From: Dyella dinghuensis
GTDB taxonomy: Bacteria; Pseudomonadota; Gammaproteobacteria; Xanthomonadales; Rhodanobacteraceae
DNA: 64,000 bases
Direction: 5' to 3'
Assembly: GCF_003977615.1 (NCBI RefSeq)
Contig: NZ_RYZR01000006.1
Span: 1-64,000 of the forward strand
Below, piece after piece: positions 1 through 64,000 of the stretch (its first letter is position 1; each line of letters starts with the position of its first letter). The notes beneath the pieces are model-generated. The model made no database searches, was not told where the DNA came from, and worked only from the letters and a program-made list of their open reading frames with translations. The translations under genes were made by a program, and so were the position numbers.

Positions 1-9
1 GGGGGCCCA

Positions 10-290
10 GAGGGCTTAGAGCATGCGGCCACCCGTATTGCGGAGCGACTCGCTTTAAGCCCTCGCCGCTTAATAGTCGCGGTTTAGCAGCTTCGCAGAA
101 GTGGGCACGCAAAATATTTGGCTGGAGATAAGCTGCAATGCTTATTTACCTCAACAACAAAAGCTCTAAAGACCATTTCTTTGGGTTACTTTTCTTTGGG
201 CCAACAAAGAAAAGTGACTCGGCTGCCGGCAGGCAGTCGAAACGCCCGCCGCGCAGGCGGCAGCCTGGCGATAAGGCATCAACGGGACGA
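10..290. repeat. Left copy of a dispersed ~240-280 bp repeat flanking the locus
   Basis: Positions about 10-250 match 63513-63753 in the same orientation at a constant offset of 63,503 bases with scattered substitutions and no visible indel. The copy contains an internal hairpin around 184-218 (arms of 14 bases reading GTTACTTTTCTTTG and CAAAGAAAAGTGAC) and a purine/pyrimidine-rich core. No convincing protein is encoded. A partial inverted copy lies near 63295-63420, so this is a multicopy genomic repeat and not a gene. Confidence 0.8.
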
Positions 291-296
291 TACAGT

Positions 297-326
297 CACT
301 GGATTCCGGCCTTCGCCGGAATGACG
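297..326. repeat. Half copy of the CATTCCGG palindromic repeat
   Basis: It reads CACTGGATTCCGGCC then TTCGCCGGAATGACG, the same arm that forms the right half of the doublets at 15644, 19102 and 58698. The flanking 327-420 is low-complexity GGxATGACGG text with no gene. Confidence 0.75.
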
Positions 327-436
327 GTGGGGTGGGGAATGACGGTGAGGAATGGGATGGACGGTGAGGCGGGATGACGGAATTGGGGCGGGATAGCACA
401 TCCGGCAGGCCACACAAAAAAGTTGAAGAAGAACCC

Positions 437-463
437 TAAAGTTCACAAGCCCCCCGCCGATAC
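437..463 (+). promoter_or_regulatory. Sigma28 (FliA) promoter for the FliK-like/fhlB pair
   Basis: TAAAGTTC, 11 bases, then GCCGATAC. This matches the FliA consensus TAAAGTTT-N11-GCCGATAA with one mismatch in each box and exact spacing. The start codon at 524 lies about 50 bases beyond the expected transcription start. The pair is therefore predicted to be a late (class IV) flagellar unit dependent on FliA. Confidence 0.8.
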
Positions 464-523
464 CCATCCTCAAGTCCTGCGCAAACCCGCGATGCAGCGC
501 GCCGCCGGACCGAGGAGCCCAGC

Positions 524-1660
524 GTGATCATCCAGCCAACTAGCGTCGCCGCACTGACCTGGCTCGGTGCTGCCGCCGGTGCCAGCTCAGAAGGCTGGCG
601 CATCGGGAGCGTCTTGTCCGCGCGTCCCCTGGGTTTCAGCCAGGAAGGCTTGATGGTGATGCAAATCGGCAGCCTTACCGTCGCGGCCGAAGCACCCGGC
701 TCCAAACAACTGCCGCAACAATTTCAGGTCCGCGTGCTGAGCCTCGGCGCGCAGCCGCAGCTGGAAGTGATCGGCGTGGATACTCACCCGGACAATGGCG
801 TCAACCAGGCATTGCGCGAGCTGCTGCCGCAACAGAATGGCTACGCACCGTTGCTTACGACGGTGAACGCGCTGTCGCAGTGGAGCGTCGTGCGCCAGCT
901 TCCGACCGACTTGCGCTCGGCACTCGCCCTGCTCGAACACAGCATGAGCACGCCGGAGGAAGTCTCCACCCCGGAAGGCTTGCGTATGGCGGTGAATCGC
1001 AGTGGCTTGTTCCTGGAAGCGCAACTGGCGCAGGCTCCCGCCACCGATGTAACGACCGCGCACGACGATATGAAGGGCGCGCTGTTGCGTCTGGTCGCGA
1101 TTCTCAAAGGCCAACCGTTGGCGAGCGAAGGTAGCGATGTCGAAGTCGATCCGCCGTTGCTCTATCGCGGCGTGACACCGCAAGGACGTTTTTTCCTGCC
1201 GCCGGAGCTGGCTCAAACCAGCGAAGCGACCGATTTTCTGCCGCGTCTCTACACCGATGCGCAAGCCGCACTGGCACGTCTGGAAGTCGCGCAATTGCAG
1301 GCCACACCGGCACACTGGACGGTGGAAATCCCGGTGCAGGACACCGACGGCGCAGACGTGCTGCAACTGCTACTCAAACAGCAGCATTCCGAACAGGGCG
1401 AAAGCTGGACGTTCGGCTTCTCGCTGGATCTGCCTTCACTTGGCCCGATCGTCGGCGAATTGCAGTTGCGCGGTTTGCGACTCAATGTTCGGCTGTGGGC
1501 GCAGCATCGCGACACCGCAGACCGGCTGGAAAACGAATTCGAAAACTTCCGCACGCGGCTGAGCGCGACAGGATTGTTCCTCGACCAGTTGACCTGCCAG
1601 GTCGGACTTCCCCAAGCGGGCAACAGCGTCAGCGCCGTTTTCCTGAAGGCGACCGTATGA
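524..1660 (+). CDS. FliK-like flagellar hook-length control family protein (second copy)
   Basis: This 378-residue protein ends with a Flg_hook-type domain (about residues 285-370). That region has the family pattern of a hydrophobic strand, PSLGPIVGELQL, then a helix and an xFLDQLTCQVG-like end. The N-terminal 250 residues are Ala/Leu/Gln-rich and without a recognised domain. It starts at GTG 524, preceded by GAGGAG at a good distance. It differs from the canonical FliK at 19238-20557 and overlaps the next gene by ATGA, so the two are translationally coupled. A role in export-substrate control or hook length is inferred from the family and from the FlhB-like partner. A strong sigma28 promoter at 437-463 suggests late expression. 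Confidence 0.75.
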   Translation: MIIQPTSVAALTWLGAAAGASSEGWRIGSVLSARPLGFSQEGLMVMQIGSLTVAAEAPGSKQLPQQFQVRVLSLGAQPQLEVIGVDTHPDNGVNQALRELLPQQNGYAPLLTTVNALSQWSVVRQLPTDLRSALALLEHSMSTPEEVSTPEGLRMAVNRSGLFLEAQLAQAPATDVTTAHDDMKGALLRLVAILKGQPLASEGSDVEVDPPLLYRGVTPQGRFFLPPELAQTSEATDFLPRLYTDAQAALARLEVAQLQATPAHWTVEIPVQDTDGADVLQLLLKQQHSEQGESWTFGFSLDLPSLGPIVGELQLRGLRLNVRLWAQHRDTADRLENEFENFRTRLSATGLFLDQLTCQVGLPQAGNSVSAVFLKATV

Positions 1661-1923
1661 GCCAGCCACTTCTGCCATCACCGCAGCGCAAAGTCGTGCT
1701 CCGTCTGTCGGGCGGCGGCGACACCTCGTCCGCACAGCTCAATACCGTCAACATCGACAACCTTCTCAAGCACGCCCACGCGCTGGGCTTGCCGCTGCAC
1801 AGCGATCCACAGATCGCCGCCGTGCTTGCATCGTTGCGCATGAATGCCAATGTCCCGCCGCTGCTTTATGCCGCGGCGGCCGCCATGCTTGCAGGTATCT
1901 ACGACGCCTCGAAAAAGGCGTGA
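1657..1923 (+). CDS. fhlB: Free-standing FlhB C-terminal-domain homologue (FhlB/EscU-type)
   Basis: This 88-residue protein resembles the cytoplasmic C-terminal part of FlhB/YscU/EscU export-switch proteins. A VNIDNLLKHAHALGLPLHSD-like segment and a PPLLYAAAAAMLAGIYD end match the helices that follow the autocleavage site in FlhB. It has no membrane segments and no NPTH cleavage motif, unlike the full-length FlhB at 13240-14382. The start ATG overlaps the stop of the FliK-like gene. In other bacteria such proteins can partly replace the FlhB C domain. Here the pairing with a FliK-like partner suggests a secondary substrate-switch module, which is inference. Confidence 0.75.
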   Translation: MSQPLLPSPQRKVVLRLSGGGDTSSAQLNTVNIDNLLKHAHALGLPLHSDPQIAAVLASLRMNANVPPLLYAAAAAMLAGIYDASKKA

Positions 1924-1936
1924 CGTGCGGTCACGC
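1913..1936 (-). terminator. Hairpin terminator shared by two convergent genes
   Basis: A perfect 7-base stem (GCGTGAC 1918-1924, GTCACGC 1930-1936) has a 5-base loop. On the minus strand it is followed by CCTTTTTC. Both stop codons, fhlB (1921-1923) and the DUF2802 gene (1931-1933), lie in the arms. It looks like the rho-independent end of the long minus-strand flagellar/chemotaxis unit. Confidence 0.65.
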
Positions 1937-2332
1937 GCGCTTGGCGTGCAGCCGCAACATCAACTCGGCCTCGTTGCGCGATAAACCACAGCGCAGCATC
2001 AATTGATCCAGATCGCTGCCATCGCGCGCCATGAGCTGCGCGAGTTCGTAATTGCTCGTCGCCGCTTGCTGATTCGCGGACGCCGTCATCTGGATCGCGC
2101 GTATCTCGACCGAACGCTTCGGCGCATCGGCTTTCTGCGTGCCTTGCTCCAGCTGGTTCAGCCGGTGATCGATCTTGTTCAGTGCATTGACGATCATCAA
2201 CGCAGGAATGCCGCCGGCCTCGCTTTCTTTCAGCACCAGCACGCGCTTCAAACGACGCTGCTGAACCCACAGCAGCGAAAGTGTGGTGATCTGAAGAACG
2301 ATGAGCGCAATGACGATCGCTTCAAGCGACAT
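1931..2332 (-). CDS. DUF2802 family membrane-anchored protein at end of chemotaxis operon
   Basis: The 133-residue protein begins with one hydrophobic helix (about residues 3-22) followed by a basic/coiled segment and a short C-terminal helix-turn-helix-like region (LDQLMLRCGLSRNEAELML). This matches the DUF2802 family that follows cheW in Pseudomonas-type flagellar loci. A longer reading frame exists, but ATG 2332 is chosen because it begins the conserved hydrophobic helix and overlaps the cheW end by 11 bases. Function is unknown. Association with polar chemosensory arrays is inferred from position only. Confidence 0.7.
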   Translation of the reverse strand: MSLEAIVIALIVLQITTLSLLWVQQRRLKRVLVLKESEAGGIPALMIVNALNKIDHRLNQLEQGTQKADAPKRSVEIRAIQMTASANQQAATSNYELAQLMARDGSDLDQLMLRCGLSRNEAELMLRLHAKRA

Positions 2333-2798
2333 TCGGCAACTCCTGTTTGAGGCGGCAAAGGCGTAGTACATCAAGTAATGCTACAAAACCACCTTGCCAG
2401 CCCATGACGGCCTGAACCGGATCATCGGCACGACCGGAACGTGCAGGCGGCAATTCGATCGCCTTGACATCGGGCTGCAATAAATCGCCCACGGCATCCA
2501 CGCGCAAACCGATGCGATGCGCATCGTGCGCAAACACCACGATGCGTGTCGATGCCGCATCCACTGGCGCATGCGTGTTGAGACCAAGACGGCGGCGGCC
2601 ATCCATCACCGGCACGATGTTGCCGCGCAAATGACAAATACCCAGAAGATCGTCCGCAGCGCCGGGCACCGGCGTCGGTTCGCTGTCGCGAATCACTTCG
2701 CTCACCTGGCTGAGCAGCACGGCGTAATGCTGGCCGTCCAGCTGAAACGACAGCCAAGGCTCACGCGAAATCGCGTCGATGTTGGGAACCAGACTCAT
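2322..2798 (-). CDS. cheW: Chemotaxis coupling protein CheW
   Basis: The 158-residue protein is one CheW domain (WLSFQLDGQHYAVLLSQVSEVI at the start, then LLGICHLRGNIVPVMDGRRRLGL). CheW bridges methyl-accepting chemoreceptors and CheA in the array. It lies 9 bases beyond motD and ahead of the DUF2802 gene. In Pseudomonas two cheW-like genes plus ParA/ParC genes occupy this place, but here there is one. A second CheW-type protein, CheV, is encoded at 57692-58618. Confidence 0.9.
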   Translation of the reverse strand: MSLVPNIDAISREPWLSFQLDGQHYAVLLSQVSEVIRDSEPTPVPGAADDLLGICHLRGNIVPVMDGRRRLGLNTHAPVDAASTRIVVFAHDAHRIGLRVDAVGDLLQPDVKAIELPPARSGRADDPVQAVMGWQGGFVALLDVLRLCRLKQELPNVA

Positions 2799-2807
2799 GC
2801 GTTGCGG

Positions 2808-3905
2808 TTATCCCTTGCTGTCGGGTGCGGCGATGTGCGGTGTCGAATCGATGACCGGTGGCGTCACAATCGTCGCCACTGGCACTATGATTTTCGGAGC
2901 AGGAATCGTGCCAGCGGGGGTCGCCGGAGCCGCTGACATGGCAGCTGCCGTCACATTCGACGGTGTTGCAGCCGCTGATGAGGTGGCCGGGGTGGACGTG
3001 GCAGCCGTTTCGTCGTCGCTGCTATCGGTTTCGGTATCGGCGGTCGGGTTGATCGCATCGCTGTTGGTATAGAAGCGGCGCGGGCCGGCCTTGTCGCTCA
3101 ACACAACCACCAGTACGCGGCGATTCTTGTTGCGGCCATCCTCGCTTTCGTTATCCGCAGCGGGACGGTACTGACCCCAACCTACGATACCCAGGCGTTC
3201 CGGTGCGACACCATGCTGGGAGAACAATCTGGCCACGCTCGCGGCGCGTGCGGCGGAGAGTTCCCAGTTGGACGGGTAGGTATTCGTATCGATCGGCACG
3301 TCGTCGGTGTAACCCTCGACGCGCAGCGGGTTGGCGAAGGGCGCGAGAATGTCGCCGAGATTGGTGAGCACGTTATTTGCCGAGGGCGACAGCGTAGCCA
3401 CGCCGCTTGGGAACAGAATGTCCGTGCGGATTTCGATCTCGAGCCAATTCGGCGTACGCCGCACGACGACCAGATTCTTGTCGATCAAGGGCTGCAGCGC
3501 ATGCTCGACTTCATTGCGAATGCGCTCAAGATTCTGCTGTTCCTCGCTGAGCTTTTCGTCGGCTTTGCTCGGCGTCAACGGCGTGAGCGGTGCCGGCGTG
3601 ATGTGCTGGGTGAGTTCGGGCAACAGGATCTGTGGCAACGGCGAACGCGGAATCGGTACGGGTTTGTTGGTCGGCACCGGCGTGCTCGATTGCGGCGAGT
3701 TCGGAGTGATCGGCGTGATGACTGAACGCGAACCATTGAACGCCGAAGAAATCGCCTGCGCTAGCGCGCGATACTTTGTCGTGTTGACGCTGGACATGGC
3801 ATACAACACGACAAACAACGCGAGCAGCAGCGTCAGCAAGTCCGCATAGGGAATCACCCACGCTTCGTGATTAACGTGGTCCTCGTGCTTGTGCCGCCGT
3901 CTCAT
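2808..3905 (-). CDS. motD: Flagellar stator protein MotD (MotB family)
   Basis: The protein has 365 residues with one membrane helix (about 17-40). The proton-path aspartate is Asp22 in PYADLLTLL. It ends with an OmpA-like peptidoglycan-binding domain (about 165-275, with GYTDDVPI and a NKNRRVLVVVL end). The last 90 residues are an Ala/Thr/Pro-rich low-complexity tail not seen in typical MotB. It overlaps motC by 4 bases and pairs with it as the stator. The MotC/MotD name rather than MotA/MotB follows the position after cheA, as in Pseudomonas. Confidence 0.9.
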   Translation of the reverse strand: MRRRHKHEDHVNHEAWVIPYADLLTLLLALFVVLYAMSSVNTTKYRALAQAISSAFNGSRSVITPITPNSPQSSTPVPTNKPVPIPRSPLPQILLPELTQHITPAPLTPLTPSKADEKLSEEQQNLERIRNEVEHALQPLIDKNLVVVRRTPNWLEIEIRTDILFPSGVATLSPSANNVLTNLGDILAPFANPLRVEGYTDDVPIDTNTYPSNWELSAARAASVARLFSQHGVAPERLGIVGWGQYRPAADNESEDGRNKNRRVLVVVLSDKAGPRRFYTNSDAINPTADTETDSSDDETAATSTPATSSAAATPSNVTAAAMSAAPATPAGTIPAPKIIVPVATIVTPPVIDSTPHIAAPDSKG

Positions 3906-4642
3906 ACAAGATAACCCTGCAGCTTGTTTTCGATCTGCCGTGGGTTATCGCCCTGCGCAATAGAGATCAAACCTTCGATGAGAATTTCGCGCACTTGCGT
4001 TTGCTTGTTGATCAGCCCTTTCAAGCGTGCACCGATCGGCAGCAATAGCAGGTTGGCGAGACTGATGCCGTAGATGGTCGCGACGAATGCAGCGGCAATA
4101 CCATGACCGAGCTTGGCCGGATCGGTGAGATCGCGCATCACGGCCATCAGACCAAGCACCGCTCCGATAATGCCCATCGTCGGCGAATAGATGCCGCCTT
4201 GCTCATAGACTTTGGCCGCGTACAGATCGAGCTGCTCGCGCGTTTCCACTTCCAGTTCGAGCACGCCGCGAATCGCTTCCGGCTCGCTACCGTCGACCAG
4301 CAGCTGCAAACCCTTTTTGACGAAGGGATCGTTTTCCGCATCGATGTGCGGTTCGAGACCGAGCAGACCCTGGCGGCGCGAGATTTCGCTCCAGCCAATC
4401 ACGCGGCTGATGAGATCGGACGGATGAATGACCGGCGGTTGATACACCATCTTCAGCATGCCCAGCGCACGCTTGAGCACCTTGCCTTGCGTATGCAAAA
4501 GCAGCGCGGCAATGGTGCCGATGAACACGATCACGAATGCGGCCGGATTCCACAGTGCCGATACGTCCGTACCTTTGAGGATGGCGCCGACGATCAACAC
4601 CGCAAAGGCGAGGATCGTGCCGATGATGCTTACGATATCCAT
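3902..4642 (-). CDS. motC: Flagellar stator protein MotC (MotA family)
   Basis: The 246-residue protein has four predicted membrane helices. The conserved MotA/TolQ/ExbB stretch YSPTMGIIGAVLGL...HGIAAAFVATIYG covers the third and fourth helices (about residues 152-205). The cytoplasmic loop carries the charged residues expected to contact FliG. It lies immediately after cheA and overlaps motD, forming the proton-driven stator unit. cheB, which sits between cheA and motC in Pseudomonas, is absent here. Confidence 0.9.
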   Translation of the reverse strand: MDIVSIIGTILAFAVLIVGAILKGTDVSALWNPAAFVIVFIGTIAALLLHTQGKVLKRALGMLKMVYQPPVIHPSDLISRVIGWSEISRRQGLLGLEPHIDAENDPFVKKGLQLLVDGSEPEAIRGVLELEVETREQLDLYAAKVYEQGGIYSPTMGIIGAVLGLMAVMRDLTDPAKLGHGIAAAFVATIYGISLANLLLLPIGARLKGLINKQTQVREILIEGLISIAQGDNPRQIENKLQGYLV

Positions 4643-4643
4643 A

Positions 4644-6548
4644 TCAGGCAGACACCCTTAACGACGGAAGCAGCGGTCCACCCTCCTGCGACAGCGCAGC
4701 AAGATCGAGCACCAACGCGAGACGGCCATCACCGGTGACCGTGGCACCAGCAACGCCCGGAATGCCTTCGAACAACGGGCCCAGCGGTTTCACCATCACG
4801 TCTTCACGGCCCAGCACTTCATCCACGAGGCAACCTAGATGCATGTGCCCGACGTGCAACACGACAATATGCGTGCCGCTCGATTCTTTCACGCCCGCCC
4901 ATGTACCGAGATCGCCCAGCACCAGCGCGCGGCCGCGATGTGCGGCAACACGTCGGCCGTCGAGCATGTGGTCATGCTGCGGATTGAGCTCAAACACTTC
5001 GCTGACATTGCCTAACGGCAACGCAAACAGGCGATCGCCCGAGCGCACCATCAGTACACGCAGAATCGCCAGCGTCAGCGGTACGGTGAGTTCCAGCGTG
5101 CTGCCGTGTCCCAGGCGCGAATGCACCTGCAGCGTGCCGCCGAGTTCAGCGACGCGCGTCTTTACCACGTCCATGCCGACGCCACGGCCGGAGATATCGG
5201 AAATCTGCGCAGCGGTGCTGAAGCCGGGACGGAAAATCAATTCGTAGCATTCGACTTCGGACAGACGTGCTGCCTGTGTCGCATCGATGACGCCTTTTTC
5301 GACGGCCTTGCGGCGGAGCACTTCCGGATCCATGCCGCGACCATCGTCGCTCACGGAGATCACGATGCGCTCGCCACGCTGGCTTGCGGAAAGCCTGACC
5401 TTGCCTTTGTGCGGTTTGCCAGCGCGATCGCGACCGGCCGGATCTTCCAGACCGTGATCGACGGCGTTGCGCAAAAGATGAATCAGCGGATCGGCAAGCG
5501 CCTCGACGAGACTGCGATCGAGATTGGTATCTTCGCCTTCCTGGATTAGCTCGATCTCTTTGCCGAGCTGACGCGCAAGATCGCGCACGATACGCGGAAA
5601 GCGCTGGAACAAGCGGCCCACCGGCTGCATGCGCATGCCGAGCACCGCGTTCTGCAAATCGTCGGAAACACGATCCAGATCGCCGGCCATGTTCGACAAG
5701 GCTTCGTGCTCGCTGCGCGCCGCCAGACTCAGCAGGCGATTGCGCAGCAACACCAGTTCGCCGGCGCGGCTGACCAGCGTATCCAGTCGTGCCGTATCCA
5801 CGCGCACCGTATTTTCCGCTTGCGGTTTGGCCGGTACTGCAGCGCGCGCGGGTTCGGCAGGTGCCGGCGCGGGTGCAGCGGCTACGGCTGTTGCCATCCC
5901 CGCAGGCGCCGCACCTTTGCCATGCAGGTTGTCCAGCAAGGCTTCGAATTCATCCTCGCTGATTTCCTGGTTGTTCTTCGATGCCGGCGCGGGAGCACCC
6001 GGTGCGCCGCCGCCGTAAAGATTGTCGAGCAGCGCTTCGAATTCGCTGTCGTCGATGTGTGTGGGTTCTTCGGCCTTCGACTGCGCGCGCTGCTGCTGTT
6101 CGAGAATCGCCTCGAACTCGGCCTCGATCGGATCGATCGCTTTCACCGGCTGCGTAGCCTTAGCATGCGCCGGCGGGTGCAAACGATGGAGCAACGCTTG
6201 CGGCGGCTGTGCGATCGGCGAGCTGCTGGCCAGCTGCTCCATCATCATATTCAACAGATCGAGCGTTTCCAGCAACGCGTCCATATGCGTTGCATCCAGC
6301 ACGACGCGCGCATGGCGTGCATCGTTGAGCAACTCTTCCGCGCAATGGCACAACTGCACCATCGGGTCGACGGCCAGGAATCCCGCGCCGCCTTTGACGG
6401 TGTGGAAGACGCGAAACACGGCATTGAGCAGTTCGCTGTCGTGCGGCGAACTTTCCAGCTCGATCAGCTGTTCATTGAGCTTTTGCAGCAGATCGCCCGC
6501 CTCGACGAGGAAGGCATCGCGTAGCTCGATGTCCAGGTTCGCATCCAT
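4644..6548 (-). CDS. cheA: Chemotaxis histidine kinase CheA
   Basis: The 634-residue protein has an HPt domain (1-105, phospho-His49 in VFHTVKGGAGF), a long Ala/Pro linker (110-245), a dimerisation helix pair (about 247-310) and a GHKL ATPase. ATPase motifs are the N box HLLRNAVDHGLE (about 357-368), G1 DDGRGMD (401-407) and G2 GRGVGMDVV (454-462). A CheW-like regulatory domain follows (about 498-630). No P2 (CheY-binding) domain can be recognised. The linker instead carries three acidic repeats, EAEFEAILE (142-150), DSEFEALLDNLYG (167-179) and EDEFEALLDNLHG (198-210). These resemble the FliM N-terminal and CheZ C-terminal CheY-binding peptides. It lies between cheZ and motC. Confidence 0.93.
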   Translation of the reverse strand: MDANLDIELRDAFLVEAGDLLQKLNEQLIELESSPHDSELLNAVFRVFHTVKGGAGFLAVDPMVQLCHCAEELLNDARHARVVLDATHMDALLETLDLLNMMMEQLASSSPIAQPPQALLHRLHPPAHAKATQPVKAIDPIEAEFEAILEQQQRAQSKAEEPTHIDDSEFEALLDNLYGGGAPGAPAPASKNNQEISEDEFEALLDNLHGKGAAPAGMATAVAAAPAPAPAEPARAAVPAKPQAENTVRVDTARLDTLVSRAGELVLLRNRLLSLAARSEHEALSNMAGDLDRVSDDLQNAVLGMRMQPVGRLFQRFPRIVRDLARQLGKEIELIQEGEDTNLDRSLVEALADPLIHLLRNAVDHGLEDPAGRDRAGKPHKGKVRLSASQRGERIVISVSDDGRGMDPEVLRRKAVEKGVIDATQAARLSEVECYELIFRPGFSTAAQISDISGRGVGMDVVKTRVAELGGTLQVHSRLGHGSTLELTVPLTLAILRVLMVRSGDRLFALPLGNVSEVFELNPQHDHMLDGRRVAAHRGRALVLGDLGTWAGVKESSGTHIVVLHVGHMHLGCLVDEVLGREDVMVKPLGPLFEGIPGVAGATVTGDGRLALVLDLAALSQEGGPLLPSLRVSA

Positions 6549-6561
6549 CCATACCTTCCAG

Positions 6562-7206
6562 TCAGAATCCGAATTCGCTCAGCAGACGATCGACTTCGTC
6601 CTGGCTGTTGACCTTGGCCACTTCCACCGGGGCTTCGCGGCCGGCCAGTGCACCGGTAATGCGCACCAGTTCCAGCAGCGACGATTCGACGCTCTCGATG
6701 AAGTTGACGACTTTCTTGACGCGCTGACCGGCAAGGTCCTGCCACGACTGCACCAGCACCATGTCGTTGAGACCATCGGTACAGGTATTGGCGAACACTT
6801 GCGCCTGACGTGCAAGCACGGCAGCCGGATCGGCGTCGCCCTTGCTGAAATCGAGCACTGCGACGGCGTTGGCGGAAAGCGCTTCGGCTTCCGGACGCAT
6901 GCGATCGACGAAATCGAGACTGCGATGCGCGGCTTTCGCGCTCATATCCAGCACTTCGGCGAGATAGTTGCGCGCATTGGTCATGCTGTCGGGCAGACCT
7001 TCGTTGGCGAGGTCGCTGCCAAGACGGCACACAGCGCCGTGCAGGTCACGCGCCAGCACACCGAGTGCGCGGAACATATGCTGTTCGCGCTGGCGCACCA
7101 TCACATCCAGCGCCTGCTCGAACGCAGCGCCATCGGTGCTGTTGAGCAACGCCACGACTTCGGGCGGCAGATTTTCGCTAACCACAGCGGTTGTCGTTGC
7201 GTTCAT
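6562..7206 (-). CDS. cheZ: CheY-P phosphatase CheZ
   Basis: The 214-residue, mainly helical protein carries the catalytic D-L-x-G-Q motif ([13 protein letters not shown], Asp157 and Gln161). Its C-terminal CheY-binding tail reads [14 protein letters not shown], like the family end QDQVDxLLxSLGF. CheZ removes phosphate from CheY to reset motor signalling. The start overlaps the cheY stop by 4 bases, so expression is coupled. Confidence 0.92.
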
Positions 7207-7598
7207 GCGGAAGCTCCACTGGCGGCCAGGCGCTCAAAGATCTTGTCCAGCTTTTCTTTCAGCGTGACCGCGGTGAAAGGCTTGACGATGTAACCATTTA
7301 CGCCCGCTTGTGCGGCGGCAATGATCTGTTCGCGATTGTTTTCGGCGGTGACCATCAGCACCGGCAAGCCTTTCAGCTTGGGCTCGGCGCGAATCGCCTG
7401 AAGCAATTCGATGCCGGTCATGTTCGGCATGTTCCAGTCGGTCACGACCATGTCGAAGGGACTGGCCTTCAGCATGGTCATTGCGTTATGACCGTCGTCG
7501 GCTTCCTGAATCATCGGGTTGCTGAAACCGAGCTCGACGAGCAGGTTGCGAACGATTCGCCGCATGGTGGAGAAATCGTCTACCACCAAAATTTTCAT
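7203..7598 (-). CDS. cheY: Chemotaxis response regulator CheY
   Basis: The 131-residue single receiver domain has acidic Asp7/Asp8, phospho-acceptor Asp54 ([10 protein letters not shown]), Thr84, Tyr103 and Lys106 (YIVKPF). The open frame extends 50 codons further upstream, but that part is translated palindromic repeat. ATG 7598 begins the conserved MKILVVDD start. Phospho-CheY should bind the FliM N-terminus at the switch. A REP-like element lies between this gene and fliA. Confidence 0.94.
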
Positions 7599-7666
7599 GT
7601 TCTTGTCCAAACGCTTGTCTCCGGAAAGCTGAACAATGGGGAGGAGTGAGACGGTGTTCGTTTTTT

Positions 7667-7782
7667 CCTTCTCCTTCCGGGAGAAGGTGCCCGCAGGGCG
7701 GATGAGGGTGCGATGGAACATCGCGTTGATGCATGGCCGTACCCTCACCCGCCTGCCGGCACCCTCTCCCGTCGGGAGAGGG
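7667..7782. repeat. REP-like inverted repeat between fliA and cheY
   Basis: The arm 7667-7709 (CCTTCTCC..GGGAGAAGG, then GCCCGCAGGGCGGATGAGGGT) and the arm 7741-7782 (ACCCTCACCCGCCTGCC.. then CCTCTCCC..GGGAGAGG) are imperfect reverse complements, and each contains its own hairpin. The same family occurs at 10926, 14406 and 52249. It may act as a transcript processing or attenuation site inside the operon. Confidence 0.75.
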
Positions 7783-7835
7783 GTCAGCGATCAATGTGTC
7801 GTTTCATCGTTCTCTCGCTCGCCCCCATGCATACA

Positions 7836-8573
7836 TCAGCTGTCGCGCCAATCGCCCATGCGCGCGCGCAGCCTTACCAAAGCTTGACCATGGATCTGGC
7901 ACACGCGCGATTCGGTCACGCCAAGCACCAGGCCAATTTCCTTCAAGTTCAATTCCTGCTCGTAGTACAGCGACATCACCAACTGTTCGCGCTTGGGCAG
8001 CATGCTGATCGATTCAGCCAGTGCTTCACGCAAACCATCGCGCTCAATGTTGTCCGACGGGCCGAGCGATTCGTGATCGACCACGTCCAGTGCGCTGCCT
8101 TCGCCGCCGTCGCCGTCATCGGGCGCAGTCAAGCTGAGCAGCCGTGCGCTGGTCGCGTCGGCGAGCACCTGGTGATATTCCTCGGCGCTGATGCCGAGTC
8201 GTTTCATCACTTCGGCACTTTCCGCGTCCGCACCGGTTTCGTTTTCGATCTGCCGTACCACTTCGGCCACTTCGCGAACCTTGCGATGCACCGAACGGGG
8301 CGTCCAATCGGTGCGGCGCAATTCGTCGAGCATGGCGCCACGAATGCGGATACCCGCATACGTTTCGAAACTTGCAGCGCGATCCGTCGTAAAGTTTCGC
8401 GCTGCTTCCAACAAACCGATCATGCCTGCCTGGACCAGATCTCCTACGTCTACGCTCGGCGGCAGCCGTCCCATCAAGTGGTAGGCAATACGCCGTACGA
8501 GCGGCGCGTGCCTGCGCACCAGTTGGTCCGCATCTTCGCGTTGCAGCTGCAGATATTCCGAAGCCACGTTCAT
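7836..8573 (-). CDS. fliA: Flagellar RNA polymerase sigma factor FliA (sigma28)
   Basis: The 245-residue protein has sigma regions 2 (HLMGRLPPSVDVGDLVQAGMIGLLEA...FETYAGIRIRGAMLDELR), 3 (ISAEEYHQVL) and 4 (LPKREQLVMSLYYEQELNLKEIGLVLGVTESRVCQIH). It directs transcription of late flagellar genes. Candidate targets in this window are the promoters at 437-463, 32515-32541, 58653-58679 and 60952-60978. A longer frame runs back through flhG in another frame. ATG 8573 is chosen because it starts the conserved region and sits one base after the flhG stop. Its antagonist FlgM is encoded at 61019-61327. Confidence 0.93.
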   Translation of the reverse strand: MNVASEYLQLQREDADQLVRRHAPLVRRIAYHLMGRLPPSVDVGDLVQAGMIGLLEAARNFTTDRAASFETYAGIRIRGAMLDELRRTDWTPRSVHRKVREVAEVVRQIENETGADAESAEVMKRLGISAEEYHQVLADATSARLLSLTAPDDGDGGEGSALDVVDHESLGPSDNIERDGLREALAESISMLPKREQLVMSLYYEQELNLKEIGLVLGVTESRVCQIHGQALVRLRARMGDWRDS

Positions 8574-8574
8574 G

Positions 8575-9519
8575 TCACCACCCCGCAGCCGGTACGCTTT
8601 GGCCACTGAAAAAAGCAATGCGGCCGAGGTCCGGGTACGCGGGTTCTCCCCATGTATCGACCGCACCTGCCAATTGCTTGAATCCCAACGCCGCGCGGCT
8701 GGATGGCCACAAATCGACCACCGCACCCTGGCGGCGGATCGCCTGACGCAACCATTCGTCGTGCGGCACCATGCCCATGTAGTCGAGCGCGACATCGAGG
8801 AAGCGGCCGCATACGCGAGCGAGTTTTTCGTACAGTTTTTTCGCATCGCTGGCCTGACGAACCATATTGGCCACGACGCGGAAACGACGGACACCGAAGT
8901 CGTGCGCAAGGATCTTGATCAGCGCGTAGGCATCGGTGAGCGAGGCCAGTTCGTCGCAGACCACGATGACCACGTCATCGGCGGCGGCGGCGAACATCGC
9001 CACGTTGTCGGCCACGCCCGCGGACGTGTCGACGATCAGAAGTTCCGGCGGCTGGATCAGTTCGTCGAAGGCGCGGATCACGGCAGCGTGCTCGCCGTTA
9101 CCCATCTTTGCCAGCCGGCGCACGCCCGAACCGCCCGGCACGACTTTCAAACCGTTCTGTGCCGTGAGAATCAGGTCCTGCAGCGTGCAGTGGCCTTCCA
9201 GCAAATGACCGATGTGCCGCGTCGGCGAAAGGCCAAGGTGCACGTCGATGTTGGCGACGCCCATGTCGGCATCGAGCAGCATCACATCTTTTCCGGCCAT
9301 CGCCATGCTCATCGCAAGGTTCACGGCCACGGTTGTTTTGCCTACGCCGCCCTTGCCGCCCGCCACCGCAATCGTGCGTGTGGTGCGGCGCTTTTGCGAC
9401 ACTCGACGCAGGCTCGCGGCCTGGTGATAGATGTCGCGCTCTTCCCGTGGCGACGGCGCCGGAGAAGTAAAAAGATTCTGCAAGCCAGCTGCTTGGTTCA
9501 CTTGCATCGCCTCGCTCAT
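8575..9519 (-). CDS. flhG: MinD-like ATPase FlhG/FleN, flagellar number regulator
   Basis: The 314-residue ParA/MinD-type ATPase has a deviant Walker A motif GGKGGVGKT (54-62), VMLLDADMGVANIDVHLGL as switch region and LLIVDTSAGVADNV as Walker B. In polar flagellates FlhG limits flagellar number by opposing FlhF and by restraining FleQ. The N-terminal 45 residues form a linker (with a QAAGLQNLF-like motif) that in this family stimulates FlhF GTPase. It overlaps flhF by 4 bases. Confidence 0.92.
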   Translation of the reverse strand: MSEAMQVNQAAGLQNLFTSPAPSPREERDIYHQAASLRRVSQKRRTTRTIAVAGGKGGVGKTTVAVNLAMSMAMAGKDVMLLDADMGVANIDVHLGLSPTRHIGHLLEGHCTLQDLILTAQNGLKVVPGGSGVRRLAKMGNGEHAAVIRAFDELIQPPELLIVDTSAGVADNVAMFAAAADDVVIVVCDELASLTDAYALIKILAHDFGVRRFRVVANMVRQASDAKKLYEKLARVCGRFLDVALDYMGMVPHDEWLRQAIRRQGAVVDLWPSSRAALGFKQLAGAVDTWGEPAYPDLGRIAFFSGQSVPAAGW

Positions 9520-10892
9520 AGTCCTGCCACTACCATGCCGAATTTATCGGCCATATCTAAATCGTCACTGCCCGGCCCCAGCCGGCGCTGCGTCTGCGCG
9601 GCACGGCACACGAGGGTGCGCGCATCGGCGGCACTGATGTCTTCGGGAACGCGCTGACCGTCGGTCGTGCAATCCAGCGGAATGCGGTGGCGGATCAGCA
9701 CGGAAAGCACACCGCCCAGGCTCGGCGCTTCGTCGAGTTTGGTGACGATGCACGCACTCAACTGCAGCGGCAGATACGCGCGCACCGATTCATCGAGCGC
9801 GGAGGCTTGTGCGTTCGCCGCAAGCACCAGACAGGCGCGAAGCTTGGCAGTGCCGTGTGCACCGGCCTCGCGCAGTACATCCATCTGCTGTTGCAAACGC
9901 GGGTCATTGCCGGACACGCCAGCCGTATCGACCAGCACGGTGTGATGATCGCGCAGTAGATTGAGTGTCTGCGCAAGACCGGCTGCGTCGTACGCGGGAT
10001 ACACGCGTACACCGAGCAGACGGCCGTAATGTTCAAGCTGTGCGGCGGCACCGATGCGGTAATGATCGGTGCTGACCAGCGCGACCTTGCTCGGGCCATG
10101 ATTCATCACGGCGCAGGCAGCAAGCTTCGCAATCGTTGTGGTTTTGCCGACACCCGTGGGGCCTACCAGCGCGGTGACGCCTGCACCTTCGGCAAGACGG
10201 CGGCCGCTGACTTTCAAGCTGCGGCTCAGCAAACCCAGCGGCAGATAGCGCGCCTGGTCGAGATTGATTTCTTCCGGCAATTCGTCGATGAGCTGACGGG
10301 CGACATCGGTGTCGATACCAAGTCGGCTCATGTCGCGCAGGACGCGGGCGCGCATCGGACTGCGGCGCTCCATGTCGTTCCACGCAAGACTGGAAAGTTG
10401 TTGTTCGAGCAGCTGACGCAGGCCACCGAGTTCGTTACGCATGCGCGCGGTTTCCAGCACGCTTTGTTCGACGATCGGCTGCAGCACCGACACATCGCTC
10501 GGCGGAACCGGCGGCGGGGGCGGCGGCGGTGTGGCAGCGCGCACTTCCGCAACGGCCGAACGTGCTTCGACAGCAACGGCGCGCGATTCGCGGATGGGTT
10601 CGCGCGCGATGTCTTTCAGACGTTCTTTCGCGCTTTCCCTGATGTGCTCTTTTTTCGGCGCTTCTTTCTTCGGCGTTTCGGCAACTGCAGCCGTTGCTTC
10701 CGGCGCAGCAGTCGGAGCACCGTGACGCGCAGCTTCGCGCATCAGCGATTCGTCGTAATCCACTGCGGCAATGATCTCGATGCCGTCTTCGAGACGGCGC
10801 GTGGAAAGGATCACCGCATCGGCGCCCTGCTCCGCGCGAACGTCACGCATGGCCTGGCGCATATCGGAAGCCAGGAACCGTTTGATCTTCAT
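9516..10892 (-). CDS. flhF: SRP-type GTPase FlhF, flagellar positioning
   Basis: The 458-residue protein has an N-terminal B domain starting MKIKRFLASDMRQAMRDVR, a Pro/Ala/Lys-rich linker (about 90-145) and NG GTPase domains. The latter carry G1 GPTGVGKTTTIAKLA (about 240-255), DTAGV and a TKLDEA specificity motif. FlhF recruits the first basal-body parts to the cell pole together with FlhG, whose gene overlaps its end. A 238-base spacer with a palindromic repeat separates it from flhA. Confidence 0.93.
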   Translation of the reverse strand: MKIKRFLASDMRQAMRDVRAEQGADAVILSTRRLEDGIEIIAAVDYDESLMREAARHGAPTAAPEATAAVAETPKKEAPKKEHIRESAKERLKDIAREPIRESRAVAVEARSAVAEVRAATPPPPPPPVPPSDVSVLQPIVEQSVLETARMRNELGGLRQLLEQQLSSLAWNDMERRSPMRARVLRDMSRLGIDTDVARQLIDELPEEINLDQARYLPLGLLSRSLKVSGRRLAEGAGVTALVGPTGVGKTTTIAKLAACAVMNHGPSKVALVSTDHYRIGAAAQLEHYGRLLGVRVYPAYDAAGLAQTLNLLRDHHTVLVDTAGVSGNDPRLQQQMDVLREAGAHGTAKLRACLVLAANAQASALDESVRAYLPLQLSACIVTKLDEAPSLGGVLSVLIRHRIPLDCTTDGQRVPEDISAADARTLVCRAAQTQRRLGPGSDDLDMADKFGMVVAGL

Positions 10893-10925
10893 GCTTCACT
10901 CCAGGAACGACTTGCTGCGTTCGCC

Positions 10926-11073
10926 TCCTCTCCCCTTCGGGGAGAGGATTGAGGTGAGGGGCCACTCTTGTGGCAAGAGTTATTCGGAGTACGCGTCGAA
11001 TGACGTTCAGCGCAAGAGTGGCCCCTCACCCCAGCCCTCTCCCCCATCCTTGATCGAAGATGGGGGAGAGGGA
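10926..11073. repeat. REP-like inverted repeat between flhA and flhF
   Basis: CCTCTCCCCTTCGGGGAGAGG at 10926 is followed by GGTGAGGGGCCACTCTTG. The reverse-complementary block CAAGAGTGGCCCCTCACCCCAGCCCTCTCCCCC runs from about 11013 and ends in a second hairpin near 11073. No gene is seen in 10893-11130. Confidence 0.75.
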
Positions 11074-11130
11074 GCAACGCTTGCTTGATCGTCTTCATCG
11101 CTTTCCTCATCGCCTCACTGTTCAAAACCG

Positions 11131-13221
11131 TTAGCGCCCTATCGCCTGCACCAACCGCACTCGACGGTTGTCGGGTACTTCGTTGTAAGCCAACACATGC
11201 AGGTTCTGGGCCACGTGGCGAGTGAAGCGGGAAAGCCACGGACGCAGTTGTGGTTGCACCAACATCACGGCCGGTTCGCCACTCGTCTCCTGCCTGCGCG
11301 CCGCTTCCGCGACGCTCTGTTGGAGGCGATCGGCAAGCCCCGGCTCCACGGCGGCGCCTGCTGCACCACTGCTTGAGAGGGATCCGAGCAAGATCTGTTC
11401 CAGCTCCGGCGCCAGCGTCAGAACGGGGATTTCCGTGCCCAAACCCGCAATTTCCTGGACGATCTGGCGGCCCAGGGCGACACGGACATGGGCGGTGAGC
11501 GCGCCGGGATCCTGACTCTGGCCCGCGTGCTCCGCCAAAGACTCGACGATGGTGCGCATGTTGCGGATCGGCACCCGCTCGGCCAGCAGGTTTTGCAGCA
11601 CCTTGACCACCACGCCCAGCGACAGGCGCTTGGGAACCAGGTCTTCCACCAGTTTCGGCGCGCTCTGGGCGAGACGGTCCAGCAGCTGCTGCACATCCTG
11701 GTGACCGAGCAATTCGTGCGCGTGGTTTTGCAGGATGTGCGAAAGATGTGTGGCGATCACCGTCGCAGGATCGACCACCGTGTAACCCAGCCCCTGCGCG
11801 TGATCGCGCTGGTTGTTTTCGATCCACACCGCTTCCAGCCCAAACGCCGGATCGCGCGTGGCGACGCCTTGCACGGTGCCGTGCACGCGGCCCGGATTGA
11901 TCGCCAGATGGCGCTCGGTATAAACCTCCGCCTCGCCCATCGGCACGCCCATCAGCGAGATGCGATAGGTGTTGGGGCCAAGATCCAGGTTGTCGCGGAT
12001 ATGCACCGGCGCCACCAGGAAACCCAACTCCTGCGACAACTTGCGGCGCACCGATTTGATGCGCGCCATCACTTCGCCGCCCTGATTCTTGTCGACCAGC
12101 GGAATCAGGCGATAGCCCACTTCCAGGCCAATCGGATCGACGCTGGCGACATCTTCCCAACCCAGTTCCAGGCGTTCGGTCGGCGCCGCCGCCGGCAACG
12201 CTTCGGCCGACGCCTGCGCCACACGTTCTTTTGCTTCCTGGTCGCGACGAACCATCATCCACGCCGAGCCACCGCACGTAGCGGCGAGCAACAGGAAGGC
12301 GATGTTCGGCATGCCCGGAATCAGGCCCATCACCGCGAGCACGACACCGGCGACGGCCAGCGCGCGCGGCTGCGCGAACACCTGCCCGACCATCTGCTTG
12401 CCCATGTCCTGCGACTTGGACACGCGCGTAACGATCACCGCGGTGGCGATCGACAGCATCAGCGACGGCACCTGTGCAACCAGACCGTCGCCGATGGTGA
12501 GCAGCGTGTAGGTGCGCGCCGCTTCCCCGGCGCTCAAACCGTGTTGCAACACGCCGACGAAAAAGCCGCCGACGATGTTGATCACCAGAATCAAGATACC
12601 GGCGGTAGCGTCGCCGCGAACGAATTTCGACGCACCGTCCATCGAGCCGTAGAAATCCGCTTCTTCGCGCACTTCCTGGCGGCGTTCGCGCGCTTGCTCC
12701 TGCGTGAGCAGACCCGCGTTGAGATCGGCATCGATCGCCATCTGCTTGCCGGGCATCGAGTCCAACGTAAAACGAGCGGTCACTTCCGACACGCGCGTGG
12801 CGCCCTTGGTGATCACCACGAAGTTGATGATCATCAAGATCGCGAACACCACCAGACCGACGGCGAAGTTGCCGCCGATGACGAACTCGCCGAACGCTTC
12901 GATCACCTTGCCCGCTGCGCCAGGGCCGTCGTGACCGTGCAGCAGCACCACGCGCGTGGAAGCGATATTGAGCGCCAGTCGCAACAGCGTGGCCATCAAC
13001 ACCACCGTCGGGAACGCGGCGAATTCCAGTGGACGCATCACGTAGACCACCGCGAGCAGAATCACCAGCGACAGCGCGATGTTGAAGCTGAAGAGGATAT
13101 CCAGCACGAACGGCGGCATCGGCAACATCAGCATCGCCAGCCCCACCAGCATCGCGATAGGCGCGCCCGCACCGCCCCGGCTTACTGATTTGAAGGTATC
13201 CAGAGCGCTTGCTGTGGCCAT
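11131..13221 (-). CDS. flhA: Flagellar export gate protein FlhA
   Basis: The 696-residue protein has eight N-terminal membrane helices, the conserved FHIPEP-family cytoplasmic loop (ITKGATRVSEVTARFTLDSMPGKQMAIDADL) and a large C-terminal cytosolic domain (from about 340). The C-domain acts in chaperone and substrate docking in the type III export gate. ATG 13221 has AGGA nine bases ahead, and an in-frame TTG at 13230 would add three residues. It follows flhB by 18 bases. Confidence 0.94.
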   Translation of the reverse strand: MATASALDTFKSVSRGGAGAPIAMLVGLAMLMLPMPPFVLDILFSFNIALSLVILLAVVYVMRPLEFAAFPTVVLMATLLRLALNIASTRVVLLHGHDGPGAAGKVIEAFGEFVIGGNFAVGLVVFAILMIINFVVITKGATRVSEVTARFTLDSMPGKQMAIDADLNAGLLTQEQARERRQEVREEADFYGSMDGASKFVRGDATAGILILVINIVGGFFVGVLQHGLSAGEAARTYTLLTIGDGLVAQVPSLMLSIATAVIVTRVSKSQDMGKQMVGQVFAQPRALAVAGVVLAVMGLIPGMPNIAFLLLAATCGGSAWMMVRRDQEAKERVAQASAEALPAAAPTERLELGWEDVASVDPIGLEVGYRLIPLVDKNQGGEVMARIKSVRRKLSQELGFLVAPVHIRDNLDLGPNTYRISLMGVPMGEAEVYTERHLAINPGRVHGTVQGVATRDPAFGLEAVWIENNQRDHAQGLGYTVVDPATVIATHLSHILQNHAHELLGHQDVQQLLDRLAQSAPKLVEDLVPKRLSLGVVVKVLQNLLAERVPIRNMRTIVESLAEHAGQSQDPGALTAHVRVALGRQIVQEIAGLGTEIPVLTLAPELEQILLGSLSSSGAAGAAVEPGLADRLQQSVAEAARRQETSGEPAVMLVQPQLRPWLSRFTRHVAQNLHVLAYNEVPDNRRVRLVQAIGR

Positions 13222-13239
13222 GCGGTTCAATCCTGAGAA

Positions 13240-14382
13240 TTACGGTTCGCGGTAGCGTCCCTGAAGTTCCGGATCGATATCCGGCTTCGGAACCGTCGGA
13301 GCCGGGCCGCCATACTGCGTTGCCTGCTTCAACTGATAGACATAGGCAAGGATCTGAGCGACCGCTACATACAGCGCCGCCGGGATTTCCTGCCCTAGCT
13401 CAGTCGTTGCATACAAAGCGCGTGCCAACGGCGGCGCTTCGACAAGAGGAACGTTGTGAGCGGCTGCAACTAGCCGAATTTGCTGGGCAATTACGTCGAC
13501 GCCCTTCGCCACGACACGCGGCGCACGCATGCGCGCGTCGTCATAACGTAACGCGACGGCGAAGTGCGTCGGGTTTACGACGATCACATCGGCCTTGGGC
13601 ACTTCCTGGATCATGCGGCGGCGGGCGATCTGGATCTGCATCGAACGGATGCGGCCCTTGAGCTGCGGACTGCCTTCCATGTCCTTGTGCTCGTCCTTCA
13701 CTTCCTGCTTGGTCATGCGATTGCGGCGGCCGTAATCGATACGCTGCCATACGGCATCCGCGCCACCGAGCACCCCCAGCACCACGGCGAACAGCATCGC
13801 GGCATGCGCAACCAGCGTAAGCGACTCGCCGATGCCAGCACCGATCGATCCGCTGCCGGTCGCCATCACATCCGGGATGTCATGACGCAGCAGCAGCGCC
13901 ATCGCACAGCCGATAAACACCACCTTGAGTAGCGATTTCGCCAGTTCGATCAGGCCATTGAGCGCAAAGAGCTTGCCAAAACCGGCGATGGGATCGAGCC
14001 GCTCGAACTTCGGTATCAGCGCTTCGGAACTGAAATTGAGGCCGCCAATGGCAACGGTTGCGCCGACTGCTGCCATCAACGTGGCCGCAAAGACGGGCGT
14101 GAGAATGGCCAACATTTCGCGCAGCACTTGGTAGAGCACGCGCGCCGGAAGGCGATCGCTGAACAACGCGTCGCGCGAGTAGCTCAATCCGAACGCATAA
14201 ATGTTGTGCATATGCGTGTACATCTGTGAGCTGTTTGCCAACAGCACCGACGCACCGGCGAGCACCACGAGCGCACCGGAAAGATCGCGCGATCGGGGAA
14301 CGTCGCCTTTTTCGCGCGCGTCCTGAAGTCGTTTGTCTGATGGTCGTTCGGTTTTATCTTCGTGTTCGGCGCCGTCAGCCAT
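13240..14382 (-). CDS. flhB: Flagellar export switch protein FlhB
   Basis: The 380-residue protein has an N-terminal charged segment, four membrane helices (about 35-215) and a cytoplasmic autocleavage domain with NPTH at 270-273 (VVNPTHFAVALRY). Cleavage at Asn-Pro lets the export apparatus switch from rod/hook to filament substrates when FliK signals. A palindromic element separates it from fliR. A detached C-domain homologue is encoded at 1657-1923. Confidence 0.95.
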   Translation of the reverse strand: MADGAEHEDKTERPSDKRLQDAREKGDVPRSRDLSGALVVLAGASVLLANSSQMYTHMHNIYAFGLSYSRDALFSDRLPARVLYQVLREMLAILTPVFAATLMAAVGATVAIGGLNFSSEALIPKFERLDPIAGFGKLFALNGLIELAKSLLKVVFIGCAMALLLRHDIPDVMATGSGSIGAGIGESLTLVAHAAMLFAVVLGVLGGADAVWQRIDYGRRNRMTKQEVKDEHKDMEGSPQLKGRIRSMQIQIARRRMIQEVPKADVIVVNPTHFAVALRYDDARMRAPRVVAKGVDVIAQQIRLVAAAHNVPLVEAPPLARALYATTELGQEIPAALYVAVAQILAYVYQLKQATQYGGPAPTVPKPDIDPELQGRYREP

Positions 14383-14405
14383 GAGCTATACCCCAGCCGA
14401 ACGAA

Positions 14406-14542
14406 GCCCCTCTCCCTTTGGGAGAGGGGTTGGGGTGAGGGTTCGCACGAAGCGCGACAATGATGTCTCGCGCAAGACTGCAATCATGCGCGCTGATCGC
14501 ACCCTCACCCGCCTGCCGGCACCCTCTCCCGACGGGAGAGGG
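14406..14542. repeat. REP-like inverted repeat between fliR and flhB
   Basis: The left arm CCCCTCTCCCTTTGGGAGAGG with GGGTGAGGGTTCGC and the right arm ATCGCACCCTCACCCGCCTGCC with CCCTCTCCCGACGGGAGAGGG form an imperfect palindrome of the same family as 7667-7782. The right arm is nearly identical to the one near cheY, showing recent copy spread. Confidence 0.75.
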
Positions 14543-14580
14543 ATTCGCTAAGCAGGGTTGCGGAACAACGCGTTGCATCA

Positions 14581-15348
14581 TCACATCCCCGCCAGATGCC
14601 GCATCAACGTCCACCCTACGGTCTGCAGCGACGTATAAGCACTGGCAAGTCCACGCAACGCCAGCCACAGCGCAATAAAACCTGCGCAGAGGCTGATCGG
14701 AAACCCGACCGAAAACAGATTCATCGATGGCGATGCGCGACTGGTTGCGGCAAAGCCGATGTTCACCAGCAGCAACGCCGTCATCGCAGGCAACGCCACA
14801 CGCAATGCGCCGGAGAAAAGATCGCCACCCGCAGCAACCAGCGCAAACAACGACTTCGTATCCAGGCCCGTGGCACCCGGCGGCAAGCTGCGAAAACTAT
14901 CTGCCAGCAGCGAGATCACCTGCAGGTGACCATCCATCGCCAGGAACAACATCGAAACCAATACCAGATAGAACTGACCGAGCACCGGTGAGCTGGTATT
15001 GGTCATCGGGCTGACCAGTTCGGCATAACCCAGGCCCATCGCCTGTCCGATGAGAATGCCGCCGTAAGACATCGCCTGAAAGACGAGCTGCAAGACAAAA
15101 CCCATGCTTGCGCCGATCAGAATCTGCGACACCATCGTCGCGGCGCCGCCCGCACTGAAAAGATCCATCTGTGTCGGCGCCAGCGGCGACAACACCATGG
15201 TGATGACGACGAGGATGGCGACACGCACGCGCGCAGGCACGACGGTCGCGCTGAAGATCGGCGCCACCATGAAAAATCCGCCTACGCGACCGAGCGCCCA
15301 GAGCATGCCGGACAGCCAATAAATCAGCGCCGACATTTCGATCGTCAC
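14581..15348 (-). CDS. fliR: Flagellar export gate protein FliR
   Basis: This integral membrane protein of 255 residues with about six helices belongs to the export gate with FliP and FliQ. The conserved part runs from WALGRVGGFFMVAPIF to the GQAMGLGYAELVSP segment. The start is taken as GTG 15348, which overlaps the fliQ stop (GTGA) as elsewhere in this operon. ATG 15336, four codons later, is the alternative. Confidence 0.9.
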   Translation of the reverse strand: MTIEMSALIYWLSGMLWALGRVGGFFMVAPIFSATVVPARVRVAILVVITMVLSPLAPTQMDLFSAGGAATMVSQILIGASMGFVLQLVFQAMSYGGILIGQAMGLGYAELVSPMTNTSSPVLGQFYLVLVSMLFLAMDGHLQVISLLADSFRSLPPGATGLDTKSLFALVAAGGDLFSGALRVALPAMTALLLVNIGFAATSRASPSMNLFSVGFPISLCAGFIALWLALRGLASAYTSLQTVGWTLMRHLAGM

Positions 15349-15614
15349 TTGATCGCCCCCGGCAACCCCACAATGATGTCGTGCGTGAACTGCACCAGCG
15401 TGCGCAACATCCACGGCCCGACGATCAGACCGACGAGTGCCATCGCAAGCAGCTTCGGGATGAAGCTCAAGGTCATTTCATGAATCTGTGTGGCGGCCTG
15501 GATGATGCCCACCAGCAAACCGACCAACAGCGCAGTCAGCAGCAACGGAGCGGCGACCATCATCGCGATGTAGAGCGTGTGCTGGCCGAAGTTGATGACC
15601 CATTCCGGTGTCAT
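15345..15614 (-). CDS. fliQ: Flagellar export gate protein FliQ
   Basis: The 89-residue protein has two membrane helices (about 15-40 and 50-75) and the family core GLLVGIIQAATQIHEMTLSF. ATG 15614 gives the usual FliQ length. The frame continues upstream only through a translated CATTCCGG repeat, which separates fliQ from fliP by 148 bases. Confidence 0.92.
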   Translation of the reverse strand: MTPEWVINFGQHTLYIAMMVAAPLLLTALLVGLLVGIIQAATQIHEMTLSFIPKLLAMALVGLIVGPWMLRTLVQFTHDIIVGLPGAIK

Positions 15615-15643
15615 ATGGAAAACTCCCTCGACGTTTCTTTGCT

Positions 15644-15746
15644 CGTCATTCCGGCGCAGGCCGGAATCCAGTGGCGAAAGCGTGTCGGACGTAGCCACAT
15701 TGTTGGACACTGAGGACACTGGATTCCGGCCTGCGCCGGAATGACG
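15644..15746. repeat. CATTCCGG palindromic doublet inside the fliP-fliQ gap
   Basis: CGTCATTCCGGCGCAGGCC.. at 15644-15673 and its reverse complement at 15717-15746 (..GGCCTGCGCCGGAATGACG) are separated by about 43 bases. Each arm contains an inner hairpin CCGGCGCAGGCCGG. Nearly identical doublets lie at 19102-19195 and 58698-58801. Confidence 0.85.
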
Positions 15747-15762
15747 GTGAGGGAAATGCGGC

Positions 15763-16581
15763 TCATGTGTAGAAACTCCCCGCGAGCGTACCAATCAGCA
15801 ACGACCAGCCATCGACCATCACAAACAACATGATCTTGAACGGTAGCGAGATGATCGTCGGCGACACCATCGCCATACCCATCGACATCAACACGCTCGC
15901 CACGACGAGATCAATGACAAGGAACGGAACGAACAACAGAAAGCCCATCTGAAACGCCGTCTTCAATTCGCTGGTTACGAAAGCCGGCATCGCGACGCGG
16001 AACGGTACATCTTCCTTGCTCGCATACGGTTGATCTTTCGCCAGACGCGTAAAGAGCTGCAGATCGGCATCGCGCGTCTGATCGAGCATGAAACGCTTGA
16101 ATGGCGCAGCGGCGGCGGGAATCGCCTGGTCCGCGCTCATCGTGTGATCCATATACGGCTTGACGCCATCCTGATACGCGCGATTGAGCACCGGCGACAT
16201 CACGAACATCGTGAGGAACAGCGCCAGGCCCAGCAACACCTGATTGGGCGGCGTGGATTGGGTGGCAAGCGCCTGACGCAAGAAGCTCAGCACGATGATG
16301 ATGCGCGTGAACGACGTCATCATCAGCAACACCGCCGGCAACATGGTAAGCACTGTCATCAGTGCGACCACCTGCAGCGAGAGACTCCAGTTCTGGCCCG
16401 CGCCCGCGTTTTGCACGGTCAATACGGGAATGCCCGCCGAAGGCGAAGAAATGGGAGCGATCGGCGCAATGGGCGAGGAAGCCGTCGACGTTGTTGTCGA
16501 GGTGGTGTCGGCGGCATGTGCGGCAAACGGAAGCAGCGCGATCAGAAACACGAAGAACAAGCGGCGCAGAAACATCTTCAT
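15763..16581 (-). CDS. fliP: Flagellar export gate protein FliP
   Basis: The 272-residue protein has a cleavable signal sequence (basic start, then [15 protein letters not shown]), a Ser/Thr/Ala-rich stretch and the FliP core with four membrane helices. Family motifs include [38 protein letters not shown] and the [20 protein letters not shown] end. FliP forms the pore ring of the export gate. The start overlaps the fliO stop by 4 bases. Confidence 0.94.
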
Positions 16582-16964
16582 GACTTGCGCCCCAAGCGGC
16601 TCAACAATTCCGCAAAAGGCGGCATCGCTACCGGTGTGGGCGCCTGTTCTGCTGCCACCGTTCCCTCATACACATGCAATGCGCGCACACCGCCGGTGCC
16701 GACACCGATCAGCAGGCGCTTGCCATCGGCCTCGATCAACAGCACACGTTCGCGCGCGCTGATCGACATCGATTCTACGCAGCGCAGGCGGCGGCCACCG
16801 ATAAATTGACGCGACTGCAACCGCCGCGTGAGCCAGCCCGCGGCGAAGATCAGGGCGATGATGCCGCCCAGACTCAGCACCACGCGAAGCAATTCGCCGG
16901 TCACGTCGATATCGGGCACGCTCGCCATCGGCGCGCGCGCCAGCACAGCTACAGCAATGTTCAT
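16578..16964 (-). CDS. fliO: Flagellar export assembly protein FliO
   Basis: The 128-residue protein has one membrane helix (about residues 24-46) and a small cytosolic domain ([31 protein letters not shown]). FliO assists FliP ring assembly. ATG 16964 overlaps the fliN stop. The longer frame upstream is a shadow of fliN. Confidence 0.88.
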
Positions 16965-17317
16965 CGCAGTTTGCGCACCCGTTCGGCCGGGCTGATCACG
17001 TCGGTCAGCCGGATACCGAACTTCTCGTTGATGACAACCACTTCGCCGTGTGCGACGAGCGTACCGTTGACGAAGACATCCAGCGGTTCGCCCGCCGCAC
17101 GATCCAGTTCCACCACCGAACCCTGATTGAGTTGCAGCAGGTTGCGGATGCTGATGCGCGTGCGGCCGACTTCCATGGCTAGCGTCACCGGCACATCGAG
17201 AATCATGTCCAGGCTGACATCGGCCGATTCGCCGCGAGCCTCGTTCAACGTATCGAACTCGAGACGTTGCTCGGCAGTTTTCGCCACGCCGTTCGTAAGT
17301 GCGGATTCTGTGCTCAT
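16961..17317 (-). CDS. fliN: Flagellar motor switch protein FliN
   Basis: The 118-residue protein contains a SpoA domain (about 38-112: ILDVPVTLAMEVGRTRISIRNLLQL..GSVVELDR, NGTLVAHGEVVVINEKFGIRL). It builds the base of the C-ring with FliM and FliG and docks FliH. It overlaps fliM by 4 bases. Confidence 0.95.
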   Translation of the reverse strand: MSTESALTNGVAKTAEQRLEFDTLNEARGESADVSLDMILDVPVTLAMEVGRTRISIRNLLQLNQGSVVELDRAAGEPLDVFVNGTLVAHGEVVVINEKFGIRLTDVISPAERVRKLR

Positions 17318-18327
17318 TGGGCTTTTTCTTGAGTGAGTTCGAGAGAAACACGCGGGGCACGGCGGCCCGCTGCGGACTTGTAGCGAATGGCGTAACGACC
17401 GTTGGATTGACCGTATTTACCGCGGAACACCGGAATGTCTTCGGCAAACACCGTGGTGACTTCCGGCAGACTGATCGGAATCACGTCGCCGATACGCAAG
17501 TAAAGGAATTCGCCGATGCTGATCTGCGTTTCGAGCAACAACGAACTGATCTCCACTTCGGCATCCATCACTTCTTCGTGCAGGCACGCGATCCATCGGT
17601 CATCGCGTTCCATGCGATCGCTTTGCACACCGGCATCGAGCATCGTGCGAATCGGCTCGACCATCGAATAAGGCAGCGTGAGATGCACCTCACCGCCGCC
17701 GCCGTCCATTTCGATGCGGAAGCGCGAGACCACGACGGTTTCGGTCGGGCTGACGATGTTGGCGAACTGCGGATTGATTTCCGAGTTCAGGAATTCGTAT
17801 TGGATATCCATGACCGGCGCCCACGCCTCGGACATCGAGGCGAAGACTTCCTTGAGCAGGATCTGGATCACACGATTTTCGGTTGGTGTGAAATCGCGGC
17901 CTTCGATGCGTGCGTGATAGCGGCCATCGCCACCGAAGAAGTTGTCGATCACGCTGAAGACCAGGCGCGGCTCCATCACCGCGAGCCCGGTGCCACGCAA
18001 CGGCTTCATGCGGATGAGATTCAGATTGCTCGGCACGGCCAGGCCGTGCACGTACTCGTTGAACTTCATCATTTTCACGCCGAGCACGGACACTTCGCAG
18101 GTCTTGCGCAATACACCGAACAGCGCTGTGCGGAAGAAACGTGCGAAGCGGTCGTTGATCATTTCAAGCGTCGGCAGACGGCCGCGTACGATGCGATCCT
18201 GCTGGGTGAAATCGAAGTCGAGCACCGTGCCAGGCGGCGGCGGTACATCGCTTTCGGTTTCGATCTTGCCATCGTCCACGCCGTTGAGCAGCGCGTCGAT
18301 TTCTTCTTGCGAAAGCAGGTCGCTCAT
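17314..18327 (-). CDS. fliM: Flagellar motor switch protein FliM
   Basis: The 337-residue protein begins with the CheY-binding peptide LSQEEIDALLNG (residues 5-16). The middle domain follows (RGRLPTLEMINDRFARFFRTALFG..GGDGRYHARIEGRDFTPTENRVI) and then a C-terminal SpoA domain. It transmits CheY-P binding to the rotor. It lies 13 bases after fliL. Confidence 0.95.
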   Translation of the reverse strand: MSDLLSQEEIDALLNGVDDGKIETESDVPPPPGTVLDFDFTQQDRIVRGRLPTLEMINDRFARFFRTALFGVLRKTCEVSVLGVKMMKFNEYVHGLAVPSNLNLIRMKPLRGTGLAVMEPRLVFSVIDNFFGGDGRYHARIEGRDFTPTENRVIQILLKEVFASMSEAWAPVMDIQYEFLNSEINPQFANIVSPTETVVVSRFRIEMDGGGGEVHLTLPYSMVEPIRTMLDAGVQSDRMERDDRWIACLHEEVMDAEVEISSLLLETQISIGEFLYLRIGDVIPISLPEVTTVFAEDIPVFRGKYGQSNGRYAIRYKSAAGRRAPRVSLELTQEKAQ

Positions 18328-18340
18328 TGCGCCGTCCCCG

Positions 18341-18844
18341 TTACTGCATCACGAAACTGGTGAAGTACAGCGCCTCGACATCGGCCGGCTTGCCGGTCTT
18401 GTCGGCGACGATCTTGCGCACGGCAGCGAGTGCCTGCGCCTGAAGCTTTTCTTTGCCCGCGGTGTCGCTCAGGCCTGCGTAGGTTTGCGCGCTGAACAAC
18501 ATCACCAGTGCATTGCGAATCACCGGATCGCTGTCTTTCAACGCCTGAATGGCATCCGGGTCGCGCGTCATCACCGTCACACCAACCTGCAGATAACGCG
18601 TGGAATCCTGATCGGCGAAATTCACCACGAAGGCCGGTTCAAGCGGCAGGAATAGTTCCGCGGCTTTCGGCGCTTCGACCGGTGCGGTGGATGCCTTTGC
18701 GCCGTGTGAATGCATCAACGCGAAACCGCCGCCGCCCAGTGCCAGCACGGCAACCAATCCAATCACCATCAACTTCTTGCCGCCCTTCTTCTGCGTAGGC
18801 GGGGCGGCAGGTGCAACTTCCTCTGCAATGTCGGCGTTAGCCAT
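18341..18844 (-). CDS. fliL: Flagellar basal body-associated protein FliL
   Basis: The 167-residue protein has one membrane helix (about 25-44, MVIGLVAVLALGGGGFALM) and a periplasmic FliL domain with the end ALYFTSFVMQ. FliL surrounds the stator and supports torque. It is the first gene of the fliL-to-chemotaxis unit, with a sigma54 element 72 bases upstream. Confidence 0.92.
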   Translation of the reverse strand: MANADIAEEVAPAAPPTQKKGGKKLMVIGLVAVLALGGGGFALMHSHGAKASTAPVEAPKAAELFLPLEPAFVVNFADQDSTRYLQVGVTVMTRDPDAIQALKDSDPVIRNALVMLFSAQTYAGLSDTAGKEKLQAQALAAVRKIVADKTGKPADVEALYFTSFVMQ

Positions 18845-18915
18845 GAGTGACCTCAGTTCCTGTGAATGACATGGCGCCACGATTCCAATGAAACGGGCTT
18901 TTCTGAAGGACTTTT

Positions 18916-18931
18916 AGCAAGCGGCGTGCCA
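18916..18931 (-). promoter_or_regulatory. Sigma54 promoter of the fliL operon
   Basis: The minus strand reads TGGCACGCCGCTTGCT, an exact match to TGGCAC-N5-TTGC spacing. Expected transcription starts near 18904, giving a leader of about 60 bases before fliL. FleQ is the likely activator. Confidence 0.85.
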
Positions 18932-19101
18932 TCGTCGGGAACCGCATAAGAGCGCGGTTTCGCGGGGCGTGTGAGACGAGGACGGCGTTTTATTGACGCG
19001 TGACGGTTGGCAGGCGCGCGTGGGGTGTGGCGATTCCGTCGGGGATGTTTTTTGGTGATGTGCGGTGTTTACGAGCTAGCGCTGCGCGCAAATCCCCTCA
19101 C

Positions 19102-19195
19102 CGTCATTCCGGCGCAGGCCGGAATCCAGTGGCGAAAGAGCATGTCGTGTGAGGCACGTCTGGACTCTGAGGTCACTGGATTCCGGCCTGCGCCG
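19102..19195. repeat. CATTCCGG palindromic doublet between fliL promoter and fliK
   Basis: The left arm CGTCATTCCGGCGCAGGCCGG.. and the right arm CACTGGATTCCGGCCTGCGCCG are separated by about 40 bases. The right arm lacks its last GAATGACG, so this copy is eroded. The rest of 18932-19237 shows no gene. The CAACAGCGAAGCTGGTCA text after it also recurs near 63252. Confidence 0.8.
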
Positions 19196-19237
19196 ATGTG
19201 CCTTTCAACAGCGAAGCTGGTCAATGACGAGCACGCG

Positions 19238-20557
19238 TTAGGCAAACGCGTCGACTAGACCGACCGCCACACGTTGGAGCACTGACGTGGCAGTGTCATC
19301 GTTCGCGTCACCCGCACTGCCGGACGTTTGTGAAGACCCCTGCTGCTGCGACCCGTCAAACTGCTGCTGTTGCCCATGCTGCCCGACGGTCGTATGACCA
19401 AGCGACAAACCTTGCCCGCTCAGCATCTGATTCAGCTGATCCAGGCCTTGTTGGACGGCCGCCGTCGTCGCGGGATGCTGCGTCGTAAATGCCACATCGA
19501 CGCGGCCATGCTCCACGCTCACCTTCACATTGAGCGGCCCGAGATTTTCGGGATTCAAGCGAATCTGCGCCTGCTTCACTTCCTGACCGGACAACCACGT
19601 GACCTGATGGCCCAGCTCTTTCGCGAAACCGGACGAACCGACGGGCGCGCTGTTGGAGAGACTGTGTGTCGTAGACGTGCTGGAAGCCGGTTGCGTGGCA
19701 ACGGCCGTGGCGTCGAATGCCCCTCGCAGCGATGCAAGATCAGGCGTATTCGCCGTTGTATTGGTCGAAGGCGCCGCGTTGACCGCACCCAATGCGGCAT
19801 GGCCTGCCGTCATCGCCGTAGCCGCCAGCGTCTGCACGCTATCTGCCACCGCCTGGACAACCGCGTTGCCGAAGCTACCCGTGCTTGCCGTATCCGTGTC
19901 GCCTGCGTCGTCGTCATCGGCATCCGTACTGCCGCCTGTTGTTGTACCCAGGGCACTCTGCAAAGCGGTCGGTGAAGTGGCTGCGCCAACGCTATTTGTC
20001 GCACTCGCGTTGGCCGGCGTTGCGTTGCCTTTGGTTGCCGCAGCGGGCTGCGGAACCGGTGGCGGTGGCAGCGGCGCGACAGCCGCAGTCTGCGGCGGCG
20101 TATGTGGTAGCTGGCCGTTGTTGTTCGACGGCACAGCAGATTTTCCGGCAGCGGATTTTGTTCCTGCTGCGCCCGTACTCTCGCCCGCGGTGTCGCCCGT
20201 GGCCTGGTCGATAAGGCTCAACACGGAGTTCGCCAGCGATGCGACGCCGGACGTATTGCTGTCGTCGTCGCTTGATGAAGACGATGTGTCCGAGGCGGCA
20301 CTCGCCGCAGACTTGCCGTTCGCCGAAGCATTGGCTTGGGATGACTGGCGGCTCTGGCCGCTAGACGTGTCGTGAGCGGAATCCGCCGTCTTCGCCGCTG
20401 ACGAATCGTCATCCGACGACGCCCGCTGCCGCTGTGCATCATTCAGACGCGCATCAAACGACGCATCGTTGTCGCGCTGGCTGTTTCGCTGCGGCGACGG
20501 CGACGGCGCGTTGATTTGCGGCGTAGCCGGCTGGATGGGTAACGGTGTGGCGCTCAT
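19238..20557 (-). CDS. fliK: Flagellar hook-length control protein FliK
   Basis: The 439-residue protein has a long Ala/Ser/Thr/Pro/Asp-rich N-terminal part (molecular-ruler type, low complexity). It ends with a Flg_hook domain (about 345-425: ELGHQVTWLSGQEVKQAQIRLNPENLGPLNVKVSVEHGRVDVAF), then a Gln-rich tail. FliK sets hook length and triggers the FlhB switch. ATG 20557 is chosen, and an in-frame ATG 30 bases earlier (20587) is possible. It is the last gene of the fliE unit. Confidence 0.88.
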   Translation of the reverse strand: MSATPLPIQPATPQINAPSPSPQRNSQRDNDASFDARLNDAQRQRASSDDDSSAAKTADSAHDTSSGQSRQSSQANASANGKSAASAASDTSSSSSDDDSNTSGVASLANSVLSLIDQATGDTAGESTGAAGTKSAAGKSAVPSNNNGQLPHTPPQTAAVAPLPPPPVPQPAAATKGNATPANASATNSVGAATSPTALQSALGTTTGGSTDADDDDAGDTDTASTGSFGNAVVQAVADSVQTLAATAMTAGHAALGAVNAAPSTNTTANTPDLASLRGAFDATAVATQPASSTSTTHSLSNSAPVGSSGFAKELGHQVTWLSGQEVKQAQIRLNPENLGPLNVKVSVEHGRVDVAFTTQHPATTAAVQQGLDQLNQMLSGQGLSLGHTTVGQHGQQQQFDGSQQQGSSQTSGSAGDANDDTATSVLQRVAVGLVDAFA

Positions 20558-20636
20558 GCCTTGATACTCGTCTCGGATGAAAGCCATCCGCTGATGGCTG
20601 CAAGCAGCAAGAAGCAAGCCAGTCGGATAAAGAGGT

Positions 20637-21071
20637 TCATGGCACACCGAACCCGCGTTTGCGGTGCTGCATACGTTCGTCGACTTCGGCCTGCTCCAGG
20701 CGCTGCTCGCGCTGGTTCTCCTGCTTGCGCAGGCGCTCAACCACGCTATCGAGCGCGTTTTCGCGCGCATTCGCGCTTAGCCAGCGCTCACGCGCGGCAT
20801 TCAGGCTGCGCTGAAGACGCTCGACCAGCTTGCCCTGCTGCACGATGGCCTGATCGATGCGTTCGACAAATTGTTGACGGTTCAACAGCGCGCTCACCGA
20901 CAAACCGCCGGTGCCCATGCTGTAGTCGCGGCGATAGCGTTTGAGTTCTTCCCACTGCTCTTCGGCGTGCGCAAGTTTCTGCTGATGCTCAGCCAGGCGC
21001 TGCATCGCGTCTTTCTTGCGGCGCTGTGCCTGGTCGACCGCAGGTTGAAGGCGTTCGGAACGCGATGTCAT
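20637..21071 (-). CDS. fliJ: Flagellar export protein FliJ
   Basis: The 144-residue protein is almost entirely charged coiled coil ([24 protein letters not shown]... [23 protein letters not shown]). It fits the FliJ stalk that links the FliI ATPase ring to FlhA. The start overlaps the fliI stop (ATGA). Confidence 0.88.
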
Positions 21072-22435
21072 CCACCAATCTCCGCGGCAATGAGCGCGAG
21101 TTGATCCTGCGCGGCACGCAGTTCCACGGGCTCGTCGACTTCCTGCTGCAGAAATCGGACCAGCCGCGGCCACATGGCAATCGCCTGATCGACCTGCGTG
21201 TCCGAACCTTTCTGATACGCGCCGACGGCAATAAGGTCTTGCCGTTGCCGGTAGGCGGAATACATCTGACGAAACTTCTGCGCGGCGCGCATGCGCTCCT
21301 TCGACACGACAGCGGGCATCACACGGCTGATGGATGCTTCGATGTCGATGGAGGGATAGTGACCGGCTTCGGCCAGATCGCGCGACAGCACGATGTGGCC
21401 ATCCAGGATCGCGCGCGCGGCATCGGCGATGGGATCGTGGCGATGATCGTCGCCTTCGGTCAGCACCGTGTAGAACGCGGTGATCGAACCGCGGCCTTCG
21501 GCATCGTTGCCGGCGCGCTCGACCAGTGCGGGCAGCATGGCAAACACCGACGGCGGATAACCTTTTGTCGCGGGCGGCTCGCCAATGGCCAGCGCAATTT
21601 CACGCTGCGCCTGCGCATAGCGCGTTAGCGAATCCATCAGCAACAGCACGCGCTGACCGCGATCGCGAAACCATTCGGCAACCGCCGTGGCGTACTGCGC
21701 GCCGCGCAAGCGTTTCAGCGGCGGTGCGTCGGCAGGTGCGGCGATGATGACCGCGCGATGGCGGCCTTCGTGGCCGAGCGTCTGCTCGACGAATTCTTTT
21801 ACTTCGCGGCCACGTTCGCCGATCAGGCCGACCACCACGACATCGGCGTCGGTATAGCGCGTCATCATGCCCATCAACGTGGATTTACCCACGCCGGAGC
21901 CAGCGAACAAACCGAGACGCTGGCCGCGGCCAACCGTCAGCAATGCATTGATCGCGCGCACACCCGTATCGAGCGGCGCATCGATCGGTTTGCGCGCCAT
22001 CGGATTGATCGGCTCGCGTTTGAGTACGGCATGCGCGTCGGCGCGCAACGGACCTTCACCGTCGAGCGGCACGCCATCGGCACCGACGACGCGGCCGAGC
22101 AAGGCCTCGCCGACCGGCAAACCGCCGACGCGTGCGCAAGGACGCACGCGCGCATTCGGCAGCACGCCATGCATTTCGGTAACGGGCATCAGCAGCAATC
22201 GCTCGTCGGCGAAACCGACGACTTCCGTATCCAGTTCCGTGCCATCGGCTGCATCGACCAGGCAGCGTGAACCGAGCGGCGCTTCGCAGCCTTCCGCTTC
22301 CAGCGTCAATCCCACGACGCGGCGCAGACGCCCTTCCACCGTCAACATATGTGAGGACTGCGCGCGTTGCGCACGTCGTGCCAACTGCTGACGCCAGCGT
22401 TGGTGACGTGCCTGCAAGGCGCTGTCGTTGTTCAC
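21068..22435 (-). CDS. fliI: Flagellum-specific ATPase FliI
   Basis: The 455-residue F1-beta-like ATPase has Walker [10 protein letters not shown] (178-186), GERGREV, Walker [20 protein letters not shown] and the [23 protein letters not shown] stretch. It energises substrate release from export chaperones. GTG 22435 overlaps the fliH stop (GTGA) and gives the standard length. An internal ATG 29 codons later would remove the N-terminal FliH-binding helix. Confidence 0.93.
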
Positions 22436-23067
22436 GCAGCGGCCTCCGCATCGCTTTCGTCCAGATCGTCGCCAAGTACGGCGTCGATCACGGCGGCAAG
22501 GCGAGTGGTTACGCGCGAGTCCAGACGTGAGCGTGCGCTTTCGAGCACGCAATCGCCGCGTTGAAGTTTGGGATCGGAGCCGAAGCGCCAATGCGGTTCT
22601 TCCGCACCGAGTTCGCGCAGCAGATCCATATCGTGCGGGTTTACCCACACGCGCAATTCACGTGTGGCGGAAGGCAACGCATCGGCGGCCTTGCGTATCG
22701 CCACGGCAATCAGCGACGGGTCCATCTGCAGTTCGCGGCCCACGACACGTTCGGCCATCACGGTGGCCAGCAGCGCAAGTTCGCGTTCGGTGGCATCGTC
22801 AAACGTCGTCAGGGGACGCGCAGCAGCGACAAAGATCGCTTCGAGTCGTGCGAGACGCTCATCCAGCTGCGACTTGGCCGCAGCACGGCCTTCCGCCAGA
22901 CCTGCGGCATACCCTTCTTCGCGTGCCTGACGTTCGATTTCTTCCAGTTCGTAAACCGTGGGGCCGGGCGCTGGTTCGGGCGCGGCAACAGCCGGACGGT
23001 CGCCGACGGTCGGCGGCTCCCACTTGTCGAACAGCGGAATCTTGTCGCGGCTGAGGACGCTCGCCAT
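22432..23067 (-). CDS. fliH: Flagellar assembly protein FliH
   Basis: The 211-residue protein has an N-terminal Pro/Ala-rich part, a helix with AxxxG repeats ([15 protein letters not shown], about 50-66) and a C-terminal V-ATPase-E-like domain ([30 protein letters not shown]...). FliH restrains FliI and docks it at FliN. It starts directly at the fliG stop. Confidence 0.92.
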
Positions 23068-24074
23068 CAGACGAACTCATCGCCGTTGGCGGTGAGATTG
23101 ATTTGCCCGGCATCGGCAAGTTTGCGTGCAATGCCGAGCACTTCTTTCTGCGCTGCGTCGACGTCGCTGAGTTTGACGGGACCTTTGACTTCCAGATCGT
23201 CGCGCAGCATATCAGCGGCGCGCTTGGACATGTTGGCGAAAATCTTTTCGCGCACGGCCGGCTCGCAGCCTTTCAGTGCGATGACCAGGCGCGTCGACGG
23301 CACTTCGCGCAGCAGCGTCTGCATGCTGCGATCGTCGATTTCCGACAGATCGTCGAACACGAACATCAAATCTTCGATCTTGCCGCCGAGCGTGGCGTCC
23401 TGTGTACGGATGGCACCCATCAGCTCGGCTTCGCGCGACGAATCCATCGCATTGAGAATATCGGCAGCAGCCTTCAGGCCACCGACCGTTGCCGACTTCA
23501 GCTTGGACGAGGTGCCGGAGAACTGACGCTCCATGATTTCATCGAGTTCGTTCAGCGCCTGCGGCTGCACGCCATCGAGATTGGCGATGCGCATGACTGC
23601 GTCGCTGCGCGTACGTGACGGCAGATAGCCGATCACTTCGGCCGCCTGATCGGGTTCGAGATGCGCGAGTACCAGCGCAATGATCTGCGGATGTTCCATG
23701 CCGATCATCTCGGCAATAGCGCGGCTTTCCATCCACTTGAGCGACTCAAGGCCCTTGGTGGAGCGGCCGAGCAGGATGCGGTCGATCAGGCTGCCGGCCT
23801 TGGTTTCGCCGAGTGCGTTGACCAGCATCTTGCGAATGTATTCTTCGGTACCGACGCCGAGCGCGGTCTGGCGGCCGATGTCGGTGTTCAGCGCATTGAG
23901 TACGCCTTCGACCTGATCGCGCGACACGTTGTTGAGCGTCGCCATCGCCGTACCGACCGCCTGCACGTCGCGTGCGCTGAGATGCTTGAGCACCTCGGCG
24001 GCGTCTTGTTCGCCAAGCGTCAGCAGCAGGATGGCGGCGCGCTGTGCGCCGCTGAGAAGTTGCTCAGCTGCCAT
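23067..24074 (-). CDS. fliG: Flagellar motor switch protein FliG
   Basis: The 335-residue protein contains N-terminal (FliF-binding), middle (EHPQ motif in GMEHPQIIALVLAHL) and C-terminal (IRTQDATLGGKIEDLMFVFDDLSEIDDRSMQTLLREV) domains. The last bears the charged torque helix facing the stator. It overlaps the fliF end by 11 bases. Confidence 0.95.
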   Translation of the reverse strand: MAAEQLLSGAQRAAILLLTLGEQDAAEVLKHLSARDVQAVGTAMATLNNVSRDQVEGVLNALNTDIGRQTALGVGTEEYIRKMLVNALGETKAGSLIDRILLGRSTKGLESLKWMESRAIAEMIGMEHPQIIALVLAHLEPDQAAEVIGYLPSRTRSDAVMRIANLDGVQPQALNELDEIMERQFSGTSSKLKSATVGGLKAAADILNAMDSSREAELMGAIRTQDATLGGKIEDLMFVFDDLSEIDDRSMQTLLREVPSTRLVIALKGCEPAVREKIFANMSKRAADMLRDDLEVKGPVKLSDVDAAQKEVLGIARKLADAGQINLTANGDEFV

Positions 24075-25767
24075 CGTCGCCCACCCAATTCATGACGACC
24101 TGCGCAACCTGCTTCGGATTTTCCTGCACCAGCTTGCGCGCCAGACCGATCTTCTGCTCGTAAGCCATGTTCTGAATTTGCGGCGCTTTGATATGAACTT
24201 CGTCTTCGCGATCGTCATTTATGTCATCGTTGATGCGCACGGACACGGTCGGAATGGGACCCGCCAGTGCAGTCATCGGTTGCGGCGCGCGCATCAGGCC
24301 CTTGAGCATCGGACGCAGCAGGCCGAAGGCAATCAGCAAGGCAATGAGAATGCCGACGCCCTGCTTGATCAGATCGAGCATGCCGGGACGCTGCCAGAAC
24401 GGTTCAGTCACCGGTGTGTCGTCTTCGGCGGGCACCGCGGAGAAGGCCTGGTTGACGACACTGACACTGTCGCCGCGCTGTGCATTGAAACCCACGGCGT
24501 TCTTGGTGAGATCGGTCAGATGCTGGATGTCCTGCGGCGTGAGCGGAATGCTCTTGCCCTTGCCATCGGCCGCCATTTTGTCGTCGACGACTACGGCAAC
24601 CGTCAGGCGAACGAGACGCCCTGCCGGATCGCTGACATGACTGACCGTGCGGCCGATTTCGTAATTGCGCGTGGCGCTGGATGATGTATCGGAAGGTGTC
24701 GACGCTTGCGTATTTGTAGCGCTCGCACCCGGTGCGCCTGCGGCGGGCGTTGCCGCTGCGCCTGCATTCGGTTTCGCGGCAGTCGGTTGCGCCACCGTGT
24801 TCGGCGGCTGATTGCTTAGCGCGCCAGCGATTTCGCCGGCACCGCCGTCATGTTTGGTTTCGCTGCTGGTCTGTTCGCTGCGCAGCGCGGGATTGGCGTT
24901 GTCGTAGCTCTCGCTGGCTTTTTCGGTCTGGCTGAAATCGAGATCGACATCCACCTGCGCACGCACGCGGCCGCTGCCGACGAGTGGCGTGAGCAAATCT
25001 TCGATGCGCTGCGCGTAGAGATTTTCCATGCGCGTGGCCAGACGCAGGCGTGTATCGCCCACGGCATCGGCGCTATCAGGATCGGAGTTGGTGAGTAGTG
25101 TACCTTGCTGATCGATCACCGACACCTGCGAAGGGTCGAGATCCGGCACGCTGGCCGAGACCAGATGCACGATGGCAGCGACCTGGCTGCTATCGAGCTG
25201 ACGGCCCGGATAAAGCGTCAACAGCACCGATGCGCTGGCCGGATGATTGTCGCGAATGAATGCGGACGGCTTTGGTAACGCCAGATGCACGCGCGCGGCA
25301 CGCACGAACTGCAAACCGGCAATCGTGTTGCCCAGATCGGTTTCCAGCATTTCCTGGTAGCGCGTGTTTTCCGCCAGATCGCTCATGCCGAACGGCGAAT
25401 CGCTCTGCGGCAGCGTGGCGCCTGCGGTACTGCCCTGCGGCAAACCCTGGCTGGCAAGTTTCAGACGCGTGTCGGCGAGCACATCGGCCGGCACGGAAAT
25501 GGACGCGCCATCGGCGCCCAGCTTGAAAGGCGTGTTGCTGGTCTGCAGCGCCTGCGTCACCGCGGCGGCATCTTTCGGATCCAGACCTGCATACAACAGC
25601 GCGTAGTTCGGACCGCGCGACCACAACACAATGCCGACACCCAAGGCCACGGCCACCGAGACGCCGACCAGCAACAGCAGCAGGCGCGTCATCGGATTGC
25701 GCATGACGTCTTTCAGTGGATCAAGACGCGATGCGTTGCCGGCAGGCGTTAGGTTGTTTTCGGCCAT
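24064..25767 (-). CDS. fliF: Flagellar MS-ring protein FliF
   Basis: The 567-residue protein has two membrane helices (about 30-50 and 455-475) and periplasmic ring-building motifs (NYALLYAGLDPKDAAAVTQALQ; RVHLALPKPSAFIRDNHPASASVLL). A low-complexity Ala/Pro/Thr loop lies near 320-370. The C-terminal FliG-binding segment ends ARKLVQENPKQVAQVVMNWV. It forms the MS ring on which the motor is assembled. Confidence 0.95.
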   Translation of the reverse strand: MAENNLTPAGNASRLDPLKDVMRNPMTRLLLLLVGVSVAVALGVGIVLWSRGPNYALLYAGLDPKDAAAVTQALQTSNTPFKLGADGASISVPADVLADTRLKLASQGLPQGSTAGATLPQSDSPFGMSDLAENTRYQEMLETDLGNTIAGLQFVRAARVHLALPKPSAFIRDNHPASASVLLTLYPGRQLDSSQVAAIVHLVSASVPDLDPSQVSVIDQQGTLLTNSDPDSADAVGDTRLRLATRMENLYAQRIEDLLTPLVGSGRVRAQVDVDLDFSQTEKASESYDNANPALRSEQTSSETKHDGGAGEIAGALSNQPPNTVAQPTAAKPNAGAAATPAAGAPGASATNTQASTPSDTSSSATRNYEIGRTVSHVSDPAGRLVRLTVAVVVDDKMAADGKGKSIPLTPQDIQHLTDLTKNAVGFNAQRGDSVSVVNQAFSAVPAEDDTPVTEPFWQRPGMLDLIKQGVGILIALLIAFGLLRPMLKGLMRAPQPMTALAGPIPTVSVRINDDINDDREDEVHIKAPQIQNMAYEQKIGLARKLVQENPKQVAQVVMNWVGDDGS

Positions 25768-25828
25768 GAAAACTATTCAACCTTGGTGGGTGTGCGACGG
25801 GGTCGTACAGGGAGGGTTCTGCGAATCG

Positions 25829-26182
25829 TTAGACGGGCATGTTCATGATGTTGGTGTACGCATCGACCAGCTTGTTGCGCACTTCCACCAATCCGCGAAA
25901 CGCCAGATCGGCCTTCTGCCCGGCGATCGAGGTTTTGACGATGTCCGAACCCGGATCGCCGCGCTCGAACGCATTCACTTGTGACTGCGCTTCGTTCTGC
26001 TGTCCGGCAATCGCACCGATCGACTGTTTGAACAAGGAGCCGAAATCCACATTCGGTGCAGCGCCCGCTGCCGACGGCGCAAGCGCCGTGGATGCTACGG
26101 AAGCGACAGATGCGGTACCGGCTGCTTGTGCACTCATGGCGCGAAGCTGCGAAAGCACACTGTTGACGTCTATCTGACTCAT
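25829..26182 (-). CDS. fliE: Flagellar rod/MS-ring junction protein FliE
   Basis: The 117-residue protein has the FliE core in its C-terminal half (VDFGSLFKQSIGAIAGQQNEAQSQVNAFERGDP... LAFRGLVEVRNKLVDAYTNIMNMPV). It joins the MS ring to the rod. It is the first gene of fliEFGHIJK, 41 bases after the sigma54 element embedded in fleQ. Confidence 0.94.
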   Translation of the reverse strand: MSQIDVNSVLSQLRAMSAQAAGTASVASVASTALAPSAAGAAPNVDFGSLFKQSIGAIAGQQNEAQSQVNAFERGDPGSDIVKTSIAGQKADLAFRGLVEVRNKLVDAYTNIMNMPV

Positions 26183-26219
26183 GTCGGTTTTCCAACGCGA
26201 AATCGGCTACTGAGGTGCT

Positions 26220-27680
26220 TTATGCAACGGCCGTGCCACTCTGCGCGGCGGCATCCGCGGCGCGAGCGCACGACTGCAGCCCGTACTTGCGCAGCTTTTC
26301 CACCAGGGTGGTGCGCTGCATGTGCAAGAGCTTCGCGGCATGCGCGACGACACCGTCGGTGATGTCGAGCGCCTGACGGATCAGTCCCACTTCGATATCG
26401 GCAAGGTGGTCTTTCAGATCGACGCCGCCTTCCGGCAACAACACTTCGGCTTCCAGATTCACACGCGACTGCGTGTTGGTCGGCTTGGCCGGGGCGTCGA
26501 GCATGGCGCGCAGGATGCTGCTGCCCGCTTCGTCGATCGGCTGCACGCCGCGGTATTTTTCCGGCAGATCGTTGGCGCGCACTTCGCTGTTCGGATAAAG
26601 AATGGCAAGACGCTCCACCAGATTCGACAGCTCGCGCACGTTGCCCGGCCAGGTGTGCTGACGCAGGGCCTGCATCGCGCTACCGCTAAAACGCACGGTG
26701 CTCAGGCCACGACGCTGCAGACGCTGGTTGAATTCGGAGATCAGCTCGGGCATGTCGTCCAGGTGCTCGCGCAATGCGGGCATCTCGAGCGGGAACACGC
26801 TCAGGCGATAAAAAAGGTCTTCGCGGAACCGGCCTTCGGCGGTGGCGACTTCCAGATTGCGGTGCGTGGCAGCGATGATGCGTACGTCGCAACGCTGGGT
26901 GCGGTTGCTGCCGACGCGCTCATACATGCGTTCCTGCAGCACGCGCAACAGCTTCACCTGCATCGGCAGACTCATGTCGCCGATTTCGTCCAGGAACAGC
27001 GTGCCGCCCTCAGCCATCTCGAAGCGGCCCTTGCGGGTGCTGATCGCGCCGGTGAATGCGCCCTTCTCGTGACCGAACAGTTCGCTTTCCAGCAATTCGG
27101 CGGGAATGGCGCCGCAGTTGATGGCGACGAACGGCTTGTCGCGGCGCGGGGAGCAATCGTGGATGGCGCGCGCCACCATTTCCTTGCCGGTGCCCGATTC
27201 GCCCAGCACGAGCACGCTGGAATCGAACGGTGCCACCTGACGTATTAATGCGTTGACGCGACCCATCGCGGCGGAGCTACCGACCAGCTTCAGCGGCGCA
27301 GCGGTCTTGATCGTCGTCGTCGACGGTGCGCGGCGTACGGCTTCGGCCAGACGCTCGTAGCGCAACGGGAAATCCAGAACTTCAATTTGCGCAGCGTGCG
27401 ACGAGCCGACCTTGGTCAGGCGGCCGAGCTGCGGCGAATCGGCACCGACCATGACGAGCAGCTGATCGAGCTGCGTGTCCATTGCCGCAACGGCTTCATC
27501 GCAAAGCGCTGCGTCGTCGATGCCACCAATGTAGACAGCGCGCCAATCCCCTGCGCTCGTATCAATCGGTGTCGAAGCATTCCATCGCTGCGGAAAATAC
27601 CCCATGAACTGCATGGCCGATGCAACGATATCGGCGCGTGTTCCGTCAGATTCAATGATGAGAACGTTGCTGTTTGGCAT
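26220..27680 (-). CDS. fleQ: Sigma54-dependent flagellar master regulator FleQ
   Basis: The 486-residue protein has an N-terminal FleQ (degenerate receiver-like) domain (1-120). Its AAA+ domain carries Walker A GESGTGKE (160-167), the sigma54-contacting GAFTGA loop (207-212) and Walker B GTLFLDE (226-232). A C-terminal Fis-type helix-turn-helix follows (GLIRQALDITDGVVAHAAKLLHMQRTTLVEKLRKYGL). It should activate the sigma54 promoters found here, and in homologues it binds c-di-GMP and is restrained by FlhG. ATG 27680 has AGGA nine bases upstream; GTG 27686 is an alternative. It is transcribed alone between a terminator (27811-27838) and fliE. Confidence 0.93.
   Translation of the reverse strand: MPNSNVLIIESDGTRADIVASAMQFMGYFPQRWNASTPIDTSAGDWRAVYIGGIDDAALCDEAVAAMDTQLDQLLVMVGADSPQLGRLTKVGSSHAAQIEVLDFPLRYERLAEAVRRAPSTTTIKTAAPLKLVGSSAAMGRVNALIRQVAPFDSSVLVLGESGTGKEMVARAIHDCSPRRDKPFVAINCGAIPAELLESELFGHEKGAFTGAISTRKGRFEMAEGGTLFLDEIGDMSLPMQVKLLRVLQERMYERVGSNRTQRCDVRIIAATHRNLEVATAEGRFREDLFYRLSVFPLEMPALREHLDDMPELISEFNQRLQRRGLSTVRFSGSAMQALRQHTWPGNVRELSNLVERLAILYPNSEVRANDLPEKYRGVQPIDEAGSSILRAMLDAPAKPTNTQSRVNLEAEVLLPEGGVDLKDHLADIEVGLIRQALDITDGVVAHAAKLLHMQRTTLVEKLRKYGLQSCARAADAAAQSGTAVA
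26223..26238 (-). promoter_or_regulatory. Sigma54 promoter of fliE, inside the last codons of fleQ
   Basis: The minus strand reads TGGCACGGCCGTTGCA, a full match to TGGCACG-N4-TTGCA. It spans the codons for the final residues of FleQ (SGTAVA) and ends one base before its stop. Expected transcription starts near 26212, about 30 bases before fliE. Confidence 0.9.
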
Positions 27681-27810
27681 GAGCACGAGTCCTGCTGCGT
27701 TTACTGCTGACTACCCGAAGAACAATCACGAGTTCCTTCCCAACGCGTGTTGTCCGCTGCGTGTCGGCTTTCCGCCGTGACACGTGTGTTCATGCAGCAA
27801 GAGGTGCGCC

Positions 27811-27838
27811 AAAAAATTTGCTGACAATTTTGGTCAGC
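27811..27838 (-). terminator. Rho-independent terminator downstream of the PilZ-like gene
   Basis: On the minus strand GCTGAC, a 7-base loop and GTCAGC are followed by AAATTTTTT. It would end transcripts arriving from fliS/fliT/tPilZ and leaves about 130 bases for a separate fleQ promoter. No -35/-10 pair stood out in 27681-27810. Confidence 0.6.
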
Positions 27839-28046
27839 GTGCCTTGCGTGACGTAATTCGCGCACCGCGCGTGCGCGGATTCACAGAAGTGAAGCCGCAA
27901 GGCGTTCGGAAGAAACCGTTTACATCAAGGACTTATATCGATCTTATGGAGAATCGAGGTGAGCGGTTTTGACATGCCCTTCACGCGTCAAACCCATGCC
28001 ACGCCTAGTTTTCGACATATCCGAATATGCGAAAGGGTGATCGACA
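27839..28046. other. Spacer between the PilZ-like gene and the fleQ-side terminator
   Basis: With 27681-27838 this completes a 366-base gap without a convincing gene. Short frames here (for example 27784-27972 on the plus strand) have no ribosome site or family pattern. Nothing else was recognised in the segment. Confidence 0.5.
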
Positions 28047-28634
28047 TCACATTCTGTGTTTCGGGGATGGAACCGTTTCCGTCACTCCGGTCATCCGCGC
28101 CTCTGCCACTCTGCGCCGATGGTGACAAAAAACGAAACGTTCCAACCCATCTTCGACCAATTCGCTCAATTCACAAAAGTAAACGAAAGTGCTTCCGTCG
28201 TTTGTTGAACGTCCAAATCGCGCGGGAAGTTCGAGCGGCAATGCACGGCACGCATCGAAGTGCATACGTATGCACAGCGTGTCTGACGCGGGAATGACGC
28301 TTTCCTGCACAACGATGCCCACGGCGTTGAAGCGCACCGGCTGACGTTCCGGCAACAGCGTCGCAGGCACCAGCAAGCGATCGACGATATCCAGCAAAAC
28401 GTTGAGCTTGCTGTCCATGCGCTGCAATTCCAGCATCATCGGATCGTCATTATCGCCCGTGTTTTCAGGCTTTTTCTCATCGAGCGAGGCAAGTGTTCGC
28501 AACACATGCAGGTTGCGTTCGTTGAGCCGTGCAATGTCCTCGGGCACAAAATGAAACGCATCCACAGCGATGTGCGGATTGCCCTGATACGTCATCCTTT
28601 CGGAAAATTCCTTCCAGATTTCATCAATAGACAT
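28047..28634 (-). CDS. Atypical PilZ (tPilZ-like) protein in the flagellar locus
   Basis: The 195-residue protein has an N-terminal part (SIDEIWKEFSERMTYQGNP), a heptad-rich helix (ELQRMDSKLNVLLDIVDRLL, about 65-90) and a beta-rich C-terminal part with FNAVGIVVQES and CIRMHFDA. This resembles the atypical tetrameric PilZ family described in Xanthomonas, where a coiled coil replaces part of the canonical PilZ fold. I recall that family from memory. ATG 28634 has GAGGAG seven bases ahead; ATG 28640 is too close to it. The neighbours fliS, fliT and fleQ suggest a flagellar role, perhaps without c-di-GMP binding because no RxxxR motif is evident. Confidence 0.6.
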   Translation of the reverse strand: MSIDEIWKEFSERMTYQGNPHIAVDAFHFVPEDIARLNERNLHVLRTLASLDEKKPENTGDNDDPMMLELQRMDSKLNVLLDIVDRLLVPATLLPERQPVRFNAVGIVVQESVIPASDTLCIRMHFDACRALPLELPARFGRSTNDGSTFVYFCELSELVEDGLERFVFCHHRRRVAEARMTGVTETVPSPKHRM

Positions 28635-28745
28635 GGGCATGCTCCTCGCGCTGCCAATGGGCCCATCGCGGCGTACGCGTCGTCAAAGCATTTATAACGC
28701 GTCGCATGCCGCTGAAGTTGCGTCCCATTGACCTGATGCCCGCAC

Positions 28746-29057
28746 TCAACGCGATGACGATGAGCGTATGTATGTCTGAAGGGCGCGACGATTGTACGGT
28801 TGCCGATCCAGTTGCTGCTTCAGCGCAGTGCGGGCGACATCGGCATGTGCCTTCAAGGTCTGGTTGTGCTTGACGACCGTCGCAATGATCTGATGCTCGC
28901 TCTCCGTCAACGATCCGGCCCCTTGCTTGCGCAAATGGCGGCTCCGTTCGGCATCGAGCTGGCTGACGCGATCCCAGTTGCTGCCTGCAGCCGCATCGAG
29001 CATGTCGATGGTGATCTGCAGAACGCGCTGCAGGTCGATGCGCGCCGCTTCATTCAT
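28746..29057 (-). CDS. fliT: FliT-like flagellar chaperone
   Basis: The 103-residue, helical protein overlaps the fliS stop by 4 bases and has the size and position of FliT, the FliD export chaperone. The sequence itself (LQITIDMLDAAAGSNWDRVSQLDAERSRHLRKQ) fits the FliT pattern of an amphipathic first helix with WDxxxxLDxER. The call rests on that pattern plus context. Confidence 0.7.
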   Translation of the reverse strand: MNEAARIDLQRVLQITIDMLDAAAGSNWDRVSQLDAERSRHLRKQGAGSLTESEHQIIATVVKHNQTLKAHADVARTALKQQLDRQPYNRRALQTYIRSSSSR

Positions 29058-29485
29058 GATTTGACGGCCTGAAGCTTGCCCTGCTCCGCCAGGAACTCGC
29101 CGCGGATGGCGTGCCACGCCTGGCGAATCGGGCTGATCAGGCGTTCGCTTTCGTCCAGTGCGCGCAGATCGTCGTTGAGCTGGGCATGGATCAAGCGGCG
29201 GCTGATGTAGTCGTAAAGCGCATCCAGCCGGCCGGTGAGAACGGGTTCGACATCGTGGTTCAGGCTGCGGCGCAGCTCGCTCAGAATGCCGATCGCCTTG
29301 GCGAAGGCAACACCCTTGGCGGCAATGTCCTTATGCATGATGTGACCACGGGCCTGGCTGATCCGGTCGACCAATCCGTCCAGCAACATGGCAACCAACT
29401 GGTGCCGGTCGGCCCCTTCGACACTGCCCTGTGCCCGGGTCTGGCGGTACAGCGCGCCAGGATTTCGCATCGTCGCGTAGCTCAT
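29054..29485 (-). CDS. fliS: Flagellin export chaperone FliS
   Basis: The 143-residue four-helix protein starts with YRQTRAQGSVEGADRHQLVAMLLDGLVDRISQARGH and has KAIGILSELRRSLNH, both FliS signatures. It binds the C-terminus of flagellin before export. It lies 28 bases after fliD. Confidence 0.93.
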   Translation of the reverse strand: MSYATMRNPGALYRQTRAQGSVEGADRHQLVAMLLDGLVDRISQARGHIMHKDIAAKGVAFAKAIGILSELRRSLNHDVEPVLTGRLDALYDYISRRLIHAQLNDDLRALDESERLISPIRQAWHAIRGEFLAEQGKLQAVKS

Positions 29486-29513
29486 GGTGCTTGATCCCTT
29501 CTCCCTTCTTTCA

Positions 29514-31001
29514 TTAGCTGCTGCTACTGCTGGTGCTTTGCTTTTCGAGATCGGTGAGATACGAGCTGGTGTTGTCGAGCGACGTCATCAGCGTATCCAG
29601 ATTCGAGTATTGCTTGACGAGCTGCTCCTGATACGTCGCCATGCGCGTGTTCAGCGCCGTCTGCTGGGTCGATAGGTTCTTGACGTCCGTCTGCAGATCG
29701 TTGATGCGGGTATCGAGGATGCCGGAGCTGCTGTTGTAGTTGGTGACCAGGCTGTTCAACTGTGTGCCGATGCCATTGGCGCTGGCGAACAGGTTCTGCA
29801 CCGTGGACGGATCGCTGCTCAACGCGTTGTCGAGCGTTTCGCTATTGAGCGACAGGCTGCCGTCGGAATTGCGCGTAATGCCCAGCGACGCCAGGCTGCC
29901 GATGCTGTTGCCCTGGACAGTGCTGCTCATCACATGGGAAAGCTGCGTCTGGATGGCATCAAGTGTCGGATCGCCAAGCAGAACGCCGGCCTGGCCGGTG
30001 CTGGAGTTGTAGCTGGCCAGCTCGCCGACGTCGGTGTTGTAGTTGTTGTAAGCCGTCACGAAATCGTTGACCGCCGAGCTTATCGGCGCGGTGCTTTGCG
30101 CGACCGTCAGGGTCGAGGTGCCGGTCGAGGTCAAACTCATGGTGACGCCGGTCAACGCGCCGCTCACGTTATTGGTGGCGCTGGTGACCGGAATGCCATC
30201 CACCGTGAGTTCGGCATTGTTCGCCGCGCCGGTACCCGGTGAATTGAGCTGGCTCGCCAGCGCTGTGAGCCCGCTGCTGCTATCGCTGCTGGTGCTGACG
30301 GTGAACGCGTTGGCGGTGCCGGTTTGCTGCGACGTAAATACCAGCTGATCGCCGTTGGCACCGGCGATCACGTTGGCGGTGACGCCCGGATTGTTGCTGG
30401 CGTTGTTGATGTTGCTAGCGATGGTTTCCAGGCTGTCCGATGCGGAGACCGACAGATCCAGCGTGTTCTTGCCCACGGTGATATCCAGCGTGCCGGCACC
30501 GACGGCCGTTCCGCTGCTGTAGGCACTGCTGACGCTGGTCTGCGCGGTAGCCAACTGCGTGACATCGATGGAATAACTGCCGGGCGTGGCATCCGGAAGC
30601 GTAGTTGCCGTACCGACACCGCTCGCCGAGGTGCTATTGGCGGAAAACGCTGCGGTGTACGTTTGATAAGTGCTGCTGGAGGTAAGTTCGGAAAGCGCCG
30701 ACTGCAGGCCGGTAAGCGCTGTGCTCAACGCAGTCAGACCGGCGACCTGGTTGTCGTCGGAGTTGGTCTGATTGGTGATGTCCGCCTGCGGAGCGGCTTC
30801 GGCCGCATTCACCAGCGCGGTAATGATCGAGCTGACGTCCAGGCCCGAACCCAGGCCCAGCGTGCTCAGAATGCCGGTGCCGGAAATGTTCGCAATTTCG
30901 GAGCCGCTGCTGCTCGAGGAGCCGGTGGATGAGCTGGACGAGCCCGTAATCGCGCTGGAAAGCGCGCTTGCCGAACCGCCAACACTGGAAATGCTGCTCA
31001 T
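29514..31001 (-). CDS. fliD: Flagellar filament cap protein FliD
   Basis: The 495-residue protein has the FliD N domain (LGLGSGLDVSSIITALVNAAEAAPQADI), a variable Ser/Thr/Ala-rich middle and a C-terminal coiled region (NSLVTNYNSSSGILDTRINDLQTDVKNLSTQ). Ser-rich tails occur at both ends. ATG 31001 is chosen. FliD caps the growing filament and is exported with FliT. Confidence 0.93.
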   Translation of the reverse strand: MSSISSVGGSASALSSAITGSSSSSTGSSSSSGSEIANISGTGILSTLGLGSGLDVSSIITALVNAAEAAPQADITNQTNSDDNQVAGLTALSTALTGLQSALSELTSSSTYQTYTAAFSANSTSASGVGTATTLPDATPGSYSIDVTQLATAQTSVSSAYSSGTAVGAGTLDITVGKNTLDLSVSASDSLETIASNINNASNNPGVTANVIAGANGDQLVFTSQQTGTANAFTVSTSSDSSSGLTALASQLNSPGTGAANNAELTVDGIPVTSATNNVSGALTGVTMSLTSTGTSTLTVAQSTAPISSAVNDFVTAYNNYNTDVGELASYNSSTGQAGVLLGDPTLDAIQTQLSHVMSSTVQGNSIGSLASLGITRNSDGSLSLNSETLDNALSSDPSTVQNLFASANGIGTQLNSLVTNYNSSSGILDTRINDLQTDVKNLSTQQTALNTRMATYQEQLVKQYSNLDTLMTSLDNTSSYLTDLEKQSTSSSSS

Positions 31002-31155
31002 GTCAGACCTCGCAAAGTCATCTTGCCGTACACCGCGGTCGTGCCGCATGCCGTCAAGCTGCCGGTAAAACGCTCGCGCTCAAGCCAACGCTTTACCCGC
31101 CGCTCGCGTAAGTTTTCTGGCGGCAAACACGCCGCCAGAACCCTACTAAGCAAAA

Positions 31156-31185
31156 TCCCGGCCATGGCGCGATGCCATGGCCGGT
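31156..31185 (-). terminator. Terminator downstream of flagellin fliC
   Basis: A perfect 11-base stem (CCGGCCATGGC 31158-31168, GCCATGGCCGG 31174-31184) is followed on the minus strand by GATTTTG. The 192-base fliC-fliD gap thus has a strong terminator, so fliD probably has its own promoter. Confidence 0.8.
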
Positions 31186-31193
31186 GGTACCTG

Positions 31194-32438
31194 TTACTGC
31201 AGCAACTTGAGGATGTTCTGCGGTTCGGAGTTGGCGGTTGCCAGCACCGAGATACCCGCCTGTTGCAACACCTGCGCCTGACTGAGTACCGCGGTTTCTG
31301 CGGCAAAGTCCGTGTCCTGAATCGACGATTGCGAGGACGTCAGGTTGGTTTGCTGTGCGCTGATCGTCGAGATATCCGACTGGAAGCGGTCTTGCACGGC
31401 ACCGAAGGTGCTGGACAAGTTGCTGACCGTGGTCAGGGCTGCATCGACGCGCGAGATCAGCTGGTTGGCATCATCCACCGTCAAAACGTCGCCGCCTGCC
31501 AGCGAACCGGAGGCTTCGACCACTGCGCCTGCCGTGTAAGCACCACCCGTCAAAGCGGTAGCGCCCGTGCCGACGCCGCTGGCGCCGAAGGACACCGCAC
31601 CCGACGTGAGGTTGGCAAAGCTACCCGATGCTGCGGCAGCTGCCGACGCGCCGGTCACCGATGCGCCGTTAACGGCCAGTTCGCCCGTGGAGTAGATGTT
31701 GATACCGCCGCTGGCATTCACTGCTGCGCTAACACCATTGACGCCTGCTGCGTTGATTGCATCGACCACGTCCTGTGCACTCGTCGCCGTGCCACCGGTG
31801 AAGGTGTACGAGGAACCATCGGCGCCGGTGAGCGCCAGACCGCTGAGGCTGACTGCTGCACCCGTGCCGCCGGTGGAATCCAGGAACGCACCGCTGATGT
31901 CGCCGGTGGAAACTTCCGAGATCTGACCCAGCTGGCCGGTGGTAGCGCCCTGGCCCAGCTGCACATCGATGGCCTGGCCGACGTTGGCACCGACCTGGAA
32001 CGACAGGCCGTTGGACGTACCGTTCAACACGTTGATGCCGTTGAAGCTGGTCTGGTTGGCAATGGTGTTGATCTGCGAGAGGTACTGCTGAACCGTGGTG
32101 TTGATCGCAGAACGATCCGATGCCTGATACGTGCCGTTGGCCGACTGCACGGCCAAATCGCGGATCGACTGCAGGTTGGAAGTGATCTGGCTCAGTGCCG
32201 AACCTGCGGTCTGCGACAGGTTGATGGCATCGGTGGCGTTTTCGCTAGCCTGGTTCAAGCCACCGATCTGGGTCTGGAAGTTCTGAACGATCGCATAGCC
32301 GGCAGCATTGTCGGCTGCACTGTTGATCTTCAGACCCGAGGAAAGGTCTTCGGTCGCGGTGCTCAGCTGGCTGGACGAAGTGGTCAGGTTGTTCTGAGCT
32401 TGCAGCGAAGAAATGTTGGTATTGAGAACGAGTGACAT
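31194..32438 (-). CDS. fliC: Flagellin FliC
   Basis: The 414-residue protein has conserved D0/D1 ends (SLVLNTNISSLQAQNNL at the N-terminus; DFAAETAVLSQAQVLQQAGISVLATANSEPQNILKLLQ at the C-terminus). Between about 150 and 330 lies a Gly/Ala/Ser/Thr-rich variable domain likely to be surface exposed. It lies between a sigma28-like promoter and a strong terminator, so it is a monocistronic late gene. The large glycosyltransferase next to it suggests that the filament is glycosylated, which is inference. Confidence 0.95.
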   Translation of the reverse strand: MSLVLNTNISSLQAQNNLTTSSSQLSTATEDLSSGLKINSAADNAAGYAIVQNFQTQIGGLNQASENATDAINLSQTAGSALSQITSNLQSIRDLAVQSANGTYQASDRSAINTTVQQYLSQINTIANQTSFNGINVLNGTSNGLSFQVGANVGQAIDVQLGQGATTGQLGQISEVSTGDISGAFLDSTGGTGAAVSLSGLALTGADGSSYTFTGGTATSAQDVVDAINAAGVNGVSAAVNASGGINIYSTGELAVNGASVTGASAAAAASGSFANLTSGAVSFGASGVGTGATALTGGAYTAGAVVEASGSLAGGDVLTVDDANQLISRVDAALTTVSNLSSTFGAVQDRFQSDISTISAQQTNLTSSQSSIQDTDFAAETAVLSQAQVLQQAGISVLATANSEPQNILKLLQ

Positions 32439-32514
32439 GGAAGTCTCCTAAAACCGGTAAGTTGTACTCAAGCCGGCGGGGACTGTGCTTGCTGTGCCAT
32501 CCGCCTCAGAAACT

Positions 32515-32541
32515 TTTTCGGCGTGGCAAAAGAATACTTAA
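32515..32541 (-). promoter_or_regulatory. Sigma28-like promoter of fliC
   Basis: The minus strand reads TTAAGTAT, 11 bases, GCCGAAAA, against the consensus TAAAGTTT-N11-GCCGATAA. Spacing is exact with three mismatches in total. The leader to fliC would be about 70 bases. Confidence 0.6.
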
Positions 32542-32635
32542 GCAGCGCTAGCCATCTTTTTGTTGTTATTTCAAGCTTTTTTTGCGCAAAAAGCCCTAAA
32601 GGTTTTCGAGAAGCGCCCGATGAGCCGCGCATATC

Positions 32636-33015
32636 TCCCTCCCCTCCGTCCAGCAGGGGAGAGCCGGGGTGGGGTCAAGCCCTGCACATATATAAGAAGA
32701 GCCACCCCCTCCCAACCTCCCCCTGTTCCACAGGGGGAGGAGCCAATCGCGTAACTCGAACACACACGCACTTCCCCCTCCCCTGCGTGCAGCAGGGAAG
32801 GGTCGGGGTGGGGTGTCAAGCCCCGCGCATATATAAGAAGAGCCACCCCCTCCCAACCTCCCCCTGTTCCACAGGGGGAGGAGCCAATCGCGTAGCTCGA
32901 ACACGCACGCACTTCCCCCTCCCCTGCGTGCAGCAGGGGAGGGTCGGGGTGGGGTCAAGCCCTGCATATATATAAGGAGAGCTACCCCCTCCAACCTCCC
33001 CTTGTTCCACACCGG
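32636..33015. repeat. Tandem ~140-bp palindrome-rich repeat between fliC and the glycosyltransferase
   Basis: A unit of 139-141 bases is present about two and a half times. The block CATATATAAG-AGAGCC, CCCCCTCCCAACCTCCCCCTGTTCCACAGGGGGAGG, GCCAATCGCGTA and CTCCCCTGCGTGCAGCAGGGGAGG recurs at offsets 141 and 139. Each unit contains two GC-rich hairpins. The last copy decays near 33015, 17 bases before the sigma54 element. There is no coding sequence in 32439-33137. Confidence 0.85.
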
Positions 33016-33031
33016 AAGAAGCCAAACGCGT

Positions 33032-33047
33032 TGGCACCAACATTGCT
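33032..33047 (+). promoter_or_regulatory. Sigma54 promoter of the 1666-residue glycosyltransferase
   Basis: TGGCACCAACATTGCT matches TGGCAC-N5-TTGCW exactly. Expected transcription starts near 33059, about 80 bases before the ATG at 33138. The same element class drives fliE, fliL, flgB and the MCP-flgA pair in this window. Confidence 0.85.
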
Positions 33048-33137
33048 CCTTACCTCGTATATCCGGCGCGGACGCCGGCAAGCGTCGGAATTCCGACGCC
33101 CGCACCCGCGCCACATCGATAAAGACGAGGAAGACAA

Positions 33138-36100
33138 ATGCGTTGTGTGCTTGCGATCTGTGCGATCTTCAAGGACGAAGCTGCGTATATACGCGAATGG
33201 GTCGAATTCCATCAGTTGATGGGCGTAGAGCGGTTCTACCTCTACAACAACAACAGCTCCGATCGTTATCTCGACGCGCTGCAGACACATATCGAATCGG
33301 GCGCGGTGGTCCTGCACGAGTGGCCACAACAGCACGCCCAGCTCCACGTCTACGAGCATTGCCTGAAAACCCACGGCAGCGAGACCGACTGGCTCGCCTT
33401 TATCGACATTGACGAATTCCTGTTCTCGCCCAAGGCCAAACTGCTGCCCGATGTGCTGGCCGACTACGCCGAATATCCCGGCATCGGCATCAACTGGGTG
33501 ATGTTCGGTTCGGGCGGCCACAAGCACAAACCCAAAGGCGGCGTGCTCGAAAACTTCATGCGCCGCGGGCAGCTCAATGCGGGACTGCCTTACAAGAATC
33601 TGCGTTTGCCGGACGGCAGCTATCGCTCGGAAAACTCGCACATCAAGAGCATTGTCCAGCCGTCCAAGGTACGCAGCGTCGCCAACCCGCACTACATGCT
33701 GTACGCCGATGATGCACGCGCGGTCGACGAGACCAAGCAACCGATCACCGGCTCATTCACCGACAAAGTGTCGGTGGAACACCTGCGCATCAATCACTAT
33801 TGGAGCAAGTCGGAAGACGAATGCCGGTTCAAGTTCGGCAAAGGCATGGCCGACGGCCTCGGCGAGCGTGACTGGATCGAGTTCCTGCATCACGAAACGA
33901 TCCTCAACGAGGTTCATGACGACACCGTGTTGCGCGTCATCGCACAGCTTGGCGTGTTGCCGCCAAAGTGGTCGCTGGATACGTTTGTGCGCAATGACGA
34001 AGGCGTCCATCACTCGCCACTGCGCGAGCGCCCAGCGCATAAAGCGATCCACACGACGGCAACGCGTCTGTTTGACCTTATGCATCAAACCACCGATACC
34101 AGTCTGTATTCGGCGGCATTGCTCAAGGAAATCCACAGCCGTACCAGTGCACTGCATTTGTCCCCGCGCCGCGCCAATCCGCTGCATATCTTTGACGGAA
34201 TGGCCACCGAGAGCCGCGTGCTGGAAATCGGTTGCGGCGGCGGCGTGCTCACACAGGCGTGGATCGAACGAGGCTGCAGCGTCGATGCCATCGAATTCGC
34301 CCCGCATTGGGCACGCGTGGCCGCAGCGCGTTTGCGCGAACAGCCCAAAGCCCGCGTTTTTCAGGCGAGCGTGCGCGAACTTGAGCTGCGCCCGGACTAC
34401 GATGTCGTTTGCGTCAACTTCGATCACGACTATGCCGAAGCATGGCCGCGCGGCGACGCATTGCGCGAAACCATCGCCGTAGCTGCAACCGCATTGAAGC
34501 CAACCGGTGTGTTGCTGGTATCGACCAGCAACCGTCTCGCCGAACCGGACAATCGCGCATTACTCACTCGTAGTCAGCTCGAAGCAGCGTTGCGCGCATC
34601 CGAACTGACGCAGATCGACACGCAACTCGCGTTTCCCGACGCGCGGCTTCCCGAATTGCTTGTCTCCGATCGGGCGCTCACCACGGCACCGGAACTGCGC
34701 GCCGACGAACTGATCGCGCAACGCCCGCTACTGCGCGATGCCGGCAACGAAGCCACGCAATGGCAAAGGCATCAGGAAGCCGGCACGCTTGGTCAATATG
34801 CACCGGGCCTGTTGCTGGTCGCGCGGCGTGAAGGCGTTCCTTCGCCCTTGCGCGCCGACGTACTTGCCCAAAGCTACGTGGACAACCGCGTTCCTGCGCT
34901 CGACACCATTACCGATTACGTTCTGGACGGCGACGCCATCCAGGTCGTGCCGCACAAACTACTGGACGATCAGTACTGGAACACCACCGGCTTCGAACAG
35001 GTACTGACGCCTCGTGTGTATCCGCAAGGACGTTCCTTGCTGGTCGAGGTTCGCCGAGCCATCCACGAACGCCGTACTGATCGCATGATCGCACTGCTGC
35101 GCAAATGGGGTGCGCTGGTCTATGCACAAGCTGACGAAGACGACAAGATTCCGGCCGAATGGCTGGACGCACTACCCGCAAACATCTACGTCGATGCCGA
35201 TGGCGGACTGAGTTTCCACGCTGGCGAATGGCGCGCACGCCAACCGATCGAGAAGCAGATTCCCGTTTACGTCGGCCTGTGGCAGATCGCCTATGAAAGC
35301 GGGTTCGAGAACCTGCTTGGCATCACCTCGCCGCTGGAGCGCGTAACGTGGCTGTGCAAGCGACTGTTGATCGATGCTTCCGCTGAGTGGATCGGGCACG
35401 GCCGCAACATCAATGAATCGTTTGCGCGTGAGATTTACGAAGGCGACTGCTGGAACCGCACCGACCGTCACCTCAAAGTGCTGCCGGCATGGCTGGTTCC
35501 ACCGCCACCATCGGATCAATACAAGCACTGGCAGGCACAACATCAACTCAGCGAGATCGCCATTGCACAGGCGATGCAACGCATCGAGCAATCGGGCGCG
35601 CCGCGCATCCATGTGATGCTGATCGATGCGGCTGATGAAGCGGAAGCCGTGTCGTTTACGCAGGAAAGCATCGTTGCGCAGCATTACCCGCATCATCAGC
35701 TGAGCGTCATCTCCGGCGAAGATCGATTGCAGGAGCGTTTGAACAAGGCCATTGCCACCAGCAACGCGGATTGGATCCAGCTCGCCTATGCAGGCGACAT
35801 ATTGCATCCGGCCACTTTGTTGTTACTTGCCGAACGCATCGCCACCCAATCCCATCTGCGCGCAATCTATTTCGACGAAGACACGCATACGCGCGGCACG
35901 TTCGAAAGTCCGATCTTCAAACCCGATATCAATCTCGACATGCTGCGCAGTTACCCCTACGCAGGCCGCGCACTGGCCTTCAACCGGGAACGCTGCCTTG
36001 CACTGGGCGGCCTGAGCGAAAACTACGGCGACCTGGCCGGCTACGACCTGCTCTTCCGCCTGCTGGAAACCGACGGACTGCAAGCGATCGGGCATATTGG

Positions 36101-38138
36101 CGAAGTGATGTATCGCGCTGCACTGCCCTACGTGCACTGGTTGGCGTCGGATACGGCAAAGACAAATAGCGCCGCCATCGTCTCCCAGCATCTGCAACGC
36201 ATGGGCGTGCCGCATACGATGGAACCGGGTGCGCTGCCCGGCTTCAATCGCGTGGTGTACCAGCATGAGCGGAAACCGCTCGTCTCCATCATCGTACCGA
36301 CCAAGGACCAGCTCCCCATTCTCAACGGGTTGCTCGACAGTCTGCTGTCGAAAACGACTTATCTGAATTACGAGTTGCTGATCGTCGACAACAACACCGA
36401 AGAACCGGCGGCACGCGCGTATCTGGATGGCATCGAACGCCTCAACAGCCATCAGCTGCGCCTGTTGCGCTATCCGCATCCGTTCAACTACTCGGCCATC
36501 AATAACTTTGCCGCGAAACAAGCGCGCGGCGAATATTTGATTCTGCTCAACAACGACACCGCCGTACTGCACGGCGACTGGATCGAAGCGCTACTCAACC
36601 ACGCGCAACGTCCGGAAGTGGGCATCGTCGGCGCCAAGCTGCATTACCCGGACGGACGCATTCAGCACGGCGGTGTGGTGCTGGGTCTGCGCGGGCCGGC
36701 CGATCATCCTTTCATCGGTCAGCCGATGGAATCGGATGGTTACATGCACCGTCTGCGCGTGGATCAGAATTACACCGCAGTCACCGCGGCCTGCTTGATG
36801 ATTCGCAAATCGGTCTACGACCAGGTGGGCGGACTCGACGAACAAGACTTCAAGGTGTCCTACAACGACGTCGACTTGTGTCTCAAAGTACACAAGGCCG
36901 GCTATCTCACCGTGTGGACACCTTACGCGCGGCTGATGCACGTGGGCAGTGTCAGTCAGAGCAAGGTCGACAAGACCGCACAGGAAGCCAAGCAGAAACG
37001 CTTCCAGGGCGAACAAGGCGCGATGTACCGCAAATGGCTGGGGCAGCTTGCGCGCGATCCGGCTTACAGCATGAACCTCAGTCTCGATGGCGTCGGTTTT
37101 GAACTCGACCCGAATCGCGGCAAAGGCTGGCAGCCCTTCAGCCAACCGTTGCTGCCACGCATGTTTTGTGTCGCCGCCGATTCGCATGGCTGCGGACACT
37201 ACCGCATCGTGCAGCCGTTTTCTTCCATGCAACGCAACGGCCTGGTCGAGGGCATGATCGCTGGCGTGCACCTATCGCCCGTCGCGATGGAACGTTTCCA
37301 GCCCACGTCGCTGGTGCTGCAACGTCAGGTTACGGATGCACAGGTGAAGTTGCTGGAGAGTTATCGCGATTTCACAAAGGCCTTCAAGGTCTTCGAGCTG
37401 GACGACCTGATCCATCAGATTCCGGTGAAGAGCCACTTCCATGGATTGATGCCGAAAGACATCGTGAAGTCACTGCGGCGCTCACTATCCACTGTCGATC
37501 GTTTTGTGGTGTCGACCGATGCGTTGGCCGAACAATTCAAGGGTTTCCACTCCGACATCCGCGTCGTGCTCAACCGGCTGCCGACGGATTGGTGGGGCGA
37601 CCTGCCGAAAAGCCAGCGCCGCACTGGTCGCAAACCCCGCGTTGGTTGGGGTGGTGGCTCAAGCCACCGCGGCGATCTCGAATTGATCGCCGATGTCGTG
37701 CGCGACCTCGCCGACGAAGTGGAATGGGTCTTCCTCGGCATGTGCCCCGACAAACTACGTCCGTATGTCCATGAATTCCATTCCGGCGTACCCATCGAAG
37801 AATACCCGCGCAAACTCGCATCGCTGAACCTCGACCTCGCCCTTGCACCACTTGAAGAAAATGCCTTCAACGAATGCAAGAGCAACCTGCGCCTGCTCGA
37901 ATACGGCGCGTGCGGCTTCCCGGTGATCGCCACCGACATCGTGTGCTACCAGAACGATCTGCCCGTGACGCGCGTAAAGAATCGCTACAAGGAATGGACC
38001 AACGCCATCCGCATGCACATCGAGGATCTCGACGCCACTGCAAAGATGGGCGACGCGTTGCGCGACTCGGTAAGCCGCGACTGGATGCTCACCGAAGAAA
38101 AGCTCATCGATTGGAGGTCGGCATGGCTTCCAAACTAA
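33138..38138 (+). CDS. Multi-domain glycosyltransferase/methyltransferase, probable flagellin glycosylation enzyme
   Basis: The 1666-residue protein contains several modules. Residues 1-300 form a GT2/GT92-like domain (CVLAICAIFKDEAAYIREWVEFH, acidic AFIDIDEF near 88-94). A SAM-methyltransferase-like domain has LEIGCGGG near 362-369. An unassigned part (about 500-815) and a weak GT2-like domain (820-1000) follow. A full GT2 domain (about 1046-1290) has VSIIVPTKDQ, LLNNDTAV and YNDVDLCLKVHKAGY. A GT4-like domain closes the protein (about 1340-1666, LRLLEYGACGFPVIATD). It starts at ATG 33138. No signal or membrane helix is seen, so it acts in the cytosol. Proximity to fliC and a sigma54 promoter suggest that it builds a glycan on flagellin before export. 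Sugar and acceptor are unknown. Confidence 0.85.
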   Translation: MRCVLAICAIFKDEAAYIREWVEFHQLMGVERFYLYNNNSSDRYLDALQTHIESGAVVLHEWPQQHAQLHVYEHCLKTHGSETDWLAFIDIDEFLFSPKAKLLPDVLADYAEYPGIGINWVMFGSGGHKHKPKGGVLENFMRRGQLNAGLPYKNLRLPDGSYRSENSHIKSIVQPSKVRSVANPHYMLYADDARAVDETKQPITGSFTDKVSVEHLRINHYWSKSEDECRFKFGKGMADGLGERDWIEFLHHETILNEVHDDTVLRVIAQLGVLPPKWSLDTFVRNDEGVHHSPLRERPAHKAIHTTATRLFDLMHQTTDTSLYSAALLKEIHSRTSALHLSPRRANPLHIFDGMATESRVLEIGCGGGVLTQAWIERGCSVDAIEFAPHWARVAAARLREQPKARVFQASVRELELRPDYDVVCVNFDHDYAEAWPRGDALRETIAVAATALKPTGVLLVSTSNRLAEPDNRALLTRSQLEAALRASELTQIDTQLAFPDARLPELLVSDRALTTAPELRADELIAQRPLLRDAGNEATQWQRHQEAGTLGQYAPGLLLVARREGVPSPLRADVLAQSYVDNRVPALDTITDYVLDGDAIQVVPHKLLDDQYWNTTGFEQVLTPRVYPQGRSLLVEVRRAIHERRTDRMIALLRKWGALVYAQADEDDKIPAEWLDALPANIYVDADGGLSFHAGEWRARQPIEKQIPVYVGLWQIAYESGFENLLGITSPLERVTWLCKRLLIDASAEWIGHGRNINESFAREIYEGDCWNRTDRHLKVLPAWLVPPPPSDQYKHWQAQHQLSEIAIAQAMQRIEQSGAPRIHVMLIDAADEAEAVSFTQESIVAQHYPHHQLSVISGEDRLQERLNKAIATSNADWIQLAYAGDILHPATLLLLAERIATQSHLRAIYFDEDTHTRGTFESPIFKPDINLDMLRSYPYAGRALAFNRERCLALGGLSENYGDLAGYDLLFRLLETDGLQAIGHIGEVMYRAALPYVHWLASDTAKTNSAAIVSQHLQRMGVPHTMEPGALPGFNRVVYQHERKPLVSIIVPTKDQLPILNGLLDSLLSKTTYLNYELLIVDNNTEEPAARAYLDGIERLNSHQLRLLRYPHPFNYSAINNFAAKQARGEYLILLNNDTAVLHGDWIEALLNHAQRPEVGIVGAKLHYPDGRIQHGGVVLGLRGPADHPFIGQPMESDGYMHRLRVDQNYTAVTAACLMIRKSVYDQVGGLDEQDFKVSYNDVDLCLKVHKAGYLTVWTPYARLMHVGSVSQSKVDKTAQEAKQKRFQGEQGAMYRKWLGQLARDPAYSMNLSLDGVGFELDPNRGKGWQPFSQPLLPRMFCVAADSHGCGHYRIVQPFSSMQRNGLVEGMIAGVHLSPVAMERFQPTSLVLQRQVTDAQVKLLESYRDFTKAFKVFELDDLIHQIPVKSHFHGLMPKDIVKSLRRSLSTVDRFVVSTDALAEQFKGFHSDIRVVLNRLPTDWWGDLPKSQRRTGRKPRVGWGGGSSHRGDLELIADVVRDLADEVEWVFLGMCPDKLRPYVHEFHSGVPIEEYPRKLASLNLDLALAPLEENAFNECKSNLRLLEYGACGFPVIATDIVCYQNDLPVTRVKNRYKEWTNAIRMHIEDLDATAKMGDALRDSVSRDWMLTEEKLIDWRSAWLPN

Positions 38139-38317
38139 ACCGCCGTTACACCATCGAACCCGCGGCGTCGGAATTTCCGGGATTGCTTTGTCTGTGGTTG
38201 CGGCAGAAGCCGGCGTCGAATGAGATTATCGTGCGCAAGACACGAAGCCTCTCGCGCACGCCTCGCTCGTTTTCCCGGACCAGTTATCGGACGTCGTGGG
38301 AAGAAGTGCTTCACTGA
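38123..38317 (+). CDS. Possible small basic protein overlapping the glycosyltransferase end
   Basis: This 64-residue frame starts at ATG 38123, with GGAGG five bases ahead, and overlaps the glycosyltransferase stop by 16 bases. It stops four bases before a strong hairpin. The product is rich in Arg/Ser and resembles nothing I know. The ribosome site may be chance because it lies inside the upstream coding sequence. Confidence 0.3.
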   Translation: MASKLNRRYTIEPAASEFPGLLCLWLRQKPASNEIIVRKTRSLSRTPRSFSRTSYRTSWEEVLH

Positions 38318-38321
38318 ATAA

Positions 38322-38355
38322 CGACGATGTGTGATCCCCGACTCACACATCGTCG
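38322..38355. terminator. Bidirectional hairpin terminator
   Basis: A perfect 13-base stem (CGACGATGTGTGA 38322-38334, TCACACATCGTCG 38343-38355) with an 8-base loop lies between convergent genes. There is no U-run on either strand, so termination strength is uncertain. Confidence 0.6.
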
Positions 38356-38372
38356 CCGTCACCCGCCTCAAC

Positions 38373-40211
38373 TCACGGATGTGCGCCTGACTGGGTTGAC
38401 TGCTGATTCGAGGAAACATGGGCGCCATAGGCATACAACCTTTCCAGCATGCGCTGCTTTTGCTCACGCTGCTGGGGCGGAATAAGCTGTAGCGCGGCGT
38501 CACCGATCTCTCTAGCCTCGGCAACTCTCCCTTCCCTTGCCAGCGCGGCGGCGAGTATCAATTGAGGCTCCGGATAAAGATTGTCCAGCGATATCGCCTC
38601 GCGGGTCGCACTTTCTGCGGCCGGCGGATTGTTCTGAAGCAACAACAGTGCGCCGCGCTCATCCAGATATGCGATATACGTCATCTTCAAGCCGTGCAAG
38701 TCTGGAGCGTTCTGGACTTTGTCGAGGAAGAACGCGGCACGTTGCGCGTCGCGCTCATTGATGGCAAGCACTGCCGCATTGAGCATGCAATACGTGCATT
38801 GCAAGTTTTTAGCAACGACACTGTCGATGAGCGGCCACGCTCTGGCCCTGTCACCCGCGCCGGAGTAAACGGATATCAATTCGGCATTGGCAACAGCGTC
38901 GTCCGGATGGTCATGCAACGCCCATTGCCACAAACTTGCTTCGTTTGACCAAAGCGGCAATGTCATACGAATGCTCATGATCGACATTGCCAACCAGAAT
39001 AGAAGTACGACATTTGCAGCCAGGGAGATGACACGAGCGATATTTTTGATTTTCGGCAACTGGCGCAGAACGAGCGGAAATAGCACACACACCATAGCCA
39101 GCCCGGTCATGGCATAGCGCTCGTGATAAAGGCTGGAGTCAAGATTCGCTGCAACGATATGCAAAACAGGAAGCAACGAAAACGTGACGATAAGTACAAC
39201 GCTGCCGATCACGAGGCGCCTCAAGGCGCATACGACACCAACCAAAGCGATTCCTAATGTTGCCGCAACCTCCAAGATGGAATGCGCATTGACGACAACG
39301 AATTGCTGCAAAGGCACGGGATGCACCGGACTCATGCCGCTGTTCGGCCAAAGAATCATCTGCCAGTAGCGCAGATATAGATAGCTCGTCTCCTGCAAAC
39401 GCGCAAAAGCCGGCGATGCGTCTTGGTTTCCCTGGAGTGCCAGACCACCTAATGCCCAATGGCGCAAAGCGAGATATGCAATACCTGCAGCAAATACCCC
39501 CACATAAGTAAGCGCGTTTTTCCTCAGCAATGCCTTTAGTTGCGAGTGCATAGGGACATTACGGGGAACGTCGAGCACAACCCAATCAAAGACCACGAGC
39601 ATCAACGGGAAGACGGCGCCAGATTCCTTGGAACACGCAGCGAGAAAAAAGCAGAGAGCCACGCAGAAGGCGCGAGCCCACGCTCGCCTGACCGTGATAT
39701 TCAGCGTCAACCCAAGCAGCATGAAGAACGTGGCGACAAGATCGAACTGGCATCCGATCCACGCCACTGGCTCGATCAGGACAGGATGCAGTCCATAGAC
39801 CAACATGGGTATCGCCAATACCAGCCATCGTCTGTGTTCAGGCCATTTGTCGACGGACAGGCGCCAGGCCAACACACCCACAAGCAGGGTATTGATCAGA
39901 TGGATGACAAGCGATACCGCGTGCATCGGTCCAGGCTGCACGCCAAACAGCCGTAGCTGGATCGTAAACAGACCAATGACAAGTGGCCGAAAGTAATTGA
40001 CCCAGTTGTTGAAATCTTTCCAGATAAAGTGTTCCCACGCGTTACCCTGGGTGAGCCACGCCTTATTCTGGAAGTCGATCACGTCATCCCAGACAAAACC
40101 GGCATGAAGGACAGGCCAATACGTGACGGTGACGATAGCGATGACGGACAGCGCCGCTAAATATAGGACTGGCTTTCTATCACTTGTTGCGGTAAACGCT
40201 GAAACGTTCAA
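38373..40211 (-). CDS. GT-C-type membrane glycosyltransferase with C-terminal TPR-like repeats (paralogue A)
   Basis: The 612-residue protein starts with a membrane helix followed by FVWDD (residues 39-43), a loop acidic pair typical of GT-C enzymes that use lipid-linked sugars. About ten membrane helices reach to near residue 430. A soluble C-terminal part (440-612) contains TPR-like helices (DDAVANAELISVYSGAGDRARAWPLIDSV; AARE-like end). It shares conserved blocks with the divergent gene at 40544-42355 (FNNWxxYFRPLV, PMHxVSxxxHxIN, LYGLHPxLIEPxxWIGCQFDL, ACSKE, SLYHERYAM). The architecture resembles TMTC/PMT-like O-mannosyltransferases. The substrate is not known. Confidence 0.65.
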   Translation of the reverse strand: MNVSAFTATSDRKPVLYLAALSVIAIVTVTYWPVLHAGFVWDDVIDFQNKAWLTQGNAWEHFIWKDFNNWVNYFRPLVIGLFTIQLRLFGVQPGPMHAVSLVIHLINTLLVGVLAWRLSVDKWPEHRRWLVLAIPMLVYGLHPVLIEPVAWIGCQFDLVATFFMLLGLTLNITVRRAWARAFCVALCFFLAACSKESGAVFPLMLVVFDWVVLDVPRNVPMHSQLKALLRKNALTYVGVFAAGIAYLALRHWALGGLALQGNQDASPAFARLQETSYLYLRYWQMILWPNSGMSPVHPVPLQQFVVVNAHSILEVAATLGIALVGVVCALRRLVIGSVVLIVTFSLLPVLHIVAANLDSSLYHERYAMTGLAMVCVLFPLVLRQLPKIKNIARVISLAANVVLLFWLAMSIMSIRMTLPLWSNEASLWQWALHDHPDDAVANAELISVYSGAGDRARAWPLIDSVVAKNLQCTYCMLNAAVLAINERDAQRAAFFLDKVQNAPDLHGLKMTYIAYLDERGALLLLQNNPPAAESATREAISLDNLYPEPQLILAAALAREGRVAEAREIGDAALQLIPPQQREQKQRMLERLYAYGAHVSSNQQSTQSGAHP

Positions 40212-40543
40212 AGTGAAGGCCCCCTTATTGGCGTGCGACGCCAGAGTATCTTAGCCCGAAGGCTCGATCGGAAACGCAGCTGGAACCCGCCTATTTACCG
40301 ATATGTGATGCGGGAGCAAGCAAAGCGGCTAAGTATCTGTCGCCATAGTTGCTTCGACCACGACACTCGTGGCACCTGCCGTATGCAAACAAACACAAAG
40401 ACGAGATGGGCCATCGAGGAACCGTAATGGGTTACTCCTTTCCTCATTGGGACTGCGCTTCCAAAACCATCGGTCAGCCCTGGTGATCGACGTTTGTCAG
40501 TATGATGGTCGAATAGGATCGACGTTCGACAGGGGTGACTGCT
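40212..40543. other. Divergent promoter region between the two GT-C/TPR paralogues
   Basis: About 330 bases separate the two start codons. No sigma54 or sigma28 element with correct spacing was found (TGGCACCTGCCGTATGC near 40369 fails the spacing rule). Nothing else was recognised. Confidence 0.4.
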
Positions 40544-42355
40544 TTGAATATTAATGAGGGTGCCACCAGCCGTGGCAGCATATTCAGCTTCTTCCTGCTG
40601 GCTTTAGGCGCGGCGCTTTTGGTGACCTTTGTTTATTGGCCGAATCTGCGCGCGAGTTTCGTCTGGGACGATCTGCTCGATTTTCGTCAGGTCGCATGGT
40701 TGAGCCATGGCAACGACTGGTCGCGCTACGTCGTGCATGGCTTCAACAACTGGACCTCCTACTTTCGGCCGCTCGTTGTCGCGCTCTTTACGCTGGAGGT
40801 CCGCATCTTCGATGTGAGACCAGGCCCAATGCATGGCGTGTCGATAGCGCTGCACGTGATCAACATGGTACTGGTAGGTGTCTACGCGAAAATCTTGAGT
40901 GCCGACAAAACATCGAGCGCACAACAATGGCACATAGCGATCTTGCCCATGTTGCTGTATGGACTCCATCCGTTATTGATCGAACCCATCACGTGGATCG
41001 GTTGTCAATTCGACCTGGCCGTCACACTTTTCATATTGCTCGGGCTTGTATTGAATGCCGGGTTAAAGCGGATGTGGGTGCGCGCACCGTCCGTCGCCTT
41101 TTGCTTTTTTCTGGCGGCATGCTCGAAAGAAACGGCAATAACTTTTCCCTTGCTCATGCTGCTCTCCGACTGGTTCAGCCCCGATGTCGCCCGATGCAAG
41201 GGAACGGCTGCACAGCTCAGACAACAACTGAGGCTTCATTGGGTTGTTTATGCATCTGTGCTTGCTGCGGGTATTTTTTACTTAGCGTTGCGAAACATGG
41301 CATTGGGCACGTTAGTGCCCACACACAACGGTGAAGGCTTTCCTCCCTTTGCACATCTGCAAGAAGTGAGCTTTCTATATCTGCGTTATTGGCACATGCT
41401 CTTCTGGCCGATGGACGGAATGAGCCCAGTGCATCCGCTGCCGATCGCTCTATTTCTAGGCGTTACCCCATCGTCGATTTTCAACATCGCCTTGACGTTA
41501 TGCATTCTCGCGTCCGGCATTCTATGCATGCTGCGCCGGTTATACGTCGGTGGCTTGATCATGGCAGTCACGGTTGCGTTATTGCCTGTTGTCCATATTC
41601 TGCCGATAGGTTTCGATCAAAGCCTGTACCACGAGCGTTACGCCATGCTCGCCCTCGCGATGGCGTGTGCGTGGCTTCCCGCAACATTGCGGTCGATCCC
41701 GATTCCGGCCAAGCTGCAACGCATCGCTTCTCTATCGGGCGTTATAGCAGCGGCGTTATGGCTTGCCGTTGGTGCCATGAATGTGCGTGTGACGATTCCG
41801 CTTTGGTCAACGCCATTGAATCTATGGCAGTGGGCTTTCTCCCAATACCCGGACTCGATCGAAGTCGAAGACGGGCTTATCGGAAGCTATATCGATCTCG
41901 GCTACAACGACAAAGCTTGGAGCGTCATCAATAAGGTCGTAGCCGATAAAGTGCCGTGCGAAAACTGCATGCTTAACGCGGCGTTTCTGGCGATCAATGA
42001 GAACAGACTGGACCATGCAGCGTTCTATCTGGACCAGATAGAGGATTCCCCGAAGCTACACGATGACAAGATTATGTACCGTTTTTACCTCACATTGCGC
42101 GGAGAATTAGAACTTCTGCAAGGCGATGCAATTCAAGCCGAAAAAAGCGCCCGCGAAGCGATAGGCATCGATAACCTCGACCCTATGTCGCAACAGCTGC
42201 TTGCAATGGCGCTGGCGAAACAGGGCCGGCTTGACGAGGCGAACGATGCAGAAGATGTCGCGATTTCCGTTACACCGCCCGATGGTCGCAAGGAACGGCG
42301 CAGCATATTCGAGAACTGGTTGAAGCGGATTCAAACGAGTCCTGTATTGAAGTGA
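40544..42355 (+). CDS. GT-C-type membrane glycosyltransferase with C-terminal TPR-like repeats (paralogue B)
   Basis: The protein has about 603 residues with the same layout as its head-to-head neighbour: an N-terminal helix, FVWDD, many membrane helices, and a soluble helical-repeat C-terminus (ELLQGDAIQAEKSAREAIGIDNLDPMSQQLLAMALAKQGRLDEA). TTG 40544 is favoured because AGGGG lies eight bases ahead; GTG 40535 is in frame but touches that site. It is a diverged duplicate, and its lower GC third-position feel relative to the flagellar genes hints at a different history. A role in flagellin or surface glycan transfer is inferred from location only. Confidence 0.65.
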   Translation: MNINEGATSRGSIFSFFLLALGAALLVTFVYWPNLRASFVWDDLLDFRQVAWLSHGNDWSRYVVHGFNNWTSYFRPLVVALFTLEVRIFDVRPGPMHGVSIALHVINMVLVGVYAKILSADKTSSAQQWHIAILPMLLYGLHPLLIEPITWIGCQFDLAVTLFILLGLVLNAGLKRMWVRAPSVAFCFFLAACSKETAITFPLLMLLSDWFSPDVARCKGTAAQLRQQLRLHWVVYASVLAAGIFYLALRNMALGTLVPTHNGEGFPPFAHLQEVSFLYLRYWHMLFWPMDGMSPVHPLPIALFLGVTPSSIFNIALTLCILASGILCMLRRLYVGGLIMAVTVALLPVVHILPIGFDQSLYHERYAMLALAMACAWLPATLRSIPIPAKLQRIASLSGVIAAALWLAVGAMNVRVTIPLWSTPLNLWQWAFSQYPDSIEVEDGLIGSYIDLGYNDKAWSVINKVVADKVPCENCMLNAAFLAINENRLDHAAFYLDQIEDSPKLHDDKIMYRFYLTLRGELELLQGDAIQAEKSAREAIGIDNLDPMSQQLLAMALAKQGRLDEANDAEDVAISVTPPDGRKERRSIFENWLKRIQTSPVLK

Positions 42356-42421
42356 TGTACTAAGTGAGGCGTGGGCGTCTCAAAACATTCAAAGCTGGTA
42401 AGCCGAATAGGTGACGGAGGC

Positions 42422-42580
42422 GCGAAAAAAGGGACGGAGGGAAAAAAGGGGACGGAGGTAGTTAAGCAAATGGCTAACGCGTCCCTCTTGTCTCGCGGGT
42501 CTCGCCTTGATCACCCCTGTTGCTGCACTGAGGCGTATTTAACTACCTCCGCCCCCTTTTCTCCGGACCCCTTTTTTCGC
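42422..42580. repeat. REPIN-like inverted repeat (GGGGACGGAGGTAGTTAA family)
   Basis: The arm 42422-42465 (GCGAAAAAAGGGACGGAGG.. with AAGGGGACGGAGGTAGTTAA) and the arm 42538-42580 (TTAACTACCTCCGCCCCC.. with ACCCCTTTTTTCGC) are inverted across about 72 bases. Such sequences commonly accompany REP-associated tyrosine transposases, but no transposase gene is present here. The gap 42356-42819 otherwise shows only the hairpin at 42719-42743. Confidence 0.75.
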
Positions 42581-42718
42581 GCTGTATTTTCCTGCCACAT
42601 TGACGGGCGTCGGCGGTATCGCCTATGCCATATACAGGCATACGCATCCGCCGGTGCACACTTAGGTTTGGTGTGCCTTCTTTTCAGAATCAGTGATTGT
42701 CGTTGATTCGCATCTTTC

Positions 42719-42743
42719 AAACGCCCGCCAAGTGCGGGTGTTT
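42719..42743 (+). terminator. Probable terminator hairpin
   Basis: ACGCCCGC, CAAGT and GCGGGTGT form an 8-base stem with one G-T pair, followed by TTTGCC. It could end transcripts from paralogue B before the next operon. Confidence 0.45.
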
Positions 42744-42819
42744 GCCTTTGAGGCATATCTTGCAGTCCTTGAGGAACACGCTCAACATGAAAACTCGAAA
42801 TACATAAGGGAGTCCGCGC

Positions 42820-43242
42820 ATGCTTCTGAAACAACCGGGAGGGAAGGCTCTTGCTTTGAAGGGGAAGATTCATGACAAGCTGCGTGGCTTTCGTCAGCAC
42901 AGCTATGGTGAGCGCCTAATGGAGGTTTTAAGGGAGGAGCGTCCGGACGTGAGCACACTTGCGGAGACTTATTTAATTTTGGATAACCCCGGGCTCTTTC
43001 ACGATAGCGATATTTCTTTCATACGTGAGCTAGTCCGCGTTGTACTCGATGCAATGCTTTCAGAAGCTCAGGTTCAGACGCAGATTGAAACGTCGAAAGA
43101 AAGTGAGAATATCGGCGTCGCAAGCATGAAAATTGGTGAGCTCGGACTCAAACTTGGGCGAATAGGCCTTCTTGTAGCGATTATTTCGGCAGTGGCTGCT
43201 ATTGCGTCTGCCGTAGCTGGTATTGCCGCACTTCATCATTAA
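42820..43242 (+). CDS. Hypothetical protein with C-terminal membrane anchor
   Basis: The 140-residue protein has a strong ribosome site (GGGAG, seven bases ahead of ATG). Residues 1-105 are soluble and helical (RGFRQHSYGERLMEVLREERPDVSTLAETYLILDN). The last 30 residues are one or two hydrophobic helices rich in Ala/Val/Ile ending in His-His. It lies five bases before the HEPN-like gene, so the two are coupled. I do not recognise a family. Confidence 0.6.
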   Translation: MLLKQPGGKALALKGKIHDKLRGFRQHSYGERLMEVLREERPDVSTLAETYLILDNPGLFHDSDISFIRELVRVVLDAMLSEAQVQTQIETSKESENIGVASMKIGELGLKLGRIGLLVAIISAVAAIASAVAGIAALHH

Positions 43243-43247
43243 GTTGA

Positions 43248-43895
43248 ATGTGGCCTATGTCTCTCAATTTTCGCGAAGTAAGTGGTGCACTCGAAATCGG
43301 TGGTGACGATCGACCGGGAGATGAAAACTATATGATTTTCCCAGATCATCCCGCTTTTGATGGATTTATGCACATTTGCATGTGCGTATGCGCTATGAGC
43401 TTGGCTATCAGCAAGCTCAGGGACGCGAATGTAAAGGAAGGTGACTACGTTGGTCTGAGTTGCAAAGGACTGGACTATACGATTCGTATTCCCGTTTTCG
43501 GCCCTGTTCACCTTGCGCTAGAAAGGCGATCTCCCACCTACGCGCACATTGCCATTCACTGGGGTCGCAACCCAATTGCACAGAGTATTTGGTCCGACCA
43601 GCATCGGCAGTGGTTGCAGCGTTCTATATGGCCGGTGTTTGTCGAGCTGTTCGAATCTTCGCCGCCTGGTTGGAAAAAGTGTAGTGATGGACTATGGCCA
43701 CTGGCCAAGGTGTTACGCAATTCGTATTCCCACGGAGGGAAAATTGCGTGGGACAGGGGAAAAGATGGTGCGGTGGTGGAATGGGGCGGCGTCAGGATTT
43801 CAAGGGATCACGACCGAAATAAGCCCGTGGGCGATTTCGTGGGTGACGCGGACCTAATCATCATGATGTTGGCAATGTTCGACGGCAAGATTTAG
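43248..43895 (+). CDS. HEPN-like protein with RX4H motif
   Basis: This 215-residue protein carries KVLRNSYSHGGKI, where Arg157 to His162 gives the RX4H motif found in HEPN ribonuclease families, located in the C-terminal helical part as expected. The N-terminal 100 residues are mixed alpha/beta without a known domain. Start options are ATG 43248 or the ATG three codons later. Composition is lower in GC than the flagellar genes. The partner is a small membrane-anchored protein. A toxin or defence role is possible but untested, and the motif alone could be fortuitous. Confidence 0.5.
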   Translation: MWPMSLNFREVSGALEIGGDDRPGDENYMIFPDHPAFDGFMHICMCVCAMSLAISKLRDANVKEGDYVGLSCKGLDYTIRIPVFGPVHLALERRSPTYAHIAIHWGRNPIAQSIWSDQHRQWLQRSIWPVFVELFESSPPGWKKCSDGLWPLAKVLRNSYSHGGKIAWDRGKDGAVVEWGGVRISRDHDRNKPVGDFVGDADLIIMMLAMFDGKI

Positions 43896-43968
43896 AACAA
43901 GACACAAACGGATTTTGTTACCCGTTGGTCGCTCAATTCGATCGCGCGCAATGAGGAATATCGCCGGA

Positions 43969-44054
43969 AAAAGGGGTCAGAGCCCTTTTCCACTTTGCAT
44001 AGCTACCAGCGACCGCCAAATTGACTAGTCGAAAGGGGTTCTGACCTTCTTTGT
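43969..44054. repeat. REPIN-like inverted repeat (GGGGTCAGAGCCC family)
   Basis: AAAAAGGGGTCAGAGCCCTT at 43969 and the approximate inverse CGAAAGGGGTTCTGACCTTC near 44030-44050 bracket about 40 bases. This second REPIN-like type marks the other side of the two-gene insert. No gene lies in 43896-44191. Confidence 0.6.
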
Positions 44055-44191
44055 TTTTGATGAGTAATTTCCGTATAGAAAACATATTCATCATGTCCAA
44101 GTCTCTAAAGTGGCCGGAATCCGCCTCCGACCGGAGCGGACATACCTCACCCCAAAGCTGCACGACTTTTGACTCTGACCGGAGAACAAAC

Positions 44192-44437
44192 ATGTCTGCA
44201 CCAGCGACACTCAGCTTTGCCAAAGACATCCGTCCCATGTTCACCGATATGGACGTCGATCACATGAAAAGGGCGATGGACCTTAGCGACCGGGACAGCG
44301 TGTTCAAGCACGCAAAAGCCATATATGAAACCGTATCCAGCGGTAGCATGCCGCCAAAGTCCAGCGGCGAAGCGCGATGGACGCCTGAGATGTGTGCGAA
44401 GTTCAAGACTTGGCAGGAACAAGGGGGACAACCCTAA
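44192..44437 (+). CDS. Small conserved-looking hypothetical protein
   Basis: The 81-residue protein starts at ATG 44192 with GGAG seven bases upstream. It includes FAKDIRPMFTDMDVDHMK and a SGSMPPKSSGEARWTPEMCAKFKTWQEQG end. The SGxMPP..W..F..W ending is reminiscent of small cytochrome-like or cupredoxin-associated domains, but there is no CxxCH haem motif. No function is proposed. Confidence 0.6.
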   Translation: MSAPATLSFAKDIRPMFTDMDVDHMKRAMDLSDRDSVFKHAKAIYETVSSGSMPPKSSGEARWTPEMCAKFKTWQEQGGQP

Positions 44438-44541
44438 GCCGCCACTGACACCTATCAAGCGGGGCTATCGAAGCATTGCGCCCGGAAGTCCTTTTCCATC
44501 ATTTTCAATTGGCCTTTCGCCCTATCGATGGGGATACTGCC

Positions 44542-45459
44542 ATGCCAATCCCGAGCAATACCTTTGCCGATCCATGGCCGCCGCTTCCTTATGCAGATTT
44601 TGCGGCTACTCAGTATTTTCTTCAGATGGGCCTGCAGGCCATCGGCAAGTTAAAGCTGCAAGAACCCTTTCAGCCGCAATGGGCCGGAGTGGTTCTATGC
44701 GTGAATGCGCAAGGTTTGACAACAGGTCCAATTCCGTACGCTGGTGGCGCGTATGAAGTTCGTGTCGATTTGATCTCGCACAAGGTCGAGTGCATTACCA
44801 GCGCAGGCTTTGCGGGCAACTTTAAATTGGCCTCGATGTCTGTCGCGGAGTTTGTGGCGTCTCTTTTTGATCTTCTCCATGCGGCGGGTGTCGACGTTTC
44901 CATTAACTTGAACCCACAAGAAGTATCCAACCCCATTCCTTTTAATCAGGACAAAGAGCCACGCGCCTATGAACTGGCATGGGTCAACCATTGGTGGCGA
45001 ATCCTTCTAAGCACACAGCGTGTGTTGCAAACCTTCCAAGGAAGATTCCTGGCTAAAACGCAGCCTATAGGTCTTATGTGGGGAACGATGGACATCCGCT
45101 GTACGCTTTACAACGGCAAGCCCGCCTCACCCGGTGCGAATGCCGACTACATCCGGCGTAATGCGATGAATGCGGAACTTATCGAGATGGGATGGTGGTC
45201 CGGCACAGCCGCTTATCCCCACGCGGCGTTCTATTCCTTCACGCATCCGCAACCTGCGGGAATCGAAAACGCACGAATCAGCCCGCCGGGCTCGCGATGG
45301 GATTCAAACCAGAGAGAGTTCGTTTTCGATTACGACGACTTGCGTAAGTCGAAAAATCCCGACGGCGATCTGTTGACGTTTTTCCAATCCGCCTACGAGG
45401 CCGGTGCAAAGTGTGCAGGATGGGAACGCAGTCTCATGGGGACTGGAAAGCCGATTTAG
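44542..45459 (+). CDS. DUF5996 family protein
   Basis: The 305-residue protein shows the family pattern WPPLPYADFAATQYFLQMGLQAIGKLKL near the start, then LCVNAQGLTTGPIPY, and a C-terminal AAYPHAAFYSFTHPQP region. ATG 44542 is chosen because GGGGA lies seven bases ahead and the conserved region starts there. The function of the family is not known to me. It is convergent with the HD-domain gene and looks like island cargo. Confidence 0.7.
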   Translation: MPIPSNTFADPWPPLPYADFAATQYFLQMGLQAIGKLKLQEPFQPQWAGVVLCVNAQGLTTGPIPYAGGAYEVRVDLISHKVECITSAGFAGNFKLASMSVAEFVASLFDLLHAAGVDVSINLNPQEVSNPIPFNQDKEPRAYELAWVNHWWRILLSTQRVLQTFQGRFLAKTQPIGLMWGTMDIRCTLYNGKPASPGANADYIRRNAMNAELIEMGWWSGTAAYPHAAFYSFTHPQPAGIENARISPPGSRWDSNQREFVFDYDDLRKSKNPDGDLLTFFQSAYEAGAKCAGWERSLMGTGKPI

Positions 45460-45460
45460 C

Positions 45461-45490
45461 GCCTTTTTCATTGATTGGCCAAAAAGGGCA
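45461..45490. terminator. Weak hairpin between convergent genes
   Basis: GCCTTTTT and AAAAAGGGC pair with a bulge across CATTGATTGGCC. It could serve both the DUF5996 and HD-domain genes. Confidence 0.35.
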
Positions 45491-45499
45491 GAGTCGTTT

Positions 45500-46060
45500 C
45501 TAGGGTCGCCCTGTGGATGCCTGAAGAAGAACAGGGCGATAGTGCTCCAGTCCCGGCACATCCAATGTTGGGATCTTGGCTTCATCGTCCCAGCGGCGGA
45601 GTTGCACTGCGACGCTGGCATTCGGCAGCGCTTCGAATGCTGCGACTTCTTCGTCACTCATCGGGCCGCCCTGGATGTGCAGGCTTTCGACGGACGATGG
45701 TGACAACCGTGCGAGATAGGTCGGATCAGTTGCGCAGAGGTAACGCTTGGCCGAGACGTGCAGGCGCACCGTTTCGGTAACGTCTTCGCCAAACCATTGC
45801 GCCAGATACGCCGCCGCAACGTTTTCGTGTGCGCCGTCTACGCCGTGTTGCGCGATGTCTTCGGGCAAGCCGTGCAACACATGACCGATGTCGTGCAATA
45901 ACGCGGCGGCTATCGTCGCCGGACTGGCTTGAGACTGCTCAGCGAAATGCGCGCATTGCAAGCAATGTTCGAGCACGGAGACGGGTTCGCCGAAATACGC
46001 TTCTTTTCCTTGCGCCGACAGCAAGTCCAGCAATTGGTCGACGTGTTTGGCGTGGGTCAT
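45500..46060 (-). CDS. HD-domain oxygenase-like protein (PhnZ/TmpB type)
   Basis: The 186-residue protein has HD motif HDIGH (His56-Asp57). It also carries Tyr22, Glu25, His32, His78 and His101, at spacings that match the Tyr24/Glu27/His34/His58/Asp59/His80/His104 set I recall for PhnZ, a mixed-valent di-iron oxygenase cleaving 2-amino-1-hydroxyethylphosphonate. A candidate last ligand lies in RRWDDEAK (158-159). ATG 46060 begins the family region, and the longer frame upstream is shadow. It sits distal to flgL and the methyltransferase. Its substrate here is unknown, and no other phosphonate genes are present. Confidence 0.7.
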   Translation of the reverse strand: MTHAKHVDQLLDLLSAQGKEAYFGEPVSVLEHCLQCAHFAEQSQASPATIAAALLHDIGHVLHGLPEDIAQHGVDGAHENVAAAYLAQWFGEDVTETVRLHVSAKRYLCATDPTYLARLSPSSVESLHIQGGPMSDEEVAAFEALPNASVAVQLRRWDDEAKIPTLDVPGLEHYRPVLLQASTGRP

Positions 46061-46212
46061 TAGCGTGCTCCGTAGCGAACCGTGTCTGGCAGACGATGGT
46101 TGCATCGTCTGTTGACCGGTTGAAGACGGATAGTTAATGAGCCTTGGATGTCGGCTAGTGCGCGGATGTCTAGACGACCGGGCGGCCTTGTCTAGCGCGC
46201 CCGATCCATCGC

Positions 46213-46938
46213 TTATTGCTTCAGCGTAATGAACCTGCCCGGCACCGTCTGGCAATTCACGGCACTTGCCAGCAACGAGCCTCGCTGAAACGAAAAACTC
46301 TTGTCGGTGGTCGGCTGGAAGAATTCGACGAATTCGAGGCTGCGCTTGCCGAGTACGAAACCGCCAATCAGCGGATGGTTCACGGCGTACATCATCGGTA
46401 TCAACGCCATCATCGATGTGGCGGGCACGCCGATGAGATGTTCTTCCAGATCGCCGCTCTGCTGGCTGTGTTGCGGGTAGAACCACAGCGGCGTGCTGAT
46501 GAACAGAAATGAATGTTCGCCCATGCTGGTAAGCAGTGTGCGCAGCAACCACTTCGCGGTTTCGGCGGTGAGATGCTCGATCACGTCCAGCAGGCAGATG
46601 ATGTCGTACTTGGCCAGGCGATCGGAGGGAATGCTTTGCGCCATGCCGTGCCACACGTTGCGATAGATCTCGCGCGCGAACATTTCCGGGTTGTTGCAAC
46701 TGCCCTCGAAACCATCCACGCCATCCACCGACCAATGCGTCGTGGCGGCATTGGCCTTGAGCATCTCACCCAGGCCGCCTTTGCCAAAACCGATGTCGAG
46801 CACTTCGACCTTGGCGGCGTTGTCTTTCAGGATGTGGAAGATCAACTCTTTCGGTGAAGCGGATTCGCCGCCGGGAAGCAGCGTGGAACCGATGATCGGA
46901 TCGATCACCTCGTAGTCTTTGACGATCTGGCGCAGCAT
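46213..46938 (-). CDS. Class I SAM-dependent methyltransferase
   Basis: The 241-residue protein has motif I EVLDIGFGKGGLGE (about 45-58) and a DIICLLDVIEHLT acidic/aromatic motif II. A long insert and a C-terminal beta part (FSFQRGSLLASAVNCQTVPGRF) follow. It lies 39 bases after flgL on the same strand, so it is probably co-transcribed with the hook-filament junction genes. Such enzymes modify flagellin glycans or flagellin in other bacteria. That role is inference here. Confidence 0.75.
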   Translation of the reverse strand: MLRQIVKDYEVIDPIIGSTLLPGGESASPKELIFHILKDNAAKVEVLDIGFGKGGLGEMLKANAATTHWSVDGVDGFEGSCNNPEMFAREIYRNVWHGMAQSIPSDRLAKYDIICLLDVIEHLTAETAKWLLRTLLTSMGEHSFLFISTPLWFYPQHSQQSGDLEEHLIGVPATSMMALIPMMYAVNHPLIGGFVLGKRSLEFVEFFQPTTDKSFSFQRGSLLASAVNCQTVPGRFITLKQ

Positions 46939-46977
46939 GGTGGACCTTCTTATCTTTCGATGCGTGTGTGTTCTGGA

Positions 46978-48222
46978 TCAGCCTTGCAGGTAATTGAACA
47001 GGCTGGTGCCCTGCACTTTCGCGAACACTTGCTGCGATGCCTGCAGCGCCGTCGATTGCAACGATAGGTTGCTGATGGCGGTGGTGATGTCGACGTTCTG
47101 CACATCCGTTAGTGCTGTTTGATACGTCACGCCCAGGTCGGAATAGCTGCTCTGCTGCTGTTGCAATGTATCCAGGCGGCTGCCGACGGCTACCGTGGTA
47201 CTGGATACGCTGCTCATGGCCTGGCCGAGCGCTTCCAGCTGCTGGTTCATGGTGTTGGTGAGCGCAGCGCCGGTTTGGCCGCCCTGCAAAGCGTTGATCA
47301 TGTTGTTGAGCGTGGTGAATACGTCTTGCGTGTTCGATGACGTATCGGATTGGATGTTGACCGTATCGCCCGCAGCAGGCGTGCCGCTCAAGGCGAGAGA
47401 CATGCCGTCGAAGCTGATGCTGCCGCCAGCCGTGTACGTGCCGGTGATCGGATTGCCGCTGCTGTCGGTGACGGGGTTGCCGGCGGCATCCGTCACGCTA
47501 TACGTACCGTTGGTGCCGAAAGTAATCGTGTCGTTCAACGGACCGGACGCTGTAGCAGCTTGGTAAGCGGCAGTATCCGTCACGCTGTTGGCACCTACGA
47601 CTAGCGTTCCCGTGTTGCTGGTACCCGCACTCGCAACGAAGGTGCCGTTGCCGGCTGGCAGATTCATGAAGAGCGAACTACCGGAATCGCCATTGGCGAC
47701 CTGCAGCCCCTGCCCGATCGACACAAACGATTGTTGATTGTTACCGGCGTAGGTGACCTGGCCGGTGCTGCTGTTCATCACAAAAGGCGTGGTGGTAGTA
47801 CTGGTACCGGCAAACAGCGCATTGCCGTTGGCATCGGTGGTGTTGGAATACTGCACGAGCTGATTGCGGTACTGCGTAAGCTCGGTGGCGATGTTGCTGA
47901 GATCGCTGCTCGACAACGCGCCGTTGATCGAACTCAAACCCAGATCATTCACGCTGTTGAGCAGATTGCTAACGCTGCTGAGCGTGCTCGACTCCGTGGA
48001 CAGACGCGTGTTGGCGCTGGTGATGTTGTTGGTGTATTCGGTGTTCTCGGCCAGGATGTGATTCAAACCCACGATCTGCGCGGCGCCGATCGGATTGTCG
48101 GACGGCACGTTGATGGCATTGCCGGTACTCACCTCGTTCTCGGTCTGCGACAGCGCGTCCTGCTGACTGAGCATGGTGTTGACCTGTTGCTGATACATCC
48201 AGCTGGTGGAGATGCTGATCAT
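46978..48222 (-). CDS. flgL: Hook-filament junction protein FlgL
   Basis: The 414-residue flagellin-like protein starts ISISTSWMYQQQVNTMLSQQDALSQTENEVSTGNAINVPSDNP. It has a Gly/Thr/Ser-rich middle and the end LSLQSTALQASQQVFAKVQGTSLFNYLQG, as in FlgL. It joins the FlgK ring to the filament. It starts five bases after flgK. Confidence 0.94.
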   Translation of the reverse strand: MISISTSWMYQQQVNTMLSQQDALSQTENEVSTGNAINVPSDNPIGAAQIVGLNHILAENTEYTNNITSANTRLSTESSTLSSVSNLLNSVNDLGLSSINGALSSSDLSNIATELTQYRNQLVQYSNTTDANGNALFAGTSTTTTPFVMNSSTGQVTYAGNNQQSFVSIGQGLQVANGDSGSSLFMNLPAGNGTFVASAGTSNTGTLVVGANSVTDTAAYQAATASGPLNDTITFGTNGTYSVTDAAGNPVTDSSGNPITGTYTAGGSISFDGMSLALSGTPAAGDTVNIQSDTSSNTQDVFTTLNNMINALQGGQTGAALTNTMNQQLEALGQAMSSVSSTTVAVGSRLDTLQQQQSSYSDLGVTYQTALTDVQNVDITTAISNLSLQSTALQASQQVFAKVQGTSLFNYLQG

Positions 48223-48227
48223 GATTA

Positions 48228-50123
48228 TTAGCCGTCCTCTATTGCAGTGATCAGGCTGGTGAACAGCTGCTGTGCCGTCGAAATCACCTGGGCCGAAGCC
48301 TGGTAGGCCTGCTGGTATTGCACGAGGCTGGCCGCCTCGGTGTTGAGGTTCACGCCAGCGAGGCTTTGCTGATTGCTCGCGGCCTCGTTGTAGAGATTGG
48401 TCTGCGTCGTCAGGTCGCTGGTGGCCAGACTACCCGCGTCGCCCACTTGTGTGGTGAGGTTCGAGTAGCTGTCCACCACCGAGGTTTTGCCGCCGTCCAA
48501 CACGCCGCTATCGGCGAGCCCTGCCAGCGCCAACGCATTGGCGTTGCTGTTGAGGCCGTTGGTATTCGCGGCAACCGTGAAGCTATCGCCGCTCGCGGGC
48601 GTACCGCTCAAGCTAAGACTCCAGCCGTCTGCAGTGATCGGTTGGCCAGAGGTATACGTGCCGGTCGTGGTGTTTCCGGCGCCATCGGTAATCGTGTATG
48701 CGCCACCCGCACCAAAGGTGACAGTCGCGCCGGAGAGCAGATTGGCGTTGCTGGAGTTGGTGACGCTTACCGAACTCACCGTCGCCGTGCCGGTGTTTGC
48801 CGTCGCCGCGGTGCCGGCCAGCGCTGCGGCTGCAGCGATGCCATTGGGATCGGTCATGCTTACCGTCAACGACGTTGATGCGTTGCGCGTCGGTTCGATC
48901 TCGTAGCTGTCGCCGGTTTGTGCGGTGCCTGACACGTTGAGTGTCAGGCCATCGGCCGACAACGAGCCATTGGAGTTAGCCGTCAACGCCACGCTTTGTC
49001 CGGTGGTGGTGCTCAGACTCCAACCATTGGTACCCGTGCCCGAACCGGTGTAGCGAAGAATGTAATCGGATGTGGTGAGCTGCGAGACATCGCTGATCGA
49101 AGCGCTGACACTCGCGCTACCGGCATTGGTGCTGGAAGGCAGCACGTCGGGTGAGCCAACGCTGAAAATCGCCTGCCCTTGTTGCCCGTTGAGATTCAGG
49201 CCATCGGCCTGCTGTGCGTTGACGCTGGATGCCAATGCGATCGCCGATTGACCCAATGCGTTCTGCGCAGGCTCCAACACCGTGTTGCGATAACTGACCA
49301 ATGCACCGAGGCTTCCGCCCGACAACTGCGACGTGATGTCGTTGCCTGATGTGTCGAAGACGTCGGTGCTGCCCGGATCGTATTGATTGGGACCTGAGGC
49401 CAACGCATACGACTGTGCGCCGCTGACCAGGGTATCGCCCGAGCTTGTATACACGGCGATCGAGCCGTTGCTGTCAGTCGCCGTCGAAATGCCTGTGAAT
49501 CCGGCCAGCTGCTGAATTAGCTGGTCTCGCTGGTCGAGCAAACTGTTTGGATTGCTATTGCTGCCCGACGCCAGGATCTGCTGGTTCAATGTCGCGATCT
49601 GCGACGTCAGACCGTTGATGCTGGTGACGGTATCGCCGATCTGCTGATTGACCTGCGACGACTGCTGGCTGAGCTGTTGTCCGAGCGTGTTGTAGACGCT
49701 GGTCAGCGATGATGCATCGCCCAACACCGATTGCCGCACTGAAGAGGAACTGGGTGAGTTCGCGACGCTGCTGAAGCCACTGTATAGATTATCGAGCGCA
49801 GTCTGCAGATTGCCGCTGCCACTGAACGCGCTGTTGAGCGTGCTGGTCAAATTGCTGGTGGTGGTGGCAGCCTGAAGATTGCTGTTGCTGCTCCACAGGG
49901 CAGTCGTCAGGAATTGGCTGTAGGCGCGCTGCACAGCGACCACATCGACACCGCTGCCGATGGTGTATTGGCTGTTGCTTTCGCCGCCGATGGTTTCGAC
50001 CTGATCGACGCGTTCTTCGCTGTAGCCGCTGGTGCTGGCGTTGGCAATGTTGTTGCTGACCGTGGCCAGCGCAACCTGAGCGGCATTCAAACCGGAAATG
50101 CCTATGTTGAGCAAGCTGGACAT
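48228..50123 (-). CDS. flgK: Hook-filament junction protein FlgK
   Basis: The 631-residue protein has the rod/hook N-terminus (SLLNIGISGLNAAQVALATVSNNIANASTSGYSEE) and the C-terminal NTEAASLVQYQQAYQASAQVISTAQQLFTSLITAI. Long internal Ser/Thr/Gly-rich repeats make it larger than the enterobacterial protein. It is located after flgJ and before flgL. Confidence 0.95.
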   Translation of the reverse strand: MSSLLNIGISGLNAAQVALATVSNNIANASTSGYSEERVDQVETIGGESNSQYTIGSGVDVVAVQRAYSQFLTTALWSSNSNLQAATTTSNLTSTLNSAFSGSGNLQTALDNLYSGFSSVANSPSSSSVRQSVLGDASSLTSVYNTLGQQLSQQSSQVNQQIGDTVTSINGLTSQIATLNQQILASGSNSNPNSLLDQRDQLIQQLAGFTGISTATDSNGSIAVYTSSGDTLVSGAQSYALASGPNQYDPGSTDVFDTSGNDITSQLSGGSLGALVSYRNTVLEPAQNALGQSAIALASSVNAQQADGLNLNGQQGQAIFSVGSPDVLPSSTNAGSASVSASISDVSQLTTSDYILRYTGSGTGTNGWSLSTTTGQSVALTANSNGSLSADGLTLNVSGTAQTGDSYEIEPTRNASTSLTVSMTDPNGIAAAAALAGTAATANTGTATVSSVSVTNSSNANLLSGATVTFGAGGAYTITDGAGNTTTGTYTSGQPITADGWSLSLSGTPASGDSFTVAANTNGLNSNANALALAGLADSGVLDGGKTSVVDSYSNLTTQVGDAGSLATSDLTTQTNLYNEAASNQQSLAGVNLNTEAASLVQYQQAYQASAQVISTAQQLFTSLITAIEDG

Positions 50124-50174
50124 GGAGCCATCCTCAATAGCAAAGCCGAGTGCGCACGATCCTCATGGGTACGC

Positions 50175-51134
50175 TCACGGTGTCGGCAGGAAAGTGGTTT
50201 TCTTGAGCGCGTCCAAGGCGTCGCGCATCATGGAACTGTTGGCGATGGCCGCGACCTTGCCCGCGTAGTCGGGGTCGGTGGCGTAACCGCCTTCGATCAA
50301 GGCCTTGGCGTAGCCCAGCACATCGTCGCCGCGGCCCAGGGCGCGCGAGTAACGGGGGTCTTTGCCGATCAGGTCGGCATAGTCGGCCAGGGAGTCCGCG
50401 GTGGATTTGTAGGAGCGGAACTGCGCCTGCTTGCGCACGGCAATACCGCCTTCGTATTCCACCGTGGGCACATTCACGCGTGAACCGCCCCAACCGCCGC
50501 CGGCCTTGATGCCAAAGAGATTAAAGCTGCTGGAGCCGTCCGAATGCGTGGGCATGTGCTTGCCCCACTGCGTTTCCAGCGCGGCCTGCGCCAGCACGGT
50601 ACGCAAGGAAAGACCCAGTTCCTTCGCCACGACGGTTGCCTGCGGCGCGAGTTCGCGCACGAAGGCTTCTGCATCGGCTGGAATCGATGCCATCGCTGAG
50701 CGGCCGGCGGAACGTGCGTCGTCGGCAATGCGATACAGGCGCTGCTTCCAGTTATCGACAAGACCCGTGGTGCTGGGATCGACGCCGGCCGTCTTGCCAT
50801 CGCCAGCCTGATTGCTGTTATGACCGCCGAGCTGACGAACCAGCAAATCGGCAATGCCTAAGCCTTTACCGTGTTGCGAGAGATTGAGCGACAACTGCTG
50901 GTCGTACATGTCTTGCCATTGATCGCCAGCCTGACTTTCAAAGAGCGGATCGCCGAAATTGGCATCGCGCATCGATTTCAAAAGCATTTGCGTAAACATC
51001 GCTTCGAACTGCTTGGCGACAGCGGGCAGCGTGCCGCCCTGATCGGCCTCGGCCTGATGACGCAACGCGCTGAACCCGGACAAGTCTGTCCAGGTACTTA
51101 AGCTTTTGGCAGCGGCGTTGCCGATATCGGCCAT
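50175..51134 (-). CDS. flgJ: Rod-cap/peptidoglycan hydrolase FlgJ
   Basis: The 319-residue protein has an N-terminal rod-binding domain (about 35-100, VAKQFEAMFTQMLLKSMRDA) and a C-terminal GH73 muramidase (about 160-315). The catalytic Glu187 is in LAQAALETQWGKHMP. It opens the peptidoglycan layer while capping the rod. The gene starts two bases after flgI ends. Confidence 0.94.
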   Translation of the reverse strand: MADIGNAAAKSLSTWTDLSGFSALRHQAEADQGGTLPAVAKQFEAMFTQMLLKSMRDANFGDPLFESQAGDQWQDMYDQQLSLNLSQHGKGLGIADLLVRQLGGHNSNQAGDGKTAGVDPSTTGLVDNWKQRLYRIADDARSAGRSAMASIPADAEAFVRELAPQATVVAKELGLSLRTVLAQAALETQWGKHMPTHSDGSSSFNLFGIKAGGGWGGSRVNVPTVEYEGGIAVRKQAQFRSYKSTADSLADYADLIGKDPRYSRALGRGDDVLGYAKALIEGGYATDPDYAGKVAAIANSSMMRDALDALKKTTFLPTP

Positions 51135-51135
51135 G

Positions 51136-52248
51136 TCAGATCACCACCAGATCCGCGTGCAAGGCACCGGCTTGTTTCAGCGCTTCGAGAATGGAGATCA
51201 GATCCGTCGGCGTCGCACCGACTTGATTCACGGCGCGCACAATGGAATCCAGACTCACGCCCGGGCCGAACTTGAACATGTGCCCGCCGGTCTGGTTGAT
51301 CGACACAGCGCTATTCGGCACCACCGTCGTCTGACCATTGCTGAAAGGTGCCGGCTGGCTGACTTGCGGTTGTTCGCTGATGGTGACCTGGATCGAACCG
51401 TGCGCGACCGCCGCAGCGCTCACGCGCACATCCGAACCGATCACGACAGTACCGGTGCGCGAATTGACGATCACGCGCGCGGGCGCATCGCCCGGATCGA
51501 CATCCATCGATTCGATCGCACCAAGCCATGCGACTTTTTCGCTGGGATCAGCCGGGCCACGCACCGACACCGAACCGCCATCCAGCGGATGTGCGGTACC
51601 GGCGCCGTAAAGATGATTGATCGCATCGGCAATGTGGCTGGCGGTCGTGTAATCGGCCGTGTTGAGATTCAACACGAGATCGCCCGGATTGGAGAACGAC
51701 GAGGCGACCGTGCGTTCGACCGATGCGCCGTTGGGAATGCGGCCGCTGGCAGAAATATTGATCTGCACGCTCGATCCGCTCTTGCCCGATGCACTGACGC
51801 CGCCGACCACGACACTGCCCTGCGCCACGGCATACACGCTGCCATCTGCGCCGCGAAGTGGCGTCATCAACAATTCACCACCGCGCAAGCTCTTCGCGTT
51901 ACCGATCGAAGCCACGGTCACGTCGATCGCCTGACCTGGCTTTGCAAAAGGCGGGAGACTGGCCGTGATGGTCACGGCGGCGACGTCTTTCAGCTGCGGC
52001 GCAGTACCGGTAGCCGGCAACGACACACCAAACTGCTTGAGCATGTTCTCCAGGCTTTGTGTGGTGAACGGCGCCTGCGTGGTTTGGTCGCCGGTGCCAT
52101 CGAGACCGACGACCAGGCCGTAACCGACGAGTTGATTGCTGCGCACGCCGGCGACTTGCACGAGGTCGCGGATTTTGTCGGCGTGTGCGGTGTTGGGGAT
52201 GAAACCGCAGAGCGACACAAGCAATGCAACGATGGCCGCAACATTCAC
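51136..52248 (-). CDS. flgI: Flagellar P-ring protein FlgI
   Basis: The protein has 370 residues from GTG 52248: a hydrophobic signal ([20 protein letters not shown]), then the FlgI body [32 protein letters not shown] to [25 protein letters not shown]. The start is uncertain. From GTG the signal lacks a basic n-region and the ribosome site touches the codon. An in-frame ATG at 52332 would add 28 residues encoded partly by the adjoining palindromic repeat, including two arginines. The P ring surrounds the rod in the peptidoglycan. Confidence 0.9.
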
Positions 52249-52408
52249 TCCCTCTCCCCGCCGGGGAGAGGGTTGGGGTGAGGGGCCAGTCTTGCCTCCC
52301 AACTCATTTTTTTTGCGATGAAAAAGCTGCATACATTGTACTCGGAAAATGGAGTGGTTCGCGAGGTTGTCCCCTCACCCCAACCCTCTCCCCGGCGGGG
52401 AGAGGGAG
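52249..52408. repeat. REP-like inverted repeat abutting the flgI start
   Basis: CTCCCTCTCCCCGCCGGGGAGAGGGTTGGGGTGAGGGG at 52249 and its inverse CCCCTCACCCCAACCCTCTCCCCGGCGGGGAGAGGGAG ending at 52408 enclose about 80 bases. One edge touches the flgI start codon and the other lies 7 bases from the flgH stop. It fills the whole flgH-flgI gap. Confidence 0.85.
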
Positions 52409-52414
52409 TTCAAA

Positions 52415-53113
52415 TCAGTAAGGCATCCACTTCGAATTAAAGAACCGTGCCAGCCAGCCTTGCTGGTTGGCACTGTTGAGTACGCCACGACCGGTATAGG
52501 TAATACGCGCATCCGCCACACGCGTGGAATCGACCGAATTGTCCTGCTCGATATCTTCAGGACGCACAATCCCGGAAAGACGAATCAACTCCTGACCTTG
52601 ATTGATCGTCAGCCACTTCTCGCCACGCACCATCAGATTGCCGTTGGAAAGCCGCTGCGACACGGTGACGGTGAACTCACCCGTCAGCTGATTGCTCTGC
52701 GTGCTGCTACCCGCGCCATCGAAACTGTTGGCGGAGTTCAAATTGGAATCGGCCGTGTTGCCGCCCTTCACGCTCAGCGTATGACCCAGCACTTCCGGCG
52801 CGTTGATCGTGTTCTTGTCGGTCTTGGCGGTGGTCGTTTCGGACTTCTTGCTGGCCTGCATTGCCTCGACCAGGTTAATGGTCAGAATGTCGCCGACACG
52901 ATGCGCGCGCGGATCGTTGAACAGTTCCAGGTTCTGCATGTCGTGATAAATCGAACCATCCGGCGGCGGCGCTTTCTGTTGCTCGACCGGCGCGGTCGCG
53001 GCCCACTCGGCGTCTTCCTGCTTCTGACGCTCACCGATGCTGCCGCAACCTGCAAGCACCGCCAGCAGCAACGATGCGCCTGCAATACGTACGTACAGAG
53101 TTGATATAGCCAT
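52415..53113 (-). CDS. flgH: Flagellar L-ring lipoprotein FlgH
   Basis: The 232-residue protein has a lipoprotein signal with lipobox VLAGC (Cys23) and the FlgH core (GSIYHDMQNLELFNDPRAHRVGDILTINLVEAMQASKKSETTT... RGEKWLTINQGQELIRLSGIVRPEDI). It forms the outer-membrane ring around the rod. It lies 11 bases after flgG. Confidence 0.95.
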   Translation of the reverse strand: MAISTLYVRIAGASLLLAVLAGCGSIGERQKQEDAEWAATAPVEQQKAPPPDGSIYHDMQNLELFNDPRAHRVGDILTINLVEAMQASKKSETTTAKTDKNTINAPEVLGHTLSVKGGNTADSNLNSANSFDGAGSSTQSNQLTGEFTVTVSQRLSNGNLMVRGEKWLTINQGQELIRLSGIVRPEDIEQDNSVDSTRVADARITYTGRGVLNSANQQGWLARFFNSKWMPY

Positions 53114-53124
53114 GACGTTACTAC

Positions 53125-53910
53125 TCAGGTCTTGTTGATGACGAACTGCAACATGTCGTCGACGGCACTGATCGACTTGGAGTTCATCTCGTAGGTTCGT
53201 TGGGCTTCGATCATGTTGACCATCTCTTCCACCGTGTTGGTGTTGGAGGATTCCAGCGAGCCCTGCGCAATCGTGCCCATGCCGTTGATACCGGGTTGTC
53301 CGGTCTGGGCTGCGCCGCTGGATTCGGTCTCCAGGTAAAGGTTCTGTCCCATGGCCTGCATGCCCGCCGGATTGATGAAGTTGGCAAGCTGGATCGTGCC
53401 GACCGTCGTGGGCGTGGTGGAGCCGTTGCTGGTCACGCTGACGGTGCCGTCGGTGCCAATGGTGACGTTGTTGACGTTGGCCGGCAGCGTGATCGATGGA
53501 ACCAGCGGATAACCATCCGCTGTCACGAGCTGACCGGTGGAATCTTCATGCAGCGAACCGTCGCGCGTGTAGGCCACGGTGCCGTCGGGCAAACTTACCT
53601 GCAGAAAACCGTTGCCGTTCACGGCGAGATCGAGCGAGTTGCCGGTTTGCGTCACCGCACCTTGCGTAAACAGTTTTTCGCTGCCGACCACTTTCACACC
53701 GGTGCCAAGCAACAAGCCCGACGGCGATTGCGTCTGCTCGGTGGTCTGGCTGCCGGGCTGGCCTTCGTTCTGATACATCAGGTCCTGGAACGACGCACGC
53801 GACGCTTTGAAACCCGTGGTGCTGGCGTTGGCCAGGTTGTTGGAGATCACGTCCATCTGCGTCTGCTGCGCATCGAGGCCGGTCTTGGCAATCCAGAGTG
53901 AAGAAAACAT
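53125..53910 (-). CDS. flgG: Distal rod protein FlgG
   Basis: The 261-residue rod protein starts SLWIAKTGLDAQQTQMDVISNNLANASTTGFKASRA and ends EEMVNMIEAQRTYEMNSKSISAVDDMLQFV. The FlgG-specific GLLLGTGVKVVGSEKLFTQG lies in between. It is the main component of the distal rod. Confidence 0.96.
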   Translation of the reverse strand: MFSSLWIAKTGLDAQQTQMDVISNNLANASTTGFKASRASFQDLMYQNEGQPGSQTTEQTQSPSGLLLGTGVKVVGSEKLFTQGAVTQTGNSLDLAVNGNGFLQVSLPDGTVAYTRDGSLHEDSTGQLVTADGYPLVPSITLPANVNNVTIGTDGTVSVTSNGSTTPTTVGTIQLANFINPAGMQAMGQNLYLETESSGAAQTGQPGINGMGTIAQGSLESSNTNTVEEMVNMIEAQRTYEMNSKSISAVDDMLQFVINKT

Positions 53911-53934
53911 GGCTTTGCTCCGTTCGTTTACGCG

Positions 53935-54678
53935 TTAGCTAGCGGTCTGCAGAAGTTTGGTGCTGTCGTCCGCATCGTCTTCAGCGGTCTTGATCGAACG
54001 CACTTGCATTTCGTATTGGCGAGACAGCGAAATCATCTTCACCAGCTCGGACGATGGATTGACGTTGCTGGCCTCGAGCGCGCCGGATGTCACCGTAACG
54101 GTGTCGTCCGCATCGGCATCGCTGCCATCGTTCATGTGCATCAGGCCATCGGCGCCCTCGGACATCTGCGTGGGATCGGGATTGACCAGCTTGAGTTTTC
54201 CGACCGCGGCAATCGTGCTGGGGCCCTGACCCATCGGCACGGTGGAAATCGTGCCGTCTTTACCGATGGTGATTTGCGAGCTTTGGGGAATGGTGAGCGG
54301 ACCGCCATCGCCCATCACCGGATTGCCGCGCGAATCGAGCAGATTGCCGTCTGCATCGATCTGCAAATTGCCGGCACGCGTGTACGCTTCGCCGCCATCC
54401 GGTGATTGCACCGCGATCCAGCCCGGTCCGTTCACTGCAACATCCAATGGACTGCCGGTGTGCTGGATCGCACCTTGCGTTTCGTCCTGCCCAATGCCCT
54501 GTGCCACGGCGTTGATGCGCGTATTCGCACCGGGGCCGAGCACGGGCACGCTCTGGAAAGCGCTGAGCTCGCTTTTGAAACCGACGGTGGATGCGTTGGC
54601 CAGGTTGTGGCTGACGGCGTCCTGCGCACGCATCGTCTGCGTGGCACCGGTCATGGCGATGTAGACGGAACGGTCCAT
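53935..54678 (-). CDS. flgF: Proximal rod protein FlgF
   Basis: The 247-residue protein begins MDRSVYIAMTGATQTMRAQDAVSHNLANASTVGFKSE and ends in the rod-type SSELVKMISLSRQYEMQVRSIKTAEDD. It is located between flgE and flgG with short gaps. Confidence 0.95.
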   Translation of the reverse strand: MDRSVYIAMTGATQTMRAQDAVSHNLANASTVGFKSELSAFQSVPVLGPGANTRINAVAQGIGQDETQGAIQHTGSPLDVAVNGPGWIAVQSPDGGEAYTRAGNLQIDADGNLLDSRGNPVMGDGGPLTIPQSSQITIGKDGTISTVPMGQGPSTIAAVGKLKLVNPDPTQMSEGADGLMHMNDGSDADADDTVTVTSGALEASNVNPSSELVKMISLSRQYEMQVRSIKTAEDDADDSTKLLQTAS

Positions 54679-54684
54679 GGCTTA

Positions 54685-55908
54685 TCAGCTGCGATCGACC
54701 GCGGAGAACAGCGCCTGGTCGAGCGAACTGACCGTGCCCAGCATCTGCGAATTGGCTTCGTAGTCCTGCTGTGCCTGGATCATGTTCACCAGCTGCGCGG
54801 TGGTGTCGGACGTGTTGGACGTTTCCAGCTGACCCTGTTCGATATCGCCGAACTGACCCGTGCTGGCCGTACCCATGACGGCTTGGCCCGACGATTGCGT
54901 CGCCACCCAGTCGTTGTTGCCGACCTGCTGCAAACCCTGCTGGTTGGAGAAGTTGGCAACAGCAATCTGACCGAGCTGCGTGGTCTGGTTGTTGGAATAG
55001 ATTGCCGTGACGATGCCGTCTGTTCCGATTTCAACGTTTTGCAACACACCTGCTGCGAAGCCGTTCTGATTGAACGTGCCCGGCGCATACGCCGTACCGA
55101 ACTGCGTCGTGTTGGTGACGTTCATCGTCATCGGACTGGGGAACGTGGCGCCGTTGGTCGGCTGCGTCGGCGTGAAGCTGAGGTCGCCATTGGCGGGCGT
55201 CACCAGCGCACCGGCGCTGTTGAACGTCATCGTGGCGGTACCTGCGCTGTTGCCATCGATATAGAGATTGGCGTTCCAGGTGTTGTTGCCGGTCTTGACG
55301 TAGTAAACCGTCGCGCTGTGCGTACCGCCCTGCGAGTCGTACACGCTGAACGTCGATGCGTTGTTGTAGCTGTTCGTGTCGGTGGTGCTGAACGGATCGG
55401 TAGGTACCGTGTCTTCAGCATCGAGATTCGAGTTTGCGTTGATCGTGCTGGTCGGCGTCGCCGCGCTCTGTGCCGTGTTGAGCTGAAGGTTGGTGAGCGT
55501 GCTGGTATTGAAGCCACCCGCCGTGGTCGGCGGATAGACTTGCAAATACGCACCGCTGGCGGTGGTCACAAAACCGTTGGCGTTCTCCTGGAACGCGCCG
55601 TCGCGGGTGTACTGATTGCCGCTGCCGTTGTTGACGACGAAGAAACCGTTGCCGCTGATCGCCATGTCCAGGCTGCCGTTGGTGGTTTCCAGGTCGCCCT
55701 GCGTGAATTGCTGTTCGACATCCGTCAGCTCGGCACCGCTACCCACGGTCGACGAACTCAGATTGAGGCCGGTGACGGCATACACTTCGGCGAACTGCGC
55801 GGTCGATCCCTTGAAGCCGACCGTGCCTGCGTTGGCGATGTTGTTGGAGATGACATTCAGTTGGTCTTCGGCTGCATTGATGCCGCTGAGTGCTTGATTG
55901 AGAGCCAT
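54685..55908 (-). CDS. flgE: Flagellar hook protein FlgE
   Basis: The 407-residue hook protein starts ALNQALSGINAAEDQLNVISNNIANAGTVGFKGS, has a FlgE middle domain (FSVYDSQGGTHSATVYYVKT) and ends VNMIQAQQDYEANSQMLGTVSSLDQALFSA. It is the universal-joint hook subunit, with its length set by FliK. Confidence 0.96.
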   Translation of the reverse strand: MALNQALSGINAAEDQLNVISNNIANAGTVGFKGSTAQFAEVYAVTGLNLSSSTVGSGAELTDVEQQFTQGDLETTNGSLDMAISGNGFFVVNNGSGNQYTRDGAFQENANGFVTTASGAYLQVYPPTTAGGFNTSTLTNLQLNTAQSAATPTSTINANSNLDAEDTVPTDPFSTTDTNSYNNASTFSVYDSQGGTHSATVYYVKTGNNTWNANLYIDGNSAGTATMTFNSAGALVTPANGDLSFTPTQPTNGATFPSPMTMNVTNTTQFGTAYAPGTFNQNGFAAGVLQNVEIGTDGIVTAIYSNNQTTQLGQIAVANFSNQQGLQQVGNNDWVATQSSGQAVMGTASTGQFGDIEQGQLETSNTSDTTAQLVNMIQAQQDYEANSQMLGTVSSLDQALFSAVDRS

Positions 55909-55951
55909 GCGTTATTCCTCAGGAGTGCGATGTCGGTCGATGTCGCCGACG

Positions 55952-56641
55952 TCAGTTGATCTGTGCCACTTGACTCAGCGGTACGCCACCGACGCCCGCT
56001 ACTTGCACATACGTACCCGTGCTGCTGCCGCCGTAGCCGACACCTGTCACCGCGCCGGATGCATAGGTATCCAATGCGGCCGTGCCACCGCCGTTGTTGG
56101 CCGAAATGTTGTAAACGCCATTGGCGACGGCATTGCCGTTGCTATCCGTACCGTTCCAGCTGAACTGCGCGAGGCCTGCTTGCTGGTCGCCCAGGTCGAT
56201 GGAGTTGACGAGGTTGCCGCTGCTATCAGTGATGTTCACCACGACGTCGCCGGCGGTCGAAACATTCACGGCGCCATTCACCGCAGTGCCCGTGTAATCG
56301 AGCGTGCTCGACGGCACCAGCACCTGCTTGCCGACCAGATTGGATGCATTGAGCACCTGCGAGGTCTGCGCGTTGCTGGTCATGTTGCTGTTCATGGTGT
56401 TCAGCGTGCTGTCGATGTTCTGATCGGTGGACAAGGTTGCAAACTGCGCGAGTTCCGCGGCCATCTGCGAGTTGTCCATCGGTTGTGTCGGATCCTGGTC
56501 CTGCAGCTGCGTGGTGAGCAGTTGCAGGAAATCCGATTGCGTCATGGTCGCGCCCGAGGACGGCGCGCTCGTCACCGTGCTGCCGGTAAGGCTGAGCCCG
56601 CTGACGGAAGATGTGTTGGTGCTGCTACCTACGGCTGACAT
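55952..56641 (-). CDS. flgD: Hook-cap (scaffold) protein FlgD
   Basis: The 229-residue protein has the FlgD core MTQSDFLQLLTTQLQDQDPTQPMDNSQMAAELAQFATL (about 32-70) and a Tudor-like/FnIII beta part (FSWNGTDSNGNAVANGVYNI). It caps the hook during growth and lies upstream of flgE. Confidence 0.95.
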   Translation of the reverse strand: MSAVGSSTNTSSVSGLSLTGSTVTSAPSSGATMTQSDFLQLLTTQLQDQDPTQPMDNSQMAAELAQFATLSTDQNIDSTLNTMNSNMTSNAQTSQVLNASNLVGKQVLVPSSTLDYTGTAVNGAVNVSTAGDVVVNITDSSGNLVNSIDLGDQQAGLAQFSWNGTDSNGNAVANGVYNISANNGGGTAALDTYASGAVTGVGYGGSSTGTYVQVAGVGGVPLSQVAQIN

Positions 56642-56655
56642 AAAAGAGCTCCGGA

Positions 56656-57087
56656 TTAGCTGCCAAGATCGATCGTCTTGATCATCAGCTGCTTGGTGGT
56701 GTTCATGACTTCGACGTTGTTCTGATACGAACGTGATGCGGAAATCATGTTCACCAGTTCATCGATGGGATTGACGTTGCTGCCGTAGACGTAGCCGTTC
56801 TCGTCCGCCATCGGATTGCCCGGCTCGTAATGCGACTCCACCGGCGACTGGCTTTCCGTCACGCCGACCATGCGCACGCCGTTGTTCACGCCGTTCGTGT
56901 TCTGCGTGCCGATACCGCCGTCGCTATCCTGCGTCGGCGCAAACATCAGTTCTTTCGCCTTGTATGCGGCGTCGGGACTGCTGCTGACGCTGTCGGCGTT
57001 GGCGAGGTTGCTGGCGACGGTGTTGAGTCGCAGCGATTCGGCCGACATGCCGGAACCGGCCGTGTCGAAGATCTTCATCAATGACAT
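56656..57087 (-). CDS. flgC: Proximal rod protein FlgC
   Basis: The 143-residue protein begins MSLMKIFDTAGSGMSAESLRLNTVASNLANADSV and ends VNPIDELVNMISASRSYQNNVEVMNTTKQLMIKTI, both diagnostic for FlgC. The start overlaps the flgB stop by one base (TGATG). Confidence 0.95.
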   Translation of the reverse strand: MSLMKIFDTAGSGMSAESLRLNTVASNLANADSVSSSPDAAYKAKELMFAPTQDSDGGIGTQNTNGVNNGVRMVGVTESQSPVESHYEPGNPMADENGYVYGSNVNPIDELVNMISASRSYQNNVEVMNTTKQLMIKTIDLGS

Positions 57088-57509
57088 CAGCTTTGCCCTC
57101 CACCATTGATGGCCAGGCGCAGCGTCTGAATCGAGCTATTGATGAAGCTGAGGCTCGCCTGGTAATGCACCATGTTGCTGGCGAAGGCGGATTGCTCGGC
57201 CTGTGCATCGACGGTGTTGCCGTCCATGCTCGGCTGCGTCGGCACGCGATACTTCAGATCATCGGTCGACGTGGTGGTGCTGGAATCGATCTGTCCTTCG
57301 CTGGGTGTAGCGAGCTGAAGATTGGACGACTCGCCACTCGCCTTCTGCAGGGCTTCACGAAAATCGACATCACGCGCCTTGTAGTTGGGCGTGTCTGCGT
57401 TGGCGATGTTGGACGCAATGGTTTCCGAACGCTGCTGCCAAAGGCCGAGAGCCTGGCTGCTCAGTCCGAAAACGTCCTCAAGTGCTGAACCAATGATGCC
57501 GATACCCAT
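57087..57509 (-). CDS. flgB: Proximal rod protein FlgB
   Basis: The 140-residue protein has ALGLWQQRSETIASNIANADTPNYKARDVDFREAL at the N-terminus and FASNMVHYQASLSFINSSIQTLRLAI at the end. It is the first gene of the flgBCDEFGHIJKL unit, about 30 bases after the expected sigma54 start site. Confidence 0.95.
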   Translation of the reverse strand: MGIGIIGSALEDVFGLSSQALGLWQQRSETIASNIANADTPNYKARDVDFREALQKASGESSNLQLATPSEGQIDSSTTTSTDDLKYRVPTQPSMDGNTVDAQAEQSAFASNMVHYQASLSFINSSIQTLRLAINGGGQS

Positions 57510-57550
57510 GATGAATTCCCCGCAACGTTGAATGCTTGCAGTGGGTCATG

Positions 57551-57566
57551 AGCAAGTTGTATGCCA
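57551..57566 (-). promoter_or_regulatory. Sigma54 promoter of the flgB operon
   Basis: The minus strand reads TGGCATACAACTTGCT, matching TGGCAC-N5-TTGCW with one mismatch and exact spacing. Transcription would start near 57540, just before flgB (57509). Confidence 0.8.
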
Positions 57567-57691
57567 CGCGGGAAAAACCGCATGGCGCGGCCATTTGACG
57601 CCGCACATGCGTGTGCAGCGCAATGTGCCGCGACGTTATACCGACGCGGCAAGGACGGATTCCCGACGGCTCTCCTGCCGGGAGTCGCCCG

Positions 57692-58618
57692 TCAATTTGT
57701 TGACGGCGCCATCAACTCCATCACCGTTTTCGCCAAAAGATCGGGCTGGAATTTTGCGATGAAGCGATCCGCGCCGACGTCGCGCACCAGCGCTTCGTTG
57801 AACACACCACTTAAAGAGCTGTGCAACAGCACCTTGAGTTTGCGCAGCGCAGGCGTCTCGCGGATGGCGCGCGTCAACGCATAGCCGTCCATACGTGGCA
57901 TTTCGATATCCGACACCACCAGCGACACCATCTGTTCGCCGCTTTCGAGCATCGCCTGCAGCCGCTCCAGCGCTTCGCGGCCGTCCTGGCAGACCACGCA
58001 TTCCACCTGCATCTGCTCGAACAGACCGGTGATGCGCTGCCGCGCGATGACCGAATCGTCCACCACCATCACGCGCAGCAGCGATAGATGCTGGTGCTCG
58101 GCCTGCTGCTGAATATGGTGCGAGACTTCTTTGGCGCTGCCTTCAATGCTGGCGAGGATCTGTTCCACATCCACGACCGCCATCAATTGACCGTCGATAC
58201 GGCTGACGGCGCTGACACGACCGCCAAAGCCCAGGGCGCTGGACGGCGCCTCGAGCGTGTCGCCCGTGAAATGGGCGATGCGCTGGAAATCGGCCACCAG
58301 GAAACCCTGCACGGTGCAGCTGAATTCGGTCACCAGCAGATGGGCGGATTCGGCGTTGGCCTGCGGTGGATAACCCATCGCGGCGGCCAGATCGATCACC
58401 GGGATGGTTTTGCCGCGATAGTCGAAACTTCCGGCCATCAGTTCGTGCATGCCGGGAAGGCGCTCGAGCGGTGGCTTGCGCAACACTTCGCGCACTTTGA
58501 AGACGTTGATGCCGAACAGCTGCTTTTCACCCAGCCGGAACAACAGCATGGCGACACGGTTGTGACCGGCCAGCCGGGTATGGCTTTCCACGCTGTCCAG
58601 TAATGCCGTACCCGTCAT
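57692..58618 (-). CDS. cheV: Chemotaxis coupling/receiver protein CheV
   Basis: The 308-residue protein joins a CheW domain (1-165, VAMLLFRLGEKQLFGINVFKVREVL..GSFDYRGKTIPVIDLAAAMG) to a receiver domain (about 178-305, MVVDDSVIARQRI, phospho-Asp in VVSDIEMPRMDGY, Lys in FIAKFQ). CheV couples receptors to CheA and buffers phosphate flow. ATG 58618 has GAGGAA just upstream. It is divergent from the MCP gene and has its own sigma28-like element. Confidence 0.93.
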   Translation of the reverse strand: MTGTALLDSVESHTRLAGHNRVAMLLFRLGEKQLFGINVFKVREVLRKPPLERLPGMHELMAGSFDYRGKTIPVIDLAAAMGYPPQANAESAHLLVTEFSCTVQGFLVADFQRIAHFTGDTLEAPSSALGFGGRVSAVSRIDGQLMAVVDVEQILASIEGSAKEVSHHIQQQAEHQHLSLLRVMVVDDSVIARQRITGLFEQMQVECVVCQDGREALERLQAMLESGEQMVSLVVSDIEMPRMDGYALTRAIRETPALRKLKVLLHSSLSGVFNEALVRDVGADRFIAKFQPDLLAKTVMELMAPSTN

Positions 58619-58652
58619 GGTGTTCCTCGTGCTTACAACTGTTGGTCTTTCA

Positions 58653-58679
58653 CTATCGGCGTGGCATCCCATCGACTTG
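58653..58679 (-). promoter_or_regulatory. Sigma28-like promoter of cheV
   Basis: The minus strand has CAAG, 15 bases, GCCGATAG. The -10 box matches the consensus GCCGATAA in seven of eight positions, while the -35 box is weak (two of four core bases). The leader is about 30 bases. Confidence 0.45.
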
Positions 58680-58697
58680 AGACCTCTGCTTTTTGCT

Positions 58698-58801
58698 CGT
58701 CATTCCGGCGCAGGCCGGAATCCAGTAACGACAACGTATGTAGGTGCCGGGCATGGATGGGGCTCTTTCGCCACTGGATTCCGGCCTGCGCCGGAATGAC
58801 G
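58698..58801. repeat. CATTCCGG palindromic doublet between cheV and the MCP gene
   Basis: CGTCATTCCGGCGCAGGCC.. and its reverse complement ..GGCCTGCGCCGGAATGACG flank about 45 bases, as at 15644-15746. It lies 30 bases before the sigma54 element of the MCP gene. Confidence 0.85.
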
Positions 58802-58830
58802 AGCGAGGGAACTGAGGCCCGTCCGGACCA

Positions 58831-58846
58831 TGGCACACGCCTTGCA
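58831..58846 (+). promoter_or_regulatory. Sigma54 promoter of the MCP-flgA unit
   Basis: TGGCACACGCCTTGCA matches TGGCAC-N5-TTGCA exactly. It overlaps an in-frame ATG at 58830, so that codon cannot be the translated start if this promoter is used. Transcription would begin near 58858. Confidence 0.85.
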
Positions 58847-58907
58847 TCCTCAAGTTCCGACGCTTCCCGACGATTTCAGGGAACCAACGAATGGAATTGC
58901 TCCGCCT

Positions 58908-60218
58908 ATGAGTCTGATCCGCAGCCAGCACGTGGCCGCCTTGACCCAAGCCGCCCTCGCCGGAAACAACGCCGAGCTGGCTTCGCTGAGCCGCCGGTAT
59001 CCGGAGGTCGCCAAGCTGTTGGCGCCGCTATTCGCGCGCCTGGAACCCCGCGCGCCCGCCGCCGTTGCGCTGCAGTCGCTGGAGCAGCAAAGCCTGGTGC
59101 TGAGCCACGCGCAGACGCTTCACCGTGAACAGAGTGCGCTGGAGCAGTCGATTGGCGAAAGCCGCGACGGCGTCGGTCAGTTGACGGACAACAGCGCCGG
59201 GATGTCGACAATCCTGCAGCAGGCGCAAGGCGGCATCGATCAGGCGACCAAGGCCGGCAGCCAGAGCGCCGCCAGCGTGAGCGAACTGAACGGCCAGCTG
59301 CGCCTGTTGCGCAGCGCGCTGTCGTCCATGCATCAGAACCAGAGCCAGCTGACCGAACAGATTGCGCAGATCCGCGCGCTGACGACCAGCGTGCAGGACA
59401 TTGCACATCAAACCAATCTCGTCGCCCTGAACGCCGCGATCGAAGCGGCGCGCGCGGGCGAAGCAGGCCGCGGTTTTGCGGTGGTGGCGGACGAGGTGAA
59501 GCAGCTCGCCGAGAAAACCACGCAAGCCACGGCGGAAATTGAAACCGTCACCGGTGCCATCGGCGCCTTCTCATTGCACATGAGCGGCAACGTGCAGCAA
59601 GGTTTGCAGCGCCTGGAGCGTGCACAAACCGGCATCGGCGATACCGAACGCAGCATGCAGCAAGGTGGCGAATCCTTGCAGAACGCCAGCGATCGCCTGC
59701 GTGCCTTGCGCGAATCGCAGGATGGATTGCACGTTCGCGCGACGACGATGAAAGCGACGCTCGGCGCCTTGCAGCGCCGCGCCTATGAAGCCCGTCGCCA
59801 CGGCGAAGCATTGGGACGCGCCGCGGCCTTGGCGCATCGCCTGTGCCTGAGCTGGCTGGAAGGCGAAAGCGGCAACGATATTGCGAGTCTTAGCCTCACG
59901 GTACGCGAATCGGTATTGGGCCTTCGTCAAAGCATCGAACTGGCTTTGCAGGAACCGACTGCGCTGGATCGCCGCTGGTTCGATACCGATGTACTGCAGC
60001 GCAGCCTCGATCGCCTGATGGCGCGCCACACCAACCATCCTTCGTGCGCAACGTTGCGCGAGTCGGCGGCGCGCTTGCACGAACACGGCAGCGCTTTCGT
60101 CGAACTGCTCAACAACGGCGAATTCGATCTGGCGACGCAGTTGTCCGGCAAGCTGGAAAACGAGCGCGACACCATCAACAACCAACTCGCCGCGATGCTC
60201 GCCGACGACTTGCCATGA
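58908..60218 (+). CDS. Soluble methyl-accepting chemotaxis-type protein
   Basis: The protein has about 436 residues with no membrane helix and no HAMP domain. A signalling hairpin occupies about residues 110-260, with the invariant tip [41 protein letters not shown] near 163-205. The C-terminal 170 residues are helical and contain His and Cys residues but no sure CZB motif. ATG 58908 is chosen because ATG 58830 lies within the sigma54 element; its ribosome site is weak. The end overlaps flgA by ATGA. The coupling of a receptor to flgA is unusual and implies early flagellar-class expression. Confidence 0.8.
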
Positions 60219-60913
60219 ATCGTGTGACGACCACCGCCCTGCTCTTTGCGCTCGTGGCTTCGGCCACGAGTGCGTTTGCAGATGGCACCACGCCGGAGCA
60301 ATTGCGCAGCGCCGCTGAACAGGCGGTGCGCGCGCAATATGCCGATGCAGGCAGCCGGGTGGTGATCGTGCCGACGAAGCTGAGCGAGCGTCTTCGTCTC
60401 GCGGCGTGCTCGAAACCGTTGCAAACACATTTGCCGAATCGCCAGGGAACGCCTTCGCGTGTTGCGGTGGCGATCAGCTGCACCGGCACGCCCGGTTGGA
60501 CCATCCAGGTTCCCGTGCAGATGCAGGTGTTCCGTCAGGTGCTGGTCACCAGCCGGCCGCTGGCGCGCGGCGACATGATCGGTCCGGCCGACGTGCATGT
60601 CGAAGAACGCGACATCACGCGCATGGGTTACGGCTATGTGGAAAGCGTCGACCAGATCACCGGTCATGCCGTGGCCCATCCGCTGATCGGCGGGGTGGTG
60701 CTGGAACCAGGCGACCTGGCTGGGCGGGAAACCGTCCATTCCGGCGAAGAGGTTTCCTTGATCGCCCAGGTCGACGGGATCGAGGTCCGCACCGCCGCAA
60801 TGGCCCTGGACGCCGGGGATACCGGTTCGCACCTGCGTGTCCGGAACGACACTTCAGGCAAGATAATCAATGGCATAGTGCTGGGGGCCGGCGAGGTTCA
60901 GGCCCTTCCTTAA
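60215..60913 (+). CDS. flgA: P-ring assembly chaperone FlgA
   Basis: The 232-residue protein has a cleavable signal (about 1-22, ending SAFA), a SAF-like domain and a C-terminal beta domain ([50 protein letters not shown]). It helps periplasmic assembly of FlgI. ATG 60215 overlaps the MCP stop, so translation is coupled. It is transcribed away from flgB. Confidence 0.93.
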
Positions 60914-60951
60914 CACTTTCAACCAAACGTACAGAATGTGATCGTCGGCAC

Positions 60952-60978
60952 TAAAGTTTCCCCCGGGAAGGCCGATAT
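60952..60978 (+). promoter_or_regulatory. Sigma28 (FliA) promoter of flgM
   Basis: TAAAGTTT, 11 bases, GCCGATAT. It differs from the consensus at one position only, with exact spacing. The leader to flgM is about 35 bases. It lets FliA drive its own anti-sigma factor. Confidence 0.92.
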
Positions 60979-61018
60979 CCCTTTCAGGACTCATCCGCAC
61001 ACGGGAATCCTAAGCACT

Positions 61019-61327
61019 ATGAACAACACAATTTCGTCCAACGGATTGCCGCAGCTGCCGCTCGCCACCACGAACGCGGACAGCAACGCCAATCAGACCA
61101 ACGCAACCACGTCTGCGTCGAACACGGCTGCCACGCAGTCCAACGACAGCGTGAAGTTGACCGATTCCGCCCGCGCCCTGCAGCAAGCCAGCAGCGCGGA
61201 CAGTCCGGTCGACACCGCCAAGGTCGAAGCCATCAAACAGTCGCTGGCTGCGGGCACCTACAAGGTGGACCCCAACGCCATTGCCGACAAACTGACCTCC
61301 ATGGAAAGCCAGATCAGCGGCAAGTGA
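61019..61327 (+). CDS. flgM: Anti-sigma28 factor FlgM
   Basis: The 102-residue, Asn/Thr/Ser-rich N-terminus is followed by the FliA-binding half (SVKLTDSARALQQAS...VDTAKVEAIKQSLAAGTYKVDPNAIADKLTSME). FlgM holds FliA until the hook is complete and FlgM is exported. ATG 61019 is chosen; the frame continues upstream through the promoter. Confidence 0.93.
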   Translation: MNNTISSNGLPQLPLATTNADSNANQTNATTSASNTAATQSNDSVKLTDSARALQQASSADSPVDTAKVEAIKQSLAAGTYKVDPNAIADKLTSMESQISGK

Positions 61328-61331
61328 TGAC

Positions 61332-61778
61332 ATGAGTCCGAATCTGCAGGCCGAACTCGGTGCCGCCTTGCGCACCGTCCTGGATGAAATGAGCGCGACT
61401 GCCACGCAGCTCATCAACGTCCTGGACGAAGAGCGCGAAGCACTCGAAGCCGCCGACGCCAAAGCGCTCAACCGCTCGGGCGAGGCCAAGCAGATGTTGT
61501 TGCGCAGGCTCGAACAGCTGGACGTCGAACGGTTGCATCTGAGCAACACGAGCACTGAAGCCGCGCAGCAAACCGACTCCATCTGGCGCGATCTGCTGAA
61601 GTCACTCGCCGTCTGCCGCGACAAAAATCAGCGCAATGGCGCTCTGGTCAATCAACGATTGACACAAGTGCGACGTGCGCTGTCCGTGCTGACGGGCAGC
61701 GATTCGCAAGTCGGCACGTACGGTCAAAACGGTGCGGTTCGCAGCGCACATCGTTCGGTTCCGCTCGCACAAGTTTAA
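61332..61778 (+). CDS. flgN: FlgK/FlgL export chaperone FlgN
   Basis: The 148-residue helical protein has the FlgN pattern LDEEREALEAADAKALNRSGEAKQMLLRRLEQLDVERLHL. It lies four bases after flgM, as in other flagellates. It binds FlgK and FlgL before export. Confidence 0.88.
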   Translation: MSPNLQAELGAALRTVLDEMSATATQLINVLDEEREALEAADAKALNRSGEAKQMLLRRLEQLDVERLHLSNTSTEAAQQTDSIWRDLLKSLAVCRDKNQRNGALVNQRLTQVRRALSVLTGSDSQVGTYGQNGAVRSAHRSVPLAQV

Positions 61779-61856
61779 AAGTCTGTATCGCAATCCCCTC
61801 GTGAGTGGGCGCGTTTTCCCGCACACGGTAACGCACGACCCGCACGGAACCGGTCC

Positions 61857-63140
61857 ATGACGATGACAGCACCCGCGACGACTACCGCTCCTCTGAACGC
61901 ACCGACGACGCTGAGCGACATGCTGCTGCCGGTCGTGCGCAGCCCGATGCTGGATCGCGACGAAGAACTTTTTGCCTACGAGCTGGTGTTCTATCGCCAG
62001 GGCGCGGGTACCGACGCCGACACCACACTGCTTGGCGGCATTGTTTCCGGTATTACCGATGGCGCGATCACGCGCCTGGTTCGCGGCAACCGCGCGTTCA
62101 TGCGCCTGTCGCGTTCGTTGCTGCTTGAGCAGACCGATATCCTTGCGCACACGCCGCGTCTGGGCGTGATCATGGATCCATTCCAGGTTCGCGACGTCGC
62201 ACTCGTGCAGCGTCTTCAGCAGCTCGCGCTGCGCAATTGCCCGATGATGCTGGATCTGGGATCGATCGATCCCGCATCGAGCGAACCGCATGGTCCGCTT
62301 GAACCGCTCTTGCGTCTTGCCCGCTACGTGCGCATCGACGCAAAGACCATGGATGCCGCGACGCTGGAAAGCCGCTGCAACCAACTCTACGATCGCGGAC
62401 TTGGCGTTATCGCAGGCAACGTCGACGATCATCTGACCTACGCGCGCTGCAAGAACCTGCCGTTCCAGGCGATTCAGGGGCGCTATCTGCTGGTGCCTCA
62501 GCAGATTGAAGTACCTGTGCTTACGCCCAATCGCCTGAGTCTGTTGCGCCTGATGAAAGCGTTGCAGGAAAGCAGTGCAGGTCCGGTGGAGCTGGGCGAA
62601 ATCATTCGCGATGACGCCGTGCTCAGTTACAAATTGCTGGGTTGCGTGAACTCGGCGTACTTCGCACTTCCCCGTCAGCTCAAATCCATCCAGCAGGCCG
62701 CGATCTTTTTCGGTCTCGCGCGCATGCGCAACTGGATTCACACGATGACGCTGAGCGGCATGGACGATCGTCCGCCGGAACTTCTACGCGCTGCACTGAT
62801 TCGTGCGCACATGTGCGAGAAGCTCGCGCAGGGTATGTCGACCGAGCAGCAGGACATGGCGTTCATGGCCGGCCTGCTGTCGCTGCTCGATACCTTGCTG
62901 TGCGCGCCGATGGAATTCGTGTTGAGCCATTTGCCGCTGGCGCCGGAGATTCGCGAGGCGCTGGTGGAGGATCGCGGTCCGTTTGCGCCGATCCTTGGGC
63001 AGATTTATGCCTGGGAATCGGGGGATATGCGCACTAATCAGATGCCGCCGCAGAGTATTCGCAAGATGGCGGGGGCGTATTTTGAGGCGACGCAGTGGGC
63101 GGATCAGGTTTATTCGTTTTCTGAGCAGCGCGCGCACTGA
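61857..63140 (+). CDS. Degenerate-EAL/HDOD signalling protein
   Basis: The 427-residue protein has an EAL-like N half (residues about 25-215, with AYELVFYR in place of the catalytic EAL and no Mg-binding Glu/Asp set) and an HDOD domain (about 225-415, LGEIIRDDAVLSYKLLGCVNSAYF; AIFFGLARMRNWI). This YuxH-type layout usually lacks phosphodiesterase activity. Position after flgN suggests co-transcription from the flgM promoter and a link between motility and regulatory output, which is inference. The start may be the third codon. Confidence 0.8.
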   Translation: MTMTAPATTTAPLNAPTTLSDMLLPVVRSPMLDRDEELFAYELVFYRQGAGTDADTTLLGGIVSGITDGAITRLVRGNRAFMRLSRSLLLEQTDILAHTPRLGVIMDPFQVRDVALVQRLQQLALRNCPMMLDLGSIDPASSEPHGPLEPLLRLARYVRIDAKTMDAATLESRCNQLYDRGLGVIAGNVDDHLTYARCKNLPFQAIQGRYLLVPQQIEVPVLTPNRLSLLRLMKALQESSAGPVELGEIIRDDAVLSYKLLGCVNSAYFALPRQLKSIQQAAIFFGLARMRNWIHTMTLSGMDDRPPELLRAALIRAHMCEKLAQGMSTEQQDMAFMAGLLSLLDTLLCAPMEFVLSHLPLAPEIREALVEDRGPFAPILGQIYAWESGDMRTNQMPPQSIRKMAGAYFEATQWADQVYSFSEQRAH

Positions 63141-63154
63141 GTCAGTTGTTTATT

Positions 63155-63181
63155 CGCTGATCTGCGCAACGTGGATCAGCG
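63155..63181 (+). terminator. Hairpin after the EAL/HDOD gene
   Basis: CGCTGATC and GATCAGCG form a perfect 8-base stem 15 bases after the stop codon. There is no U-run, so it may be rho-independent only weakly or simply stabilise the 3' end. Confidence 0.4.
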
Positions 63182-63223
63182 ACTCGCGCGCGCACTCTCC
63201 TTACTCCCTCAGTCTCCAACGCT

Positions 63224-63245
63224 CGTCATTCCGGCGAAGGCCGGA
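63224..63245. repeat. Half CATTCCGG repeat
   Basis: CGTCATTCCGGCGAAGGCCGG is one arm of the doublet family. It is followed by AACAGCGAAGCTGGTCA text also seen near 19205. Confidence 0.65.
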
Positions 63246-63289
63246 AGCGCTCGACAACAGCGAAGCTGGTCATTCAGTGACCTTGGTTT

Positions 63290-63425
63290 TCATCTGTGCG
63301 ATATCGCCAGGTTGCCGCTTACGCAGCGGGCGTTTCGTGCCTCTGCCGAGGCCCGAGTCACTTTTCTTTGCGGGCCCAAAGAAAAGTAACCCAAAGAAAT
63401 GGCCTGAGAGGCTCACAGCAATGGC
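63290..63425. repeat. Partial inverted copy of the edge repeat
   Basis: It contains the reverse complement of the CTTTGGGTTACTTTTCTTTGGGCC core (around 63358-63403) and of the CGAAACGCCCGCTGCGTAAGCGGC segment. It faces the direct copy that starts at 63513. Confidence 0.7.
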
Positions 63426-63512
63426 TGGATAGAAACCCGGGAGGGCGGTGCCCACATGAGCCGTTACGTTTCAAATACGCCGCGCCGCTACACCGCAACG
63501 CGGTGTGGTCCT

Positions 63513-63790
63513 GAGGGCTTAGAGCATGCGGCCACCCGTCTTGCGGAGCGACTCGCTTTCGGCCCTCACCGCTTAATAGTCGCGGTTTAGCCGCCCCGCG
63601 GAAGCGGGCACGCGAGATATCTGGCTGGAGGCGATCTGCCATGCTTATTTACGTCAACAACAAAAGCTTTTAAGGCCATTTCTTTGGGTTACTTTTCTTT
63701 GGGCCAGCAAAGAAAAGTGACTCGGCTGCCGGCAGGCAGTCGAAACGCCCGCTGCGTAAGCGGCAAACTAGCGACAACGCACAGCTAAAC
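63513..63790. repeat. Right copy of the dispersed repeat flanking the locus
   Basis: It matches 10-250 without visible indels at offset 63,503. Beyond 63790 the two edges differ. 63791-64000 holds eroded GGxATGACGG text and no convincing gene. Confidence 0.8.
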
Positions 63791-64000
63791 GATAACGACA
63801 CTGGATGACCAGCTCCGCTGTTGTAAAGCGCCTCCAGCCTTCGCTGGGATGACGGTGAGGCGGTGAGCAGGAATGACGAGATAAACGTTGTCGCAAGACG
63901 GTCAATGACACGCGTTCAGCCGCAACGCGAAAACCGCGCATCACCCCGCATAAGCCTCCCGCTGCCGAAACCCCCTCCTCAAATCCTGCAACGCCCGATC

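Follow-up and report, generated by a model that had tools for sequence, protein, structure and literature searches.

The CheA kinase encoded in the flagellar-chemotaxis region of Dyella dinghuensis carries, in the linker between its P1 and P3 domains, short peptides that are real and conserved, and no P2 domain was detected in this linker. It is probable that these peptides dock CheY in place of the missing P2; from sequence and predicted structure, we infer the binding of CheY, the face that would be used and a role in the kinetics of phosphotransfer. The computational support consists of the conservation of the motif, its specificity to CheA among 31 genomes, helix predictions of low to moderate confidence, the absence of a detected P2 and the presence of the motif in genomes without ParP. 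The features lie as follows in the window, that is, the whole stretch of 64,000 nucleotides that was analysed:

4644-6548, minus strand: cheA, 634 residues (open reading frame and Pfam), with Hpt/P1 at residues 8-106, dimerisation/P3 (H-kinase_dim) at 246-303, HATPase/P4 at 353-492 and CheW/P5 at 498-621 (Pfam); the P1-P3 linker spans about residues 107-245, with no P2 detected
6099-6125, minus strand: motif 1, the remnant EAEFEAILE, residues 142-150 of CheA
6012-6056, minus strand: motif 2, IDDSEFEALLDNLYG, residues 165-179 of CheA, intact (motif model E 5.9e-7 in its own genome)
5919-5963, minus strand: motif 3, ISEDEFEALLDNLHG, residues 196-210 of CheA, intact and closest to P3 (motif model E 4.1e-9 in its own genome)
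7206-7598, minus strand: cheY (from MKILVV), the presumed ligand of the motif
6565-6606, minus strand: C-terminal peptide of CheZ, 14 residues (residues 201-214), a known kind of CheY-binding tail
18280-18312, minus strand: N-terminal peptide of FliM, SQEEIDALLNG, residues 6-16, a known kind of CheY-binding peptide

On the minus strand, the genes of this region are ordered as cheY, cheZ, cheA, a motA-like gene (recognized by eye), a motB/motD-like gene and cheW, and a DUF2802-like gene, recognized by eye only, stands at the end after cheW. We assigned the CheA to the F6 class from the presence of cheZ in the cluster and from the gene order, the class name being used here independently of any phylogenetic test. 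The F6 class, with cheZ and neighbors in such an order, is reported to drive the motor in Pseudomonas and Vibrio (PMC7184735, PMC7534058). In the Dyella cluster (window 2322-4642), parC and parP were absent between motD and cheW, and cheB was absent after cheA; in both respects the locus differs from those of Pseudomonas and Vibrio.

The earlier note had claimed that this CheA has no P2, which was borne out both by a search with profile models and by structure prediction. The P2 / CheY-binding family of Pfam did not match the CheA of the window even at an E value of 10, and in the positive control, E. coli CheA, the same family was matched at residues 161-223 with an E value of 8e-17. Likewise, no P2 / CheY-binding match was obtained in 92 F6 linkers at E 0.002, for which all 11 Pfam families matched were reviewed, nor in 10 named CheAs at E 1, and no NCBIfam model matched on the linker. 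Considering that Pfam is of limited sensitivity, having missed divergent P2s in set A3 (which holds 12 of the 13 linkers picked for it), and that a profile-profile comparison with hhalign failed its positive control, the absence of P2 rests also on the AlphaFold2 model. In this model, with a mean pLDDT of 84.1, no strand was present between residues 108 and 245. Past P1, a short helix at residues 117-123 was followed, up to residue 251, only by helices at 140-156, 167-177 and 198-208, in the regions of motifs 1, 2 and 3, respectively. These helices were predicted with low to moderate confidence within a disordered linker, where the pLDDT of ten-residue blocks ranged from 52 to 79 (62-79 for motif 1, 56-62 for motif 2 and 52-63 for motif 3). 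A P2 hidden in the linker was rejected, as Pfam was negative at E 10, 0.002 and 1 in the respective searches and the model contained no strand. The motif and P2 (Pfam PF09078) both lie between P1 and P3, and the docking of CheY is their presumed job; while P2 is a folded alpha/beta domain, the linker here gave no such match and only short predicted helices.

Apart from the motif, the F6 linkers consisted of 22.5% Ala, 13.8% Pro and 0.9% aromatic residues, and aromatic residues made up 4.7% of P2-bearing linkers. According to PMC10782961, over half of CheAs are without P2 and have an extended unstructured region there instead. The CheA of P. putida is drawn with a Pfam-based CheY-binding domain in PMC11978298. 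The CheY-binding family of Pfam was not matched in the five Pseudomonas/Stutzerimonas CheAs that we scanned, and the region drawn for P. putida may be the motif-bearing linker.

The peptides themselves, DSEFEALLDNLYG (residues 167-179, 6012-6050), EDEFEALLDNLHG (residues 198-210, 5919-5957) and EAEFEAILE, were found in the linker as the note had described, together with the FliM peptide and the 14-residue tail of CheZ. Of the three motifs proposed, motifs 2 and 3 are good copies, but motif 1 is degenerate and lacks the LL[DN]TLYG part. Motif 1 was intact (EAEFEALL[DN]TLYG) in 14 of the 14 congeners possessing this CheA, a 15th congener (G003) having no close match to it and standing outside this count. 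The consensus proposed for all peptides, acidic-x-acidic-hydrophobic-acidic-x-LL-x-x-hydrophobic-G, had to be given up, since it misfits some of them: a Gln sits three places before the hydrophobic residue in FliM and CheZ, and the Gly stands two places after the last hydrophobic residue in CheA, with no Gly there in FliM. The intact copies of the window fit x-E-[F/I/V]-[DE]-x-L-L-x-x-[L/F/V]. The hydrophobic moment of the motif was 0.53, compared with 0.27 for shuffled sequences.

We sampled CheA from 61 relatives and from 274 genomes of the class. Of the 159 CheA loci obtained, nine lacked a P1 match and were dropped, leaving 150 with P1 as well as the catalytic part. Two loci at the bottom of the F6 range, L132 and L133 (E 1e-104 and 1e-97), were moved from F6 to the controls after the motif was seen to be absent, and L133 resembles the control L140. 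The core pattern, which like the other patterns was written after the motifs had been seen, was present in the linkers of 124 of the 128 F6-type CheAs (15 of the 128 being from one genus) and in none of the 22 other CheAs; without moving L132 and L133, these counts were 124/130 F6-range linkers and 0/20 controls. Conservation in orthologues had been set beforehand as a test, and by the count of 124/128 it was high. By eye, the linkers of the four F6 misses (L038, L108, L131 and L134) contained close variants. The F6 linkers gave 303 matches of the core pattern, compared with 0.035 per set in composition-preserving shuffles. Copies per F6 linker numbered zero in four linkers, one in 12, two in 54, three in 52, four in five and seven in one; they were flexibly spaced, with a median of 27 residues, and sit where P2 would. 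Among the 22 controls, 17 were judged by eye to carry P2. Five CheAs of other kinds (L132, L133, L140, L141 and L154) had, by eye, neither P2 nor the motif; thus, CheAs can exist without either.

The motif also stood out within the linker. In an alignment of 92 linker sequences, 14 columns were nearly invariant: 11 belong to the motif (its I, E, F, L, L, D and G residues), and the remaining three are one early Leu and two Pro (set A1 holds 90 of the 128 F6 CheAs and set A2 holds 92). Among the 14 congeners, pairwise amino-acid change was 2, 12 and 9% in the motif codons, 6% in P1 and P3-P5, and 34% in the rest of the linker. The CheA frame of L112, 1073 residues long, has a linker of 571 residues with a series of PAAPAK-like repeats and seven copies of the core pattern. 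Five of the L112 repeats are almost identical as peptides and differ in codons, and so appear to have been maintained by selection rather than recently duplicated. Across 31 genomes, the motif model had no match outside CheA at an E value of 1e-3 or better; one candidate, in a 243-residue frame, turned out to be a CheA cut by the end of its contig. A survey of 80 named CheA loci, drawn from many phyla, gave the pattern in 37, including those of Dyella, Pseudomonas, Vibrio, Shewanella, Photobacterium, Marinobacter and Stenotrophomonas, and Acidithiobacillus (L264) has two near copies, outside the 37. The CheAs examined from the last six of these genera and from Stutzerimonas were all P2-less and motif-bearing.

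We compared the CheA motif with the FliM and CheZ peptides, which come from the same organism and face the same CheY. The class-typical FliM N-terminus reads LLSQDEIDALLHGV and the CheZ tail GQDEVDDLLSSLGF. Like these, the CheA motif is a short, acidic and amphipathic segment of the form hydrophobic-acidic-x-L-L-x-x-hydrophobic, with L-L at +3/+4 and a hydrophobic residue at +7. In contrast with the FliM and CheZ peptides, the CheA copies are repeated and internal, lying at residues 142-210 within the linker and not at a protein terminus; their first hydrophobic position is Phe, and H/Y-G usually follows the last one. A matrix trained on FliM and CheZ, with substitution smoothing, placed CheA fourth among the 344 frames predicted in a 464-kb portion of its own genome; the frames above it were FliM, CheZ and one unrelated frame, so that CheA came second once FliM and CheZ were left out. 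With the same scoring, the 99% point of shuffles was exceeded by 98/128 F6 linkers, by 0/22 controls and by the rest of the same CheAs in 7/128 cases, and only 23/128 F6 linkers exceeded the 99.9% point. In the reverse direction, a CheA-trained matrix ranked FliM fifth and CheZ sixth of the 344 frames. Recognition was weaker with matrices that lacked substitution smoothing, which at a threshold of 8 picked out less than half of the linkers (58/130), 1/20 controls and 194/13000 shuffles. In a profile-profile comparison, with the windows of the CheA motif itself set aside, the CheZ tail ranked fourth and the FliM N-terminus fifth of 1815 windows, the three windows outranking them being two other CheZ windows and one ParP window, all generic helical. 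The helix at residues 204-215 of E. coli P2 was tried as a match to the FliM and CheZ matrix and discarded, as it came second, level with another window, scoring 5.6 against 10.2 for a P1 window. A 23-residue consensus-like peptide found no match among solved structures. Judging from these comparisons, the likeness to FliM and CheZ appears genuine but moderate, and would not by itself prove a common function. As such, the code for CheY docking that the note supposed to be shared by kinase, phosphatase and motor stands as the best reading of the motif, although the likeness is not decisive and motif 1 survives only as a remnant.

FliM and CheZ peptides bind the alpha4-beta5-alpha5 face of CheY. 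The CheY of the window keeps I95, A99, Y106 and K119 (E. coli numbering), and among 108 F6 CheYs these residues were kept in 108, 107, 108 and 108, respectively. Such a conserved face is expected regardless of the motif, since FliM and CheZ alone would keep it. R92 was found in 97, Q94 in 103 and V103 in 106 of the 108 F6 CheYs. In the E. coli complex, CheY positions 92, 94 and 103 reportedly point towards P2, and F6 CheYs are reported to differ at these positions from F6-like CheYs working with an F7 CheA (PMC7184735). This difference is as expected if the F6 CheA holds CheY differently. As side observations, CheZ ends in DRLLSEFGF in the genus of the window and most near relatives and in DDLLSSLGF in most others, and the CheY of the window has N at position 91, where 80 of the 108 F6 CheYs have K. 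The changes in the CheZ tail and at CheY position 91 are possibly correlated, a relation that is confounded by a single clade.

Based on these results, we propose that the motifs would form short amphipathic helices inside the disordered P1-P3 linker and that these helices would dock CheY, probably through the alpha4-beta5-alpha5 face. A CheY tethered beside P1 would be raised in local concentration and could receive the phosphoryl group from the P1 histidine faster, and several weak copies of the motif may combine avidity with quick release. Phosphorylated CheY would then leave for FliM or CheZ, the competitors for the same face.

Since nothing in the sequence names the partner, the motif might dock CheB, CheZ, P1/P4, a neighboring array unit or CheA itself, and not CheY. 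According to PMC11978298, both CheB and CheY dock to P2. At the Dyella locus, however, the motA-like gene directly follows cheA and no cheB is found there, unlike in the Pseudomonas and Vibrio loci, yet the motif stays; in addition, CheY is the partner suggested by the likeness to FliM and CheZ peptides. We regard another partner as rather unlikely.

It is quite improbable that the motif is a SHOCT-like oligomerisation element or a generic helix-capping element that resembles FliM and CheZ by chance, although several matches favor such a relation. The SHOCT family of Pfam (PF09851) matched 83/92 linkers at E up to 1 and 63/92 at E 0.002, its best match (2.1e-11) extending over six repeats of L112, and among the best 25 of 111 families and all 11 families at E 0.002, it matched the motif better than any CheY-related model. 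Its cut-off of 27 bits was passed by three of the 13 CheAs scanned singly (L112, L104 and L237), the CheA of the window not being among them. A start of the form S/T-x-x-E is a general helix cap. However, it is the later part of the SHOCT model that matches the motif: in 13/13 CheAs, the match started at position 7 to 14 of the 28 model positions, the first 6 to 13 being missing. The CheA motif is also internal and repeated, and its LL pair is presumably not part of the SHOCT consensus. The position of FliM and CheZ within the top 0.3% of windows likewise speaks against a chance likeness. With the model only partly matched, membership in SHOCT was not accepted.

Another reading equates the motif with the CheA-LID, or with a part of it, which would bind the AIF domain of ParP and anchor the arrays at the pole. 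In Vibrio CheA, the LID is described as binding ParP and as occurring only with ParC/ParP, and a review places it between P2 and P3 (PMC7534058, PMC5706961). The location is compatible, as the LID and the motif both lie in the linker before P3 of an F6 CheA, and ParP was present in 78/128 F6 genomes (profile of 16 sequences, E 1e-8 or better). The LID goes together with ParC/ParP, whereas the motif is also present in their absence: by a slightly broadened pattern, it was kept in 48 of the 50 F6 genomes that gave no ParP match at E 1e-8, as in 77 of the 78 with ParP, although a ParP may have been overlooked in single genomes that are incomplete or have a divergent copy. The genome of the window and its 14 congeners are among the 50. 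In the genome of the window, which has eight CheW-domain places, the best match to the ParP profile (2e-6) lies in another CheW-like frame, and neither parC nor parP was found between motD and cheW in the Dyella and Allochromatium loci. The median linker length was 205.5 residues with ParP and 149 without, and the stretch between the beginning of the last motif and P3 had a median of 72 residues with ParP compared with 54 without; this stretch may be the place of the LID. The LID as the sole function of the motif is thus largely refuted by the 48 of 50 genomes without ParP, and we consider the reading very improbable. Finally, an acidic spacer conserved by composition and lacking a special partner, as the richness of the linker in Ala, Pro and acidic residues might suggest, can practically be dismissed, as it is refuted by the excess of matches over same-composition shuffles and by the near-invariant F, LL, D and G columns.

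A second kind of motif was found in betaproteobacterial P2-less CheAs. The 37 loci (L270:6001-7776 and 36 related loci) were taken from a single order (30 of its 40 matching genomes) and from seven named loci, and carried one Trp motif, roughly [DN]-W-x-x-L-[YH]-x-A-[LV]-[TL]-G. The strict pattern [DE]W..L was present in 30/37 linkers, compared with 89/11100 shuffles, and a relaxed pattern in 37/37; the pattern was first seen in the seven named loci, and the other 30 loci gave 23 strict and 30 relaxed matches, the relaxed version having been set after the misses. A single Trp was present in 36/37 linkers, and when 35 of the 37 were aligned (set A6), this Trp was the only invariant linker column besides L111 near P1. 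In the AlphaFold2 model of a betaproteobacterial CheA (mean pLDDT 77.7), the only helix of at least four residues between 116 and 217 was at 147-155; it starts at the Trp, with block pLDDT of 63-69. The spacing of the Trp motif equals that of the F6 motif (0, +3, +4, +7 and G at +9). The matrices trained on FliM/CheZ and on CheA clearly recognized one of the seven linkers tried (L272), the spacing alone being shared, and for this reason a common function of the Trp and F6 motifs is put forward as a hypothesis from sequence. A number of the betaproteobacterial CheA loci also have GRR..D.PG repeats near P3. In four Campylobacterota CheAs (L260, L263, L265 and L301), which have a C-terminal extension of receiver size, the linkers contain a conserved [ML]S..EVEAEI.RL[LI] once or twice each. 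Campylobacterota CheAY linkers were weakly like the motif by the CheA matrix (shuffle p from 0 to 0.038 over four linkers).

The Dyella genome also encodes a second CheA (L350, on contig C8 at about 776760-778052), which has by eye a P2-like block and does not have the linker motif. The different linkers on two kinases of one cell suggest an insulation of their pathways. We tentatively extend the docking of CheY by linker motifs to P2-less CheAs across Pseudomonadota, in which the folded P2 may have given way to linear CheY-docking helices that are specific to each class and have a common spacing (an aromatic residue at 0, L at +3, L/Y/H at +4, L/V at +7 and G at +9), occurring as a Phe repeat in gammaproteobacterial F6 CheAs and as a single Trp copy in Betaproteobacteria. 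Kinase, phosphatase and motor might then use a common peptide code that a single face of CheY reads, and a P2-bearing CheA in the same cell would serve another CheY. Neither the motif strings nor a CheY-docking motif in the CheA linker was found described in the main text of the open-licence PMC papers searched. Taken all together, the conserved CheA linker motif is most likely a variant of the known CheY-binding peptides that is undescribed in the literature searched. With this conserved peptide, the presentation of CheY by P2-less CheAs becomes directly testable using synthetic peptides and point mutants, and the motif could explain how CheYs are kept separate in cells with two CheAs.
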